Shown one piece after another: positions 1 to 64,000 of a DNA stretch of 64,000 nucleotides. This DNA comes from Daucus carota subsp. sativus. Its lineage: Eukaryota > Streptophyta > Magnoliopsida > Apiales > Apiaceae. The translations under genes and the position numbers were made by a program. The stretch spans positions 48,631,214 to 48,695,213 of the forward strand of contig NC_030381.2 in the NCBI RefSeq assembly GCF_001625215.2, read 5' to 3'. Numbering within the stretch: position 1 is the stretch's first letter; each line of letters starts with the position of its first letter. The notes beneath the pieces are model-generated. The model ran no database searches, had not been told where the DNA came from, and saw only the letters and a list, made by a program, of their open reading frames with translations.

Positions 1-440
1 CATAATTAAGAAAGGAAGGAAGCAGCGAACAAAATAAACAAGTTCTTTAAATTAGAATATACAAAATACGATTTACAAAAGCCAGTTAAGCCTGTAAAAC
101 TCAGCTATAAAACTTGTGAATATCCACAGTTCTAAACGGCCAGTAAGCAAAATTTTTGACTTCCCAATACACCCGCCCAATTATAATTTAAACAAACGTT
201 GAGATCAAATTTATTCTCCAGCTGTTTTGTCAAAACCAGTCATCATCTCAGCATAAATCAAAAGCTCTTGTTTTCTTTTGATTTAGTCGTCATACTTTTC
301 AATGCTCTTCACATATACAAAATCTGCAGCCATTTACTTGCCTCCTAAGCGATACATACATATAGAATATATACGGGACAGCAGCATGCAGCATGTGCCT
401 CTTGGTTCACATGACAACTAGCTGCCACCATGCCTCCTTG

Positions 441-3400
441 TTAGAACTTCTCTACAAAAGAGCTCTCCTCTGCACCATCTTTTGCAGTGCTTCCAGGAGG
501 TTCTCTCGAGTCTGACCCTGGCAATTTTGACCGAGCTATTTGTACATTCAAGCTACCTGAAGTAAGAGGTTCTTCACTAACCTGCACAATAAGGTAACTT
601 TTAGCAGATACAACAGTAGGAGATGGCAGGATGATGCTCATTCTGCATACTACAAGGAATGAAGGAACTACAACGTACTTGTACATTATGCACTAAAAAC
701 TGTGGAGAACTAAACTCCAATGAAGACATTCTTTTTCAAAGCGAGTTACAAATTATTTCTAACCTCGCTAGTAAATACAGACACATAGTAGGCCATCTAA
801 GCTGATAAGACATACTGCAACAGCAGAGCAGAAACAAAGCAGAGAGCCAAGAACCATTATCATTAACCTTAGTTATACTTCTAACATAAAAATAAGCGTG
901 TTACCTGATCACCAACCTCTGGGCCCTCTGCGTGAAATAGTATAGGTCGGCAGCGCTTATCTTCATTCATCAAGCTTGAGTTCTGAAAGTGGGTTACAAG
1001 GGCTGTCTTACCCTGGATTCGAGCATAAGCCAAAGAAGCAACTTTCTCACTATTAAACTTCTCCCATTTCTTCCCATCAAATGCCTGCAATTATAATTGA
1101 ACAGAATAATACTTAATCCTTATAAACACTGTATCTATTAGTTGACCATGTGATTTCCAGTGTCCACATTTCTTGATGCATTCACAACTTCTAGCGGGCA
1201 AAAATCCTTTTATAGATAAAATAAGATAGGAAGTAAAATTGACCATATACTGGCCCTACTAAGACATTGGCACACTGCTTTAGTTTCTTACGAGCACTAT
1301 AATGGAATATTGCATGTATTCAGCATATCAAACTAACAACAAAGCGCTACCCAGTCAAGTTAAATCTACTAGTACCTCAACCATAATAAATTATACATAA
1401 AAAAATGTCCTCGATATAAACAAGTCAAAAAACATAACTACTAACCTGATAGAATGGGATAATATGCATTGGAGAAAGCATGTTGATAAAGGCATAGCCA
1501 ACATTGCATTTGTTCTGTACATGCAATGAAGCTTAATGTGAACTAAAGTTTTAGCAAGAATGACGAGCTTATAACAAAGGATTAATTAAATCTTACCTTA
1601 AAATCAATGGGCAGATAGAGAAAATCATAAGTACCCTTGTGATTTTCATCGATCGCAGCCAGCAACATCTTTGAGGTGTACCTGATGTATAAAATGAGTA
1701 AATGGTGATGTTAATACTCTATGTACTCATTTGTCAAAAGTAAACATATCCCATATACTCCACAAATCTTGTATCAATTAACTTAGTATAGGTATAAGAT
1801 TCTTACTTATTAGGAATGTTTTTAATCATTAAAGTTGTCCTAGTATCCTCCCCACTACGAATCTTTTCAAGGTCAAGCTGAAACTGCTTCTTATTGTCCA
1901 TTTGGGTTGCATTTTGCTCTGCACGTCGACTCCTTCCACGTTCTGTCAGAACCTCCATGTTGATCGGTGATAGTCCTGGAAAATGCCCATTTCCATGGAA
2001 CATAGGATTTGACCTTGCAGAAGATATCATGCTGAAATTTTGGGTACCATTTTCTGGGATAAAGGTATTTCCAGAACTACGAGGACCCACAAAACTTTTG
2101 CCAGTGTGGCTCAAACCCATGCCTCCAAAAGCTGGAGGACTCATGAATAACATGTCCGATGACTCCTTGTAGTGACTAAATTGCCTTTCAAAAGGAAGAC
2201 CCGATGGAGCTGATCCAACATGATGATGATGAGAGGGCTGAGACGAGCCAATGTTAGAACCATGGTGGGCAGTATATGTAAAGCCATGATACTGTCCATT
2301 GGAATTGAATGGTTGCTTTACTGGTGGTGGACGCCACATAGATGAATTAGACTGCTCTGGTTTAAGGTTAGGACTTCCCCAGAGAAACTGTGGACCGGAT
2401 AATGTTTCAATACCAGACCCATTTGAAGTTGAAACACCAAAAGAAGATGATATGGCAGAAAACTGATTCATTTTTGGCTCTGGAAGTGAATGTGACTGCT
2501 GAAAGCCAACTCCAGAATTTAGATTCCCATTAATATAAGTATGATCACCTTGACTACCTCGTCCAATATCCTTGCCAATTGGTGCAATCTTTCCAGGGTT
2601 TGATAACTGAGGATGCAGAAGGGAAGCTAATCCAGGTAAACCATTCCCGATGACAGGGCTCATTGACCCGAGAACAGGTGATCTGCTAACAGGCTGCAGA
2701 GAACTGTGTTCAACAGGGCTGCCATACTGGGACCAGTTACCTGATAGACATGAAATTTAAAACATCTGGTAAATATTTTGCATCTATAGATGAGAAGGGC
2801 TACAAAGTTGTTATGATGGAAAATATAGGCATCACCTGGTGGAGAGTGAGCTATTGAGGCGCCCACTTGAAGTCGAAAACTCCTGGAATCGTCTTGTTCA
2901 ATGTCTTGTCCAAGTTGCAACATGAGGCTAGGGAAAAAAGTACAGCTAACAAATTTCATAATCCATTTATTTCCGCTTTTCCCAAGGTGTCAGATAAACA
3001 GGAAAAAATGCAGAAATTAAACTGAACTTTAAGATGATTCCAACTGTGACAAGTATTAAATTAAAGAAAACTACGGATTCGGCCATGAAAACAGACGGGA
3101 CAAGTATAGCACAGTCGATATTTGTGCATGTGAGACACCTAGAATCTAAACTTTAAGAGTGCAAGATTGCAATAACGATATGTTAACATCTAATGCATAA
3201 CAGGATTTGACAGTTATACTCACTTTCGACGGGCTCCCCCAGGACGACTTGGCTCAAGCTTAATACGCTTCCCAGCTATATCACTCCTGTTAAGGGATTT
3301 AAGTGCTGCTTCAGAGGCTCTGACATCGTAATACTCAACGAACTTATGATGCCTCTTATGCGGTGTTTCTCTTATCTGTTATTCATATGCAAAACAAAAC

Positions 3401-5404
3401 TGATTTTAGGTAATGATCAGAAACCAAAGAAGATTGTTATTTAAACTTTATAGTTGCAGTCTTGCAGACCACAATTCAAGGGATTTCATGTAGCATGATG
3501 TAAACAAGAAGAAGGGAAATCTGATGACCTCTTTAACTTCACCATAGGCCCCAAAAATTTGAAGAAGGTCATCGTTTGAAACTGATGGGTCAAGATTAAA
3601 AACTACTAAAGTCCCTTGATTAATATCCTTGTCCGAAGGGTTATCCTGGTGGGTGAGTTCAAACATGAGTCAGAATTGAATTCATGGTATAGCAAATTTC
3701 TGAGGAGAAACATAATATCTTTGAACCTTTGGAATTGAGAAGTGGATGTCAAGCTTCCTTCGCCGTAGTGGCTTGTTTTGCAATGCACGCATAGCAGTAC
3801 GAGCAGCACGAATATCATAGTACGATATCATGACGAAGCCCCTGTGCTTGCAGGCAGTGTACAAAGTCCTTATATCTCCATATTGCTGAGATTGCAGGTG
3901 AGTAGTTCAGTCAGAAACAAGTTCTTACAGGATAAAGGAAATAATTACATGCTAAAAATTATAAAAACAAGGAATATTGGGTAATAATCCGTATATGTCC
4001 TAGTGTCCTGCCATAGTATTACAAAAAATATATCAAACTTCACTGTTACTACCATTAATCAAGTCTAGCTGTTTCCAGAAACATCCTCAGTTTAGAATAA
4101 ACAAAATACATAATATAAGAGGAACCACCTCTTGTTATTTAAACCCATGTTAATTAAATTTATTACATATCTCTACTCAAACTAAAGCACAACCAAAAAA
4201 ATACAGAAAATGCTTGTTAGGATTCGAATTGCAATCAGCATACTGCAAGGCAACCACCTTATCTGTAGGGGCCAAGATTATAATTATTCGAAGACATAAA
4301 AAATGTCTACATAGTTATGGGGAAAATGTTCCCATCTAGATCTGTCCCAGCAGAAAACTATGCTACGGAAGCTCCTATCAACATGGGTAGCAGGGTGGCA
4401 CATATTATATAGGATAGTAATCAATTTCAACTTGAGGAGAAACAAACTGTGATTGACCGACTTTAGCAAGATGGACGGACTATAAGATAATCATCAAACT
4501 CTACTATGACACTTTTTTAAAGTTTTAAAAATACTGTAATATTCTAGTCGCTTTATAAACACCTGCTAGGGGATTACCTCAAACATTGTTCTGAGCTCTG
4601 AATCTTCAACATTACTATTTATGTTGCGAACAAAGAGTGTTCTAGACGGGTGTTCCCCATATGGATGCTCACCAGCAACAGCTCCTACACCATTTGGAAG
4701 ACTGTATTGGGCCACTCCAGCGCCAGGAAAACTATCAGATAAATTAAAATTTGACACTCCCAGTCTCAGATTATCCAGTGCATCAGATTCCAATTCTAAA
4801 CCTCCTCCACTTCCAAAAAGATCATATTCCTCCAGTTCATCCATAAAATTAGGCAAGCCAGGTCGGTCAAAACCCTCCACTATACCAGCTAAAAGCTCAT
4901 CTTCATCACCAGGAAGCAAGCTACCTATTGCGTGAGCTTCAACATCTTTAAGCATATCAATTGCATCCCCATCGGTGTAAACTTCATTCAAGGTTGAAGA
5001 TAAATCATCAACAGGTCGAAAACCATCTTCGGCATCATGCAACTTCACTGCATGAGCATCATACATAATATATTAATGGAAACTAAATATATGTAATAAT
5101 GACTCTGGAAAAGAACTCATAATCATTAACATGAGCATACACTTTCCATGCGGAAGGACCGGTAATGAACTTGAGAAAAGAGAGGCATCACTCAAGACAT
5201 TATGGGCATCAGATCTTGGTGCGAATCCTGGTGGTCCACGGTCACCTTCCCTTTTAGATAGCTTGATTGACTTAATCTCTGACGGACCTGCCAGCATAAT
5301 TTAATATTCATTAAAGAAAGTCTACACATTTAATAAGTGTTTGAAGTCAGACTACTGAGGATTGAATAATTACCAGAAAAGGACTGGCCCGACGAATGTT
5401 GCAT
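441..5404 (-). CDS. MEI2-like RNA-binding protein (AML family), 858 aa
   Basis: RNA-binding protein of the plant MEI2-like family, which acts in meiosis and vegetative growth control. Twelve coding exons, listed 5' to 3': 5374-5404, 5141-5287, 4578-5047, 3727-3885, 3529-3645, 3224-3375, 2836-2927, 1807-2740, 1597-1681, 1446-1514, 905-1084 and 441-581. All junctions have GT-AG ends and the phases add up to 859 codons including stop. RRM1 lies near residues 195-265 (TLFVRNIN), RRM2 near 280-350 (LVVFNLDP) and the divergent C-terminal MEI2-type RRM3 near 690-800 (TLMIKNIPNK, later GYAFINML). The long Ser/Gly/His-rich linker is mostly the 934-nt exon. Length and domain order fit the AML2/3/5 group better than the longer AML1/4 group, but I would not fix the paralogue. 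The first intron lies in the 5' UTR. Confidence 0.93.
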
Positions 5405-6860
5405 TGCAGCAGCTTTTGGTCAATGACAAAAGAGGAGAAACAAAATCTGCTACGCGTCAAAAAAAAAAGGTCACGATATGGATTGTTTTGTTAATATTCA
5501 CATGCAAATGACGAAAGGCATGCGAGAGTCTAATATAATGTTAAAAGGTTAAAGCATATGGGAAACATTAATATGAAAAAAAATTTGATGGCATATACAT
5601 AACTTTGCTGGAAGGGTCTTTTACAAAAATGAAAATCAAACATAGTCTCTTGAATTCTTGCTTCAAGAGAAGTTATCAAGAATATTTTTTTCTTATGCCA
5701 GGTAAACACCCAATTATCAAGTAATGTTAGGTACCAAGTACCAACGTATAAGCTCTATATTTGTTATACTGCTCAAGCTAACTATCCAAGTGGAACATAT
5801 TGAATTTCATGTGTACGTAAGAAACAAAAAAGAAAAATATTTTTAAACTCATTAAAATAATGGCTCGGCTTACACAAATTTTCTAAAATCCCAACTTTGG
5901 AAAAAAAAAAAATCGAAGATACACTATACCTCTCTTGTAAAAACAAGAAAATTTTATCCATCTTTGACTGGTCTTACTCTTGTAGTTCTGTTACCAACCT
6001 ACTCCAATCATGTATATGGTATAATACAAATTAAATCTTACACCAACAGAAGTACAAACATCGCATAAACCGACACCAGAATTTTTCTGTAACCTAAAAA
6101 ACCCTAAACAAGGATTTGAGTAAGATAAATTTGTTTCAAGGACAAAACGATAATATGCAGCCAAAACAAACTATCCCACTGCAAAACATATATATTACTC
6201 GAATCAAGGAGTGAAACTCATCATAAAACATGTCATACAAGGATCAAATCCAAAACTTCACAAAATCTATCACAATCAAAGATATAAACTAAACTGATTC
6301 ATCAAGAGTACAATTTTTTTTATTTTGCAAAAACCATGTAATTAAATCCTCAGGATAACTTCCAATAAACATCATAACACCACCACAAAACAAACAACTA
6401 AAATCAAATCATACTAAACCCCCAATTACACATACCAATCATTACCACACAAACAAAAAATATAAATAAAATCAAACCTTTACATAAAATTCAAACCCTA
6501 TCAAACAGAACAAGGTCAAATTCCACAACCCAAAAGCCCAAATTCAACAAAAACACATATATGCATGCAGAAAACACAAAATTAACAAAAGGGCAAGAAG
6601 AATAGCAATAATGGTCAAACCTTTACCAAGTTCTCGAACACCCCAGTTGCCAAAAAGTGTTGAACTATAAAATTGAGCAGATTAAAAACCCAAAAATCAA
6701 ATCTTTACACCAACAAGACCCATGATCGGAGGAAAAGTGTAGAGAGAGAATTGGTTGTGTTTGTGTTGCTATTCTTTCTTCCACTCAATAACTATTTTAC
6801 TTTAGTTTCTCTCTCCAAAACCACAGACATATAGACACAAGAGATGTGTGTATATATTAC
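5405..6860 (-). promoter_or_regulatory. 5' UTR, leader intron and putative promoter of the MEI2-like gene
   Basis: No ORF of note. A donor (AACTTG then GTAAAG on the minus strand) at 6627/6626 and an acceptor near 5447/5446 outline a leader intron of about 1.18 kb, so the ATG exon starts about 42 nt before the ATG. A T/A-rich TATATA stretch at about 6851-6857 is a candidate TATA box. The transcription start is inferred, not seen. The interval is otherwise AT-rich intron sequence. Confidence 0.55.
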
Positions 6861-7046
6861 AGTGCAGTAAAAATACTAGATTGTAAATAGATACTGGGGA
6901 GAGAAAGCTGATTGGATTTCAGACGCAAGAGAGAGAATAAAAGTACAGATGGATAATGATTGATATTTAAGGGAAAGGTGGGGTGTTTTTCACTTTCTTT
7001 TTATATTTTTGGGTTCTATTTTGTAATGTTGATCGGATAAGATTAA

Positions 7047-7503
7047 GGGGCCGTTTGGCCAAGCTTAAAAAAAGTGATTTTGTCCTTAAAATAAAGAAGT
7101 GGAGTAGAAGTGAGAAGTAAAAAAGTTAATAAAGGGGCCGTTTGGGTTAGCTTAAAAGAAGTGACTTCTTGCTTATAGTAAAGAAGTGGAGTAGAAGTGA
7201 GAAGTAAAGAAGTTAATAAAGTGTTTGGAAAAGAAGCAGAAGCTGTGAGAAAGAAGCTAGCATTCTCAGCTTTTTAAAAGTGCTTCTACTTCTGTACACA
7301 AACGGGTCAAGAGAAGCAGAAGCCAGAAGCAGCTTCTGCTTCTCTCAACCAAACAGCCCCAAAGTGTTTGGAAAAGAAGCAGAAGCCGTGAGAGAGAAGC
7401 TAGCATTCTCAGCTTCTTAAAAGTGCTTCTACTTCTTTACACAAACGGGTCATGAAAAGCAGAAGCCAGAAGCAGAATTTGATTTTCATTCCCAAACAGG
7501 CCC
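7047..7503. mobile_element. Tourist-like MITE carrying a nested copy of its own family
   Basis: The ends are inverted GGGGCCGTTTGG and CCAAACAGGCCC, flanked by TAA on both sides, which fits the 3-bp target preference of PIF/Harbinger (Tourist) MITEs. A second complete copy (7134-7360) with the same ends sits inside it. The interrupted sequence (gttaataaa / aaagtgttt) rejoins to match the intact inner copy. The two share long stretches of AGAAGC-rich sequence. No transposase. Confidence 0.7.
7134..7360. mobile_element. Inner Tourist-like MITE, 227 bp
   Basis: Same GGGGCCGTTTGG / AACAGCCCC ends and same interior as the element around it, flanked by AAA on each side. It is the younger insertion because it interrupts the other copy. 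Confidence 0.65.
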
Positions 7504-7930
7504 TAAATCTTGAACTATGATCTGACGTGTTAAATATTGTTGCACGAGGGTAGATTATTGTTAATTAATTACCAGTTCCGCAAAGATAATATGGCGAAAG
7601 TGCCATGATTTGCTGAATTTTAAATTCGAATAGGATATAGTGTAATGACTTTGAACAGCAAAAAAGAAATTTAGATACAACGTTTTGAGTTTCGACACAT
7701 TTTTTAAGTATTTTGATGAGATATTTAACAATAATAAATTTTAAAAAAATGAATAAAAATATATTCAAAATTTTAATTCACAATAAAAATTTATTAAAAT
7801 TTATTATTATTATTATTTGGTCAATCCAACTAAAAATAACGTCACATAAAAAAGGAAGTTTATATATGTGTAAAAGGTAATTATTTACCGATATAGTAAT
7901 AATTATACTATAATAATTTTAGAGAAAATG

Positions 7931-8390
7931 GGGGTGTATTCGATTGGGATTTTAATGCATTGTTTTTAGTCTATGGATTTTAATGGATTGTATGGGATTT
8001 TGATTTTGTGCGGATTCTTGATGAAATGTCGCAGAGTTGATAGGATTTAGGTACAATACTTCAAAATCTCATTGAATTTGGTGGGATTTCAAAAAACTTA
8101 AAATACACTGAAGAATGCCACAAAATCCATCATTTTATGAAATGAAAAAAAATCCATCAGCATTTGAATACCATCAGATTTTAATGGATTTTAAACAATC
8201 CCAATTGAATACCATCGGATTTTAAAGCATAATTTAAAATCCCAATTGAATACCACCAGATTTTGTAGCATAATTTAAAATCCCAATTGAATACCTCAAG
8301 ATTTTAATGGATTTCAAACAATCCCAATCGAATACCCTCGGATTTGATGAATGCAAAAAAATGCTTTAAAATCCCAATCCAATACACCCC
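7931..8390. mobile_element. TIR element, GGGGTGTATTCGATTGGG family, copy 1
   Basis: Imperfect inverted ends GGGGTGTATTCGATTGGG and CCCAATCCAATACACCCC. The interior has repeated ATTTTAATGGATT and TCCCAATTGAATACC motifs. A second copy in the same orientation lies at 61396-61847 and a degraded one at 8930-9230. No coding capacity. I could not fix the target duplication, so the superfamily is open. Confidence 0.65.
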
Positions 8391-8395
8391 TCTTA

Positions 8396-8640
8396 ATCTC
8401 TCCGTTCTTTTTAGTTGTCACAATTCTATTTTTGTTGGTCAAATTGACTAAGTTTTGACCAAAGATTATAAGTCACTCATTCATTATTTTAAAAAACTGA
8501 AAATTACATCTTAAAGTAGATTAAAATTTATTTCCGATGACATAATTTATTAATTTTGTCAATTGATAAAATATTAATAAATTTCAGTCAAACTTCACTT
8601 AATTTGAAAACTAAAAAGGTAATGAGCCAATAGGTAGTAC
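8396..8640. mobile_element. Old Stowaway-like MITE
   Basis: Begins with CTCTCCGTTCTTTTTAG and ends near AAAAAGGTAATGAGCC. The interior (GGTCAAATTGAC, and a later match around AATTTCAGTCAAACTT) resembles the element at 53850-54095. Ends are decayed. Confidence 0.4.
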
Positions 8641-9821
8641 TACCGTGCACATGGCCGGATGAGAGCATCACAGACTTGCTCTACTTAATTCTTCTTGTAG
8701 TCATCATCGCACTCCAAAGTCTCCAACACATAGATTTAATTGTCGCAATAAAATTTACTCCGATGTTTTTAATATAGATGCGCACGTTTCTATTAGAATT
8801 TTCATATGATTTGATAGAGTTACTAATAGCAGTAGAGCGAAAAAACAGGGATAACATTTAATGTATAGATAAGATGCATCACGCTTGCATTACCTGGCTT
8901 GGATGTGTTCTTCGAAATGCTGTATTTATGACCTGTATTTACGCACAATATTTACCGATAATATTTCAAAATTTCATAAATTTTGGTTCAATTTTAGAAA
9001 ACTTAAAATAAATTTCTGTCAAAAAAAATAAAAAAATTAGATAATGTCACAAAATACATCGTTTTATCAAATCCAAAAAAATCTATCATCATTTGAATAT
9101 TATCAGATTTTAATGAATTTTAAACAGTCTCAATTGAATGCTCTCCTTGAAATCTCAATCAAATACACACCTTTTATTAGACCCTCAATTGAATGCCCTC
9201 TTTGAAATCTCAATCAAATACACACCCTTTATTAGACTTTCTAGAAAATCACTTCAAAAAAAAAAAAGAACCATTAAACATTCTCAAAATTTGTAAATTT
9301 GTTGTAAAATAAATTTCATTGAGTTCGTGTGTGAATTAACAGTGAACTTTTATTCAGGCTTATTAGTCGAAAATAATTTTGAACTTTGATAAAATTAAAA
9401 AGGAGTGTCTTGTTCATTGAAAAAATCGTGAACAGACCCGATCTAACAGCACATTATCACAACTGTGAAAAACTGTGACTATAGATAATATTTATGATTA
9501 ATTTTTTGCAGTGCAGCAAAAAAGTCTTGGCATAAGATAGAGTAAGGATTTATTGACTTGGATCGCAAGTAATTTATTTAAGATACATTTTTGTGAAAAG
9601 TAAGTCGGAAAAGGTGGACGATTGATACCTTAGATATAATATTTTATTAAGTTACCGAGCATTACGTCTCAGCGAATATAATTTTACAACACGTTACGTT
9701 AAGCTCATAATATAATAATATCATGCATCCATCAAACTAATACTACAAACATAGTTGATCCTTGCACAACATATCTTTTTCTTTTACGGAAGATGCATAC
9801 AATCGTGATTTAATTAGAGTA
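8641..9821. other. Intergenic, degraded repeat only
   Basis: No gene seen. 8930-9230 is a decayed copy of the 7931-8390 family, and its last part (CAATTGAATGC... to ...CAAATACACAC) is duplicated in tandem at about 9140-9230. The rest is featureless AT-rich DNA. Confidence 0.5.
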
Positions 9822-9998
9822 CAGTTAAACCTCGATTAAGTAATATCTGATAAAATAATAACCTCGTTTAAATAATAAATTTTGTCGATCCCAACTTGGG
9901 CCAATATCGTAAAGTAATATTTTCGCTAAAAGCATAAGATAATAAAAATTTAGGAATTCATTAAACGCCCAGATAATATGTAAATGTAATAATTCATG

Positions 9999-10038
<40 letters not shown>

Positions 10039-10456
10039 ATGTATATGAATTCAAAATTTAGTCCTTTTTAAAATATGAATCTATGATAACTTGTTTTTTC
10101 TTTCCACCAAAACAAAAATTAACCTCATCTTTGACTTTATGTAAAGGATAAATAACTCTGGTATATTTTGCTCATGTTGTAACATGTATACTCTATCTAG
10201 TGCATGCATGAATTTAGTTTTCACGTATGATTAATTATTAAAAAATTAATTTTAAATCAAAAACATTGAATTCGGCTGATTCTTGTTTTTAAAAATAATG
10301 AATTATAATTTATAAACATATAGAAATTTGGTAAAATAATAAAATAGTACTTTATCGATAAATTAATAAAATATTATTATATCAATAAAATAATAAATTC
10401 GGTAAAGTAATATTTTTTACCGGTCCGAGGGGTATTACTTTAAAGAGGTTTAACTG
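9822..10456. mobile_element. Pogo/Emigrant-like MITE, about 635 bp
   Basis: Starts CAGTTAAACCTCGATTAA and ends AAAGAGGTTTAACTG, with TA on both sides. These ends match the known CAGTAAAACCTCTATAAATT ends of the Emigrant/Lemi1 pogo-like group of Tc1/mariner. The interior is full of AATAATA / TAATATTTT runs and holds an (AT)n microsatellite at about 10003-10031. No transposase ORF. Confidence 0.68.
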
Positions 10457-13400
10457 TATTTATGGTTACTCCTGATCGTTCTTCCTAGATCGTTTCTCAC
10501 AAAAATAATTAGATAAATGATTTTCGTAAAATTAGTACCTCGAATAAGATGATAATTTCGACACGATTCTCTGTGCTTCCTCTTCTGTGTATTTTATTTA
10601 AGAAAAAATTGAAAATAGAATTAGAGGAGAGCAAGTAAAATTGAAGGGAAGTGAACATTATATTAAAAAAATATAATCCCCCAGCGGTCTTTTCCAAACC
10701 TTTTACTTTCAAATTGGACCAAAACTAAATAGATCCAACAGATCTCCCGGTGAAGTGGGTAGGCCCAAAATTACCTTGCCCGATAATTAGGAAAACCTCA
10801 CACTGTGTTCATCAAGCTTTGGCAACTAAAGTGTAGAAGGGGCGTGCAGGAGAGAGTCTCTGATTTTAAGGGATATACATGCTTCATACATGTGCAATTA
10901 TGTGTAATGTCTATTGGTTGTTAAGATTACCAATATAAATTAGTTAGTTTTATTTGTGTATAATTGTGAATTATCTTATAAATATCCACCCATTTGTGTT
11001 AGTTTGTTAGTATAGTGAGGAAGATGATGATGTTTTATCGGTCTTATGTGCATTTCTTAATGCAATATGGGGATTGATTTATTTATCTGATTCCTCTTAT
11101 GTAATCCTTTTCGTGTGTGTTCTAATTTAATTTGTTTCTTGATAGATGCATGATTTTAGATGGATATTCATGAGCTTCTTTGATACCAGGATAGCTATAT
11201 GATAAACTTTGTCGATGTTGTTTCCCTTTCATTAGCTCTAATCGAAAATTGAGTTCGCATAAAAGGGAGTACCCTTTATCTCTACTATTTGATTTGTAAG
11301 TAAGCCTTTGTATGTGTAGCTTCGTTTTGTCATCCTCGTGATTATGAGGAACCAACTAGATATTATTGATTGCAAATTTTTTTTAGCATTTGTTGTGCTG
11401 CATGATTTCCTCTAAAATTTTATCTGCAGAGCCAGATAGTTGCGGATGTGATGGGTTTGCATTAGTGAAACTGAAAACTATTAAGTAAATTAGTTGCCTG
11501 TAACTTTTGGTGCTCGGCATTAAAGGTTTTTTTTGAAATGGATTCGATTTTGAAATGGGTATTTTGGACCGGGTGTTGGTTGGGTTTGTGCAGGAAGCAA
11601 ACACTTTTGGTTTTGGTTACCAATTAGTATATATAACACAGTTTAGATAAATTGCCATCTCACAGGTGATATGATATTAGATAGGGGCTGATCGGCAACG
11701 TCGTATTAGAGTGGTTGAGTTTGGGTCCTTGGGGTATACGGTGGGTTAGGCCTTACAGTTTTTTCATATACACTAGTGTATCTTTATGTGTGTTTGTTTA
11801 TATCTATATCACTCCCTGTGTTTGTCATGCACTAAGCGGGGGGCCTTTACTAAAACAACCTACTTACTCTTTTAGAGTAGGGGAATGGTCTGGGTGCATC
11901 TTACCCTCCCAGACCATGCTCTAAGCTGTATATATTGGGTATGTAGGCAGCAGAAGCTTTGGAATTTCGAAAAGAAATATTAATCACAAGGCTGCTACTC
12001 TGGCAATTTCACTAGAGGCTATGTCAAATCGGCGAAAACTAGTGATAGAGCATAAAAGGCAGCATCTGCAGATACCTCTCTTGAAGGTGCACAAAGTGCT
12101 TAGAAACATGAGGAAAGAAGCTCACACAATATGTAAGCAAGTTGTTGCTGTTGAAACTGAATATTGCATAATAGGGATCTTCAGAACCCTGAAATGCAGA
12201 TATCTAGACGAATCGGAAGTGGAACAACTGAAGTTATTGTTCTTGTTAAGTTCCATAAACCATGGAAGTTTATCTGAATTAAACCGAGCCTGCGTATATG
12301 AGTTACTCCGAGTTGGATAGTAAAAAACTTGGAAGTCATGATACTTGTATAGAATGACTGGTTGAGCAACATATGGTATGCTGGAGGAGTTCAGAACCCA
12401 CATGGAATTCTTCTAGACCACCAATTTTGGACTGATCTTCTATCCATTCAGACACTGCAATTCCACTGCAGGCTTTTCGCCACACAGGGGAGATAGATCT
12501 CAGTTCAAGATGTCAGTTCTCAGAACTTTCTTGAGTAAGTTCCTTGAGGACTTTTCACTCTTCACAGGAAAAGGCCAATGTTGTGATGAATATCTGGGTA
12601 TATGTAGACACAAGTCTGTCCGCAAAGGCTGGCATGTGCACAGTTCTACATTTTCGAGCACAGCTATCCCTTAACCAGATCACCTAGGGTCGTTTTTATA
12701 TTTGGAATTCATGACAGGGCAGGGCAGTCTAAGTTGCGAATTGTAATGATATTTTTTAATATTCCCTTTTAAGAACTCTGTAGTACCATTGCTCTTCTAT
12801 GGCTAACTTCAACTGTGTGGTCTGTGTACAAAAAGATTCAATTGCAACAAATACTTAGATTAGCTTAGGCATGCACTGCATCAGCTAAAAGATTTTAAAG
12901 CTACAGGGAACCAACTCAATTAACCTGAAATTTCTGCAAACTTGATAATATTTTAACAAATATTACTATTTTCATTTCAGCCGGATAGTTCAAGATTAAG
13001 GTGCTTATTTTGCTACCAATAAATTACTCATTTGAATCTCTGAACCAGCCTCGGATGAGGATTGCTGATGGCTGCCGGAGAACTTGTCAAATTAATCTCA
13101 CAAGTAAACATTCCAACCTTGTAGTAGTCTACTAATAAAAAGGTCTACTACTTGACAAAGATTGGGTACCAACAACAAAATGACAGAAACATTGAGAACT
13201 TGCTTCGGATCCGGATCAAGTTGCAAACTAGTAAAAAAGTTATGTCTACTGATCAGAAGCGTGGACACGATACACAGCATCACATATAAGTAAACATATT
13301 CAGTTGATCATTTGCCAATCAATCACAAGTATTGGGTTATGTTGATTATTTGCCAATCAATCACAAGTATAACTAAAATGGGTATTTAAACCGTCTACTG

Positions 13401-14100
13401 AAATAACACTACCATTCCTCATATTTTAATTAGTTCACAAGAGATACCATTCCTCATATTTTAATTAATTCACAAGAGATATGCTCGTTGCTTCATATGC
13501 TTCCTCACCCCCAGTTGAAACTCCTGGTGAATCTGCAGAAAAGGTAACAGCAAAGGGTTTTAAACTTTGAACTTTATAAGTCTTAACAATCACATTTCAT
13601 AATAACATGTGCAACAAGACATCATTACAGAATATAATCCCAATAATAAGGATATGTTTTTGGTTCGGAAGGTTAATTTAAAATTATTAATATTTTGGAT
13701 TTCTTAATACTGATATTTTGGTGCTCTGCTTTAAAAATTCCTGCCCCAACTATAAGTTAGTTCACTCTAATAACTTATATACATTGGGATGACTTTAAAA
13801 TAACAAGAATAAAACATGACTTTAATCAATATCATATAAATAGATAAATAAATAATCAACAAGCAAGTCCTCCAAACTTTATTCTTCACTAGTTGTAGGA
13901 GTCACTGATTTAGTGATTGATGACCATTGTTTTTAAACATTAAGGTTGATCCAAATACATGACTATTAGTATGACAACTTCTAATTCCCAACTACTCACT
14001 GAAGTCTTTACTAAATATGCATATCTTGTGATATATGATCATGAAAATGGTAGTTGGTGTAATCATGAGGTAGGGATGGTATTAATTTGATGATACGCAT
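10457..14100. other. Intergenic; no convincing gene
   Basis: Several short ORFs exist on both strands. The best is a 99-codon plus-strand frame at 12021-12320, rich in K/R/L, with no family I recognise and no splice partners I could support. A TATA-like CTTATAAATATCC at about 10974-10986 could start a non-coding transcript. Short tandem duplications lie at 13303-13372 (a copy of ATTTGCCAATCAATCACAAG) and 13410-13481 (a copy of ACCATTCCTCATATTTTAAT). Confidence 0.4.
11820..11935 (+). repeat. SINE-like fragment
   Basis: Contains AGAGTAGGGGAATGGTCTGG followed by GTGCATCTTACCCTCCCAGA. This closely resembles the GTAGGGGTAAGGTCTGCGTA... CTACCCTCCCCAGACC body of tRNA-derived plant SINEs such as TS. 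Only a piece is present. I see no intact A/B boxes or clear target duplication. Confidence 0.4.
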
Positions 14101-14235
14101 ATTATACGCAGAAGTAGAAAAAATGGGTTGGCAAGTCGTACCATGTCTGGTTCGGAAGAAAAATGGCCCCACATCTCACAAAATGGAGAAGTAATGTACA
14201 TAATAACAAATTTAGGAAAGATGGCCCCAAACACC

Positions 14236-14412
14236 AGTTATTGACGAAGAAAACGCTAGATCGTGTAGCGTTTTGTTGTTTTAACCTCAACAAAAAGCGT
14301 TCTGTTCTTTTTAACCCTAACAGAATGATACATTTTCTTAACCCTAACCAAACGCTAGACGATGTAGCGTTTTGTATGAATATCCTAAACGCTACACGAT
14401 ACAACGTTAATA
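14236..14412. repeat. Cluster of AACGCTA...TAGCGTT palindromes
   Basis: At least two short inverted pairs of an AACGCTA / TAGCGTT core occur within 180 bp, spaced by GATCGTG or GACGATG, plus an isolated AACGCTACACGATACAACGT. Overlapping ORFs on both strands (14163-14417 plus, 14102-14524 minus) look like by-products of the repeats, not genes. Confidence 0.45.
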
Positions 14413-14604
14413 AATAATATTTAGGGCTATTTTTTCGGATCGTGATATGGGCATTAATAATGGATGTGGTGATCATGGGGGCCAACACCCGGTTTGAAAC
14501 CGTCATTGACAAAAAAAAATTCACAAGTTGTTGTACATGTTCGGATAATAACTAAGAACTAATACCATCCACCATTTACTCAAATATTAGATAGGTATCA
14601 TAAC

Positions 14605-14954
14605 ATCCCTCAGTTAGTCCTCTTTCTGTCACACTTTTCAGTCCTCTTTCTGTCACACTCATTTCTATACGTATTTTTTTCACTACTCAGCACACACTTT
14701 AATACTCTTACAAAGCATAGTTCTATAACTTATTTTTAAAATTTTCTGTTTCTGAATAAAAAATTAAACCTATAAAGTATAGTTCTATAATTTATTTTTA
14801 AAATTTTCTATTTCTGAATAAAAATTTAAATGTTAAATTTTTATTCAAAAAAAGAAAATCTTAAAAAAAGTATAGAACTATACTATACAGGAGCATTAAA
14901 GTGCGTGCCGCGTCCCCGTCCTCGAATGTATACAATTTAGGGGGATGAAGGGAG
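14605..14954. mobile_element. Degenerate Stowaway-like MITE
   Basis: The right end GATGAAGGGAG is followed by TA; the left end (ATCCCTCAG) is decayed and followed by a tandem copy of GTCCTCTTTCTGTCACACT. The internal inverted segments (CATAGTTCTATAACTT versus AGTATAGAACTATAC, and AAAATTTTCTGTTTCTGAAT) also occur in the elements at 35273-35507, 50287-50529 and 51545-51727. Confidence 0.5.
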
Positions 14955-15188
14955 TAATACTTTATTGAATATACATAGATAAAATCGTTAGATAGAGAAA
15001 GAACACGACAGCCTTGTTGGCACAAGGCAGAGGATTACTGGAAATCCGTAAGGGTGTTTGACAACTGCAGCAGATATAAGCATCAGATTTTAAGTTTCAA
15101 TGATGTCAGGATTCTTGATATGGATCTTAAGTCTAACACAGTTGCAGAGACATGTTGTGTAAGTAGCAATTTAGTACAAAGTTAAGAG

Positions 15189-15499
15189 TGTACACTCCAA
15201 CAATGCTCTCTATATCTCTTCTCTATTTCATATTTTATTCATATTGGGCTCCACTATATTGGGAAACAAAACAAAAAGAGAGGGAAAGATGGAGGTGAAT
15301 TGGAGGGAAGGATTTTTTTATTGTGAAAAAATAAGTTAGGAGCCATGTGGTGGCTCTTAACTTTGAGGAGAGAGGAGAGAGAAACAAGAGGCTCTTAGTG
15401 ATTTAAGAGCCACTTAAGAGTCTCTTGGAGCAACATTTTGCCTCTCCCTCCTCAAATCTCAAGTTAGGAGCCTAAATGAAGAGTCTCTTGGAGATGTTC
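15189..15499. mobile_element. Possible TIR MITE
   Basis: The left edge GTACACTCCAACAATGCTCT and the right edge AGTCTCTTGGAGATGTTC are imperfect inverted matches around the CTCCAA core common to plant MITEs. Interior copies of AGAGTCTC / GGCTCTTA give it a hairpin-prone structure. No coding sequence and no clean target duplication. Confidence 0.4.
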
Positions 15500-16407
15500 T
15501 AATGCACCTCAGTTTGTACAAAGCAACCACTTGGTGGCTGTACTTCTAAACATACAATATAGTGACTGCAATTCCTGAGCTTATTATTTTAGTGGCTACT
15601 GTCAAGTCCCACTTACACGACTAAAGGAGAAAGCAATAAAATCTAAACATCAGGGTTATATTAGACAAACAAGTTGGGCAATATATACACCACAAATCTT
15701 CAAGACTCACTTATTTAGTCTTATATTCTCTTGAGTATACTCATCTTGTTATTATGCCAAAATACAGCGTATTTCTAATCAACCACGGACTGGTCACTGG
15801 TCTATGTGAAGAGCGGAGATGATTTAAGTTTGTCCATGCAATCTCTAAGGTTAGGTGTCTTTTCCTGAATTTATTAATTTTATCGAGATTCTAGGTTAGA
15901 TTTTCAACCGATGTACTGGCTATTCAATACTGGAAGATATATAAACTACTTTTATCTTGACTATGAAGAGTTTGACTATATTAAGCAGGATATGATCTAT
16001 GAAATATTTTGAGTCGATGCTTCAACTCAATTATACAAACAAGGAAAATAAGAGAAAACAATTAAATTCAGAAAGATTTTTCAATACATACCATCATCCC
16101 TATAACTTCGTAATTCTAAACCAAGCTGTCAATCGTTAAAATGAATAAAAAGAAAGTTATGACGCCATTAGAGGAGATGTGCTTATTATTTAATTGCTAT
16201 AGGTAAAGCTTTATCCTAGATATCCTAGGATTGGTATGATACAAAATTAATAACCAAGACCATGTGAAAGATATAAAACTATCTGTATAAACTAAAGATT
16301 TCTTCACAAACATGCAGATGAGAAGCTACATGCAGGTGAAGATAATCTTAAAATATGGAGATAAAAAATAAAATCACGTATAATCATATAAAGCCACTCA
16401 CCGCTAA
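15500..16407. other. Intergenic, downstream of the acidic-protein gene
   Basis: No ORF or repeat that I can support. It probably includes the 3' UTR of the minus-strand gene that ends at 16408. Confidence 0.4.
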
Positions 16408-18417
16408 TCATTTATCAGAGCTTGTAAATAGCTCAAAGATTCCACAACAACTCTTCAAGGATGTTTTTTGCATTGTTTGTGGAGCTGAGGCTACAAGAGC
16501 CTGCAAGATATTCAAGATAACAAATATAAGCCTTCATCTATCCAAATATTAATTTAACTTTAGAGCATATCCAAAAACAAGAACCCAAAAGCCATTACCT
16601 TGCTCTCCGAACATTCAGGACTATCAGAAGCTTTGATGTGACCTGCATCTTTACTAGCATGGACAGTGGGAGCATCAACGGATACCCGCAGTTTAGCATC
16701 CTTGCCTTCCACAACAAAATTACTCACATTAGCAGGAACTGCTGGTTTTTCTTCTGTCCTTATGACCTCTTTATCATCATCTTTCCTTAATACCAAATCC
16801 ATCAGAACCGGCGAAATTCCAGTACTGTTATTAGAGCTAGGTATATTTTTATCAGCATTTTCTCGACCTTCCAGTATAAAACCCACTTCTTGAACTTCTA
16901 GTAAATTATCCACAGGTTTTGCAGGATAGTCACCAATAGGACTTTTGTCTATTTGAACTACCTCTTTTATCATTGAAGACTTATTTGGAATTTTGACACA
17001 GGCAGGTTCACGTACTGCATCACTGTGTTCTTCAGCTGAAATGGTGGTACCAACTTGGTTTGCTGCTTCCCACAAAGCATCAACAGCATGTCCAGCTTCA
17101 ACCACTTCCCTCTTATTCTCAACACGAGAATCATCATCTGAACAGCTATGGCTACTATCGTCGCTACTTCCAGAGCTCCCTGACAATGACCCCCCAGTGT
17201 GCACTTCTTTGGATTCAATACTTCCATCCCTGCTTCCATAGTCTTCCTCCGACTTCAATTCCCAATCAATCTGAATAATATTTTCTTCTGTAGCAACATT
17301 ATCTCCAGAACCAACTCCTACTTCCTGAGAACTTTGCTCTGAAACAGCCAACTGATCAGACGAACCACCTGCTCTTTTCTCTACGTCTTTGTGATCGCCC
17401 TCTGCAAGTGGATGCTCAGAGTCACAATGTTCCTGAGATGCAGGAGAGCCAGTATCACTCCCTTTGTCATCGTAATGTTGCACATCATCACTCCCTAGCA
17501 TAGATTTGTCCATTCACAATAAATCAATCAAAAATCAAACCAAAGAAAACAAATTAACATACCCCGTCAGAAAAATCAGATCCTTGGGCTCATTATGAAT
17601 CAAACATACCTTAATCATAGATTTAATAACTTCACAAAAACAAATTTAGACTTTTACGAAAATATCAACACACATACTCAAATTAGACTATAGTATAAAA
17701 AAAACAATAACTACTTGTAACTTCCAAAACACACACACAAACAGGCCCGGCCCGGAGGGAAGGCAAGCAAGGCGACCGCCCAGGGGCCATGCTTTTAGAG
17801 GACCCAAAATTTAACCATATATAATATAAATTAAGGTTTAAACAGATTTTGTCCAATTACTCACGAATCCGTTTGTTATTATATACTACTATATTGCTTT
17901 CAAATTTCACACAATTAGGCCCATGACATTTTGAGCTAATCTACTTCTCAAAATTCAAAAATTGAAAGGCTACTGTGTAGGTTTCTTACCTTAATTTCAT
18001 TATAATTTATGTATTACCGTATTTAGTTAAATTTGAATTCAGTACCATAAATATTTTATAAGAAATTCTTTTTGGAGGCCCAAAAATTTTAATTTCACCC
18101 CTAGGCCCTCATACGGTATGGAAAGGCCCTGCACACAAACTACTAGTGCAACTTAAGTGAATCATGTAACTAATCAAATTCAAACAATAATTTATGGGGT
18201 CCAACAAATTGATTAAAATCACCACAACCTCAATTAAAGTCGGATCACAAAAATCTTGATTAAAAAACAAATGGGTATACACAAATTAGCATAAACAACC
18301 AATCAAAAAATAAAAAAAGACACCTTGAGATTGAACTGAAGAGTTGGGGTTGCTTGATGATGCCTGCAGACTTTTCTTCTTCTTAGCAATTTTTCTCTTC
18401 TTTGCACCAGAAGGCAT
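16408..18417 (-). CDS. Acidic Ser-rich protein with basic N terminus, 360 aa, function unknown
   Basis: Three exons, 18324-18417, 16599-17494 and 16408-16500, close perfectly: 94 + 896 + 93 nt, 361 codons with stop. The start MPSGAKKRKIAKKKK is a very basic, nuclear-localisation-like N terminus. Next comes a long, probably disordered, acidic region rich in S/D/E (SSGSSDDSSHS near residues 115-130). The last exon encodes a small hydrophobic tail, SCCGIFELFTSS, with a Cys pair. I recall similar plant proteins with the same basic start and a C-terminal CCG(L/I)F motif, annotated only as uncharacterised, so I assign no function. Downstream ATGs are not preferred, because the first exon is joined in phase by a canonical donor and an acceptor 829 nt away. 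Confidence 0.82.
17742..18131. mobile_element. hAT MITE inside intron 1 of the acidic-protein gene
   Basis: Begins CAGGCCCGGCCCGGAGGG and ends GGAAAGGCCCTG, with a perfect 8-bp target duplication CACACAAA on both sides. The 8-bp duplication and the CAGGGCC-type ends are diagnostic of hAT elements. 390 bp, no transposase. It lies wholly within the intron, so it should not change the protein. Confidence 0.85.
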
Positions 18418-19374
18418 GTTGAAATTTTAATACAATTAGATGATAAAAATCAAGAATTTGGGGTATGTATAGTATATATGAATGATGGGGTGTCTGCAAG
18501 TTAAGAAAAGAGTGAGTTAATTTGTTTGAAAATGAATGGGGGGAGTCAAGTTTAAAAGGGTATACGTGTGTAATAGAGAGAAGAGAGTGTGTAAGAAAAA
18601 GACACGCAGAGACGAGATTTACGTGTGTCATGTGTGTGCGTTATTAGGCGGTGAAACGTCGTTGCTTTCTCTTGCCAACGCGTATCGTATCTTTTATCCT
18701 CTTTATTTTCTGAGTTTTTCTCTTTAAAAATATCATAATTACAAAAATTATAAAAAATACGGTGCAGCTGATTTCAACTAACTGTCCAATCATTCGACTG
18801 TATTTTTGAGAATATAGAACATTTTTATAAATTTCCCTTTTTTTACTTTATTTTCTTTTTATCTGAAGAAAGTTATATTTCCTGAATTATCATTCAAAAT
18901 AATGTTCTAATCAGCTATAATTATATTTTTTTTGTATATTAAAAAAATCTCGTGGGAATATTGTTAGAGTTTCGTCCATGTTCGCTCAACTTGGTGACTT
19001 AAGTACGAAAAAAGCATTCAAAAATTAATTTTCAATTGATTTGAAAATTTTAGAATTGACATATTACTTGGGTGAGTATTAAAAAAGAAGTACATCAAAA
19101 ATTAAAATCTTAATACAATCAAATAGACCGGCTTTGATTTCAATAATCTTGATAGTAATATTCTGATTAGTACTTAGTAGTCAGTGACTTGAATTAAATT
19201 AACGGACGGTGATAATCTTATAATATAAAAAATATTTGTAACTTTTAAAAAAAATAAAAATATTTGTACAAATAATTTTCAAATTAGTGAGTTAAATTTA
19301 AACATACTATTCATTGTTCAAATTTTAAAGATTATCTTTAGTTTTATAATTTCTTCTTGGATGTGGAATATTGG
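18418..19374. promoter_or_regulatory. Upstream region of the acidic-protein gene
   Basis: Holds the presumed promoter and 5' UTR of the minus-strand gene starting at 18417. No clear TATA box could be chosen, and beyond about 18750 the sequence is simple AT-rich DNA. No other gene seen. Confidence 0.35.
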
Positions 19375-19590
19375 ATATATTAATACTTATTCTCCTCGCC
19401 GCTATAAAATCTTGCATTAAAACTCGTGCAAGGCACGAGACACTTTCTAAAATGGTCTATATATGATTTAAAATATTACAAATTACAAATACTATGTTAA
19501 TACTGAAAAGCAATGCACGAATTTGACTGATACATATAAAAGTTTTATATATCAGGCGTAGTCTATAATTTGACTGATATATCTTTAGTT
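19375..19590 (+). repeat. Left arm of a large inverted repeat (Helitron-like hairpin)
   Basis: This roughly 200-bp segment is repeated in inverted orientation at 22270-23250. It contains a perfect 7-bp-stem hairpin CTCGTGCAAGGCACGAG, the kind of short CG-rich hairpin found near Helitron 3' ends, followed by CTAA after 7 nt. Both copies continue unchanged past that point, so I do not call a Helitron terminus. This arm keeps the uninterrupted AAAAGTTTTATATATCAGGC site that is split in the right arm. Confidence 0.65.
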
Positions 19591-19614
19591 TTAAAGATTA
19601 TCTTTAGTTTTATA

Positions 19615-19913
19615 CTCCCTCCGTCCCATTTTATGTGACCTCTTTTCCTTTTTGGGACGTCCCAAAAAAATGAACCTAGAATACTTACTATTTTTGAACA
19701 CTACTTTTCACTATTACACCCACTAACTCTATATTTTATACTCTCTTACTGTTAAATAAACACTATTACACCCACTATTTTTCTCCACTATCTCAAATCT
19801 ATTATTAAATATTGATAGATCCCACCACTTTACCCACTTTTCAACTACATTTACTATCTTTTCTTAATCTCCGTGAAAGTCAAACTCGTTCACATAAAAT
19901 GGGACGGAGGTAG
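19615..19913. mobile_element. Stowaway-like MITE, 299 bp
   Basis: Ends CTCCCTCCGTCCCATTTTAT and ATAAAATGGGACGGAGGTAG with TA on each side, the hallmark of Stowaway Tc1/mariner MITEs. The interior is shared in inverted orientation with the outer element at 35151-36072 (CACTATTACACCCACTA and relatives). Confidence 0.88.
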
Positions 19914-20175
19914 TAATTTAGAAGTTTAGCCCCAAATAACTCAAATTTCGGAAGAGCCTGGGTCTGCGTAAGCTTTCGGAGCAGACAAGCATGTCCAGGT
20001 AGAGGACTTCAAGTGATGATCAGTTTGACCAAGATGGGTGTGATAACGTCAAGCACTTTGGCCTAAATTTTTCTTACAAAAATAAGATAAAACAAAAAAG
20101 TGGGTACAAGGAAAAGACGGAAGAGATACGAAGAATTGAAATACTAGAAATAAGCGGTTTGAAGATTGACAAAGT

Positions 20176-21003
20176 GGGCGTTTGGCAATAGGGCTTCTGG
20201 GCTTAAAAGCCTGGAAGCCCACGTCCACTCTTTCTGCTCTGCGTTTGGCTAACATTGAAAGCACTTAAAAACAGTAAAAAAAGTCAGAGAAAAGAAGCTA
20301 CGAAGTCCGGCTTTTTTCGGACCTCAACTTCTGCTTTCTCTAGCTTCCTCCCCTTTGCTTTCTCTTTTTGTTTATTTTTTCTTCCTGCTGTTATTTCATA
20401 TTATCTCCATCCATTAGGTGATTGAATCTAAGAATTTTTTTTATTTTAAACTTTTGTCTTCAATTTTATGAAATACTCAAATATATTAATATTAATATTT
20501 ATATAAATTTTTAAACACATTTATGGATCATTTAAATAGTTAAATATGAGATATTTTAGTCATTTCAAATCATAATTTCACTTATTTAAGTTATTGATAT
20601 TGAATATTGAATAAGTTAATAACCGAAGTTTGGTTAAATATTTTCATTCATTCCTGAATTATATTTTTAATATAATCTTAAGAAATAAATAAATGAAATT
20701 TATAACAAAATGAGAGACAAAGCATACCAAAAACCATTTTTTTTATATAAGATAAATATTAATTCGATCTAATATTTTCATCAACTTTTCTCAATTTATT
20801 TCGTAAATATCAAATAATTATATTACAAACCTACGAAATTATATCAACTTATAAGTTAAGTTATCCAAACACTTATAAAACTTATAAGTCACGGTATCCA
20901 AACACTTGTAATAGCTTATAAGTTTAAACCAACTTATCACTTTTAATCCACTTCTTTATTTTAAGTAATAAGTCACTTCTTTTAAGCTCAGCCAAACGGC
21001 CCC
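20176..21003. mobile_element. Probable composite Tourist-like element
   Basis: Left edge GGGCGTTTGGCAATAGGGC and right edge AAGCTCAGCCAAACGGCCCC are related to the ends of the 7047-7503 element. The right 150 bp (ACTTATAAGTC... AATAAGTCACTTCTTTTAAG) matches that family's interior style. The middle is unrelated AT-rich DNA, so it may be two elements or one with an insertion. Confidence 0.45.
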
Positions 21004-21415
21004 AAAGTAAACACAAACACTTGTTAATAACCGGAATTCGCGATATAGCCTATTACATTTACGGTATAGTGTCCAGATGAATTTGCGACATAATATAGTT
21101 CTTGAATTTATAATATTCTTTGTGAGTTTTTGGTTATCCTTATTTCGTCGAAGTTTTATTTTTAAAATTCTAGTGTATGAACAACTGTCATCATTTTCTT
21201 GAAATTTTTTTATAGCTTTATGATGATACTGTAAAATAAAAAATAATTCATTTTTTTTTTCACTCGTATTACAAACTTTGATGCAAGTTATTTGGACTCA
21301 CTGCCAAAGGCAAAAAAGATAATAATTTACCTTAAACAGTTGACATGACACATGTGATTACTATATAATGCAGGCCTGACTTGTATTCGATATATTAACA
21401 ACACACAAAAATTTA

Positions 21416-21968
21416 GGGTTAATTATCAAGTTGGTCACTGAAGTGGGCTTAATGTATCAAGTTGGTCACTGAACTCAAAACGGTATCAAGATGGTCACTG
21501 AAGTGGCCATAAATATCAAACAGGTACCTTGAAATATGAGTTCAAGCACTAAAAATATTATTTATAAAGTTTTACACATTATTTTTGAATGTTACCAAAA
21601 CCAAGTAAAAGGTTATGACTTCTAATATTTATGACAAAAAATTTAGATTTTATCAAGTTTATTTATTATTTATATTTTATTATATAGTTATTTCTTTGTT
21701 TTAATTAAAAATAAATAATAAATAAACTTGATAAAATCTAAATTTTTTGTCATAAATATTAGAAGTCATAACATTTTACTTGGTTTTGGTAACATTTAAA
21801 AATAATGTGTAAAACTTTATAAATAATATTTTTAGTGCTTGAACTCATATTTCAAGGTACTTGTTTGATATTTATGGCCACTTCAGTGACCATCTTGATA
21901 CCGTTTTGAGTTCAGTGACCAACTTGATACATTAAGCCCACTTCAGTGACCAACTTGATAATTAACCC
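21416..21968. mobile_element. Foldback (MULE-type) element with near-complete inverted arms, 553 bp
   Basis: The left half is almost entirely the reverse complement of the right half: about 250 bp per arm around a short AT-rich centre. Ends are GGGTTAATTATCAAGTTGG and its complement. Both sides carry the same 10-bp CAAAAATTTA (21406-21415 and 21969-21978). A 9-11 bp duplication with very long inverted repeats is typical of Mutator-like foldback elements. The outer 120 bp holds three copies of a (T)CAAG(T/A)TGGTCACTGAA motif. No protein coding. Confidence 0.88.
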
Positions 21969-21980
21969 CAAAAATTTATA

Positions 21981-22239
21981 CTCCCTTCGTCCCTAAATAC
22001 TTTTCCTGTTTGTACTTTTCACGTTTGCCAACACACACTTTTGATCGTTAATATCTTTCATTTCGTAGTAGCATTAAATATAAAAACTTCACCGTATTAA
22101 AGTACTCGTGAATACGAATCTAACAAGATCACTCATGACTATATTTAGTTTTATAGATTAGATGTAAATTAGTAATTTGTCTCATGTTATGAACAGTACC
22201 GACATTACAAATAGGAAAAGAAAAAAGAAACAGAGGGAG
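21981..22239. mobile_element. Stowaway-like MITE abutting the foldback element
   Basis: Left CTCCCTTCGTCCCTAAATAC, right AAGAAACAGAGGGAG, TA on both sides (21979-21980 and 22240-22241). Its left TA begins one base after the foldback element's target duplication ends. Confidence 0.75.
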
Positions 22240-22269
22240 TAATATTATTACCAAATGAACTTCAATCTA

Positions 22270-22410
22270 AATATATATAAAAACATATAAACTACGCCTG
22301 ATACATAAAATTTTGGGCATTTTTTTATTCATAACCACGTTTTCAATTTTATTTTCAAAAATACTATCTTATCCAATCTTATTTTCAAAAATACTACCTT
22401 CTCTAAAATG

Positions 22411-22443
<33 letters not shown>

Positions 22444-23250
22444 CGATTACAAAGATGAGGTCGAAAATGACATTTGAAATCTGAAACTTGAAATCAGGAT
22501 TTGTAGTTGCATATATGGTTGCATATGAGGTTGTATTCAGTTGATTCTATTGCAATCTAATGGCCCCGCCAGGGGCACCCATACATTAGTTGCAACTTAC
22601 AGTTTTCCGTTGCATATGAGGTTGAACCTCATATGCAACTAAATGCAACTGAAAACTGTAAGTTCCAACTGATGTATGGGTGCCCCTAGTCGGGTCATTA
22701 GATTGCAATAGAATCAACTGAATGCAACCTCATGTGCAACTAAATGCAACCTCATATGCAACTAAATGCAACTGAAAACTGTAAGTTGCAACGGATGTAT
22801 GGTGTGCCCCTAGCGGGGCCATTAGATTGCAATAGAATCAACTGAATATGAGGTCGAAAATGACATTTGAAAACTGGAACTTGAAATTAGGAATTCAGAT
22901 GCATATATGGTTGCATATGCAACCACCATATTTTTGGAATATATTTTCAAAAAGATAGTATATTTGAAAATATTTTAGAGAAGGTAGTACTTTTGGAAAT
23001 AAGATTAGAGAAAGTAGTATTTTTGAAAATAAGATTGAAAAAACAGTATACAAGATAATTCCCCTAAAATTTTTATATGTATCAGTCAAATTCGTGCATT
23101 ACTTCAGTATTAACATAGTATTTGTAATATTTTAAATCATATATAGACAGTTTTAGAAAGTGTCTCGTGCCTTGCACGAGTTTTAATACAAGATTTTATA
23201 GCGGCGAGAAGAATAAGTATTAATATATCCAATATTTCACATATACATAT
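22270..23250 (-). repeat. Right arm of the large inverted repeat, split by an insertion
   Basis: Reverse-complement copy of 19375-19590, with the same CTCGTGCAAGGCACGAG hairpin and flanks. The match is broken at 22315-23064 by a foreign element. It resumes on each side at exactly the point that is continuous in the left arm. Confidence 0.7.
22315..23064. mobile_element. 750-bp non-autonomous element with 9-bp target duplication
   Basis: Flanked by TAAAATTTT on both sides (22306-22314 and 23065-23073), and the empty site is preserved in the 19375-19590 arm. Starts GGGCATTTTTTTATTC and ends CAAGATAATTCCCC. Sub-terminal inverted copies of TTTTCAAAAATACTA / TAGTATTTTTGAAAA lie near each end. The interior holds a (TA)n tract near 22408-22442 and an array of GTTGCATATGAGGTTG / CAACCTCATATGCAAC direct and inverted copies. 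A Mutator-type origin is likely from the 9-bp duplication. Confidence 0.8.
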
Positions 23251-23274
23251 ATACCAATTATTACCTTCTTGTTA

Positions 23275-23700
23275 TTTTTACTATATAATATATTAAATGT
23301 GAATTTTTTTATTTTTTGGGATAGTTTTCAGTTGAGTAATTAAATATCCATCGTCAAATTATTATTATTATTTTATTTTATTTGAAACAATCGTCAAATT
23401 ATTTTTTTTTTGAAACAATCGTCAAATTATTTTAATTTTAATGGTCCATAGTAAATGTTATAATAAAATTTTATTATATAACCAAATATAATTAGCCTCT
23501 TTATTTATTTTCCATCATTTTCGATCCATTTTTATTTTACTATATAATATACTAAATGAGAAATTCAATTTTTTTTTTTGGGATAGTTGAGTAATTAAAT
23601 CTAAATCGTCAAATTATTTTAATTTTAATGCTCCAAAATACACGTTATAATAAATGATTGTTATATAACCAAATGTATCTCTTAGCTTCTGTATCCATTT
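23275..23700 (+). repeat. Diverged tandem duplication, about 260-bp period
   Basis: TTTTTACTATATAATAT... GGGATAG... GAGTAATTAAAT... AATCGTCAAATTATTTTAAT occurs at about 23275-23450 and again at about 23533-23650. A shorter CAATCGTCAAATTATT motif is repeated three times inside the first copy. Confidence 0.55.
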
Positions 23701-23869
23701 TTCATTATCTCATTCCCCTTCGATCAATCTTTCAATCTCCCCTCCATTATACCTGATCTCTCCCCCATTATACATCTTCTCCACTATTTTAACGATCCTG
23801 TTTAATTCACCTACAACCATGAACACCTTTCCCACAATCTTTAATTAAACCTTTGTGATTCTCATTTAT

Positions 23870-25700
23870 GCTTGCAAGATACATAGATTTTCCAAAAAGT
23901 AAGTCATCTGAACTAATTTTTGATTAGTATACACATGCGCATGTAGATACACATTCATACATCACACATCTTGCAGCGGACTTGTTATTTTTGAGTTATA
24001 TACAATTAAGAGAGATCTCATTTTTTGAGATCTAGCTAGATCTAGCTATTTAACAAAGATCTGGATCAAACATGACCCGATCTATGAAGATCAAGTTATG
24101 TTTGAGTTGTAGTCAAATTTTGGGTTCTATATAATCAAAAGAAACCTGTTTGTCAAAAAAAAAAAAAAAAAGAAACCTTAATTTTTGAGATCTAGCTAGA
24201 TCTAGATATTGTACTAAAGATCTGGATCAATCATGACCCGATCTATCAATAGATCGGGTCATGTTTGGACTGTGATCAAGTTTTGAGTTTTATCTAGTCA
24301 AAAGAAACCTCAATTTTTGAGATCTAGCTAGATCTAGCTATTGTACAAAGATCAGGATCAAACATGATCCGATCTATCAAGATCCGTCATGTTTGGATTT
24401 TGATCAATTTTTGAGTTTTATCTAATCCAAAGAAAGCTCAATTTTTAAGATCTAGCTAGATCTAGCTATTGTACAAAGATATGGATCAACCGTAACCCGA
24501 TCGAACAAGATCAAGGTAGACTCATAATTTACGTAAAGATCTCGATCAATCACGATAAGATCAGTTATATCGTTACTATAACAAGATTTTTTTAGCGTGT
24601 ATAGTATAAGTTTTTTCTCAGAATTAAGACATCGAATATATTTATTATCTTTGACTTGATTTATGGATTTTTTTTTTATGTGTAAAATATAATTGATATG
24701 TGTGTATGCGTTTGTGTTACTTTATATTCAGGAAATAATGAAGAAAATGCTCCATGAAAATTGAATATCATCGCATTGCCTCTCCAGCAATGACATACAT
24801 TTTTGAGGTAACATTTGTTTATAGTTATTAAATTTCGGTAACTGTTATATCGTGTTCTAAAGTTGATTAATTTTAGACTAGATATTAGCTATCGTATACA
24901 TATTTATATAATTTTTTAAAATATTTTTTCAACCTAATTATGCATGTAGATTCTTGAAATTTTTATGTATTCCTATATAATAATTTAATATTTTTAACTT
25001 TCTTACACTTATTTTAAGGTTTTAAAAAATGTAAATTTAAAAATAATTCATTTTTTATGAAATTTATTTCAAATAAAAATTTAAAAATCCAGACTTTAAT
25101 TTGCCTATGTTTTTTTATAATATTTTCTTAAACTTTTAGCCTATAGTATTGAATGGGAGAATACAATTTTTTGGAGTGATGTACAGGTATCAAAGCTTGC
25201 TTCGCGTGTGGCTTTGCTGAGAAGTGAGAGGCTTAAGGGCTGGACCAGAGAAGGCAGCCTTGGTACTGATGGGAACCAATTTTGTGATCATGTAAGACTT
25301 TCTTATTCACCGAATTTAAATATTATTAAATATTATATATTTCAAGTATTATCTAATATACAATGCTATATATATTTGCATGGTGGCTAATTGCTATACA
25401 CATGCAGTTCTATTATCATGGTAATAAGAGGTTCCCCCAGCAAGGAGCATGCAGATGAACCACTGGTGAGAATCATGAGTGCTTATTATATATTGTTACT
25501 AATTTATAAGGACACTTTTGTGTATATATATATGTCAAGTAATTTCGCTAATGATATTAATATATAATTAAATTATTTTGCAGGAAAGGTGGGCGTTGAA
25601 TCAACCAGATCCAAAGCTGGTGATTCAATGCTTCCCCAAGCAATGACTCTGATAATTGAACCAGCCAGCTTGGAAGCAATTTGTCTTCTAGAGTAGTACA
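23870..25700 (+). CDS. Spliced-looking locus with possible 57-codon ORF; unrecognised
   Basis: Canonical splice signals outline five exons: about 23870-23898, 24732-24807, 25187-25291, 25408-25465 and 25584-about 25700. The ATG at 24790 opens a frame that crosses two phase-0 introns and ends at 25458, giving MTYIFEVSKLASRVALLRSE, then RLKGWTREGSLGTDGNQFCD, then a short tail (57 aa). The codon use and splice sites look real, but I know no family with this sequence. It could be a small protein, a fragment of a once longer gene (the last exon has a further open stretch, ERWALNQPDPKLVIQCF, in another frame), or a non-coding transcript. Short upstream ORFs precede the ATG. Confidence 0.42.
24015..24560. 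repeat. Minisatellite of palindrome-rich 130-165 bp units
   Basis: Four units begin near 24018, 24180, 24310 and 24439. Each starts with the perfect palindrome AGATCTAGCTAGATCT and then has a GATC-rich segment (ACCCGATCTATCAAGATC-like). In unit 2 the second segment is itself a long hairpin around 24233-24263 (CATGACCCGATCTAT pairing with its complement). The array fills most of intron 1 of the spliced-looking locus. Confidence 0.8.
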
Positions 25701-27004
25701 TTTGTTGTTGTAGCTAAACAAAAAATTCTGAACCAGATGGTTTAGTATATTTCCACTACTACTGATGTGATGTGCAAGTGACCTGAAAAAAATATTAGAA
25801 TCTCAAATTAATCAAATATAATGATTTGAGTGATATTTATTTTTTAATTTCAACCAGTGTTGGACTTTTAAATTTAACCAACAACATGAGCGCTTGTAAA
25901 ATATAAGTAACAATTTTTTGACAAATATAATTTTATAACAAATTTTTTGTTTACTAGTTAGAAACAGTTTACGACAATGTTGGATCGAAGTATGTATTTT
26001 ATTTAGATTTTGGAACATCAATAATCTTTTATAAAAGATATCGTTACTTTGTTGTGTGTGTTTAAACTATAATAAATGAGTAAATTTTAAACCTAGCTAG
26101 ATATGATGAAGAGAAAGTTAAAGAATATTTTAAAAATAATGTATGTACAAATATAGGTACACATTTCATACATTCTCGTTTAATCACTAATACCCTCTTT
26201 AAACTCCGATGATGTCGATCTAAATCTTGAAAAACAAATCAAACATAATCAAAATGATAGAAATCCTTCCCCAAAAAGGAAGATTATTGAAGAATACAAA
26301 TCAAATAAAACAAATAAAACAAATAAAAGGATGTGAGATTTTCTGCCAAATAAAATTGAAGGAGGCCCCGTCGAGCCTCGGCAATGGAGTTTAAGAGGGA
26401 GGCAGCGCTGAGATGAAAAGAGATTTGTCCATATTTCTCTCTCTTTTAAAGTAAAAACTACATCCTCTTCTACCTCCACAATAACAATCACAGTCAAACT
26501 TCCCCTAAAAAGGGTATCAATAATTACAAGGAAAGAAAGTTACAGCCAAGACAACCGGTGTTGATCAAAACTCAAAAGGCAAACTAGTATCTGATACATC
26601 ACATAACCAGGTTTTGAGCCCGAACTTTATCATCAAGAAAAGGGATTCATTATCCTACTTTTGGTGTCCATTTATCCATAAATCATATCTATTGAACTAA
26701 GCTATCTTCACTACTCTGCAGACCAACTAGTATATACACACTACAAAATACTATATCTACAAAGAACAGTTATCTACAAAGAGGAATGTAAGCTACTGGA
26801 TTCCGGGGTCTTGGTCGGAGTTTTATGAGCATTATATAAATATTAGACGGCAATGCTCAAACACTGTTGTCTGCAGCTGTCTTAACTTGAGATGGAATAT
26901 TTATATCTATAGAAATATAAATTCCTTGAATCCAAATTACAAAACCTCTTTATGTCCAGTCTCCCTCACATAAAAACCCTCTTTATGTAACAAAGGATCA
27001 GCTC
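25701..27004. other. Intergenic, with 3' flank of the bromodomain gene
   Basis: No supported gene. The part nearest 27004 should hold the 3' UTR of the minus-strand bromodomain gene. Short frames such as 26249-26497 on the minus strand have no recognisable content. Confidence 0.4.
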
Positions 27005-29731
27005 CTAGTTGCATATTTGTCCCTCCTCCCAGTCTGGCGAAAATAGACCATCTTCCTCGTCTTCATAATCCATGTAATCATTCTTTATCGAAAGGCCAAT
27101 CCTTTCCATAATGTTTCCAAATCGATCACCCTGACTTGCTTCAAAGAGTACCATCTCAAGTTCCCTCAGAACCTTCATATTGTCCTCTATCTCAACAGTC
27201 TTTTCCATCTGGAAAAAGAAAATTTATTATTTATTATTTATTATTTCAGTAACAAGTAACAAATATTAAAGCCGAAAGTATAGTGAGACTACTGAACCTT
27301 CTGTAGTGCAATACGAGCTGCTTCTCGTTCCCTCTCCCGCTCTTCTTGAGCCTTCAATGATGAGGCAACTTTAGCAGCTCTAATTTGATCCTCAATTCTG
27401 GCTTTCTCTGTTTACAAAATTCCATGTGTAAGTATTGATTTCATAGTTCAACACTTCTCATAAACCAAAAGAAACAGTTCAGATATGTTTGCATAGAAAC
27501 AAACGAGCTGTGGTTTAAGTTGTCCCATCTCACCCTCTTGTTGTTGCCTCTCCAGTTTTTCTTTTTCCTGCCGCAACTTAACGGAACCTACCTTATCAAC
27601 CTGGATGTAGATGAAATGCTTAATGAGATACATCTTGCAGCAAGTTATTTTACTTTAATGTTAATAATCTACACATGTACTCCATATATAAAACAAAACG
27701 TAGAAGTTATATTTACATGATCAAGGAGTGTCTTCTGTTTTGCCTTTAATATAGTATCAGCAAAGCGGTTTTTTAGCATAGCAGCACGTAGAGCTTTCTT
27801 TGGAGACAACTGAAGGTCAATAGCAGGAGTCCAGGCTGTTGGATAGTTAAAAGGTTAGTAACATTTTATCATACTTGATACAATTAACATCGTAGGAAAT
27901 ACATTTAACAACTAACCATCCGCTGAAGCAGCAGTTGTACCAAGGCTTGATTGCTGAGGACTAGAACAGTTATTTTCCTCATCCAAAGCACTTACAGCCA
28001 CTTCAGATCATGTCACAATTTGTAAATCCAACTCCATCAGCACGCCAAAAATTTAGTTATAGTGTAAAGGATAAAACATCAGAAGACAAAACAAATAATC
28101 CTCACCATCAGATTCTGGATCTGATTTATAGGTATTAGATGTCAAACTGCTTTCATGCTCCTGGACCATATAAAAAGCAATTATAATACAAATAAATCAC
28201 ATACAAGACTCCAAAAAGTCATCTGTCAGGCAAGTAAAACAAAAAACCCTCGTAACATACTGATTTGGAAGCAGCACAATTTTGTTCCGCGTATCTTGCA
28301 GAAGGAGATCCTGAATATAAAAGCAAAAGGTTAACCCTTTAACCTTGAAGAATATAGAAGAGAGAGAGCACAAGACATTTTATACTTACTCTTGGACCAT
28401 TCATACGCATAGCCTTTCTGAGGGCTGCACTGGCATTTTAAACTGCCACATGAGCAGCATCTAGTAGCAGCCACATTCAAAGAGACTATAGTTTTGACAG
28501 AACCACAAGAACTCCTACTAGCATTGACTGTGCCTATAAGACACATTTCCGATTAGTGCTTTTCAACAGGCATGAAGTAAGAGAGTATATATCACTGCAT
28601 ACCTTTTTGTAAGACCTTTCCTGGGCACCTGCTATTTTGGATATTTCTAGCAGTTTCCTTCTGTGGAAGGAATACATACAAAACAATTACAAAATGCCAC
28701 AAAAAGCAAATTTCAGTACTTGGTATTAGGTATTTAGACAAAATTTATTAAGCATGCATATGCATACAGAGAATATTGTATACATCTAATAAATGATGAC
28801 CATCTTCTAGAAGTAAAAAAGCAGAAATCTGAATTGTAGCAATCAACATCATGCAGCTTACATTTGCAGGCCTTGCATATGAAATCTTCAGATCATCTGT
28901 TATCTTTTTCATCATTGCTTCCCCAGGCGCTTTTGTCAGCTTTCTCTTTTCTTCAGAAGAGATAGACATGGAAGTAACTATTCCACCCATCAAGGGAGAA
29001 TCTCCAGGGCAGAATTGTCTCGTTTCTGTGGTTTTCCTTTCCTGGAAACTTGCAAGGCAACTCTCTTCACGATTTAGGCTCTCACGCTTTAATCTAGCCT
29101 CCAGATCCTTCCATTTAGTATTAAAGATGCTATCCAGTGCCTTTGCACTTTTATGAAAATAGTTTTCAAATGGGTTATACAGCATGGCATTGGAGAAGGT
29201 CAGCCTAACATCATCCTTAAATTCCGCAACAGTGAAGTACATATTTTTCTGCAATTTGGCTCTCACTGTTCCCAAATCCATAGGTTTAGAGATAACTGAA
29301 AAATAGTCAGGGATATTCAACTTCACAGGATCAACTGGATCACAAAAACCAAGAGCAGCAGGATGCTTAATCAATGCTTCGAGAATGTTGCCACAGTAAC
29401 GCTTCAAACTACGATCCATCTTCTGTCTTTTATTTAAAACAGAATCTATAACTTCTGATGGTCCACGCTTCAGAGAGCTTTGCGTAAATCCGTCCTTTAC
29501 GCTATCAGCACCATACAATTTTAAGCTGTCTGAAGAGCGAGGAACAGCTTTTCGTGATTCCTTCCTCATGGATTCCTTGTTCCCATCAAGAGATACATTC
29601 TGAGAACAATCCTCCTTTACCCACAGCTGCTTGCTAGCTTCACAAGACCCAGTTTTTAGCACAACCTCAGTTGGTCTACAGGAAAACTTGATCTTCAACC
29701 TTGGTTTCGGCAAACTATCTTGTACAGTCAT
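27005..29731 (-). CDS. GTE-type bromodomain protein, 586 aa (GTE8-GTE12-like)
   Basis: Plant GTE proteins bind acetylated histone tails through one bromodomain and act in transcription in the nucleus. Ten coding exons, 5' to 3': 28862-29731, 28603-28660, 28390-28533, 28261-28310, 28106-28160, 27917-28000, 27717-27835, 27534-27600, 27298-27407 and 27005-27208. They total 1761 nt in one frame. The bromodomain spans about residues 109-205, with the PVDPVKLNIPDYF loop and the acetyl-lysine-binding Asn in NAMLYNP (N186). A Cys-rich segment (RCCSCGSLKCQC) follows, then SPKKALRAAMLKNRFADTIL, a charged coiled-coil-like region rich in R/E/K/Q, and an acidic end (DYEDEEDGLFSPDWEEG). The ALRAAMLKNRFADTIL block and the coiled coil are typical of the GTE8-12 group. 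A clear NET/ET domain is not visible. Confidence 0.92.
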
Positions 29732-30377
29732 GATGGAAACTGCAAGCACCCAGGAGAACTATTCAGAATTTGAGAGAATAGTTCTCACTATCGAAGAGTT
29801 TTATAAACCAGCATAGAGCAAAACACCTGGACGTATCACTGCACAGATAATTCAATAAAACAAAAAACTATCTCAAACACTTTAAACTATACCATAAAAA
29901 ACAAACCCAATATCTTAGCACAATTTTCTCATATAACACTTCAATCTACACACTGATCACAAAAACCACGCCTAAAAGATCTACACTAAAACCCCAATTC
30001 AGATCAATAACTTAATTTAATAATAGCCCCCCCCCCAAAAAAAAAACTACAATTAACAGAGCAAATCAATATTATCAAAAAAATCAAGGGCTTCGTAAAA
30101 TTCTATGTACAAACACAAATATCCATATACACAACAAATAAAACTACCCCATATGCAAAATTCACAACATAATCGTAAATCGCCGTCCAAACACACAAAT
30201 CACAAAGTGAACACAATTCACATGACCCGGATCAAGTGTCACTCACAACCAACACCCACACATACACACAACGAATAAAACAAACCCAGATCCAAAATTC
30301 AATACAAATCACATACAATCACCAATTAAGCACAAAAAGCAGCAAAAAAACACAGATCGAGTGAAAAGAGAACTTAC

Positions 30378-30585
30378 ATGAACCGAATCGAAGCACCCAG
30401 AAGCCTCGATCGACTGATCGACGGAGCTAAATCTTGACTGGCTGAAGAAACAGGGGCTAATTGATGATGATTTGGGGAAAAAAGAGTAGGCTAGGGTTTT
30501 GAGGATAGGGGGTTTAGGAGAGTGTTTGAGCGATACAAGGTAACTGTGGGAGTCTTCTAGAGGTCGCCTCCGTGCTTTATATGAA
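30378..30585 (-). promoter_or_regulatory. 5' UTR exon and TATA box of the bromodomain gene
   Basis: A donor at 30378/30377 (GGTTCAT then GTAAGTTC on the minus strand) pairs with the acceptor at 29740/29739, placing a 637-nt intron in the 5' UTR eight bases upstream of the ATG at 29731. ATATAAA on the minus strand at about 30575-30581 is a plausible TATA box, so the leader exon would be about 170 nt. Confidence 0.55.
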
Positions 30586-30599
30586 TTTTCTGTTTTTTT

Positions 30600-32076
30600 A
30601 TATTTTTTTGTCATATTATGAAATTTATTTATTATTTATATTATATTAAATAAGTTTTATTTTATGTACTTTTCTGTAGTTGCACTTATATTTGATAAAT
30701 AAAAATAATTGTTTTTGTAATAGTGATTTTATGAATTTTTTGATGAAATTAATATTTAATATTATTGAAATGACGACAATAATGTGTCAAATTATTTGGG
30801 TGGCAAGGTTTTACGAACCGTTTGGGCTATTTATACGCGATATCCGGGATTATATTTGGTACATTCCTTGATTAGATTAGATTTGCATGCCAGTTAGATG
30901 TTTACCAAATATATTTGTAATTGGAATTATTATTTTTTTGTCATAAATCATGATTTGTAATTAGAAGTTTGATTTAGATTTATTCTTTACTAAAAACACG
31001 AGGGTAGACTTGTATTTGAGAAAACCGGGATAATAATTTCTTTCATTTTTTTATTATTTGGAAATAAAACTCATGAAAAATATTTTACTTGTAATTTTAT
31101 TTTAGAAAATAATATATTTTTTGAGGAACTTCTTAAAAAAGAACATGATATCAAATAAATTACTTTCAAAAATATTTCATATAAATAAACAAACTCTTAA
31201 AATAAGTATTTTTTTTTAGAAATTTGATTATAATTTATTATTATATGTCTTGTAAATTAAGTCAACAATTGGATTACAAGTTGTAGACGCTGTAAGATCA
31301 GTTCGAGTTTATGAATTTAACTAGCAGCTGCAAATTTGAAAACTTGCACAAAATTATGCATGATAATTAACCAGAATAAATCTATTCTGATTAAATCACT
31401 CCACAAAGAAACAAAATTTCACCCCACACTAGAATCATGAAGAGAATATTCCGTTCTGGTTTCTTTTACCGTGGGAGAGTCTGAGAGGTTACTGTTAAAC
31501 AGCGAAAGTGCAAATTACAATTCCACATTTTATAACTTAACTATTAATCTAATAGTACTATTAGAGATTGCATATATATTATTACTATGTTAATCTATTG
31601 TATCTTAAATTTAATAAAGAAGAAAAAACATTTTTATAAAACAAATTCCCTCCTCTTTTTTTTTCCTATTATCATGGTATAAATAGTTCTCTCTGCTTAA
31701 CATGTCATAAATTCTTCTTGAAAAAAATCTTTTATTATTTACAATTTTTTAAAAATAAACAAAGAAACAATCATATATTTCCACAGACAAATCCTGACAC
31801 AAGAAATGAATCCCTAGCGACCAAACCTACCCCAGCAGCCAGCAATAACTTTACTACTAATTCTCTTGACAACTGTTCTTGCAATATTTTCTTTACATGG
31901 CAGTATTCATACAGCCACTAGCAAACCAGACAATAAAAAGTAAAATAGATATTTTGTAAAGGAAAATATACAAAAGAATTTCTTTTTTCACCCATCAGAA
32001 GACTAGATATTTTCATTTTGGCTCCTGGCTGAAAACTTGTGATCACTCATCTCTGTTAGAAACTCTGCATCACATT
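30600..32076. other. Intergenic
   Basis: AT-rich with no gene seen; small ORFs (30680-30871, 31718-31921) have no recognisable content. The end near 32076 should include the SWEET2-like 3' UTR. Confidence 0.4.
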
Positions 32077-34237
32077 TTATGCATAGGAAACTAACAAGGG
32101 CTCTCTTGATTCTGCACCAGAAATTCTGCTGTAGTATGTGTACAATGCTAATTGTATTATTCCCAGAAGACCTCCAACTCCATTAGGCACCTGATTGTTT
32201 ATCATAAGAAGCATTTCGTAAAACAATGATTACTAAATGCAATTGATATAAGACCGAACTAGACCATACATATCTGATTAGGGAGTAATTGGTGGTAGAA
32301 CAATCCATTATATTCGTATTTGCTGATATATCATATAATAGTAAACTAGAAAGCAAATTTGGTCATCTGTCAAAAATATAATGTCAATCTCCACTTTTGT
32401 AATTGTAAAGAAAACATATCAGTTGATACTTTCAGGTTTCATGGTTGTTTAATATTCAGTATTTGTAATCCTTAGATAAGTGGAGTACAAATAAAGGATG
32501 CACGAGCACTCACTCTTTAAAGCAAATTTCAACAGTCGACAAGAAATATCAAGTTCAATTTTAGAAAGCCTTAAAAGGCACATTAGAATTTCAGACTTTC
32601 AGTTAAGTACCATAACCAGGTCTCCTTTCATTGTGCACATCCCTGAAGCTTAATCCTAAGGCCATAACTAATAAGGGTATATCACTATATTGTTTTGGTT
32701 ACAACTTGTTGCCGCATATATTGTAAAAACTTTCTGATCATTAAAATAAGTATACTATAATTAGTGTATGATATCTTTGAAACGGGGGAGGGGGGGACTT
32801 TAAGATAAATTATGAATGGCTAAAGCATTAAGCAAGGTCTGAATACTTACAGTAATGAAAGGATCATGCTTAAACATCCCATAAGCAAAGAAGGATAGAC
32901 TCATCAAGAAGGTCGATAGTGATAGATAAAATGGCATGTATTCGACACTCTTTGTTTTGATCACCAAATTCTGCAATGTAGAAAAAAATAATTAAGAGAC
33001 TTTTCTGGCAGAAACCATGTGAAGAGGGTGTAAGTTTAGTTTCAATATATTCATACTATTATAAATAGCGGAGAAGCAAACATAGATATGAGAGAAGCAA
33101 CGCTCAAATATCCAACAAAAAGTTGCCGCGATGGAGGGTCAAATAGCTTGATGCTAACAAGTACTATGCCAGCAAAAAGAGCAAATACCCCTAGCAGCAG
33201 TCCCGACATTTTCAGCTGAAAGCAACAAGAAGATTAAATTAAAGATCGTAGATCCAGAATGATTTCTGCAAACTCTTTTTCTTCCTTAAATGAAGATGTA
33301 GCAATAGGTAATTGACTGCATACTTTACAAAGAGTAACTTGAAAGAAAACACTTCTTTTTAGTCATCATAAAAATATTACTCCTCGAGTGGAATTGAGGT
33401 AGTGTTAGTAAAGCAAAGGCAGCAGCTGCTGTACTACCTTTCTAGTTCTCTCTGCACATGCAATGAAGATGACAATGTACACCAACTGAAAAATTGCTCC
33501 AACTGAATTAACGGTGGCAACTAGTATGATGCCCGGAGTTACACAAGGCAGGCCATACCAGAGGCAAATTAAACAGTTCAGGAGGGAATATACATATGGC
33601 AGCCCTGAAAACTGCTCGGTAGAACGGTTTCTGATAATTCTTCTAAATGTTGGTCTGAAATTGTAAAAATTAAGCAAAATAAATATATAAAGGCCTCATA
33701 CAAATATATATCTGTTGTTTAAGAGTTCTGCAAAGGCTTCTAAGACTACTTACATTGGTGATACAAACAACACAATTGCAAAGATGTTTCCTGCAATATG
33801 ACATATAACATATCTGATTATTTTCGAGAATCATATCCTTTTCTCATTTTAAGATAATTTTCAGAACACGCTATTTGAACTTAATGTTGTGCGGGCTTGA
33901 CCACGGCACAGAGCGAACAATAAACAAGTGGTATCAGAGCCGATTGAGGCCACTTTCTTTGCAAGTGATCAAGAAAAGTGCATATCTGTTTCATTTACTT
34001 AATTTCTTTAAACCCCTAAGCACAAAAACAATGCAATTCCATTCAATTTCACACAAGCTTTTAACCAAATCATGTGGAAAATGCAGTATGATCCCTCTTC
34101 TCTACCACACACAAAAAACACACACACACACACACTAATAAGTAGCTGTAGCTGACTGGTAAAACAGAGAGAATACCTGCAACTCCAGCTGCATCACTGC
34201 ACAGAGAATAAGTAGAGAACAACCCATTTGAATCCAT
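32077..34237 (-). CDS. SWEET2: SWEET2-like sugar transporter, 235 aa
   Basis: SWEET proteins are seven-helix facilitators that move glucose or sucrose down a gradient; SWEET2 members sit on the vacuole membrane in roots. Six exons, 5' to 3': 34177-34237, 33754-33790, 33438-33654, 33057-33215, 32851-32970 and 32077-32190, giving 708 nt. The first MtN3 repeat holds FVSPIPTFRRIIRN and STEQFSGLPYVYSLLNCLIC; the second holds SPLFIINLVIKTKSVEYMPF and SLSFFAYGM. The 235-aa length and these motifs agree closely with clade I SWEET2. The C-terminal tail after the seventh helix is short (SREPLLVSYA). Intron 1 carries a (CA)n tract at 34110-34136. Confidence 0.95.
33890..33950 (+). mobile_element. Possible Copia-type LTR retrotransposon remnant
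   Basis: TGGTATCAGAGC at 33929-33940 is the usual initiator-Met-tRNA primer-binding site placed just after the 5' LTR of plant Copia elements. It lies in intron 1 of the SWEET2-like gene. No LTR pair or internal coding region is visible, so at most this is a small, broken fossil. Confidence 0.28.
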
Positions 34238-34269
34238 CGCCTTCTCAAATCTTCTGCAAATTCTCAACT

Positions 34270-35150
34270 ACTCACACATCACCAACATATATATAATATT
34301 TATTTCAGTTTTCAAATGAACGCGAGATAATGAAATAGTACAAGTGCATAAAAGAAGGTTTTAAGAGCTTGTGTATGTAAAATTAAATCATGTGTATTAT
34401 ATTTAAATAATAAAATATTACAAGTGGGGTATGATAAGAGATTCAAAGCTTATCTGTGTGCGGTGGCAGTAGTTGATGGCTATAAGTATAAGCATGAAGA
34501 CGTGACATACAGCTGCACTTGACTGGATAAATATATAATGTGATGTAATGTTTTGATAATATATTAAAACGTGTTCAATTTGTTGATGTGTAGTTTTTTT
34601 TCTCTTTTCTTTAATTTGTCTTTTTCTTATTCGACTTTTCCTTTATTCCTTGATTTAATGTTAGCCCTTGATTTAATGTTAGCCTTCACTCACTAAAATT
34701 TAAATTTGAAATGTTCGAGGAAGGTGCAGAACATAACATGATCTCTAATCTAGTAGAATTCTTGTTAAAGGGATTTATGATATATTAGAAAAAAATGTAA
34801 AAATTTAGATTCTAATGAGGGATTATTGTTGTGTATAATTTTACAATTTAAGACCTATTACCGACCTTGAGAGACTTGCGACAAAATTTGACATCACTAT
34901 TATTATAAAAAAATAATATACTTTATTTAAAATAACTTGAAATAATAATAACATATATGTATAAAATATAGTCGGTACCATCGAAGCAAAATATGTTACA
35001 AATTTAACGAATATTACAAAATATTTTACGAGTGCAGTTTAACCAACACTATTGAATATGCTCCAAATTAGGTAAGATAAAAATTATAATGGTTAAGTTT
35101 GAATTAATTTTTTTGAAATTTTTAGAAATAATTATTAAAAATAAAAACTA
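34270..35150. promoter_or_regulatory. Upstream region of the SWEET2-like gene
   Basis: Presumed promoter of the minus-strand SWEET2-like gene followed by AT-rich intergenic DNA. TTGATTTAATGTTAGCC is duplicated in tandem at about 34650-34683. No gene seen. Confidence 0.35.
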
Positions 35151-35272
35151 CTCCCTTCGTCCCACTCAATTGTTTACATTGGAGGGGGACACGGAGACCA
35201 AGACAATGTATGAAAAATGAGTAAAGTTAGATGAAAAGTGGATAAAGTGGTGGGACCTACCAATATTTAATA

Positions 35273-35507
35273 CTCCCTCCGTCCCTATTTACTTGTCACT
35301 TTGACTTTTTGCACGTAACTTAAGGTGATTAAAAAACATAGTTCCGCTCATTATTTTTACAATTTTCTTTTTCTGAATTAAAATATAAACTATAAATTTT
35401 AATTCAGAAAAAGAAAATTTTAAAAACAATGAGCGGAACTATGTTTTTTAATCACCTTAAGTTACGTGCAAAAAGTCAAAGTGACAAGTAAATAGGGACG
35501 GAGGTAG
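35273..35507. mobile_element. Inner Stowaway foldback MITE, 235 bp
   Basis: CTCCCTCCGTCCCTATTTAC and GTAAATAGGGACGGAGGTAG ends flanked by TA. The two halves are almost perfect reverse complements over about 110 bp each. The strong self-complementarity suggests a recent insertion or a hairpin-forming RNA. Confidence 0.88.
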
Positions 35508-35546
35508 TAATATATTTGAGATAGCGGAGAAAAGTAGTGGGTGTAG

Positions 35547-35924
35547 GAGCAAGTCCAACGGAGGTGTTAAAGTAGGTGCTATTGCTATAATATAGCACCC
35601 AAGCACAAAATTCCACTCCAATGGGATGCTAAACTTGAATGTAAAATAGCAAAATGCTATACTTGGTTCTAAACATGGAACCAAGTATAGATGGTGCTAT
35701 AATTGCCACATAAGCATGCAAGCGACAAAATACATTAATAAAGTATTAGTGACGTAGTTATGTACTTTAAGATTATGTAATGAGAATATAGCTTTATTTG
35801 GAAATGTTTGGTTCTATTTTACATTTACCATTGGATCATAAGTTCTATTTTAGCATCAAAAATCACTTTTTGGTTTCTTATGAAAATAGCTACATCTATT
35901 ATAACATCATCATTGGACTTGCTC
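35547..35924. mobile_element. Inner Tourist-like MITE, 378 bp
   Basis: Ends GAGCAAGTCCAACGG and CATTGGACTTGCTC, flanked by TAG on the left and TAA on the right. The related uninterrupted element has TAA at this point, so a TAA duplication with one later change is likely (PIF/Harbinger type). Confidence 0.75.
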
Positions 35925-36358
35925 TAATAGTAGTTTTTATTGTTAAATATGAGATAGTAGGGGAAGATAGTGGGTGTAATGATAGGAAAAACTTACTATT
36001 TATAGTAACGTAAAGAAATGAGAGGCACATTCCAAAATAATAACCGTAAAGAAATGAGAGGGACAGAGGGAATAATTTGTTTGTCACATTGAATTATTAA
36101 AGATAATTAAAGGAGAAAATAATACTGGCCCATTAACGTCCTGACATTTTCTCACTCAACCTCAAGAAAGCCCAAAAATTCAAAACTACCCCTGACAAGC
36201 CCACTTACAAATCCTTCCCGCCACAACTCTCCCTCTCTCTGGAACGCAATCATGATATAAATCTAGGGCACATACACACACTTGGGCCAAGCTTGATTGC
36301 AATTGTAGCCAAACCCCATTTTATTTCAGCTTCAATTTCAAAACCCCAGATCAGAGAA

Positions 36359-39300
36359 ATGGGGATACAAGGGCTTTTACCCCTGTTGAAATCAATAATG
36401 GTGCCTATACATATCAAAGATTTAGAGGGCTGTTCTGTTGCTGTTGACACGTATTCTTGGCTTCACAAAGGGGCGCTTTCGTGCAGTAAAGAGCTTTGTA
36501 CAGGCCAGCCCACTACAAAGTACTCTTTTTTATCTCTCACATTTGTATTTTTACTTCATATCGAAATGTGCCCAGATGGTTGTATGTTTCAAATTTTGTG
36601 ATTGAAGATGTTTTGTGCTGGTATTAGGCTTAGGAATGATGGGTTTGGCTTGTTTTAGTCGTTGATGCTTTGATTTCGTCAGTTCTTGATTAGGGTTTTA
36701 AAGGGTGTTACTTGTTTCGAAATGTTCAAAAAATCCCTGTTAAACTGCATTTTCGTGATTGCGGACTGTACTAGTGTTGATATAATTTCAAAAGAAAGAA
36801 TGAGGTAGTGAAAAGGCTTTTTTTTTTTTTTTGTTCAATTACTTCTGGATCTTTATTCAGGGCACAGAGAATAAGAGAAAGATCGAGGAGTAACAGATGC
36901 ATATATTCTCCTAGTGCTTGGCTTTATAGTTAGATCCTCACCTGCCATTCCTCCCTATATTTCAAATAAATTAACCATCAAAGAAAAGTTTTCACTTTTG
37001 GCTCAACAGTTTGTAATGCTAATAATGAGTTCCTTTTAAACTTCATTTTCTCAAGAATTGTTAGCATTGTTCTGGTGTTTAATTGAGCTTGGGTTTAAGA
37101 ATAATAGTTTTGCATTCCTGACAAATATTGATTTAAATGGAATGTAATTGTGGTTTTGAATTCTGTTTGAAATCACAGGCATATTGCCTATTGTATGCAT
37201 AGAGTGAATATGTTGCGGCATCATGGTATTAAACCAATTCTTGTCTTTGACGGAGGTCATCTACCAATGAAGGGTGAGCAAGAGAACAAGCGAGCAAGGT
37301 ATCCAAAATTCGCTTGTTATATATGATTTAATCTGCTTTGAGTTTATGTATATTTTTGTGGTTTCTTGTTCAGTAAAGACAAGTGCTAGTTTGGATCATA
37401 CACACCTAATCTCATTTTGCATCGGATAAGGTGGTAGTTTGCTACGTTGTACATTTAGAAATCAGTTTAAGAGTGTTGGCATTGAATGCAGATGGTAGTA
37501 ATAAGTCTAATTGTCATGAAAGGAAGCCCGGATGGTCAAATAATTTGCTGCCACATGGGGTTCTTTTGTTCCTCAACATCATATGATTGCATGTGTTGGT
37601 CCAAACATTCTCTGATAAAGAGAGTTTAAGACTATGAGATACTTTGTGTACCTATAGAAATTTGCACCCTCTATCTCCATTATTGAACTGCATGCGATCT
37701 GTCATTACTAGTTATAGCTGTCTTCGTCCTTGGCTTGCCTGAGTTTTCTGTATGTAAACATGCATGTTTGAGAAACTTTTGTAATGTGGTATGATCAATT
37801 CTTTAGAATTAGGGTGAAGGTTAATTTGAAGCTCTAGTTGAGTTAGGTTTTACATCTTCTGTCATTATTTTAAGTTATGATCGTTGGTTAGTTTTATTTA
37901 TAGTAGATGTGAAAAGTTTCTTTCAGTGATGTTATGTGATTATTCATAGCTAATATATACTATTAGAAGAAATATAACTAGTTTTTCTGAACACAGGTCG
38001 AGAAAAGAAAATTTTGAACGGGCACTTGAGCATGAATCAGGTGGTAATCGATCTGCTGCTTACGAGTGCTATTCAAAAGCTGTTGATATTACACCCTCTA
38101 TTGCATATGATCTGATTCAGGTATTGTATGAGTTTTCTGGTTAAAATTATGTTTCACTGTTCTAAGCATAATGTTATGTTAAGTTTATACTGTAAGAATT
38201 ATAGAGGCTCATCACAAATTAAATTCTTTTATATTGAATTCTGTTTGGTCCTACTGATATGTGGCTATTCAAACATCTTGCTTGGAAGGTATTAAAACAG
38301 GAGAATGTTGCTTATGTTGTGGCTCCTTATGAGGCAGATGCCCAAATGACCTTCTTGGCTGTGAACAAACTGGTTGATGCAGTCATAACTGAGGACTCAG
38401 ACTTGATACCATTCGGTTGTCCAAGAGTATGTTTTTATGGGCTATGTAATTTATTTGGTGACACCCTCAAGCATCTCCTTTGATATTTAAACTTGTGGCT
38501 GTTATACACATCCTTAGCAAAACTTTTCGGTACTTTATATTATATGTGAAAAAAATCTTATTATCTCGTAATCCAGATCATCTACAAGATGGACAAGTTT
38601 GGGCAAGGTGTTGAGTTTCATTCTTCTCTTCTACAACAAAACAAGGATCTAAATCTAACAGGTTTCACCAAGCAGATGTTTCTAGAGATGTGCATTTTGA
38701 GCGGTTGTGACTATTTGCAGTCTTTGCCTGGAATGGGCCTGAAAAAGGCCCATGGTCTTGTTAAGAAATTCAAAAGCTATGACAAGGTAAGTGTTATTGA
38801 TAAATCTCCTGATAGTACATTAATAAATCACCTGACAGTACATTCATTTACAAGTTGCATAAAAAACAACTAATCTGATGGTGATAGTGGCATTTTGTTT
38901 AATTTGTCCTTCCTGGGCACCATCATCACCTCCCTAGTTCAGCCATGATTTCCTAATGTTGTTTGTTATGTCTTATAATGTTCTATGTAGCCTGAATGAT
39001 TCTATATATGTTATGAAATCCAGGTTATTAAGCACTTGAAGTATAGTAATATTGCAGTTCCTCCTCTGTACGAAGAATTTTTCAGAAAAGCACTACTAAC
39101 ATTCCAACATCAAAGAGTTTATGACCCAATCAAAGCAGATATCGTACATTTATCTGACATTTCTTACAATGATGGGGAAGATATAGATTTCTTAGGCCCA
39201 TATCCTTAAGTACATCTATATTGTAAGCCTAATTCTTACAACACACACACACACACACACACATATTTACTAAATTAAAATAAATGAAGCCTTATTCTTA

Positions 39301-42300
39301 TATTAGATATGTCTTTATAGCCCATTCGGATATATATAAAATTTTATGATGATAATTATAGTACTCTTTAAATCCTGGCTTCCTCAACTCGGTGCACATC
39401 GATATCCCAGCATATAGCTAAGGGCATTGCAACAGGCGAACTTGATCCCTTTACTAAATTGCCATTTCAGGTACTACAACTCTCCCATTATCACTATTTA
39501 TTTCAGTTTTTAAGTTATGTCCTAATACATTTGCTTCTCTGTCTTTAAAATAAAAAAGAATGAGATCTACTTACTGTTAAATGCTTTAAACACACATTAT
39601 ACACAAAATAATTGAGTTCTACATCAAATAAGATGCACAATGTATAATGGGACGGAGGGAGTGGTGTGAGAGTCAAAATATGATCAATAAATGTAAGTTG
39701 GCTGTTGCTTAATCGATTTTTATATGCGAATCACATCTTTTCCTGTGATTAATTGTTCATATTTCCAAATCTCTGATTAAGATGTGTCACAATTCTCTAT
39801 ATGAGGATGGAACCACTGTTATCCTATCATTCATTTCGAATACTTACTTTCTCATATGTCACTGATATTATATGAATTCACTACCAACATTATCACATGA
39901 TGTTATTTTTAGTTAAAGCTTGTCCAGGTAATATATTTCTTAGCTGAAGCATTGTTAAGTTAATACTTAATATCATCTGTTTTTTGGTGGATATCACTCC
40001 TCTTTTTGTCTTATGAGACTTGCTTTTTTCGTAAAATCTGCATGTGCTTTGGTTTTTATTATGTACTCTCTTTTATACGACTAATATTTTTTTTCCCTTC
40101 TCTGGAAGCAGGGTAAGTGTGTTACAACTGTGTCAGTGCTTGATGGAACTGGTCAACCTTACAATACAAAGCCTGAAGGGGAAAGGAAAAAGATCGATTT
40201 GCCCGTGCAGAAAAATCTTCTGACCAACTACTTTTGTATCCACTTGGTCCATCTTCTGTTATATTTCTGCATGTTTTGTGTTCTGATGACTTTATATGCA
40301 TTTGGGAAAATTGGCAAATAATGATTAGCATCCCCTTCATTCCTGAATAAGTGTTACTCTGACTTTGTGATGTATGTTCAGGTGTAAAATACTTATTATT
40401 AATATAAGTTTTCAGGTTTTATATCAAATAATATAAAGTTACAAATACATTATTGATTTAAGAATTTAAATTTACCATTAATTATAAATATGTATTTCAC
40501 ACTCAAAATATGTGCCAAAGTTGAAGGGATGCTTAGTTTGAAACAGAGGGAATAAGTAAACATCATTTAATTTATTTAGTAGTTCAGTTTTTTTATCAAC
40601 ATAGGCATTGTGGGGTTGATTTGTAACCTGGAATGGAATAAAATTCTGGAAATCCAAATATTTACTCGAAGCAAGTCAGACAAAGTTAAAAATGTCAAGC
40701 TAACTTTATACATGTACGTCATTTGCAATGGGTCTACTTTATTAAACATAAGTAACCACTGTTGGAGTTTTTTCTTTATTTTTGTGATTAACCTGATCTA
40801 TATTTTTGATGTCCTTTGTTGAGTTTTCACTATTAGTGCAACTGTCTTGCTTTTTTATACATCTTTTAGTGCGAACTGTTTTGGTTTTTCTTTAAACTGT
40901 GAACTGTGAAGTGATGGAATGCATTTGATGTGGATTTTCTAAATTCTGTGAAGGGTTTTAAATTTGTTTCTTAAGTTCCCTTAACATTATAGGTTTTGCA
41001 TCTCTTGAAGCAAAGAGAAAATTTCGGGTCCCTCGAGTAACATCTAATAATCCTGAGATGAGTATTAAAGTTAACACTAGCGAAGATAATAATGAGACTG
41101 CTCTTTCTTATAACATGGATTGCTCACGTCCAGCCCTGGCATACTCTGGGGAACTGGAGAATAGTGACCCAACAAAAGATTCTGTAAGTTATCTATACAA
41201 AAAGGTCTCCTTTCTAAACGTATGTTAGGCAGTACCTATGGCAATATATTGTAATGTGATTAGTTTCTTTGTACATTTTGGAATAATGATATTGTTTAAT
41301 AGGTGTTGAATGACGTGGCTCCAAATTCATCCTTATCTTCGGAATTGGCTCATGGTGAGATCATTTTCCTCAAGTGTCTTAATGATTCTTTTTGTAGTGT
41401 TCCTTATTCTTTTAATGTTTTATAAAAGGAACAAATGGCAAAGAGGTAGACTTGGGAAGTCCGCAAAGCCCTTTTCTTGATCAACCTAGGCACTCCTCTA
41501 TATATCCCTGCATGGTGGTTAATAAGGAGCAGCAACAACACATGGAATCAGATACAGTTATGGGCAAAACTAGAATTGAGCAAAAGAAGGTGATTGTTAG
41601 AAGCTCTTACTTCCAGAAGAAGAGTGCCAAGGGTAATGGTCTAGAAAACAAGGATGGCGAGCTCTTATTAAAGGACAGTTATTCTGCTGCTAGGTCTGTG
41701 AGTTCTATACACAAATATGAATATAAGTCTACCTTTGACAGAACTGAGAATGAACCAATATTCGAGCAAGGACACATGAAATCAGATACAGTTATGAACA
41801 AAATGAGAGTTGAGCCAAAGAATGTGATTGTTAGAAGCTCTTACTTCCAGAAAAATAGTGCAAAAGGGAATGGTCTAGAAAACAAGAGCGGAGAGATGTT
41901 TGTCAAGGACAGTAACCACACTGCTAGGTCAGTAAGTACCATACAAGAATGTCAATTTAAGTCTGCCTTAGACAGAAGTGAGGGTGAAACAACACTTGAG
42001 GATAGAGATACTATTCTTCAGAGCCCTATCAAATCAGTGATAACAGCTGATCGAGAAAATACAAATGAGACAATGTTAATTGATGTTGCTGCCTCTGATT
42101 CACAAGCTACTGCTACTCCAGTGCATGAGTTTAAGTCTGCTAAAGATGCAGCTCTGTGTAAAACAGGAGCAGAAAGTAGAAAGGTGGTAGTGAGGAGTTC
42201 CTATTTTAAGCATAAGGCAGAAAAGGAAAATGATACTATTCATGATGCAGGCAATAAGCACTACACAGGCACAAATAGTAAACGAAAACTTGATGACAAT

Positions 42301-43673
42301 GTTCAAATAGTAAGTCTTTATTTTAAATGAGCATATTGCCTGATTTTCTGGGTTATTTTTGTAATAACTTTTCTGATTTTAAAGTCTAATGCTACTTATT
42401 TGTTTATTTATTGATATCATTATCTATTTCAGGATATAACGACTCGTAAATGTTTGCGGGCAAATGAATCTTCTCCCATCCAAAGTATGTATCAACCTCC
42501 CCTGTTAGATATTGAAATGTATATCTAAGTTGAAAAGCATTGTCTGTCAAAGTTTAGTTTGATATGCCTACTTATTTAACTCAAACAGCTCTAGTTACCG
42601 GAAGGCCTCAGGCACAGATTTCTCCTAAAAATGGCCTTTGTATTCATCCCTAGGATACTTTTTATACCTAATCTCTGTATGCAACTCCAAAAAGCCCAAG
42701 ACTATTATGTATATGTAATTTTTTTTTGTAACTATTGTATTTTAAATTGCATTTAGCTGGAAAAATATATAACCAAATACAGTAATATTATTTCAAGTCA
42801 TTTGCATGCAAGAAGTGTGATACCACTATACCAGTTTACAAGTTTAATAAGATACACTAAAATTTAGGTACATGCACCTTGGATCCAGAGGATTCAATGG
42901 AGACCAAGAATGAACAAGATAAGTTTGGATGTAACATTTCCCATATAGATAGGTATTCTGATATAGCGGGGAAATCTGTAGACAAATTTGCCGCGCTCAT
43001 ATCATCCTTCAGATACACAGCAGGTTCTCGTCCAAGTGGTCTCCGTGCTCCTCTAAAAGATGTCCGAAACACCTGTACTAACAGGTACATTCATTTTCCT
43101 TGATGCCTGCAATTTATGTTGCATATGCTCTGTAATTATCTTTCCCTTTATGTTTTCCCAGTGGGATGAATGATGCTGCAGATCTGAACAAATTCGCCTA
43201 TGTACCTACTAAGAGGAAAGAACTGTCAGCATCTCCTCATTCTCCGGTAAAAGATGTCCCGAACACCTGCACTAAACGGTAAATGAAATTTTCCTTGATG
43301 CCTGCCATCTAGGTTAAAGAAGCTCTCCAACCACATATCTCATCATCTTTCTCTTTTATGTTTTCCCAGTGGGTTGAGTGATGCTGCAGATTTGAGCAAA
43401 TTTGCCTATGTACCTACCAAGAGGAAGACATTGTCAGCACCTCCTCGTTCTCCTCTAAAAGATGCCCGGAACACCTGTACTAATATGTAAACATCATTAT
43501 CCTTGATGCCTGCCATTAAAGTTACACATGCTCTGCAACAATATATTATTTGTATTCTTATCTTTTTACTTATGTTTTTCCGCAGTAAAACGAAGGATGT
43601 TGCAGATTTGAGCAAATTTGCCTATGTACCTACAAAGAGGCTGACTTTGTCAGCATCTCGTAGTCGTAGATAA
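36359..43673 (+). CDS. EXO1: Exonuclease 1 (EXO1), Rad2/XPG family, 946 aa
   Basis: 5'-3' exonuclease and flap nuclease of mismatch repair, end resection and recombination. Sixteen exons: 36359-36519, 37179-37298, 37997-38120, 38289-38426, 38577-38786, 39024-39199, 39398-39470, 40112-40235, 40993-41183, 41303-41354, 41429-42309, 42433-42484, 42868-43084, 43162-43278, 43370-43486 and 43586-43673, total 2841 nt in frame. The N-terminal nuclease starts [12 protein letters not shown]. Metal-binding acids are in place: D30, D78, E150, D152, D171, D173 and D226 (human EXO1 has D225). The helix-hairpin-helix segment reads [15 protein letters not shown]. Intron 6 (39200-39397) appears to be a U12-type AT-AC intron; without it the frame stops at 39207. 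The C-terminal half is longer than I recall for Arabidopsis EXO1 and contains repeats (see findings). The nuclease part is secure; exons 9-16 are supported by phase and conserved segments such as [14 protein letters not shown] and [12 protein letters not shown]. Confidence 0.93.
39200..39397 (+). other. Probable U12-type AT-AC intron in EXO1
   Basis: The 5' end is ATATCCTTAA, matching the U12 consensus (A/G)TATCCTT. Near the 3' end TTCCTCAAC (39380-39388) matches the U12 branch site TTCCTTAAC, with the branch A about 10 nt from the terminal AC (39396-39397). Joining 39199 to 39398 gives [20 protein letters not shown] in frame, which fits the EXO1 family. A (CA)n tract at 39239-39262 lies within the intron. 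Confidence 0.82.
39537..39662. mobile_element. Truncated Stowaway-like end in an EXO1 intron
   Basis: AATGGGACGGAGGGAG at about 39647-39662 is a Stowaway right end. A matching left end is not recognisable upstream. It lies in intron 7. Confidence 0.4.
40331..40552. mobile_element. Degenerate Stowaway-like MITE in EXO1 intron 8
   Basis: Left CCCCTTCATTCCTGAATAAG and right GATGCTTAGTTTGAAACAGA... GGGAA before TA form an imperfect inverted pair, giving an old insertion of about 220 bp within the intron. Confidence 0.5.
43040..43673 (+). repeat. Tandem duplication of EXO1 3' exons, about 200-bp unit
   Basis: Exon tail, intron and next exon head repeat in tandem: CTAAAAGATG(T/C)CC at about 43053, GTAAAAGATGTCC at about 43246 and CTAAAAGATGCCC at about 43454, each followed by an intron with CTTGATGCCTGC and an exon with GATTTGAGCAAATTTGCCTA or its variants. 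Exons 14 and 15 are both exactly 117 nt and phase 2; exon 16 is a shortened third copy ending in the stop. Confidence 0.85.
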
Positions 43674-46600
43674 TATCCTATCATATGTCCATACCTCGGT
43701 ACTGGATGTAGTGCCATTTTAGAGCTGCTGGCAAGTCATCATTCTGTCAATTATTGAGTTCATTTTAGCAAAATTTATGAATGTTTGTTGTTGAAATACT
43801 TTATGTATCTGTTTGTGTTAAGTTATACATTAACCCTTTTTTTCCATAAAGAGGTTAAACATTATTCTTACATTCAGCTCTTCTCTATTTGTTAATCTTA
43901 GGACAATTTCCTCTCATCCAGTTCTCGACTCTAATTGTGCTTTCTTCTATATGCTCTAGGTCGTCGGCTGCAATCACCTCATACATGTCCGTGTGGTGTT
44001 CGAAGTCATTGATCAGGAGGATCTGTCACAGCTTTGTCAACTCAGTTGTATCATTAGTACTCAGGAGAATTTCTGAACTCACAACTACATTTATCAGTGT
44101 ACATTATGTGTTACTACACAATTTTTAACTTTATTCAAATCTTGCATTGAACATATAAAATGTTGCCGTGCAAACAATAAAACAGGATAAGGTTGGTAAC
44201 CTAACAATTCTGAACTTTAGCTAAAGTTAAACTATTGATCTGTGTTTAAGTTGATAATCAATTCATTTATATAGAAAATTTGTGTCAAAATCAGAGACCA
44301 AACCCGAAAGTTATTTTAGAACTTGCTACTTAGTACTGATCCAATTGTAAGAAGTAGCTCCTGAGGAGTGTAATTGTTACTAACACGTAATTATCTCTTA
44401 AACACACTCTAGACTTGGCTTTCTAGCTTTTCAATGTTGCTGTTGTAAGTCGCAAGTATGTGAATACATCGCAAACAAAATTTTGTTGTCTGCATTAATT
44501 TACGCTCAGATATTAACTGGATCCGGTTAAGTTATAACTGATACTATACTAGTGAATTCAGATAGTATATTTCTCTAATTTAAATATAATATATGTAATT
44601 TTCTTTTATTCTATATAAGTAAGTTAATTTTTATTATATACATGCAATATATTCTAATAGGTCTCGGGTATACAAATTAAATATAAATCAATGTAATTAA
44701 TTTGTCTTTGAACAATATATATAATTAAGAAAAAAGGGAGCTAATAAGGGATGGAAGAGTATATTTTATGGATCAACTTGGACATTTATAACTATTAAAA
44801 GACTTTGATGGTCTAGTTTAGATAAAAGCTGATTCATCAACTAAAAAACATTACAGACCAAGACCAGCGTAAGATGATAATGGATTCCTTAACATTTTAA
44901 ATTCTTGACTCAACTAACAGAATATAACTATGTATTTTGATTAAATATTCTTGGTCAAAAGAGTTAAAATAATTAGATGACTTGTATGTGCCCTAACAAC
45001 CACCCAATCTTTCTTTTGGAGCTTAAAGGAATCTATACGTAATAGTTTGAGACGGAGAGATAATTAAATCGGTTAATACTTGTAAGTTAGGTGTTTGCGA
45101 TGTATGTTACACGCATGTATTCGTCAACTGTTATCACCTTGCACCAAAGCATTGGTGCTGGTTAAATATTTATTTATTTTCTTAAAGAGTTGAACGGTGG
45201 ACGGGATGAATCCAAAAATTTTCTTAAATTAAAAATTAGATATATCTTTTCAAATATAAATAATACAGTGATTAATTTAAGATAAATTACATCAAAAATT
45301 CTGGATAAATCATAAGAACGGTCATATAAAATATAACTCCTATGATATTTGATACACTGTTAATTACAATAACAGAATACAAATTATATCGAATTCATTG
45401 CTCCTGTGATATTTTATACATTATTAATCACAATAACAGAATATAAATTCTATCGACTTCACGATCAATATATTACTGTTAGTCTCTCACTATACCATGA
45501 AGCAAAATATATATAGGATGTGACACTGAAATTAAGAAGAAGAAAAATATAATTTAGTAGACAAAATAAGAAAAAGGACACAAACTAATATTAATATATA
45601 AAATGAGTGTAGTTAAAGAAAATATTATATGTAGTCAAACTTTTACAAGTTAAGAAAAGAAATTACATAAAATGAAGAGAAAAAATATACTTGTATTTAT
45701 CACTTGCTCTCCGCCTGTGTAGTTTGTTCGGAGAAAATCAAAATCAGGCCGGATAGACTTATGTTTGAAAAGAATGATATCAAAGTGACCGGGCAAATGT
45801 ATAATACCACATCTCACAGAAACAAACATAACCGAAGACCAGAGTTAATTTTACTAGTTAATCAATCCGCAACTCATTTCTGATCATGGACGTCATTCTC
45901 AAACACAAGAAGTATTTAGTCATTGACACGTGTAGCTAACGTTATCAGATGTTACACGTGGCTTTGCTGTATTTACTTAATTATTATAACTAGGTCACGA
46001 AATCACTTTTTCTAAAGTACATACTACTAATCAGTTAGGTACATGGACAATCTTGATTAGTAACAAATAAAATTGTATAATTTTAATTAAACGAAGCATA
46101 CATCCGCTTATTTGCATATATCTATATACTTTTTGTTGATCAAATTATTCACGAATGATCAAAATTTTAAATCGTATTAACAATAATAATAATCAAAAAT
46201 GGGAATTATGATTTAAAAAATATATCAAAATTAAAGATACCAATGTGTAAATCAAAATAATAAAAATTAGTAAAATATATAATCTGGTTAACTAATTCGA
46301 ATCTATTAATCGTCAAATCAAATTTCTCAGAATAAATACTTCCATTATAAAAATTTATACTTTATAAAAATTTCACATTTCAGTGGGGTCGACCGGAAGT
46401 TTGCCATACGATATTATTCTTCTTGCTGCGCCGGAGTACTTCCCTCGCAGTTTAATGCGAGCATTTTCCCATATTAATGTCAGTTTTATTTAGTGAGATA
46501 AATAGAACGAATATAATTAAAACTATGTATCGCCCTTGAAATTTATTTAATTTACTTTGTATTTGTAAAGAGACACATGCTAAAACAAAAATATTTTTTA

Positions 46601-47095
46601 CTCATTTTTAATTGCGCATGTCATCTGGATCATGATACAAGGAAGTGATTAGCAGTAAAGTCAAGATTCTCGGTCTAGTTGTCTGGATCTCAAATATGAA
46701 CTCACCACATCAGTGGACTAGCAGACTCATAATTTAATTCCACATATATGTACCCAACATAAACATGCCAGATTTTATTTAAAAAAGAAGCGATTACAGA
46801 TCAGTCTCCCACTAAATTAAGCGATCAATCTGTACATGATAATGAGTTTACTGTAACATAAACAGAATATTAACAACGAAAGTAATAAAGTATTGTCTAT
46901 TTCATATTTGTTGTGTAGAAAAAATAATGTCCGTCCATTGTCCCCGGCCTAGTATATACAAAAACAGTAGCACAATGTGAACGGGAACACATTACATCAG
47001 GCGCTAATCATATACAGACCCACCACCACCTGTTTCAATACGGTGCTTAATTAGACTGATTTTAATTAAGGGGTCGTTCATCTAAAATGTTATAC
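43674..47095. other. Intergenic between EXO1 and the S40 gene
   Basis: Begins with the EXO1 3' UTR. No gene or clear transposon seen; short ORFs such as 43889-44128 have no recognisable content. A pair of ACACGTG-type G-boxes is at 45926-45933 and 45954-45961. Confidence 0.4.
45926..45961. promoter_or_regulatory. Paired G-box / ABRE-like sites
   Basis: The palindrome ACACGTGT at 45926-45933 and ACACGTGG at 45954-45961 lie 28 bp apart. Such ACGTG cores bind bZIP and bHLH factors, and the second fits the abscisic-acid response element. No gene start is visible nearby, so function is unproven. Confidence 0.35.
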
Positions 47096-47385
47096 TATGT
47101 TTGGTCAGGATGAATGAAAATGAAAGTAACAAATGAAACTTGAATTATATTATAGATAAATATTTATAAATTCTATTTATTCTTTCATTGCAATTCTTAC
47201 CCAGATACTAGATATCACATCCCAATTTGAGAAAGAATACCCGATTCATATACTCATTTTGTTCTCAAATTTTATCATAACGATTTTCACTCACTCAATT
47301 TCTTTTCAAAACTTTCCTTCTACTTCTATTATTTTCATTTATATTTGCTCATCTCATTACATTCCCTAACCAAACACAACATTAA
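47096..47385. mobile_element. Probable TIR MITE, TGTTTGGT ends
   Basis: Left TGTTTGGTCAGGATGAATG and right CATTCCCTAACCAAACA are inverted matches. The interior is TTTTCATTT / ATGAAAATGAAAG-rich with no ORF. Confidence 0.5.
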
Positions 47386-47792
47386 GATACTAGAGAAAGT
47401 TTCATATAAATATGTTATATTTTAACATTTCATCTCATTTGAGAATTTTCTAAAAACTAAACACACTCTCAGCTAAATTCTGATACTATATTAAGAAACC
47501 GTTCATCTAAAATTTTAAAATATCAGAAAATTATATGAATATTATGTTATATTTTAAACATTTTCATATGCAACCGGGTTGTTATTGACTTATCACCACA
47601 TGAGAATTGAAGCTACATAGTACATACTGTACATGCTCATCTTCTTAAATATGATTCAGATTGCTACATCAAACACATAAGCAATGGCAGAATATTATAA
47701 ACATCAATAGTATTTTCAATACCTCTACTAAATATAATCAGATACAGCATATTACTCATGATATTCTTATGAATTTCATAATCACAGGATAC

Positions 47793-47844
<52 letters not shown>
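47793..47844. repeat. (AT)n microsatellite
   Basis: About 26 uninterrupted AT dinucleotides; likely length-variable. Confidence 0.95.
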
Positions 47845-47847
<3 letters not shown>

Positions 47848-47988
47848 CCTAATTCTAATGATACAATCTTGGAAGATAATAAAAAGATTATGCCAATTAA
47901 GACAAGAAAAAGAAAAGAATAATAGTATTATTAATCCCCTTGCAATAACAACACTAAAATTAATACTACTAACTATCTAGTCATAGCT

Positions 47989-48390
47989 TTACGATTCAAG
48001 AAAGCCAGTCATCCTTAGAATTGAATTCCGGACATAACTTAATTCCCTTCCCTTCAATGTTCTCCCACTCCCGGTGTTCACCGAGAACGCCATCTTCCCG
48101 TTCATCCGCCGCCCCAGTATCACGTGGGGCGGCGTTATACTCACATCTTCATCTTCCTCATAAAATTCTCCGTTCTCGTAGAACCACGGAGAATTTTTCC
48201 CCGGTGCAGAAGCATTTTCCGGTATGTTCACCGGCCGTGAATTCTTCTTCTTCTTGTTCCTCTTCGGCTTCTTGGAATTCACATGTTGGTGCCACATATC
48301 TCTAGCTCTTTGATCATATCGGTCTTCTCTATCATTTTCGCCAAAAATTATATCAGATTCTTGAAATTCTTGGAATTCTTGATCGGCCAT
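47989..48390 (-). CDS. S40-like senescence regulator (DUF584), 133 aa
   Basis: Intronless gene of the S40 / DUF584 family, small nuclear proteins linked to leaf senescence and stress. Key segments are SDIIFGENDRED near the N terminus, RPVNIPENA in the middle, DVSITPPHVILGRRM, and the conserved C-terminal block GRTLKGRELSYVRNSILRM then TGFLES. The basic run KKPKRNKKKKNSR is a likely nuclear signal. The start MADQEFQEF is chosen over upstream in-frame ATGs (the frame is open back to 48558) because the family begins close to the FGE motif and a TATA box lies between. Confidence 0.92.
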   Translation of the reverse strand: MADQEFQEFQESDIIFGENDREDRYDQRARDMWHQHVNSKKPKRNKKKKNSRPVNIPENASAPGKNSPWFYENGEFYEEDEDVSITPPHVILGRRMNGKMAFSVNTGSGRTLKGRELSYVRNSILRMTGFLES

Positions 48391-48496
48391 GCTGGCGAGA
48401 ATATAATAATAAAAAAAAATGTGATTACGGAAGAGTGTTATTGAGAGAGAGGAATGGAAGTAAGAATTGGAAGATGGTGGGGGAAATAGGGTTGAA

Positions 48497-48502
48497 TTTA
48501 TA
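48497..48502 (-). promoter_or_regulatory. TATA box of the S40-like gene
   Basis: TATAAA within CTACTATAAATTC on the minus strand, about 107 bp upstream of the chosen ATG. This predicts a 5' UTR of roughly 75-80 nt and supports the start at 48390. Confidence 0.6.
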
Positions 48503-50286
48503 GTAGAACGGTGAAGGTGATTTATTTGTCTCGTAATGAGATGGCGTGGATTAGTCACTATTTAAAATTGGATGTAAAAACAAAAGTGTTGAGTGTGGCC
48601 CTAGCTTTCTGTGTCACCTCACTTTCTGCATTTCTGTAAAGTCTCCAGGTCATTTTACTATTGACATATTTTGCTCTACAATTTTTAAAATGTGCAGCTA
48701 TTTATCGCCAAGTATTTAATTACGATGTTATCTTTTCTGAATGAAAGCTATTGAAGATTTTTTTCGGGAAAATTTACTTTGGTTTGATAATATATATGTG
48801 CGATGAAATGTTGTTATCAGATGCACAAATCAAAATTACGAGTTATGAGATTTATGTGATATAAGTTAGGAGTTTAAAATACTTGTCTGATAATTTTGAT
48901 TTATTAATCATTCATAACTTATTAAAAATATAATTATAAAATAAAAATGATTTATAAGTAAATTATCACTTATACAGTTTTTATCAAAAATAGTTTGAAA
49001 ATCAAGTCAAGAGTTCAAATGACTTTAATGGGCTGTTTGAGTGAGATTAAAATAAGTACTTCTTCTTTAAATTAAAAAAAATAAAATAAAAATTAGAAGC
49101 AAATTAAGATTTTTTTTTAAGTGATTAAAGTGTTTGGGAATGAAGTAGAATTAAGCAATGAAACAAAAAATAATATTCTCAACTTTTTATAAATATTTTT
49201 TGATTTTTTACACAAACGATGCGAATAAATGATTCTAACTTATAAACTCAGAAGCCAAACTTTTATGCCCAGACCAAACACCCACCGTAAATTAGTATAT
49301 GATTTTAAATCAATTTTTAATTTATCATACAAACATATATTTTTCGGTCTAAAATTATGTATAGCTTTAATTTTTTAGCGGGAGACAAACATGCTCCAAA
49401 TTTCACCCAATTGTAAAAACATGGAGTTGGACATCATTTTCCAATTACATTCTCTTGTTATATTATTTGAGGTTATAGTGATTTTTTTTTAATAATTCCT
49501 ATTTCTTTTAGAAAGTCATACCTAAAGTACTTGTTTTGAAATTAAGGAGTTAAGGAATATACAAGGATAATACAGATGTATGATTAGAAAAAGGACAGAT
49601 AGTTGTTACTTGGATCTCACGGCTCTCTGATATTATAGTATTATATGTAGTGTTAGCTTGTGCGTGTGTTGTACAGTAATAATTGACTTGCCTGTTTGGA
49701 ATTTGTCTTCGATGTTCATCTTATCTCTGTTTTACGATTTACACTCTTAATTTAATACCAAACACATGCGTAGATTAATTAAACTAATCTGAATTTAATT
49801 GCCGTATACTGTTAAGATGTATCCTCAATCTGAAGCATAAAACCTTACTGCATTATACATTTTTTAATTTTGAAACCGCATACACATTCCTCGAAGGTGT
49901 CGCATTGATTTATTTATATGACAATTTTTTCAATGATTTTTACTTTATTCATCATACTTAAGTATATTATACGACTTCATTTTTATTTATCTTATTTTTA
50001 CAGGTATGTGAATATATTCGACTTCATTTTTATTTATCTTATTTTTTACCTTTTTCTAAAAAATATAAGTAAGGATACTGTATCATAAAATAAGTGACTT
50101 AATTCTGATAAATTAAATACCAAACGTCTATTAAATTAATAAATTTCAAAAATTATCATTTGAATATCAAAAAATTCAAGAAAAAAGTCATGTTTCCTAT
50201 ATAAATACTCCCTGCACTCCATAGAATAGTTTATATATATACATATACATACACACACATATATATATCATGTAAATAATATAGTA
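48503..50286. other. Intergenic
   Basis: Promoter side of the S40-like gene, then AT-rich DNA. 49028-49297 looks like a decayed relative of the Tourist-like GGGCCGTTTGG family (edges GGGCTGTTTGAGTGAG and CAGACCAAACACCC). TTCGACTTCATTTTTATTTATC-type sequence is tandemly repeated near 49973-50044. No gene seen. Confidence 0.4.
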
Positions 50287-50529
50287 CCCCCTCTGTTCCT
50301 GTCATTTCATTATAATTTTTTTCATTATTCGACACGCATTTTAAGGCGCATATACAGTTTCATAACTTTTTTTTGAAATTTTCCTTTTTTTTTATAAAAA
50401 TTTAGATAATAAATATATATATTTCGAAGAAAAAAGTTTAAAATAATTTATCAAACTATATTTTACGAGAGTATTAGAATACGTGCCGAGCCTCATCCCT
50501 AGGTAAATAATTGAAGGGGACGGAGGGAG
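50287..50529. mobile_element. Stowaway-like MITE, 243 bp
   Basis: Left CCCCCTCTGTTCCTGTCATT after TA, right GAAGGGGACGGAGGGAG before TA. It shares interior blocks with the elements at 14605-14954 and 35273-35507. Confidence 0.7.
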
Positions 50530-50960
50530 TAATAGATATAATCGATTATTTATGTTATAAGTATTTTTTTTTTTTGCCACGATGTTATAAGTATTTTGTA
50601 TTATAAAGTGTTATTATTTTTAAAATATATGTAATTGAGAAAGATGTTTCAAGAAAAACCGTATAGAAACTAACACACCACAGAAAGAGTATTTCAAATG
50701 ATCCACACGATTTCAGTACATATATGCCATGAGCAGATAAAGTGTTAATTGGAAAAGGAGATGTGCAAGTTTTGGACGGGGACTAGCTAGCTAGTCTCAC
50801 TAATTGGCCTACTCTGCAGCTACCCACATTGCATTTCAGGAAAAGAATCTCATTTCTTTTCTGTATTTAATCAAACAAGATTTAAATTCGTTTGTTATAT
50901 TCTACGTCTTTTTAGTTCTTCCTCAATTTAATTTCTTTAAAGAAAATTGTGTCTCTGAGC

Positions 50961-51309
50961 TGGTGTTCTAAAAATCCCCGATTTAACCGATTAATCCCCG
51001 ATTAATCCTCTGCAAAGTCGGTCACCGATTCGATCTTTGAAATCCGATTAATCCTTATATATATTTCTTAATCGAAGTATATATGATAAATTATTAAAAT
51101 TAAAATACTATATTACTTTAAATATGAATAATTATAGAGTTTATGAATATAGCAAATATAATAGTTACTAAATAGCTAATATAATAATAACTTAATATTT
51201 TAATATTAAAATAAATCTGATTTTCACTCCGATTAATCTCCGATTTCCGATTAATCCCTGAATCAGTAGCTCAGCCGATTAGGTCCGATTCCCGATTTCT
51301 GTAACACTG
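50961..51309. mobile_element. hAT-like MITE rich in CCGATTAATC
   Basis: Left TGGTGTTCTAAAAATCCCCG and right CCCGATTTCTGTAACACTG, flanked by CTCTGAGC and CTCTGATC (8 bp, one mismatch). CGATTAATC repeats cluster near both ends. A related copy in opposite orientation is at about 52775-53131. Confidence 0.65.
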
Positions 51310-52774
51310 CTCTGATCATCTAAATTGTGTTGCACAAATATCTGATCCGTCAATCTTACTACCATCTTGATGCATGTAATCTCTCCGATCCACTTTGTAC
51401 GCACATGAAAACAAAAACCGCAAACAAGTAAATAAAAATACCATATATAATCGATAACGTAATCAGAATCAGAAAGAAATTAATATAAATTAATAAAAAC
51501 ATTAAATACAAACTAGTTAATTAAATTTTATATTGAGCTGAAGTTATATTTATACACACTCTTTAAGGTACAACTCCATAATATTTTTTAAAAATTTTAT
51601 TTTTTCTAAATAAAAGTTTGATGTATAAATTTTTATTCAAAAAAATAAAATTTTAAAAAAACATTATGTAACTATGTTTTATAGGAGTCTTATTTTTCGT
51701 CCAAACAGTGAAATATGGGACGGAGGGTGTAGTTAATTAGTAGGTAATGATTAGGGTTGAACCGTGGATATGAAGCTAAGTATGCATGCTACTCGGCGGA
51801 TCCAACGGCAGCTGCGTCGTTGCCGTCCACTCCTCAAAAAACACCTACTTCATAGCGGTGTTGAAGATACAAGACGTACGTGTGAATGTTGGCTAGAGAC
51901 GCTAATGCACAAAAGAGAGAGAGAGAATCTAAAGTTGTCTTCGGTGCCACGTTGTCAGCCGCCGCTCTTCCATTTACTTCCACTTTGATGTCGTATAAGC
52001 AAACAAAATACCTAACGTACTTTCATCCTGTTTTCTGATCTTGACGTTTCAATAATTTAGAGATTTTGTACATAGCGTTCGAGTCTTACAATTTTGTGTT
52101 TAAGCCACGACAACCTAAATCAACTGGATCTCAAGTCGTTTGAACTTTGAAGGCCTCTTTTATCTTAAACGGAATATTTGCTAGTCGATGTATACATTTT
52201 ATAATCTGAAATCCCAAAGAAATGGAAAGCAATGGGTACCGGAATTGGAAATATATCGTATAATTAGTGGTCCATGCCTCCATGGATATATAACAGCTGT
52301 GCATTTAACTTTTGTCCAACACGACAACTTCAAAAGTTTAGTACATTATTTTTAGCAAGACGTTATTATGAATTTTCATAATTATTGCATGATTCTGGTA
52401 TTATTTTGTATATTGTTATTTGATATCCCTATAAGCAATTATGTTAGTTTGAATTATGCGGTGAACTGATATGGATATTCTATGGATGTGCTTTATAAAG
52501 AATATGACTTTGTATTTGTGATTACAGTTAGAGTTGTCATAATCTTGAATAACATGTTTATATTATTTTATTCCTTTGGCATATATAGCTAACCGATAAC
52601 TCCAAGAGCCTTTAAATCTCGGGATGTGTGTTATTTTTAATTTTAAAAGAAAAATTATCTATCTATATAATAAATCATAACTCATCAGAAATTGGTTTAA
52701 AGTTAAGTTCGGAACTGGTTTAAATCGACGGTTTAACTTTTTTTTTTAACTTTTTTGATATAAATTATTCATGG
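51310..52774. other. Intergenic
   Basis: No supported gene. 51545-51727 is a truncated Stowaway-like element ending GTGAAATATGGGACGGAGGG. A 74-codon frame at 51764-51988 (starting MDMKLSMHATRRIQRQLRRC) has no recognisable family and I do not call it. Confidence 0.4.
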
Positions 52775-53131
52775 GCTGTATTACAGAAATCGGGAATCAG
52801 ACCAAATCGGTTGAGCTACCGATTCAGGATTAATCGAAAATCGGGGATTAATCGGAGTAAAATCGGTTATATTTAATATTAAAATATTATTTTTAATATT
52901 TAGTTATTATTATATTAGTTATTTAATAACAAATATATTTACAATATCATAAATTTTATGATTGTTCATATTTAAAGTTATATAATATTCATTTTTAATA
53001 ATCTATTATATATACTTTGTTTGAGAAATATTTTCTAAGAATTAATCGGATTTCAAAAATCGAATCGGCTAGCCACCTCATAGAGGATTAATCAGGATTA
53101 ATCGATTAAATCGATGATTTTTAAAACACGG
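52775..53131. mobile_element. hAT-like MITE, CGATTAATC family, opposite orientation
   Basis: Left CTGTATTACAGAAATCGGGA and right ATCGATGATTTTTAAAACAC are the reverse-complement layout of 50961-51309, with the same clustered GGATTAATCG repeats near the ends and an AT-rich centre. Target duplication not clear. Confidence 0.6.
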
Positions 53132-53849
53132 TTAAATCATATATCACAATTTTAAACTAGCTCAAACCACTTCCAACCTTCTTCGATATTTTACAAATTC
53201 TACACACTTGTCTTCTCTTTGTGGTCCATTATAAGAAATTTTAGGGCTATGATGATTAGGACTTTCATCTCATCTTTTACCTCCATTATTACTATATTAT
53301 TATTGTTAATGCACGTAAGTTTACTTGATTTTGCGCATGATGATATGATGATGTGTTATGAAATGTTTTTCAGGAATTCCTGCATCAGAAGATGAGAGGA
53401 GTAATTATTTTATGGACAATAATAAAATTATGTATTTTTATTTGTTGACAACATATTAAATTGCGTTTTTTTTTCAAGAGATAAAACTGTATATGCATCA
53501 TAAGAAAAAGTGTGAAAGACGACTTTATTAGAAGATCTCCCTTGACAAAAGTTTTAGGCATTGATATTCGCTTGTAATGCAATTTTATAAAGGGCTTGCT
53601 TAGTTAAATATATCGCTGAGTTAATGGGCTTAGCCAAAGCTGGCCCGTTTGTGATTGACTTCGCAGTTTCACGAAAGTACAAGTACAGTCAACAAAGGCC
53701 GCATATTTCTGTTGGTTCACAACTTATTATTTGACTCCTGCTAGCACAAAAATTTCCTATCAGATAAAAATGTTCCACCTAATAAAAAGTAGTTGTAAAC
53801 CCAATAAATAGTTGCAGTATTTTTCATAAAATGTTAGAATTTCTTAACT

Positions 53850-54095
53850 ACTCTCTCCGTCCTCGTCCTCTTTTGTTTTCGAACAATCAAATTGATCAAT
53901 TTTTGTCTAAACATTACAAATTATCTATTTATTATTTTTAAAATTTGAAAGTTGCATATTAAAATAGACTAAATATACTTTTTAATGATATGATTTTTAT
54001 TATTTTTCTCAATTATATAATATATATATATTTGAGTCAAAGCATAGTCAATTTGATCGGTCAAAAGTCGGACATGTAAAAAGTTATGGGGTGAG
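53850..54095. mobile_element. Old Stowaway-like MITE
   Basis: Left CTCTCTCCGTCCTCGTCCTC. The interior GATCGGTCAAAAGTCGGACA pairs loosely with the left side. Related to 8396-8640. Confidence 0.4.
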
Positions 54096-54416
54096 TACTT
54101 GAAAAATATCTTTCAATCTTAATGACTTTTGAGTTTTGAGGTGAATGAGTTAAAGAGTAAGAAGAGCCATGTGGTGTTGAACAATCTCAAGATTCTAATG
54201 GGAAATGTAGATGCAAGTTCTACTGAGTTCATGATTCCAGTGGCAAGATTTGAGAAGTCATGATCCAAATGTGTCCAAAAAATAGGAAGAACATTATAGC
54301 ACAAGTGTCAGAAATTTCTATTTCGCCTAAATCTCAAATCCTTCTTTGTATTGTAATTATAAGGATAACAAACTACTCGATAAATTCATGAGAAAATTAT
54401 ATCATGTTGATGAGAA

Positions 54417-58674
<4,258 letters not shown>

Positions 58675-58723
58675 ATTAAAGACTAAAGAATTAAACATGA
58701 AAATTTAGGTTATTTCTCTGCAG

Positions 58724-58730
58724 TTTTATA
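58724..58730 (-). promoter_or_regulatory. TATA box of the subtilase gene
   Basis: TATAAAA on the minus strand about 50 bp upstream of the ATG at 58674, implying a very short 5' UTR of about 20 nt. Confidence 0.5.
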
Positions 58731-60752
58731 GTCGAAGTGTACATATGTTAGACTTTTCTAGTGGGCCAAATATATAGTAGATTAGTAGTTGCTGCCTATG
58801 GCCATATTCCTAGTGTTACACTCTGACTCTGCAACTAAAAGCTCGAGGGTAATGTGGTCCAAATGAATTTTTGTGTGGGATGGCTTGAATTAGATAGAAA
58901 TCTCAATGTTGCAAAATTCTCTGGAATTTTATTTAGACTGTGAATCTAATTGCTATTATTGATGGAAGAAGATAACACAGTCCTAGTTATACTTGCATAC
59001 TATGAGATGCATTGTGGAAGAATTTTTTCTATAATTGAACTATCATTTTTTTTAATAGTTGTTAAAATTTACTTAATCAAAGAAAGTATTTACTTTATCT
59101 GGTCAAAAAAGTTTTTATCATAAAATGTATTGAATTGATGCTTGATTATTTCAGGCTAAAGTGACCATACTCCGAAGAACCGGTTAGTGATTAGTTCTTT
59201 TTAAAAATAATAAATTATTAATGTACAAATTATAATAAATAAATATATTATTTTAATATAATAACAGACAAAGTAAAGTTTTCTCTTTCGAAAACTAAAA
59301 ACAAGAAAATTTATCTAAAGATTTGGAATTTTCACTACATTATCACTATAATTTTTATTTTTAATATTTTTAATTAGTTTTAACCAAAAGATTACATACT
59401 ATTTCTATTCGCAACAATACTATGCAAGAAAGTATTAAATGTAGTACCGCCGAGTGACCAGAGTTTATATTACATTTAAATTACGGTAAATAGAATTTTA
59501 TATGTTATTAATGTAATGGAAAATTCTGAATTTGTGAAAAGGGTTTTTTTTTTATTTATGTGTTTAAACAAAAAATTTGTTAAAATGATATACTTTCCGA
59601 GGTTTCTTATCCCTATCAGGATTCATATTTTATTAGTTATAATATATAAATCATATATTATCAAAAAAATTTAATAACTTTTCCTAAAAATCAAACAAGT
59701 AATTTTTTAATTAATTTCATGTTGACAACTTTTGGGGAGGGGAAAAAGAAAAAAAAACGGGGATCAGAAAGTGTGCGGAGAAGCATTTGTTTGAACCAAC
59801 TCTCCAACACAAACCAAGCTTAATTGGAAGTAACAAAGTGAAGATGGGTTTCAATATTCTCTAGCAAGTAGCCATACCAACATATCCGATTGTTCACATT
59901 TTAGCGAAGACTATAATAAAAAGTGTGGGTATATTCCAATTAAACAACCGAAAAGCTAGCAGAAAAAGTCAGACATGCATGCAATAATATATTTCTTCAT
60001 ATCTTGTAGTTGTAGACTTGTAGAGCATGAACATGCATGCATGGTAAGAAATGATAGTAAACTTTTTGCATATTTCTATGAAGTTGACACTCTAGTCTCC
60101 ATATATTCGGTAACGAGCTAAGAGCACATTACAACAGTTTTATTAATTTCATTGATAATTCATAATTTTTTAGAATGGCAACGGAAGAAAAATATTATAT
60201 CCAGAGCAATCTTTTAATATCTTGAGCAATTTGCAAGAATTTGTATTGAAGTATATGATTTATGTATATGCAAGGAGAGCAATTTGCAAGAATTTGTATT
60301 AAAGTATATGATTTATGTATATGCAAGGAGGCTGAGAATTGAATATGCTCTGGAAGTAAAAATGCTGCTATGGATTTAACATTTTTCACAACGAAAATGA
60401 GGACGGGACAATTCCGTTACAAATTCTTACCGCTCTCCTCTTGCTGATTGTTGATATTACGTCAATAATTAACTACGGATGTTTTTCTGCTAAATTCAGT
60501 TGCAAAACACGATTATTTAGCAGTGACCACCATTTTTTCGGTGGTGGTCTCGATTGGGATTAAGGTAGAAGCTCTAGCCTTAGCCTAGTGTAGGCGTGTA
60601 GCTAGTTTGCATTGTGAACAAAAACGAGTAGAATTTGGAATGTTAATCACGGCTCAAATCTAGTGATACTTAAGTCCACTAATGAGATGGGGATTGCCTC
60701 AAATGGACCAGTTTATCACTTCCGAGGCGTGCGTCAAATATATACTACTAGT
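58731..60752. other. Intergenic, upstream of the subtilase gene
   Basis: AT-rich promoter-side DNA with no other gene seen. A 58-bp tandem duplication lies at about 60220-60330 (GAGCAATTTGCAAGAATTTG ... TTATGTATATGCAAGGAG twice). Confidence 0.45.
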
Positions 60753-61312
60753 CAAGGTTGTAAAAATCGGAAATCGGTCCAACTCGGTTTGGTTCTAGAA
60801 AAATGAGTACTCGGAACTCGGGAGAGTACTCGGAATGAGTTATCGGATAACTAATCGGCAATTTTTTTTAATTAATATTTTCTCTCATATATAGTTATAT
60901 ACTGATTAATTATAAACTATATAATAATATTAATATTTTAATAACACACTTGAAAAAATGAAGTTCAAATAAAAGTTACTTGTTTGATAGTTTTTAACAT
61001 AATAATCATTCACAAGTTTTAATGATAAAACACATATACTTTCTAATTAATGTCAATACTTTGCAAAAAAAAGACCAAAATATATAAAAATTTACGTTTG
61101 ATCTCTTTTGAAATAATTTTCAAATAAAACAATAAAAAATTAATAAGTCAAACTCGGTTTTGACCTCGAGTACTCGGAGTCAAACTGAATTCTGACCGAT
61201 TTTTTAATAAATCGGTTTTGAACCCGATTACTCGGAACTCGGATCGGACGAGGGGTTAAAAACGAGTACTCGGAATGAGTACTCGGCCGACTCGGCGATT
61301 TTTAGAACACTG
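60753..61312. mobile_element. hAT-like MITE rich in ACTCGGA, 560 bp
   Basis: Begins CAAGGTTGTAAAAATCGG and ends CGATTTTTAGAACACTG, with a perfect 8-bp target duplication CTACTAGT on each side. Near both ends it carries clusters of AGTACTCGGA / ACTCGGAACTCGG. The terminal design is like the CGATTAATC elements at 50961 and 52775, but the repeat unit differs. Confidence 0.82.
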
Positions 61313-61395
61313 CTACTAGTACTCCCTCTTCTTCTAATAATGCGAGGCATTATGGTCATTTAATAAACATTTTACTCATGTTTTTGATATTGAAC

Positions 61396-61847
61396 GGGTT
61401 GTATTGGATTGAGATTTTAATGGATTGTTTTTAGTTTATGGATTTTAATGGATTGATTTTGATTTTGTGTGAATTTTTTATAAAATGTGGCAGAGTTGAT
61501 AGGATTTAAGCACAATGTTTCAAAATCTCATGGATTTTGGTAGGATTTCAAAAAATTTAAAATACACCGAAGAATGTCACAAAATCCATCATTTTATGAA
61601 ATCCAAAAAAATCCATCATCATTTGAATACCATCAGATTTTAACGGATTTTAAACAATCCCAATTGAATACATCAAATTTTAAAGGATGATTTAAAATCC
61701 TAATTGAATACCGCCAAATTTTGTAGCATAATTTAAAATCTCAATCGAATACCCCAAGATTTTAATGGATTTTAAATAATCCCAATCGAATACCCTCGAT
61801 TTCATGAATGAATGAAAATACTTTAAAATCTCAATTCAATACACCCC
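61396..61847. mobile_element. TIR element, GGGGTGTATTCGATTGGG family, copy 2
   Basis: Runs from GGGTTGTATTGGATTGAG to CTCAATTCAATACACCCC and is collinear with the copy at 7931-8390 over its full length with scattered differences. No coding sequence. Confidence 0.65.
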
Positions 61848-63361
61848 TGAGTTTCGGAATCCCCGGGTTTTTTTCGCATACATATGCACGCACCATCCCC
61901 TTGACTTTGTGATTTTAATTTTCAGACCTAAATTTTAATTTGAAGTTGTGTTTGTTTGCTCTTCTTTTCTCTCTTTAGTGAAAGGATGTTTATCTCTTTC
62001 TTCAAGTGTTGGGTTTTACTTATGTGAATGATGAAATTTTACATAAAATTATATTTGTGACAAATAATTCAAACAGATTATACAGTAATAAGGTGAATTG
62101 TGACAAAACCGGTACACGTAACTTTATCATATTCAATTTAATTATGTTTCTTTGATTGTATTTTAAAAGACTAAAAATTTAACTTGCTCCATTATTTTTT
62201 TAGGTGTTATATTATAACCCTCTATATTGAATCAACTCCTTTCTTTCTTTTTCTGTCCAAAAAAAAACAAAACAAAAAAACCTCCTTTCTGTCTTTCAAA
62301 AATCTATTAATTAACCAAAATTAATGTTAATTACCATCGGGTTATAATGTCTCAGCTCGCAATATATAACGAGTAATTAATAACAAAATATATATTTGAT
62401 CTGTAACATGTTTATATAAGTATTTCCGGTGATCGACCTCAAAAGTTATGTTGCCGAGGACCAATTAATATATGCAACTTCACATCTGTTTACATATGCA
62501 GGCCATATATATTGCAATGTCTATACAACTGTAACAACTCCCTGGCTACTTGTTGCATATCCTAATCCTATGGATCACATAGCTTTGTTGACAACCTTTT
62601 TATACTAGATTTTCAAACTTTTGAGTACGCGTCTTTTACTCTTTGTAGCTTATATATCGTCCTCACATCTAATGATTGACCAACAAGGGATCTTTCATCC
62701 TCACAAACCGAATCAGGCAGCTTGGACATCACAAGGGATCTTTCATATTTATTTTCTCACACAAGATAACACGATATCAATCGTTTGTTAGGAACTTGAC
62801 CATGATTAAAACCGCTATTCTATTCTCTCTTCGTGCTCATTGTATTTTCTCATTCCCTCAATTCTTCTCCGTTATATTCCTGTACTCACTTCCTTCCATT
62901 CAAATAAACACAAAAAGGTGGATAAGATAGTCCTGGTTGAAAGAAGGCACAATGGAATACGTCAAGTAGAAAACTACTTCCACTACCAACTTACTTGTTC
63001 TAGAATGAGATCAGTCATTCATCAGCTATTTAGATTAATCTTAGGCTTGCAATGTCTATGGACCCTTTTCTCCCATGCCTTCCGGTCCCTATTCCTAACT
63101 TCGGGATGCACTAAAACTAAGACTATTACTCAATAATTCATGCCAAATTACGTCGATATTCTACTAAGAGTAGACTTCACCAGATTATACGAAATAATAT
63201 TTAAGAAGATTTTCGAAAGAGCACATGTTGGTGTTATCATAAATCATATCAGCTATATTAAAATCCGAGACCAAATCCAAAAATTATACGAGCCAAAAAA
63301 TCCTGCTTGACACGTTTACGTTAAAATTAGCAGAACTATGAGAAGCAACGAGAAAGAATGA
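61848..63361. other. Intergenic
   Basis: No supported gene. ACAAGGGATCTTTCAT is duplicated at about 62684 and 62732. Overlapping plus-strand frames at 62676-62930 and 62840-63136 lack recognisable content. The right end should hold the 3' UTR of the minus-strand gene ending at 63362. Confidence 0.35.
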
Positions 63362-63700
63362 CTAGCTATTTAGTGACTCTGCAAGTTCCTCTAGTAGAGA
63401 GACGACATCTGCTGAAGAATTAAGAAGATACCGGGCATTTGAGCGCTTTCGTCCAACCGTACATGAGATATAATTCTCGCTATTAAGATCCAGAACAGAT
63501 GCCGTTGGCCCTCGCATTCCCGTATCATTTCCGTTCATGTTGCTGCTTATGTTCTTCACGGGGGATGGAAAAGGATGATGAATTTTATGCGCAGGATGGT
63601 TTGAAGCAACTCCGCTGACGGGACTCGCTGAACTGATTCTTGCTGTACTTGCAGGTAGAGCAGAAAGCTCTGGCTCAAAAAAGGTATAGATATCTTCATC
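63362..63700 (-). CDS. 3' terminal exon of an unrecognised gene (partial)
   Basis: An acceptor (CTACTCAG then GATGAAGATATC on the minus strand) opens a 112-codon stretch ending in TAG at 63362. The segment begins DEDIYTFFEPELSALPAST and ends ARYLLNSSADVVSLLEELAE then SLNS. The middle is Ser/Pro/His-rich (PAHKIHHPFPSPVKN) and looks disordered, whereas the conserved-looking end (NYISCTVGRKRSNARYLL) could be a short folded motif. Upstream exons lie beyond 64000. The family is not recognised. Confidence 0.6.
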   Translation of the reverse strand, partial: DEDIYTFFEPELSALPASTARISSASPVSGVASNHPAHKIHHPFPSPVKNISSNMNGNDTGMRGPTASVLDLNSENYISCTVGRKRSNARYLLNSSADVVSLLEELAESLNS

Positions 63701-64000
63701 CTGAGTAGAACATATAAAATAATAAGAAAAAATTGGTGTCGTGATACATGCTCGCCAAAATCAGCTATTTAAGCAGAATTTAACAATGATCACCGAAGAG
63801 GAATGGACTACATATTTTACTTGAGATGTCTAAGTTGTCAGCAAATTTTCACCGTTCCCTCGTATTTGTCCAAATCTTGTGCAACTTATACATATTTTCT
63901 TTATATGCAAGGATCGATCGTACTAGCAGAAATACTGGTTCAAGTTGCAACTATGCAAATGCATATAATAGAATAATCACTAATTTCATGGACTAGACGT
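63701..64000 (-). other. Intron of the right-edge partial gene
   Basis: Non-coding sequence directly upstream of the 63700 acceptor, reaching the window edge without another exon that I can identify. Confidence 0.45.

Follow-up and report, generated by a model that had tools for sequence, protein, structure and literature searches.

Of the introns that interrupt the coding region of the EXO1 gene of carrot (Daucus carota subsp. sativus), the sixth is almost certainly of genuine U12 type and has AT-AC ends. The gene lies on contig NC_030381.2 within a window of 64,000 nucleotides, by which we mean the whole stretch of DNA analysed (positions 48,631,214 to 48,695,213 of the forward strand), and the coordinates used here are those of the window. 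The gene model and the features around intron 6 are as follows.

36359..43673, + strand: EXO1 gene, coding span, with 16 predicted exons and a 2841 nt coding sequence including the stop codon, for a product of 946 aa
39024..39199, + strand: exon 6, which ends ...FLG plus CC (phase 2) and aligns to human EXO1
39200..39397, + strand: intron 6, AT-AC and predicted U12-type (minor), 198 nt, placed by its bases, the frame and the junction test
39200..39209, + strand: predicted U12-type 5' splice site ATATCCTTAA, the first 8 bases of which match RTATCCTT exactly
39207..39209, + strand: TAA that is in frame if intron 6 is kept, giving a product of 312 aa ending FLGPYP
39380..39388, + strand: predicted U12-type branch site TTCCTCAAC, which differs from TTCCTTRAY at one base; its branch A is 39387
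39396..39397, + strand: AC of the 3' splice site, lying 10 nt beyond the branch A
39398..39470, + strand: exon 7, which completes codon P310 (CC/A)

The exon boundaries of EXO1 were set by eye from the reading frame and the splice dinucleotides, and the resulting model has an open frame through all of its exons to a proper stop; 14 of the 15 introns are GT-AG and just one, intron 6, is AT-AC. XPG_N and XPG_I domains are present in the predicted protein above the Pfam cut-off, and human EXO1 is the best solved-structure match to its first 439 aa (E 1.9e-80, 274 bits, residues 1-327), compared with 94 bits for FEN1, 72 for RAD2, 60 for an XPG construct and 39 for GEN1. By these similarities the gene is identified as EXO1, being nearer to EXO1 than to FEN1, XPG or GEN1. 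Of 33 pattern matches in genome contigs only one was confirmed as a relative, an EXO1-like stretch from a record labelled as an actinobacterial MAG, in which the significant match spans query residues 110-165 only and is uninformative on the exon 6-7 junction. None of the five pattern matches in viral contigs was confirmed as an EXO1 relative.

U12-type introns have a 5' splice site with the consensus RTATCCTT, and their branch site lies approximately 10-16 nt from the 3' end of the intron. An AT-AC intron of 198 nt with a near-perfect donor and a near-perfect branch site of this type had been proposed at this position in the original prediction, and the bases confirm it at 39200-39397, with 39199 and 39398, the positions that it named, being the flanking exon bases. 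The donor has no mismatch to RTATCCTT at 39200-39207, and comparison of the donors shows that such a start is absent from the 14 other EXO1 introns. The branch site at 39380-39388 departs at one base from the consensus TTCCTTRAY (PMC5932401), and its branch A is located 10 nt upstream of the last base of the intron, the 3' end of which reads ...GTGCAC. The intron splits codon 310 as CC/A and is in phase 2, and the frame of exon 6, if read on into the intron, runs into the TAA at 39207-39209 as had been predicted.

When intron 6 is excised the frame aligns to human EXO1 with no gap over the junction, P310 standing opposite human Q315, in agreement with the proposal that removal of the 198 nt restores an EXO1-family frame. 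Identity to human EXO1 around the junction is modest, and the argument is the alignment register rather than the letters. In the junction test every donor/acceptor pair within defined limits of the interval was taken and each protein aligned to the human EXO1 segment, and the frame is open in 2,748 of the 38,335 pairs. The pair 39200/39397 has a score of 86, and 15 pairs, itself included, score at least 86; 13 of these are 198-nt excisions that differ in register only, and the remaining two remove 189 nt. Several pairs outscore 39200/39397, the highest score being 95, but GT-AG, GC-AG, AT-AC or AT-AG ends occur in no other member of this group; one of the other 14 pairs is AT-AT, and AT-AT introns are described as almost absent from plants (PMC10639083). 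The other open AT-AC pairs rank 37 or below, and the second open AT-AC join, 39200-39388, gives a protein three residues longer with a score of 83, its AC lying inside the branch site. From this ranking, the excision is fixed to within a few bases by protein homology, and the exact bases are chosen by the splice signals.

The interval also offers open-frame joins of more conventional kinds, four with GT-AG and six with GC-AG ends, such that one of these junctions might be used and the protein lack some residues. The original prediction had held that there is no usable GT ahead of the TAA, and this is incorrect in that the upstream GTs in exon 6 at 39117 and 39144 join in frame to downstream AGs, although the four GT-AG pairs score at most 52 as against 86. 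The best GT-AG join, 39144-39410, has a score of 52, ranks 1,486 of 2,748, and gives a protein with 23 residues fewer than the AT-AC join, whereas the best GC-AG join, 39196-39417, scores 68, ranks 573 of 2,748, and loses 8 residues. We regard use of either type of junction in place of the AT-AC pair as scarcely credible. Because the proteins from GT-AG joins are clearly worse, a gene finder restricted to GT-AG introns would probably misplace or break EXO1, and the expectation to this effect in the original prediction stands as a probable one.

A failure to remove intron 6 would be expected to end translation after residue 312. Such a product would span roughly the N-terminal third of EXO1 and include the nuclease core, and the mRNA would most likely be open to nonsense-mediated decay. 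The presence of an in-frame TAA at 39207 could be taken to mean that the interval is simply retained, with the locus being a pseudogene or only the 312-aa protein being made, and Arabidopsis EXO1 is tabled as alternatively spliced in PMC7042379, which does not name the event but leaves room for an isoform of such a type. However, the reading frame stays open through all 16 exons and reaches a proper stop at 946 aa, and the similarity to human EXO1 runs on past the junction. Moreover, a search of the 441-Mb carrot genome with the exon 6-7 peptide at E 0.001 gives two matches, which are the two exons of the EXO1 locus itself, with no sign of a further copy of exons 6-7. Retention as the normal state of this gene is therefore extremely improbable.

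The splice motifs themselves are not unusual for the window. The octamer ATATCCTT has 6 occurrences against 4.74 expected, and the layout of donor, branch site and AC (60-1000 nt) is found three times on the two strands, compared with a mean of 1.2 in shuffled sequences, of which 11 of 60 reach three. Genome-wide, a strict U12 pattern shows no enrichment, with seven matches versus nine in a reversed control; this pattern describes introns that are shorter and have a perfect branch site, and EXO1 intron 6 falls outside of it. Motif statistics alone were rejected as evidence, since the octamer and the complete layout both occur in the window at close to chance frequency, and the evidential weight thus lies in placement at the coding junction. 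It is the coincidence of the signals with the junction that the coding frame requires, not the presence of motifs, that constitutes the evidence. In dinucleotide shuffles of intron 6, which retain its first and last base, none of 200,000 has the donor, branch site and AC in place, and the branch site alone is in place in 131 of 20,000.

A further consideration is which spliceosome acts on the intron. AT-AC introns spliced by the major (U2) spliceosome are reported as a small class (PMC6310983; PMC2831892), and the branch site of intron 6 is imperfect as a U12 match, both of which would be compatible with its removal by the U2 machinery. Opposing this are the full RTATCCTT donor and a one-mismatch branch site situated 10 nt from the end, together with the figures from IAOD, according to which AT-AC introns account in four plants for 0-0.05% of those of U2 type (PMC7367187). 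We consider removal by the major spliceosome to be very improbable, and favor the minor spliceosome as the machinery that excises intron 6.

The carrot genome encodes most of the minor-spliceosome machinery looked for. Matches above the Rfam cut-offs were found for U12 (one), U6atac (four) and U11 (two), and the genome encodes a relative of CENATAC/CCDC84 as well as a relative of TXNL4B/DROL1, the latter with an E-value of 5.9e-25 to TXNL4B versus 3e-6 to U5-15K. U4atac was not found above the cut-off in this genome (best E 0.097), a search that does not show absence, and a candidate at a relaxed threshold was discounted as being no better than the control genomes, 11 of 14 of which also have matches at that threshold. 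A search of the genome for the U11-48K zinc finger, with a model only 25 positions long, gave no match. All six bases of ATCCTT in the intron 6 donor can pair with the putative U11 5' end, one as U-G, and all five of TCCTT with U6atac of the same genome, giving pairing counts of 6 and 5, respectively; this count is unspecific, as three of the 14 GT donors of EXO1 reach 6/6 with both RNAs. The U12 snRNA of this genome can form seven of eight pairs with the branch site, the branch A being bulged, and the branch site has a C where pairing calls for a U.

Splicing of intron 6 would then begin with pairing of U11 to AUCCUU of the donor and of U12 to the UUCCUCAAC branch site, after which U6atac would take over from U11 and be responsible for catalysis. 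The branch A at 39387 would attack the donor, and exons 6 and 7 would be joined inside codon 310. CENATAC is reported to be required for AT-AN introns, and Arabidopsis DROL1 mutants to have defects in AT-AC introns (PMC11039992). If what is seen in other species extends to carrot, the AT-AC ends would make intron 6 dependent on the arm of the machinery that comprises CENATAC and TXNL4B/DROL1.

Arabidopsis GSH2 is named among the genes with U12 introns (PMC4892727), and GSH2 provides a positive control. There are three GSH2 loci in the carrot genome, marked by the Pfam domain GSH_synth_ATP, and at each of the three ATATCCTTTT follows LNE plus AA and starts an interval ending in AC. With the interval removed, LNEK is joined to HKITTVRKTL to give LNEKHKITTVRKTL, again at all three loci. 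The choice of acceptor was made among AC ends only, of which three keep the frame in each copy, and by continuity of the protein it fell on the one that preserves the most sequence, which presumably fits the GSH2 family. A first automatic pairing of GSH2 donors and acceptors was dropped, having joined non-neighbouring exons out of frame. The GSH2 introns belong to a different gene and also differ from EXO1 intron 6 in their branch signals: the EXO1 branch site has one mismatch, whereas the carrot GSH2 introns have no branch site with one mismatch or fewer near the AC. Given the AT-AC intervals at the three GSH2 loci, it is very likely that other genes of this genome also hold AT-AC introns of like make.

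EXO1 intron 6 is ordinary in kind. Plant CBP20 has U12 introns with AT-AC ends, as in carrot EXO1, across the land plants studied in PMC5932401, and CBP20 and GSH2 are like EXO1 in combining AT-AC ends and a U12-type donor amid introns that are mainly GT-AG. The description of AT-AC introns as a small minority in plants is correct insofar as they represent approximately 0.06% of splice-site pairs across 121 plant genomes (PMC6310983), but it overstates their rarity within their own class, where they are reported to make up 13-26% of the U12-type introns of maize, rice, soybean and Arabidopsis (PMC7367187); a figure of 4.8% from another study is quoted in PMC5932401. Among the listed papers that were consulted, none names a minor intron in plant EXO1 in its main text, and intron databases may well list it; as far as these searches went, the intron is new for plant EXO1.

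Animal EXO1 genes present a parallel. A shortlist of U12-intron genes includes human EXO1 (PMC7612377), and mouse Exo1 is placed among the genes whose U12 introns are affected in Zrsr1/2 mutants (PMC7312986) and given as a minor-intron gene in a preprint (PMC13192996). The likeness is one of gene family and of a minor-class intron, and the sources used here give neither the position nor the termini of the animal intron. It is conceivable, and in our view rather unlikely, that the plant and vertebrate introns are one ancient intron kept in position since the plant-animal ancestor, and that the supply of EXO1 for mismatch repair, end resection and meiotic crossing-over is controlled by the minor spliceosome, in plants through the AT-AC-specific DROL1/CENATAC arm. 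U12 positions are seldom common to human and Arabidopsis (8 of 93; PMC7367187), and a shared ancient intron is opposed because U12DB, as described in PMC2831892, has just two Arabidopsis U12 introns whose human orthologues are also U12 introns, namely those of EXOSC5 and BRCC3, and neither is in EXO1.

The presence of a minor intron within the coding region implies that the minor spliceosome should be needed to produce full-length plant EXO1, and we note as a caution that annotation limited to GT-AG introns may truncate or distort EXO1 gene models. As animal EXO1 is also a minor-intron gene, comparison of intron positions could tell whether a single minor intron has persisted since the plant-animal ancestor.

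Beyond the AT-AC minor intron of EXO1 (intron 6, 39200..39397, plus strand), a further intron of the gene may be of the minor class.

40236-40992, plus strand: EXO1 intron 8, starting GTATCCACTT and carrying TCCCTTAAC near its 3' end.

The A of TCCCTTAAC is located 8 nt ahead of the final intron base, and a branch motif fell in place by chance in 217 of 20,000 shuffles of the last 100 nt of the intron. Judged from its sequence, intron 8 may be a second minor intron (GT-AG), or a former one. Intron 6 itself contains a (CA)11 microsatellite (39242-39263), which may vary between individuals.

Repetition is also seen within the coding sequence, and an EXO1-like stretch was found in a contig whose title describes it as a MAG from an uncultured actinobacterium.

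41531-41998, plus strand: tandem duplication in EXO1 exon 11, a 234-nt stretch with copies 79% identical.
43044-43664, plus strand: tandem repeats corresponding to the last EXO1 exons, spaced 194-216 nt.
L028:279-446: EXO1-like stretch in the MAG contig.

The L028 stretch is identical to the carrot protein at 31 of 56 residues, and may be of eukaryotic origin, brought into the MAG by mis-binning or as part of a chimera. The EXO1 protein contains three [IV]VRSSYF motifs, counting a third copy beyond the exon 11 duplication, and these presumably resemble the MLH1-binding MIP box. Exons 14, 15 and 16 each separately encode ADL[NS]KFAYVPTKR, which, together with the repeated last exons, suggests that the C-terminal exons of EXO1 have multiplied.
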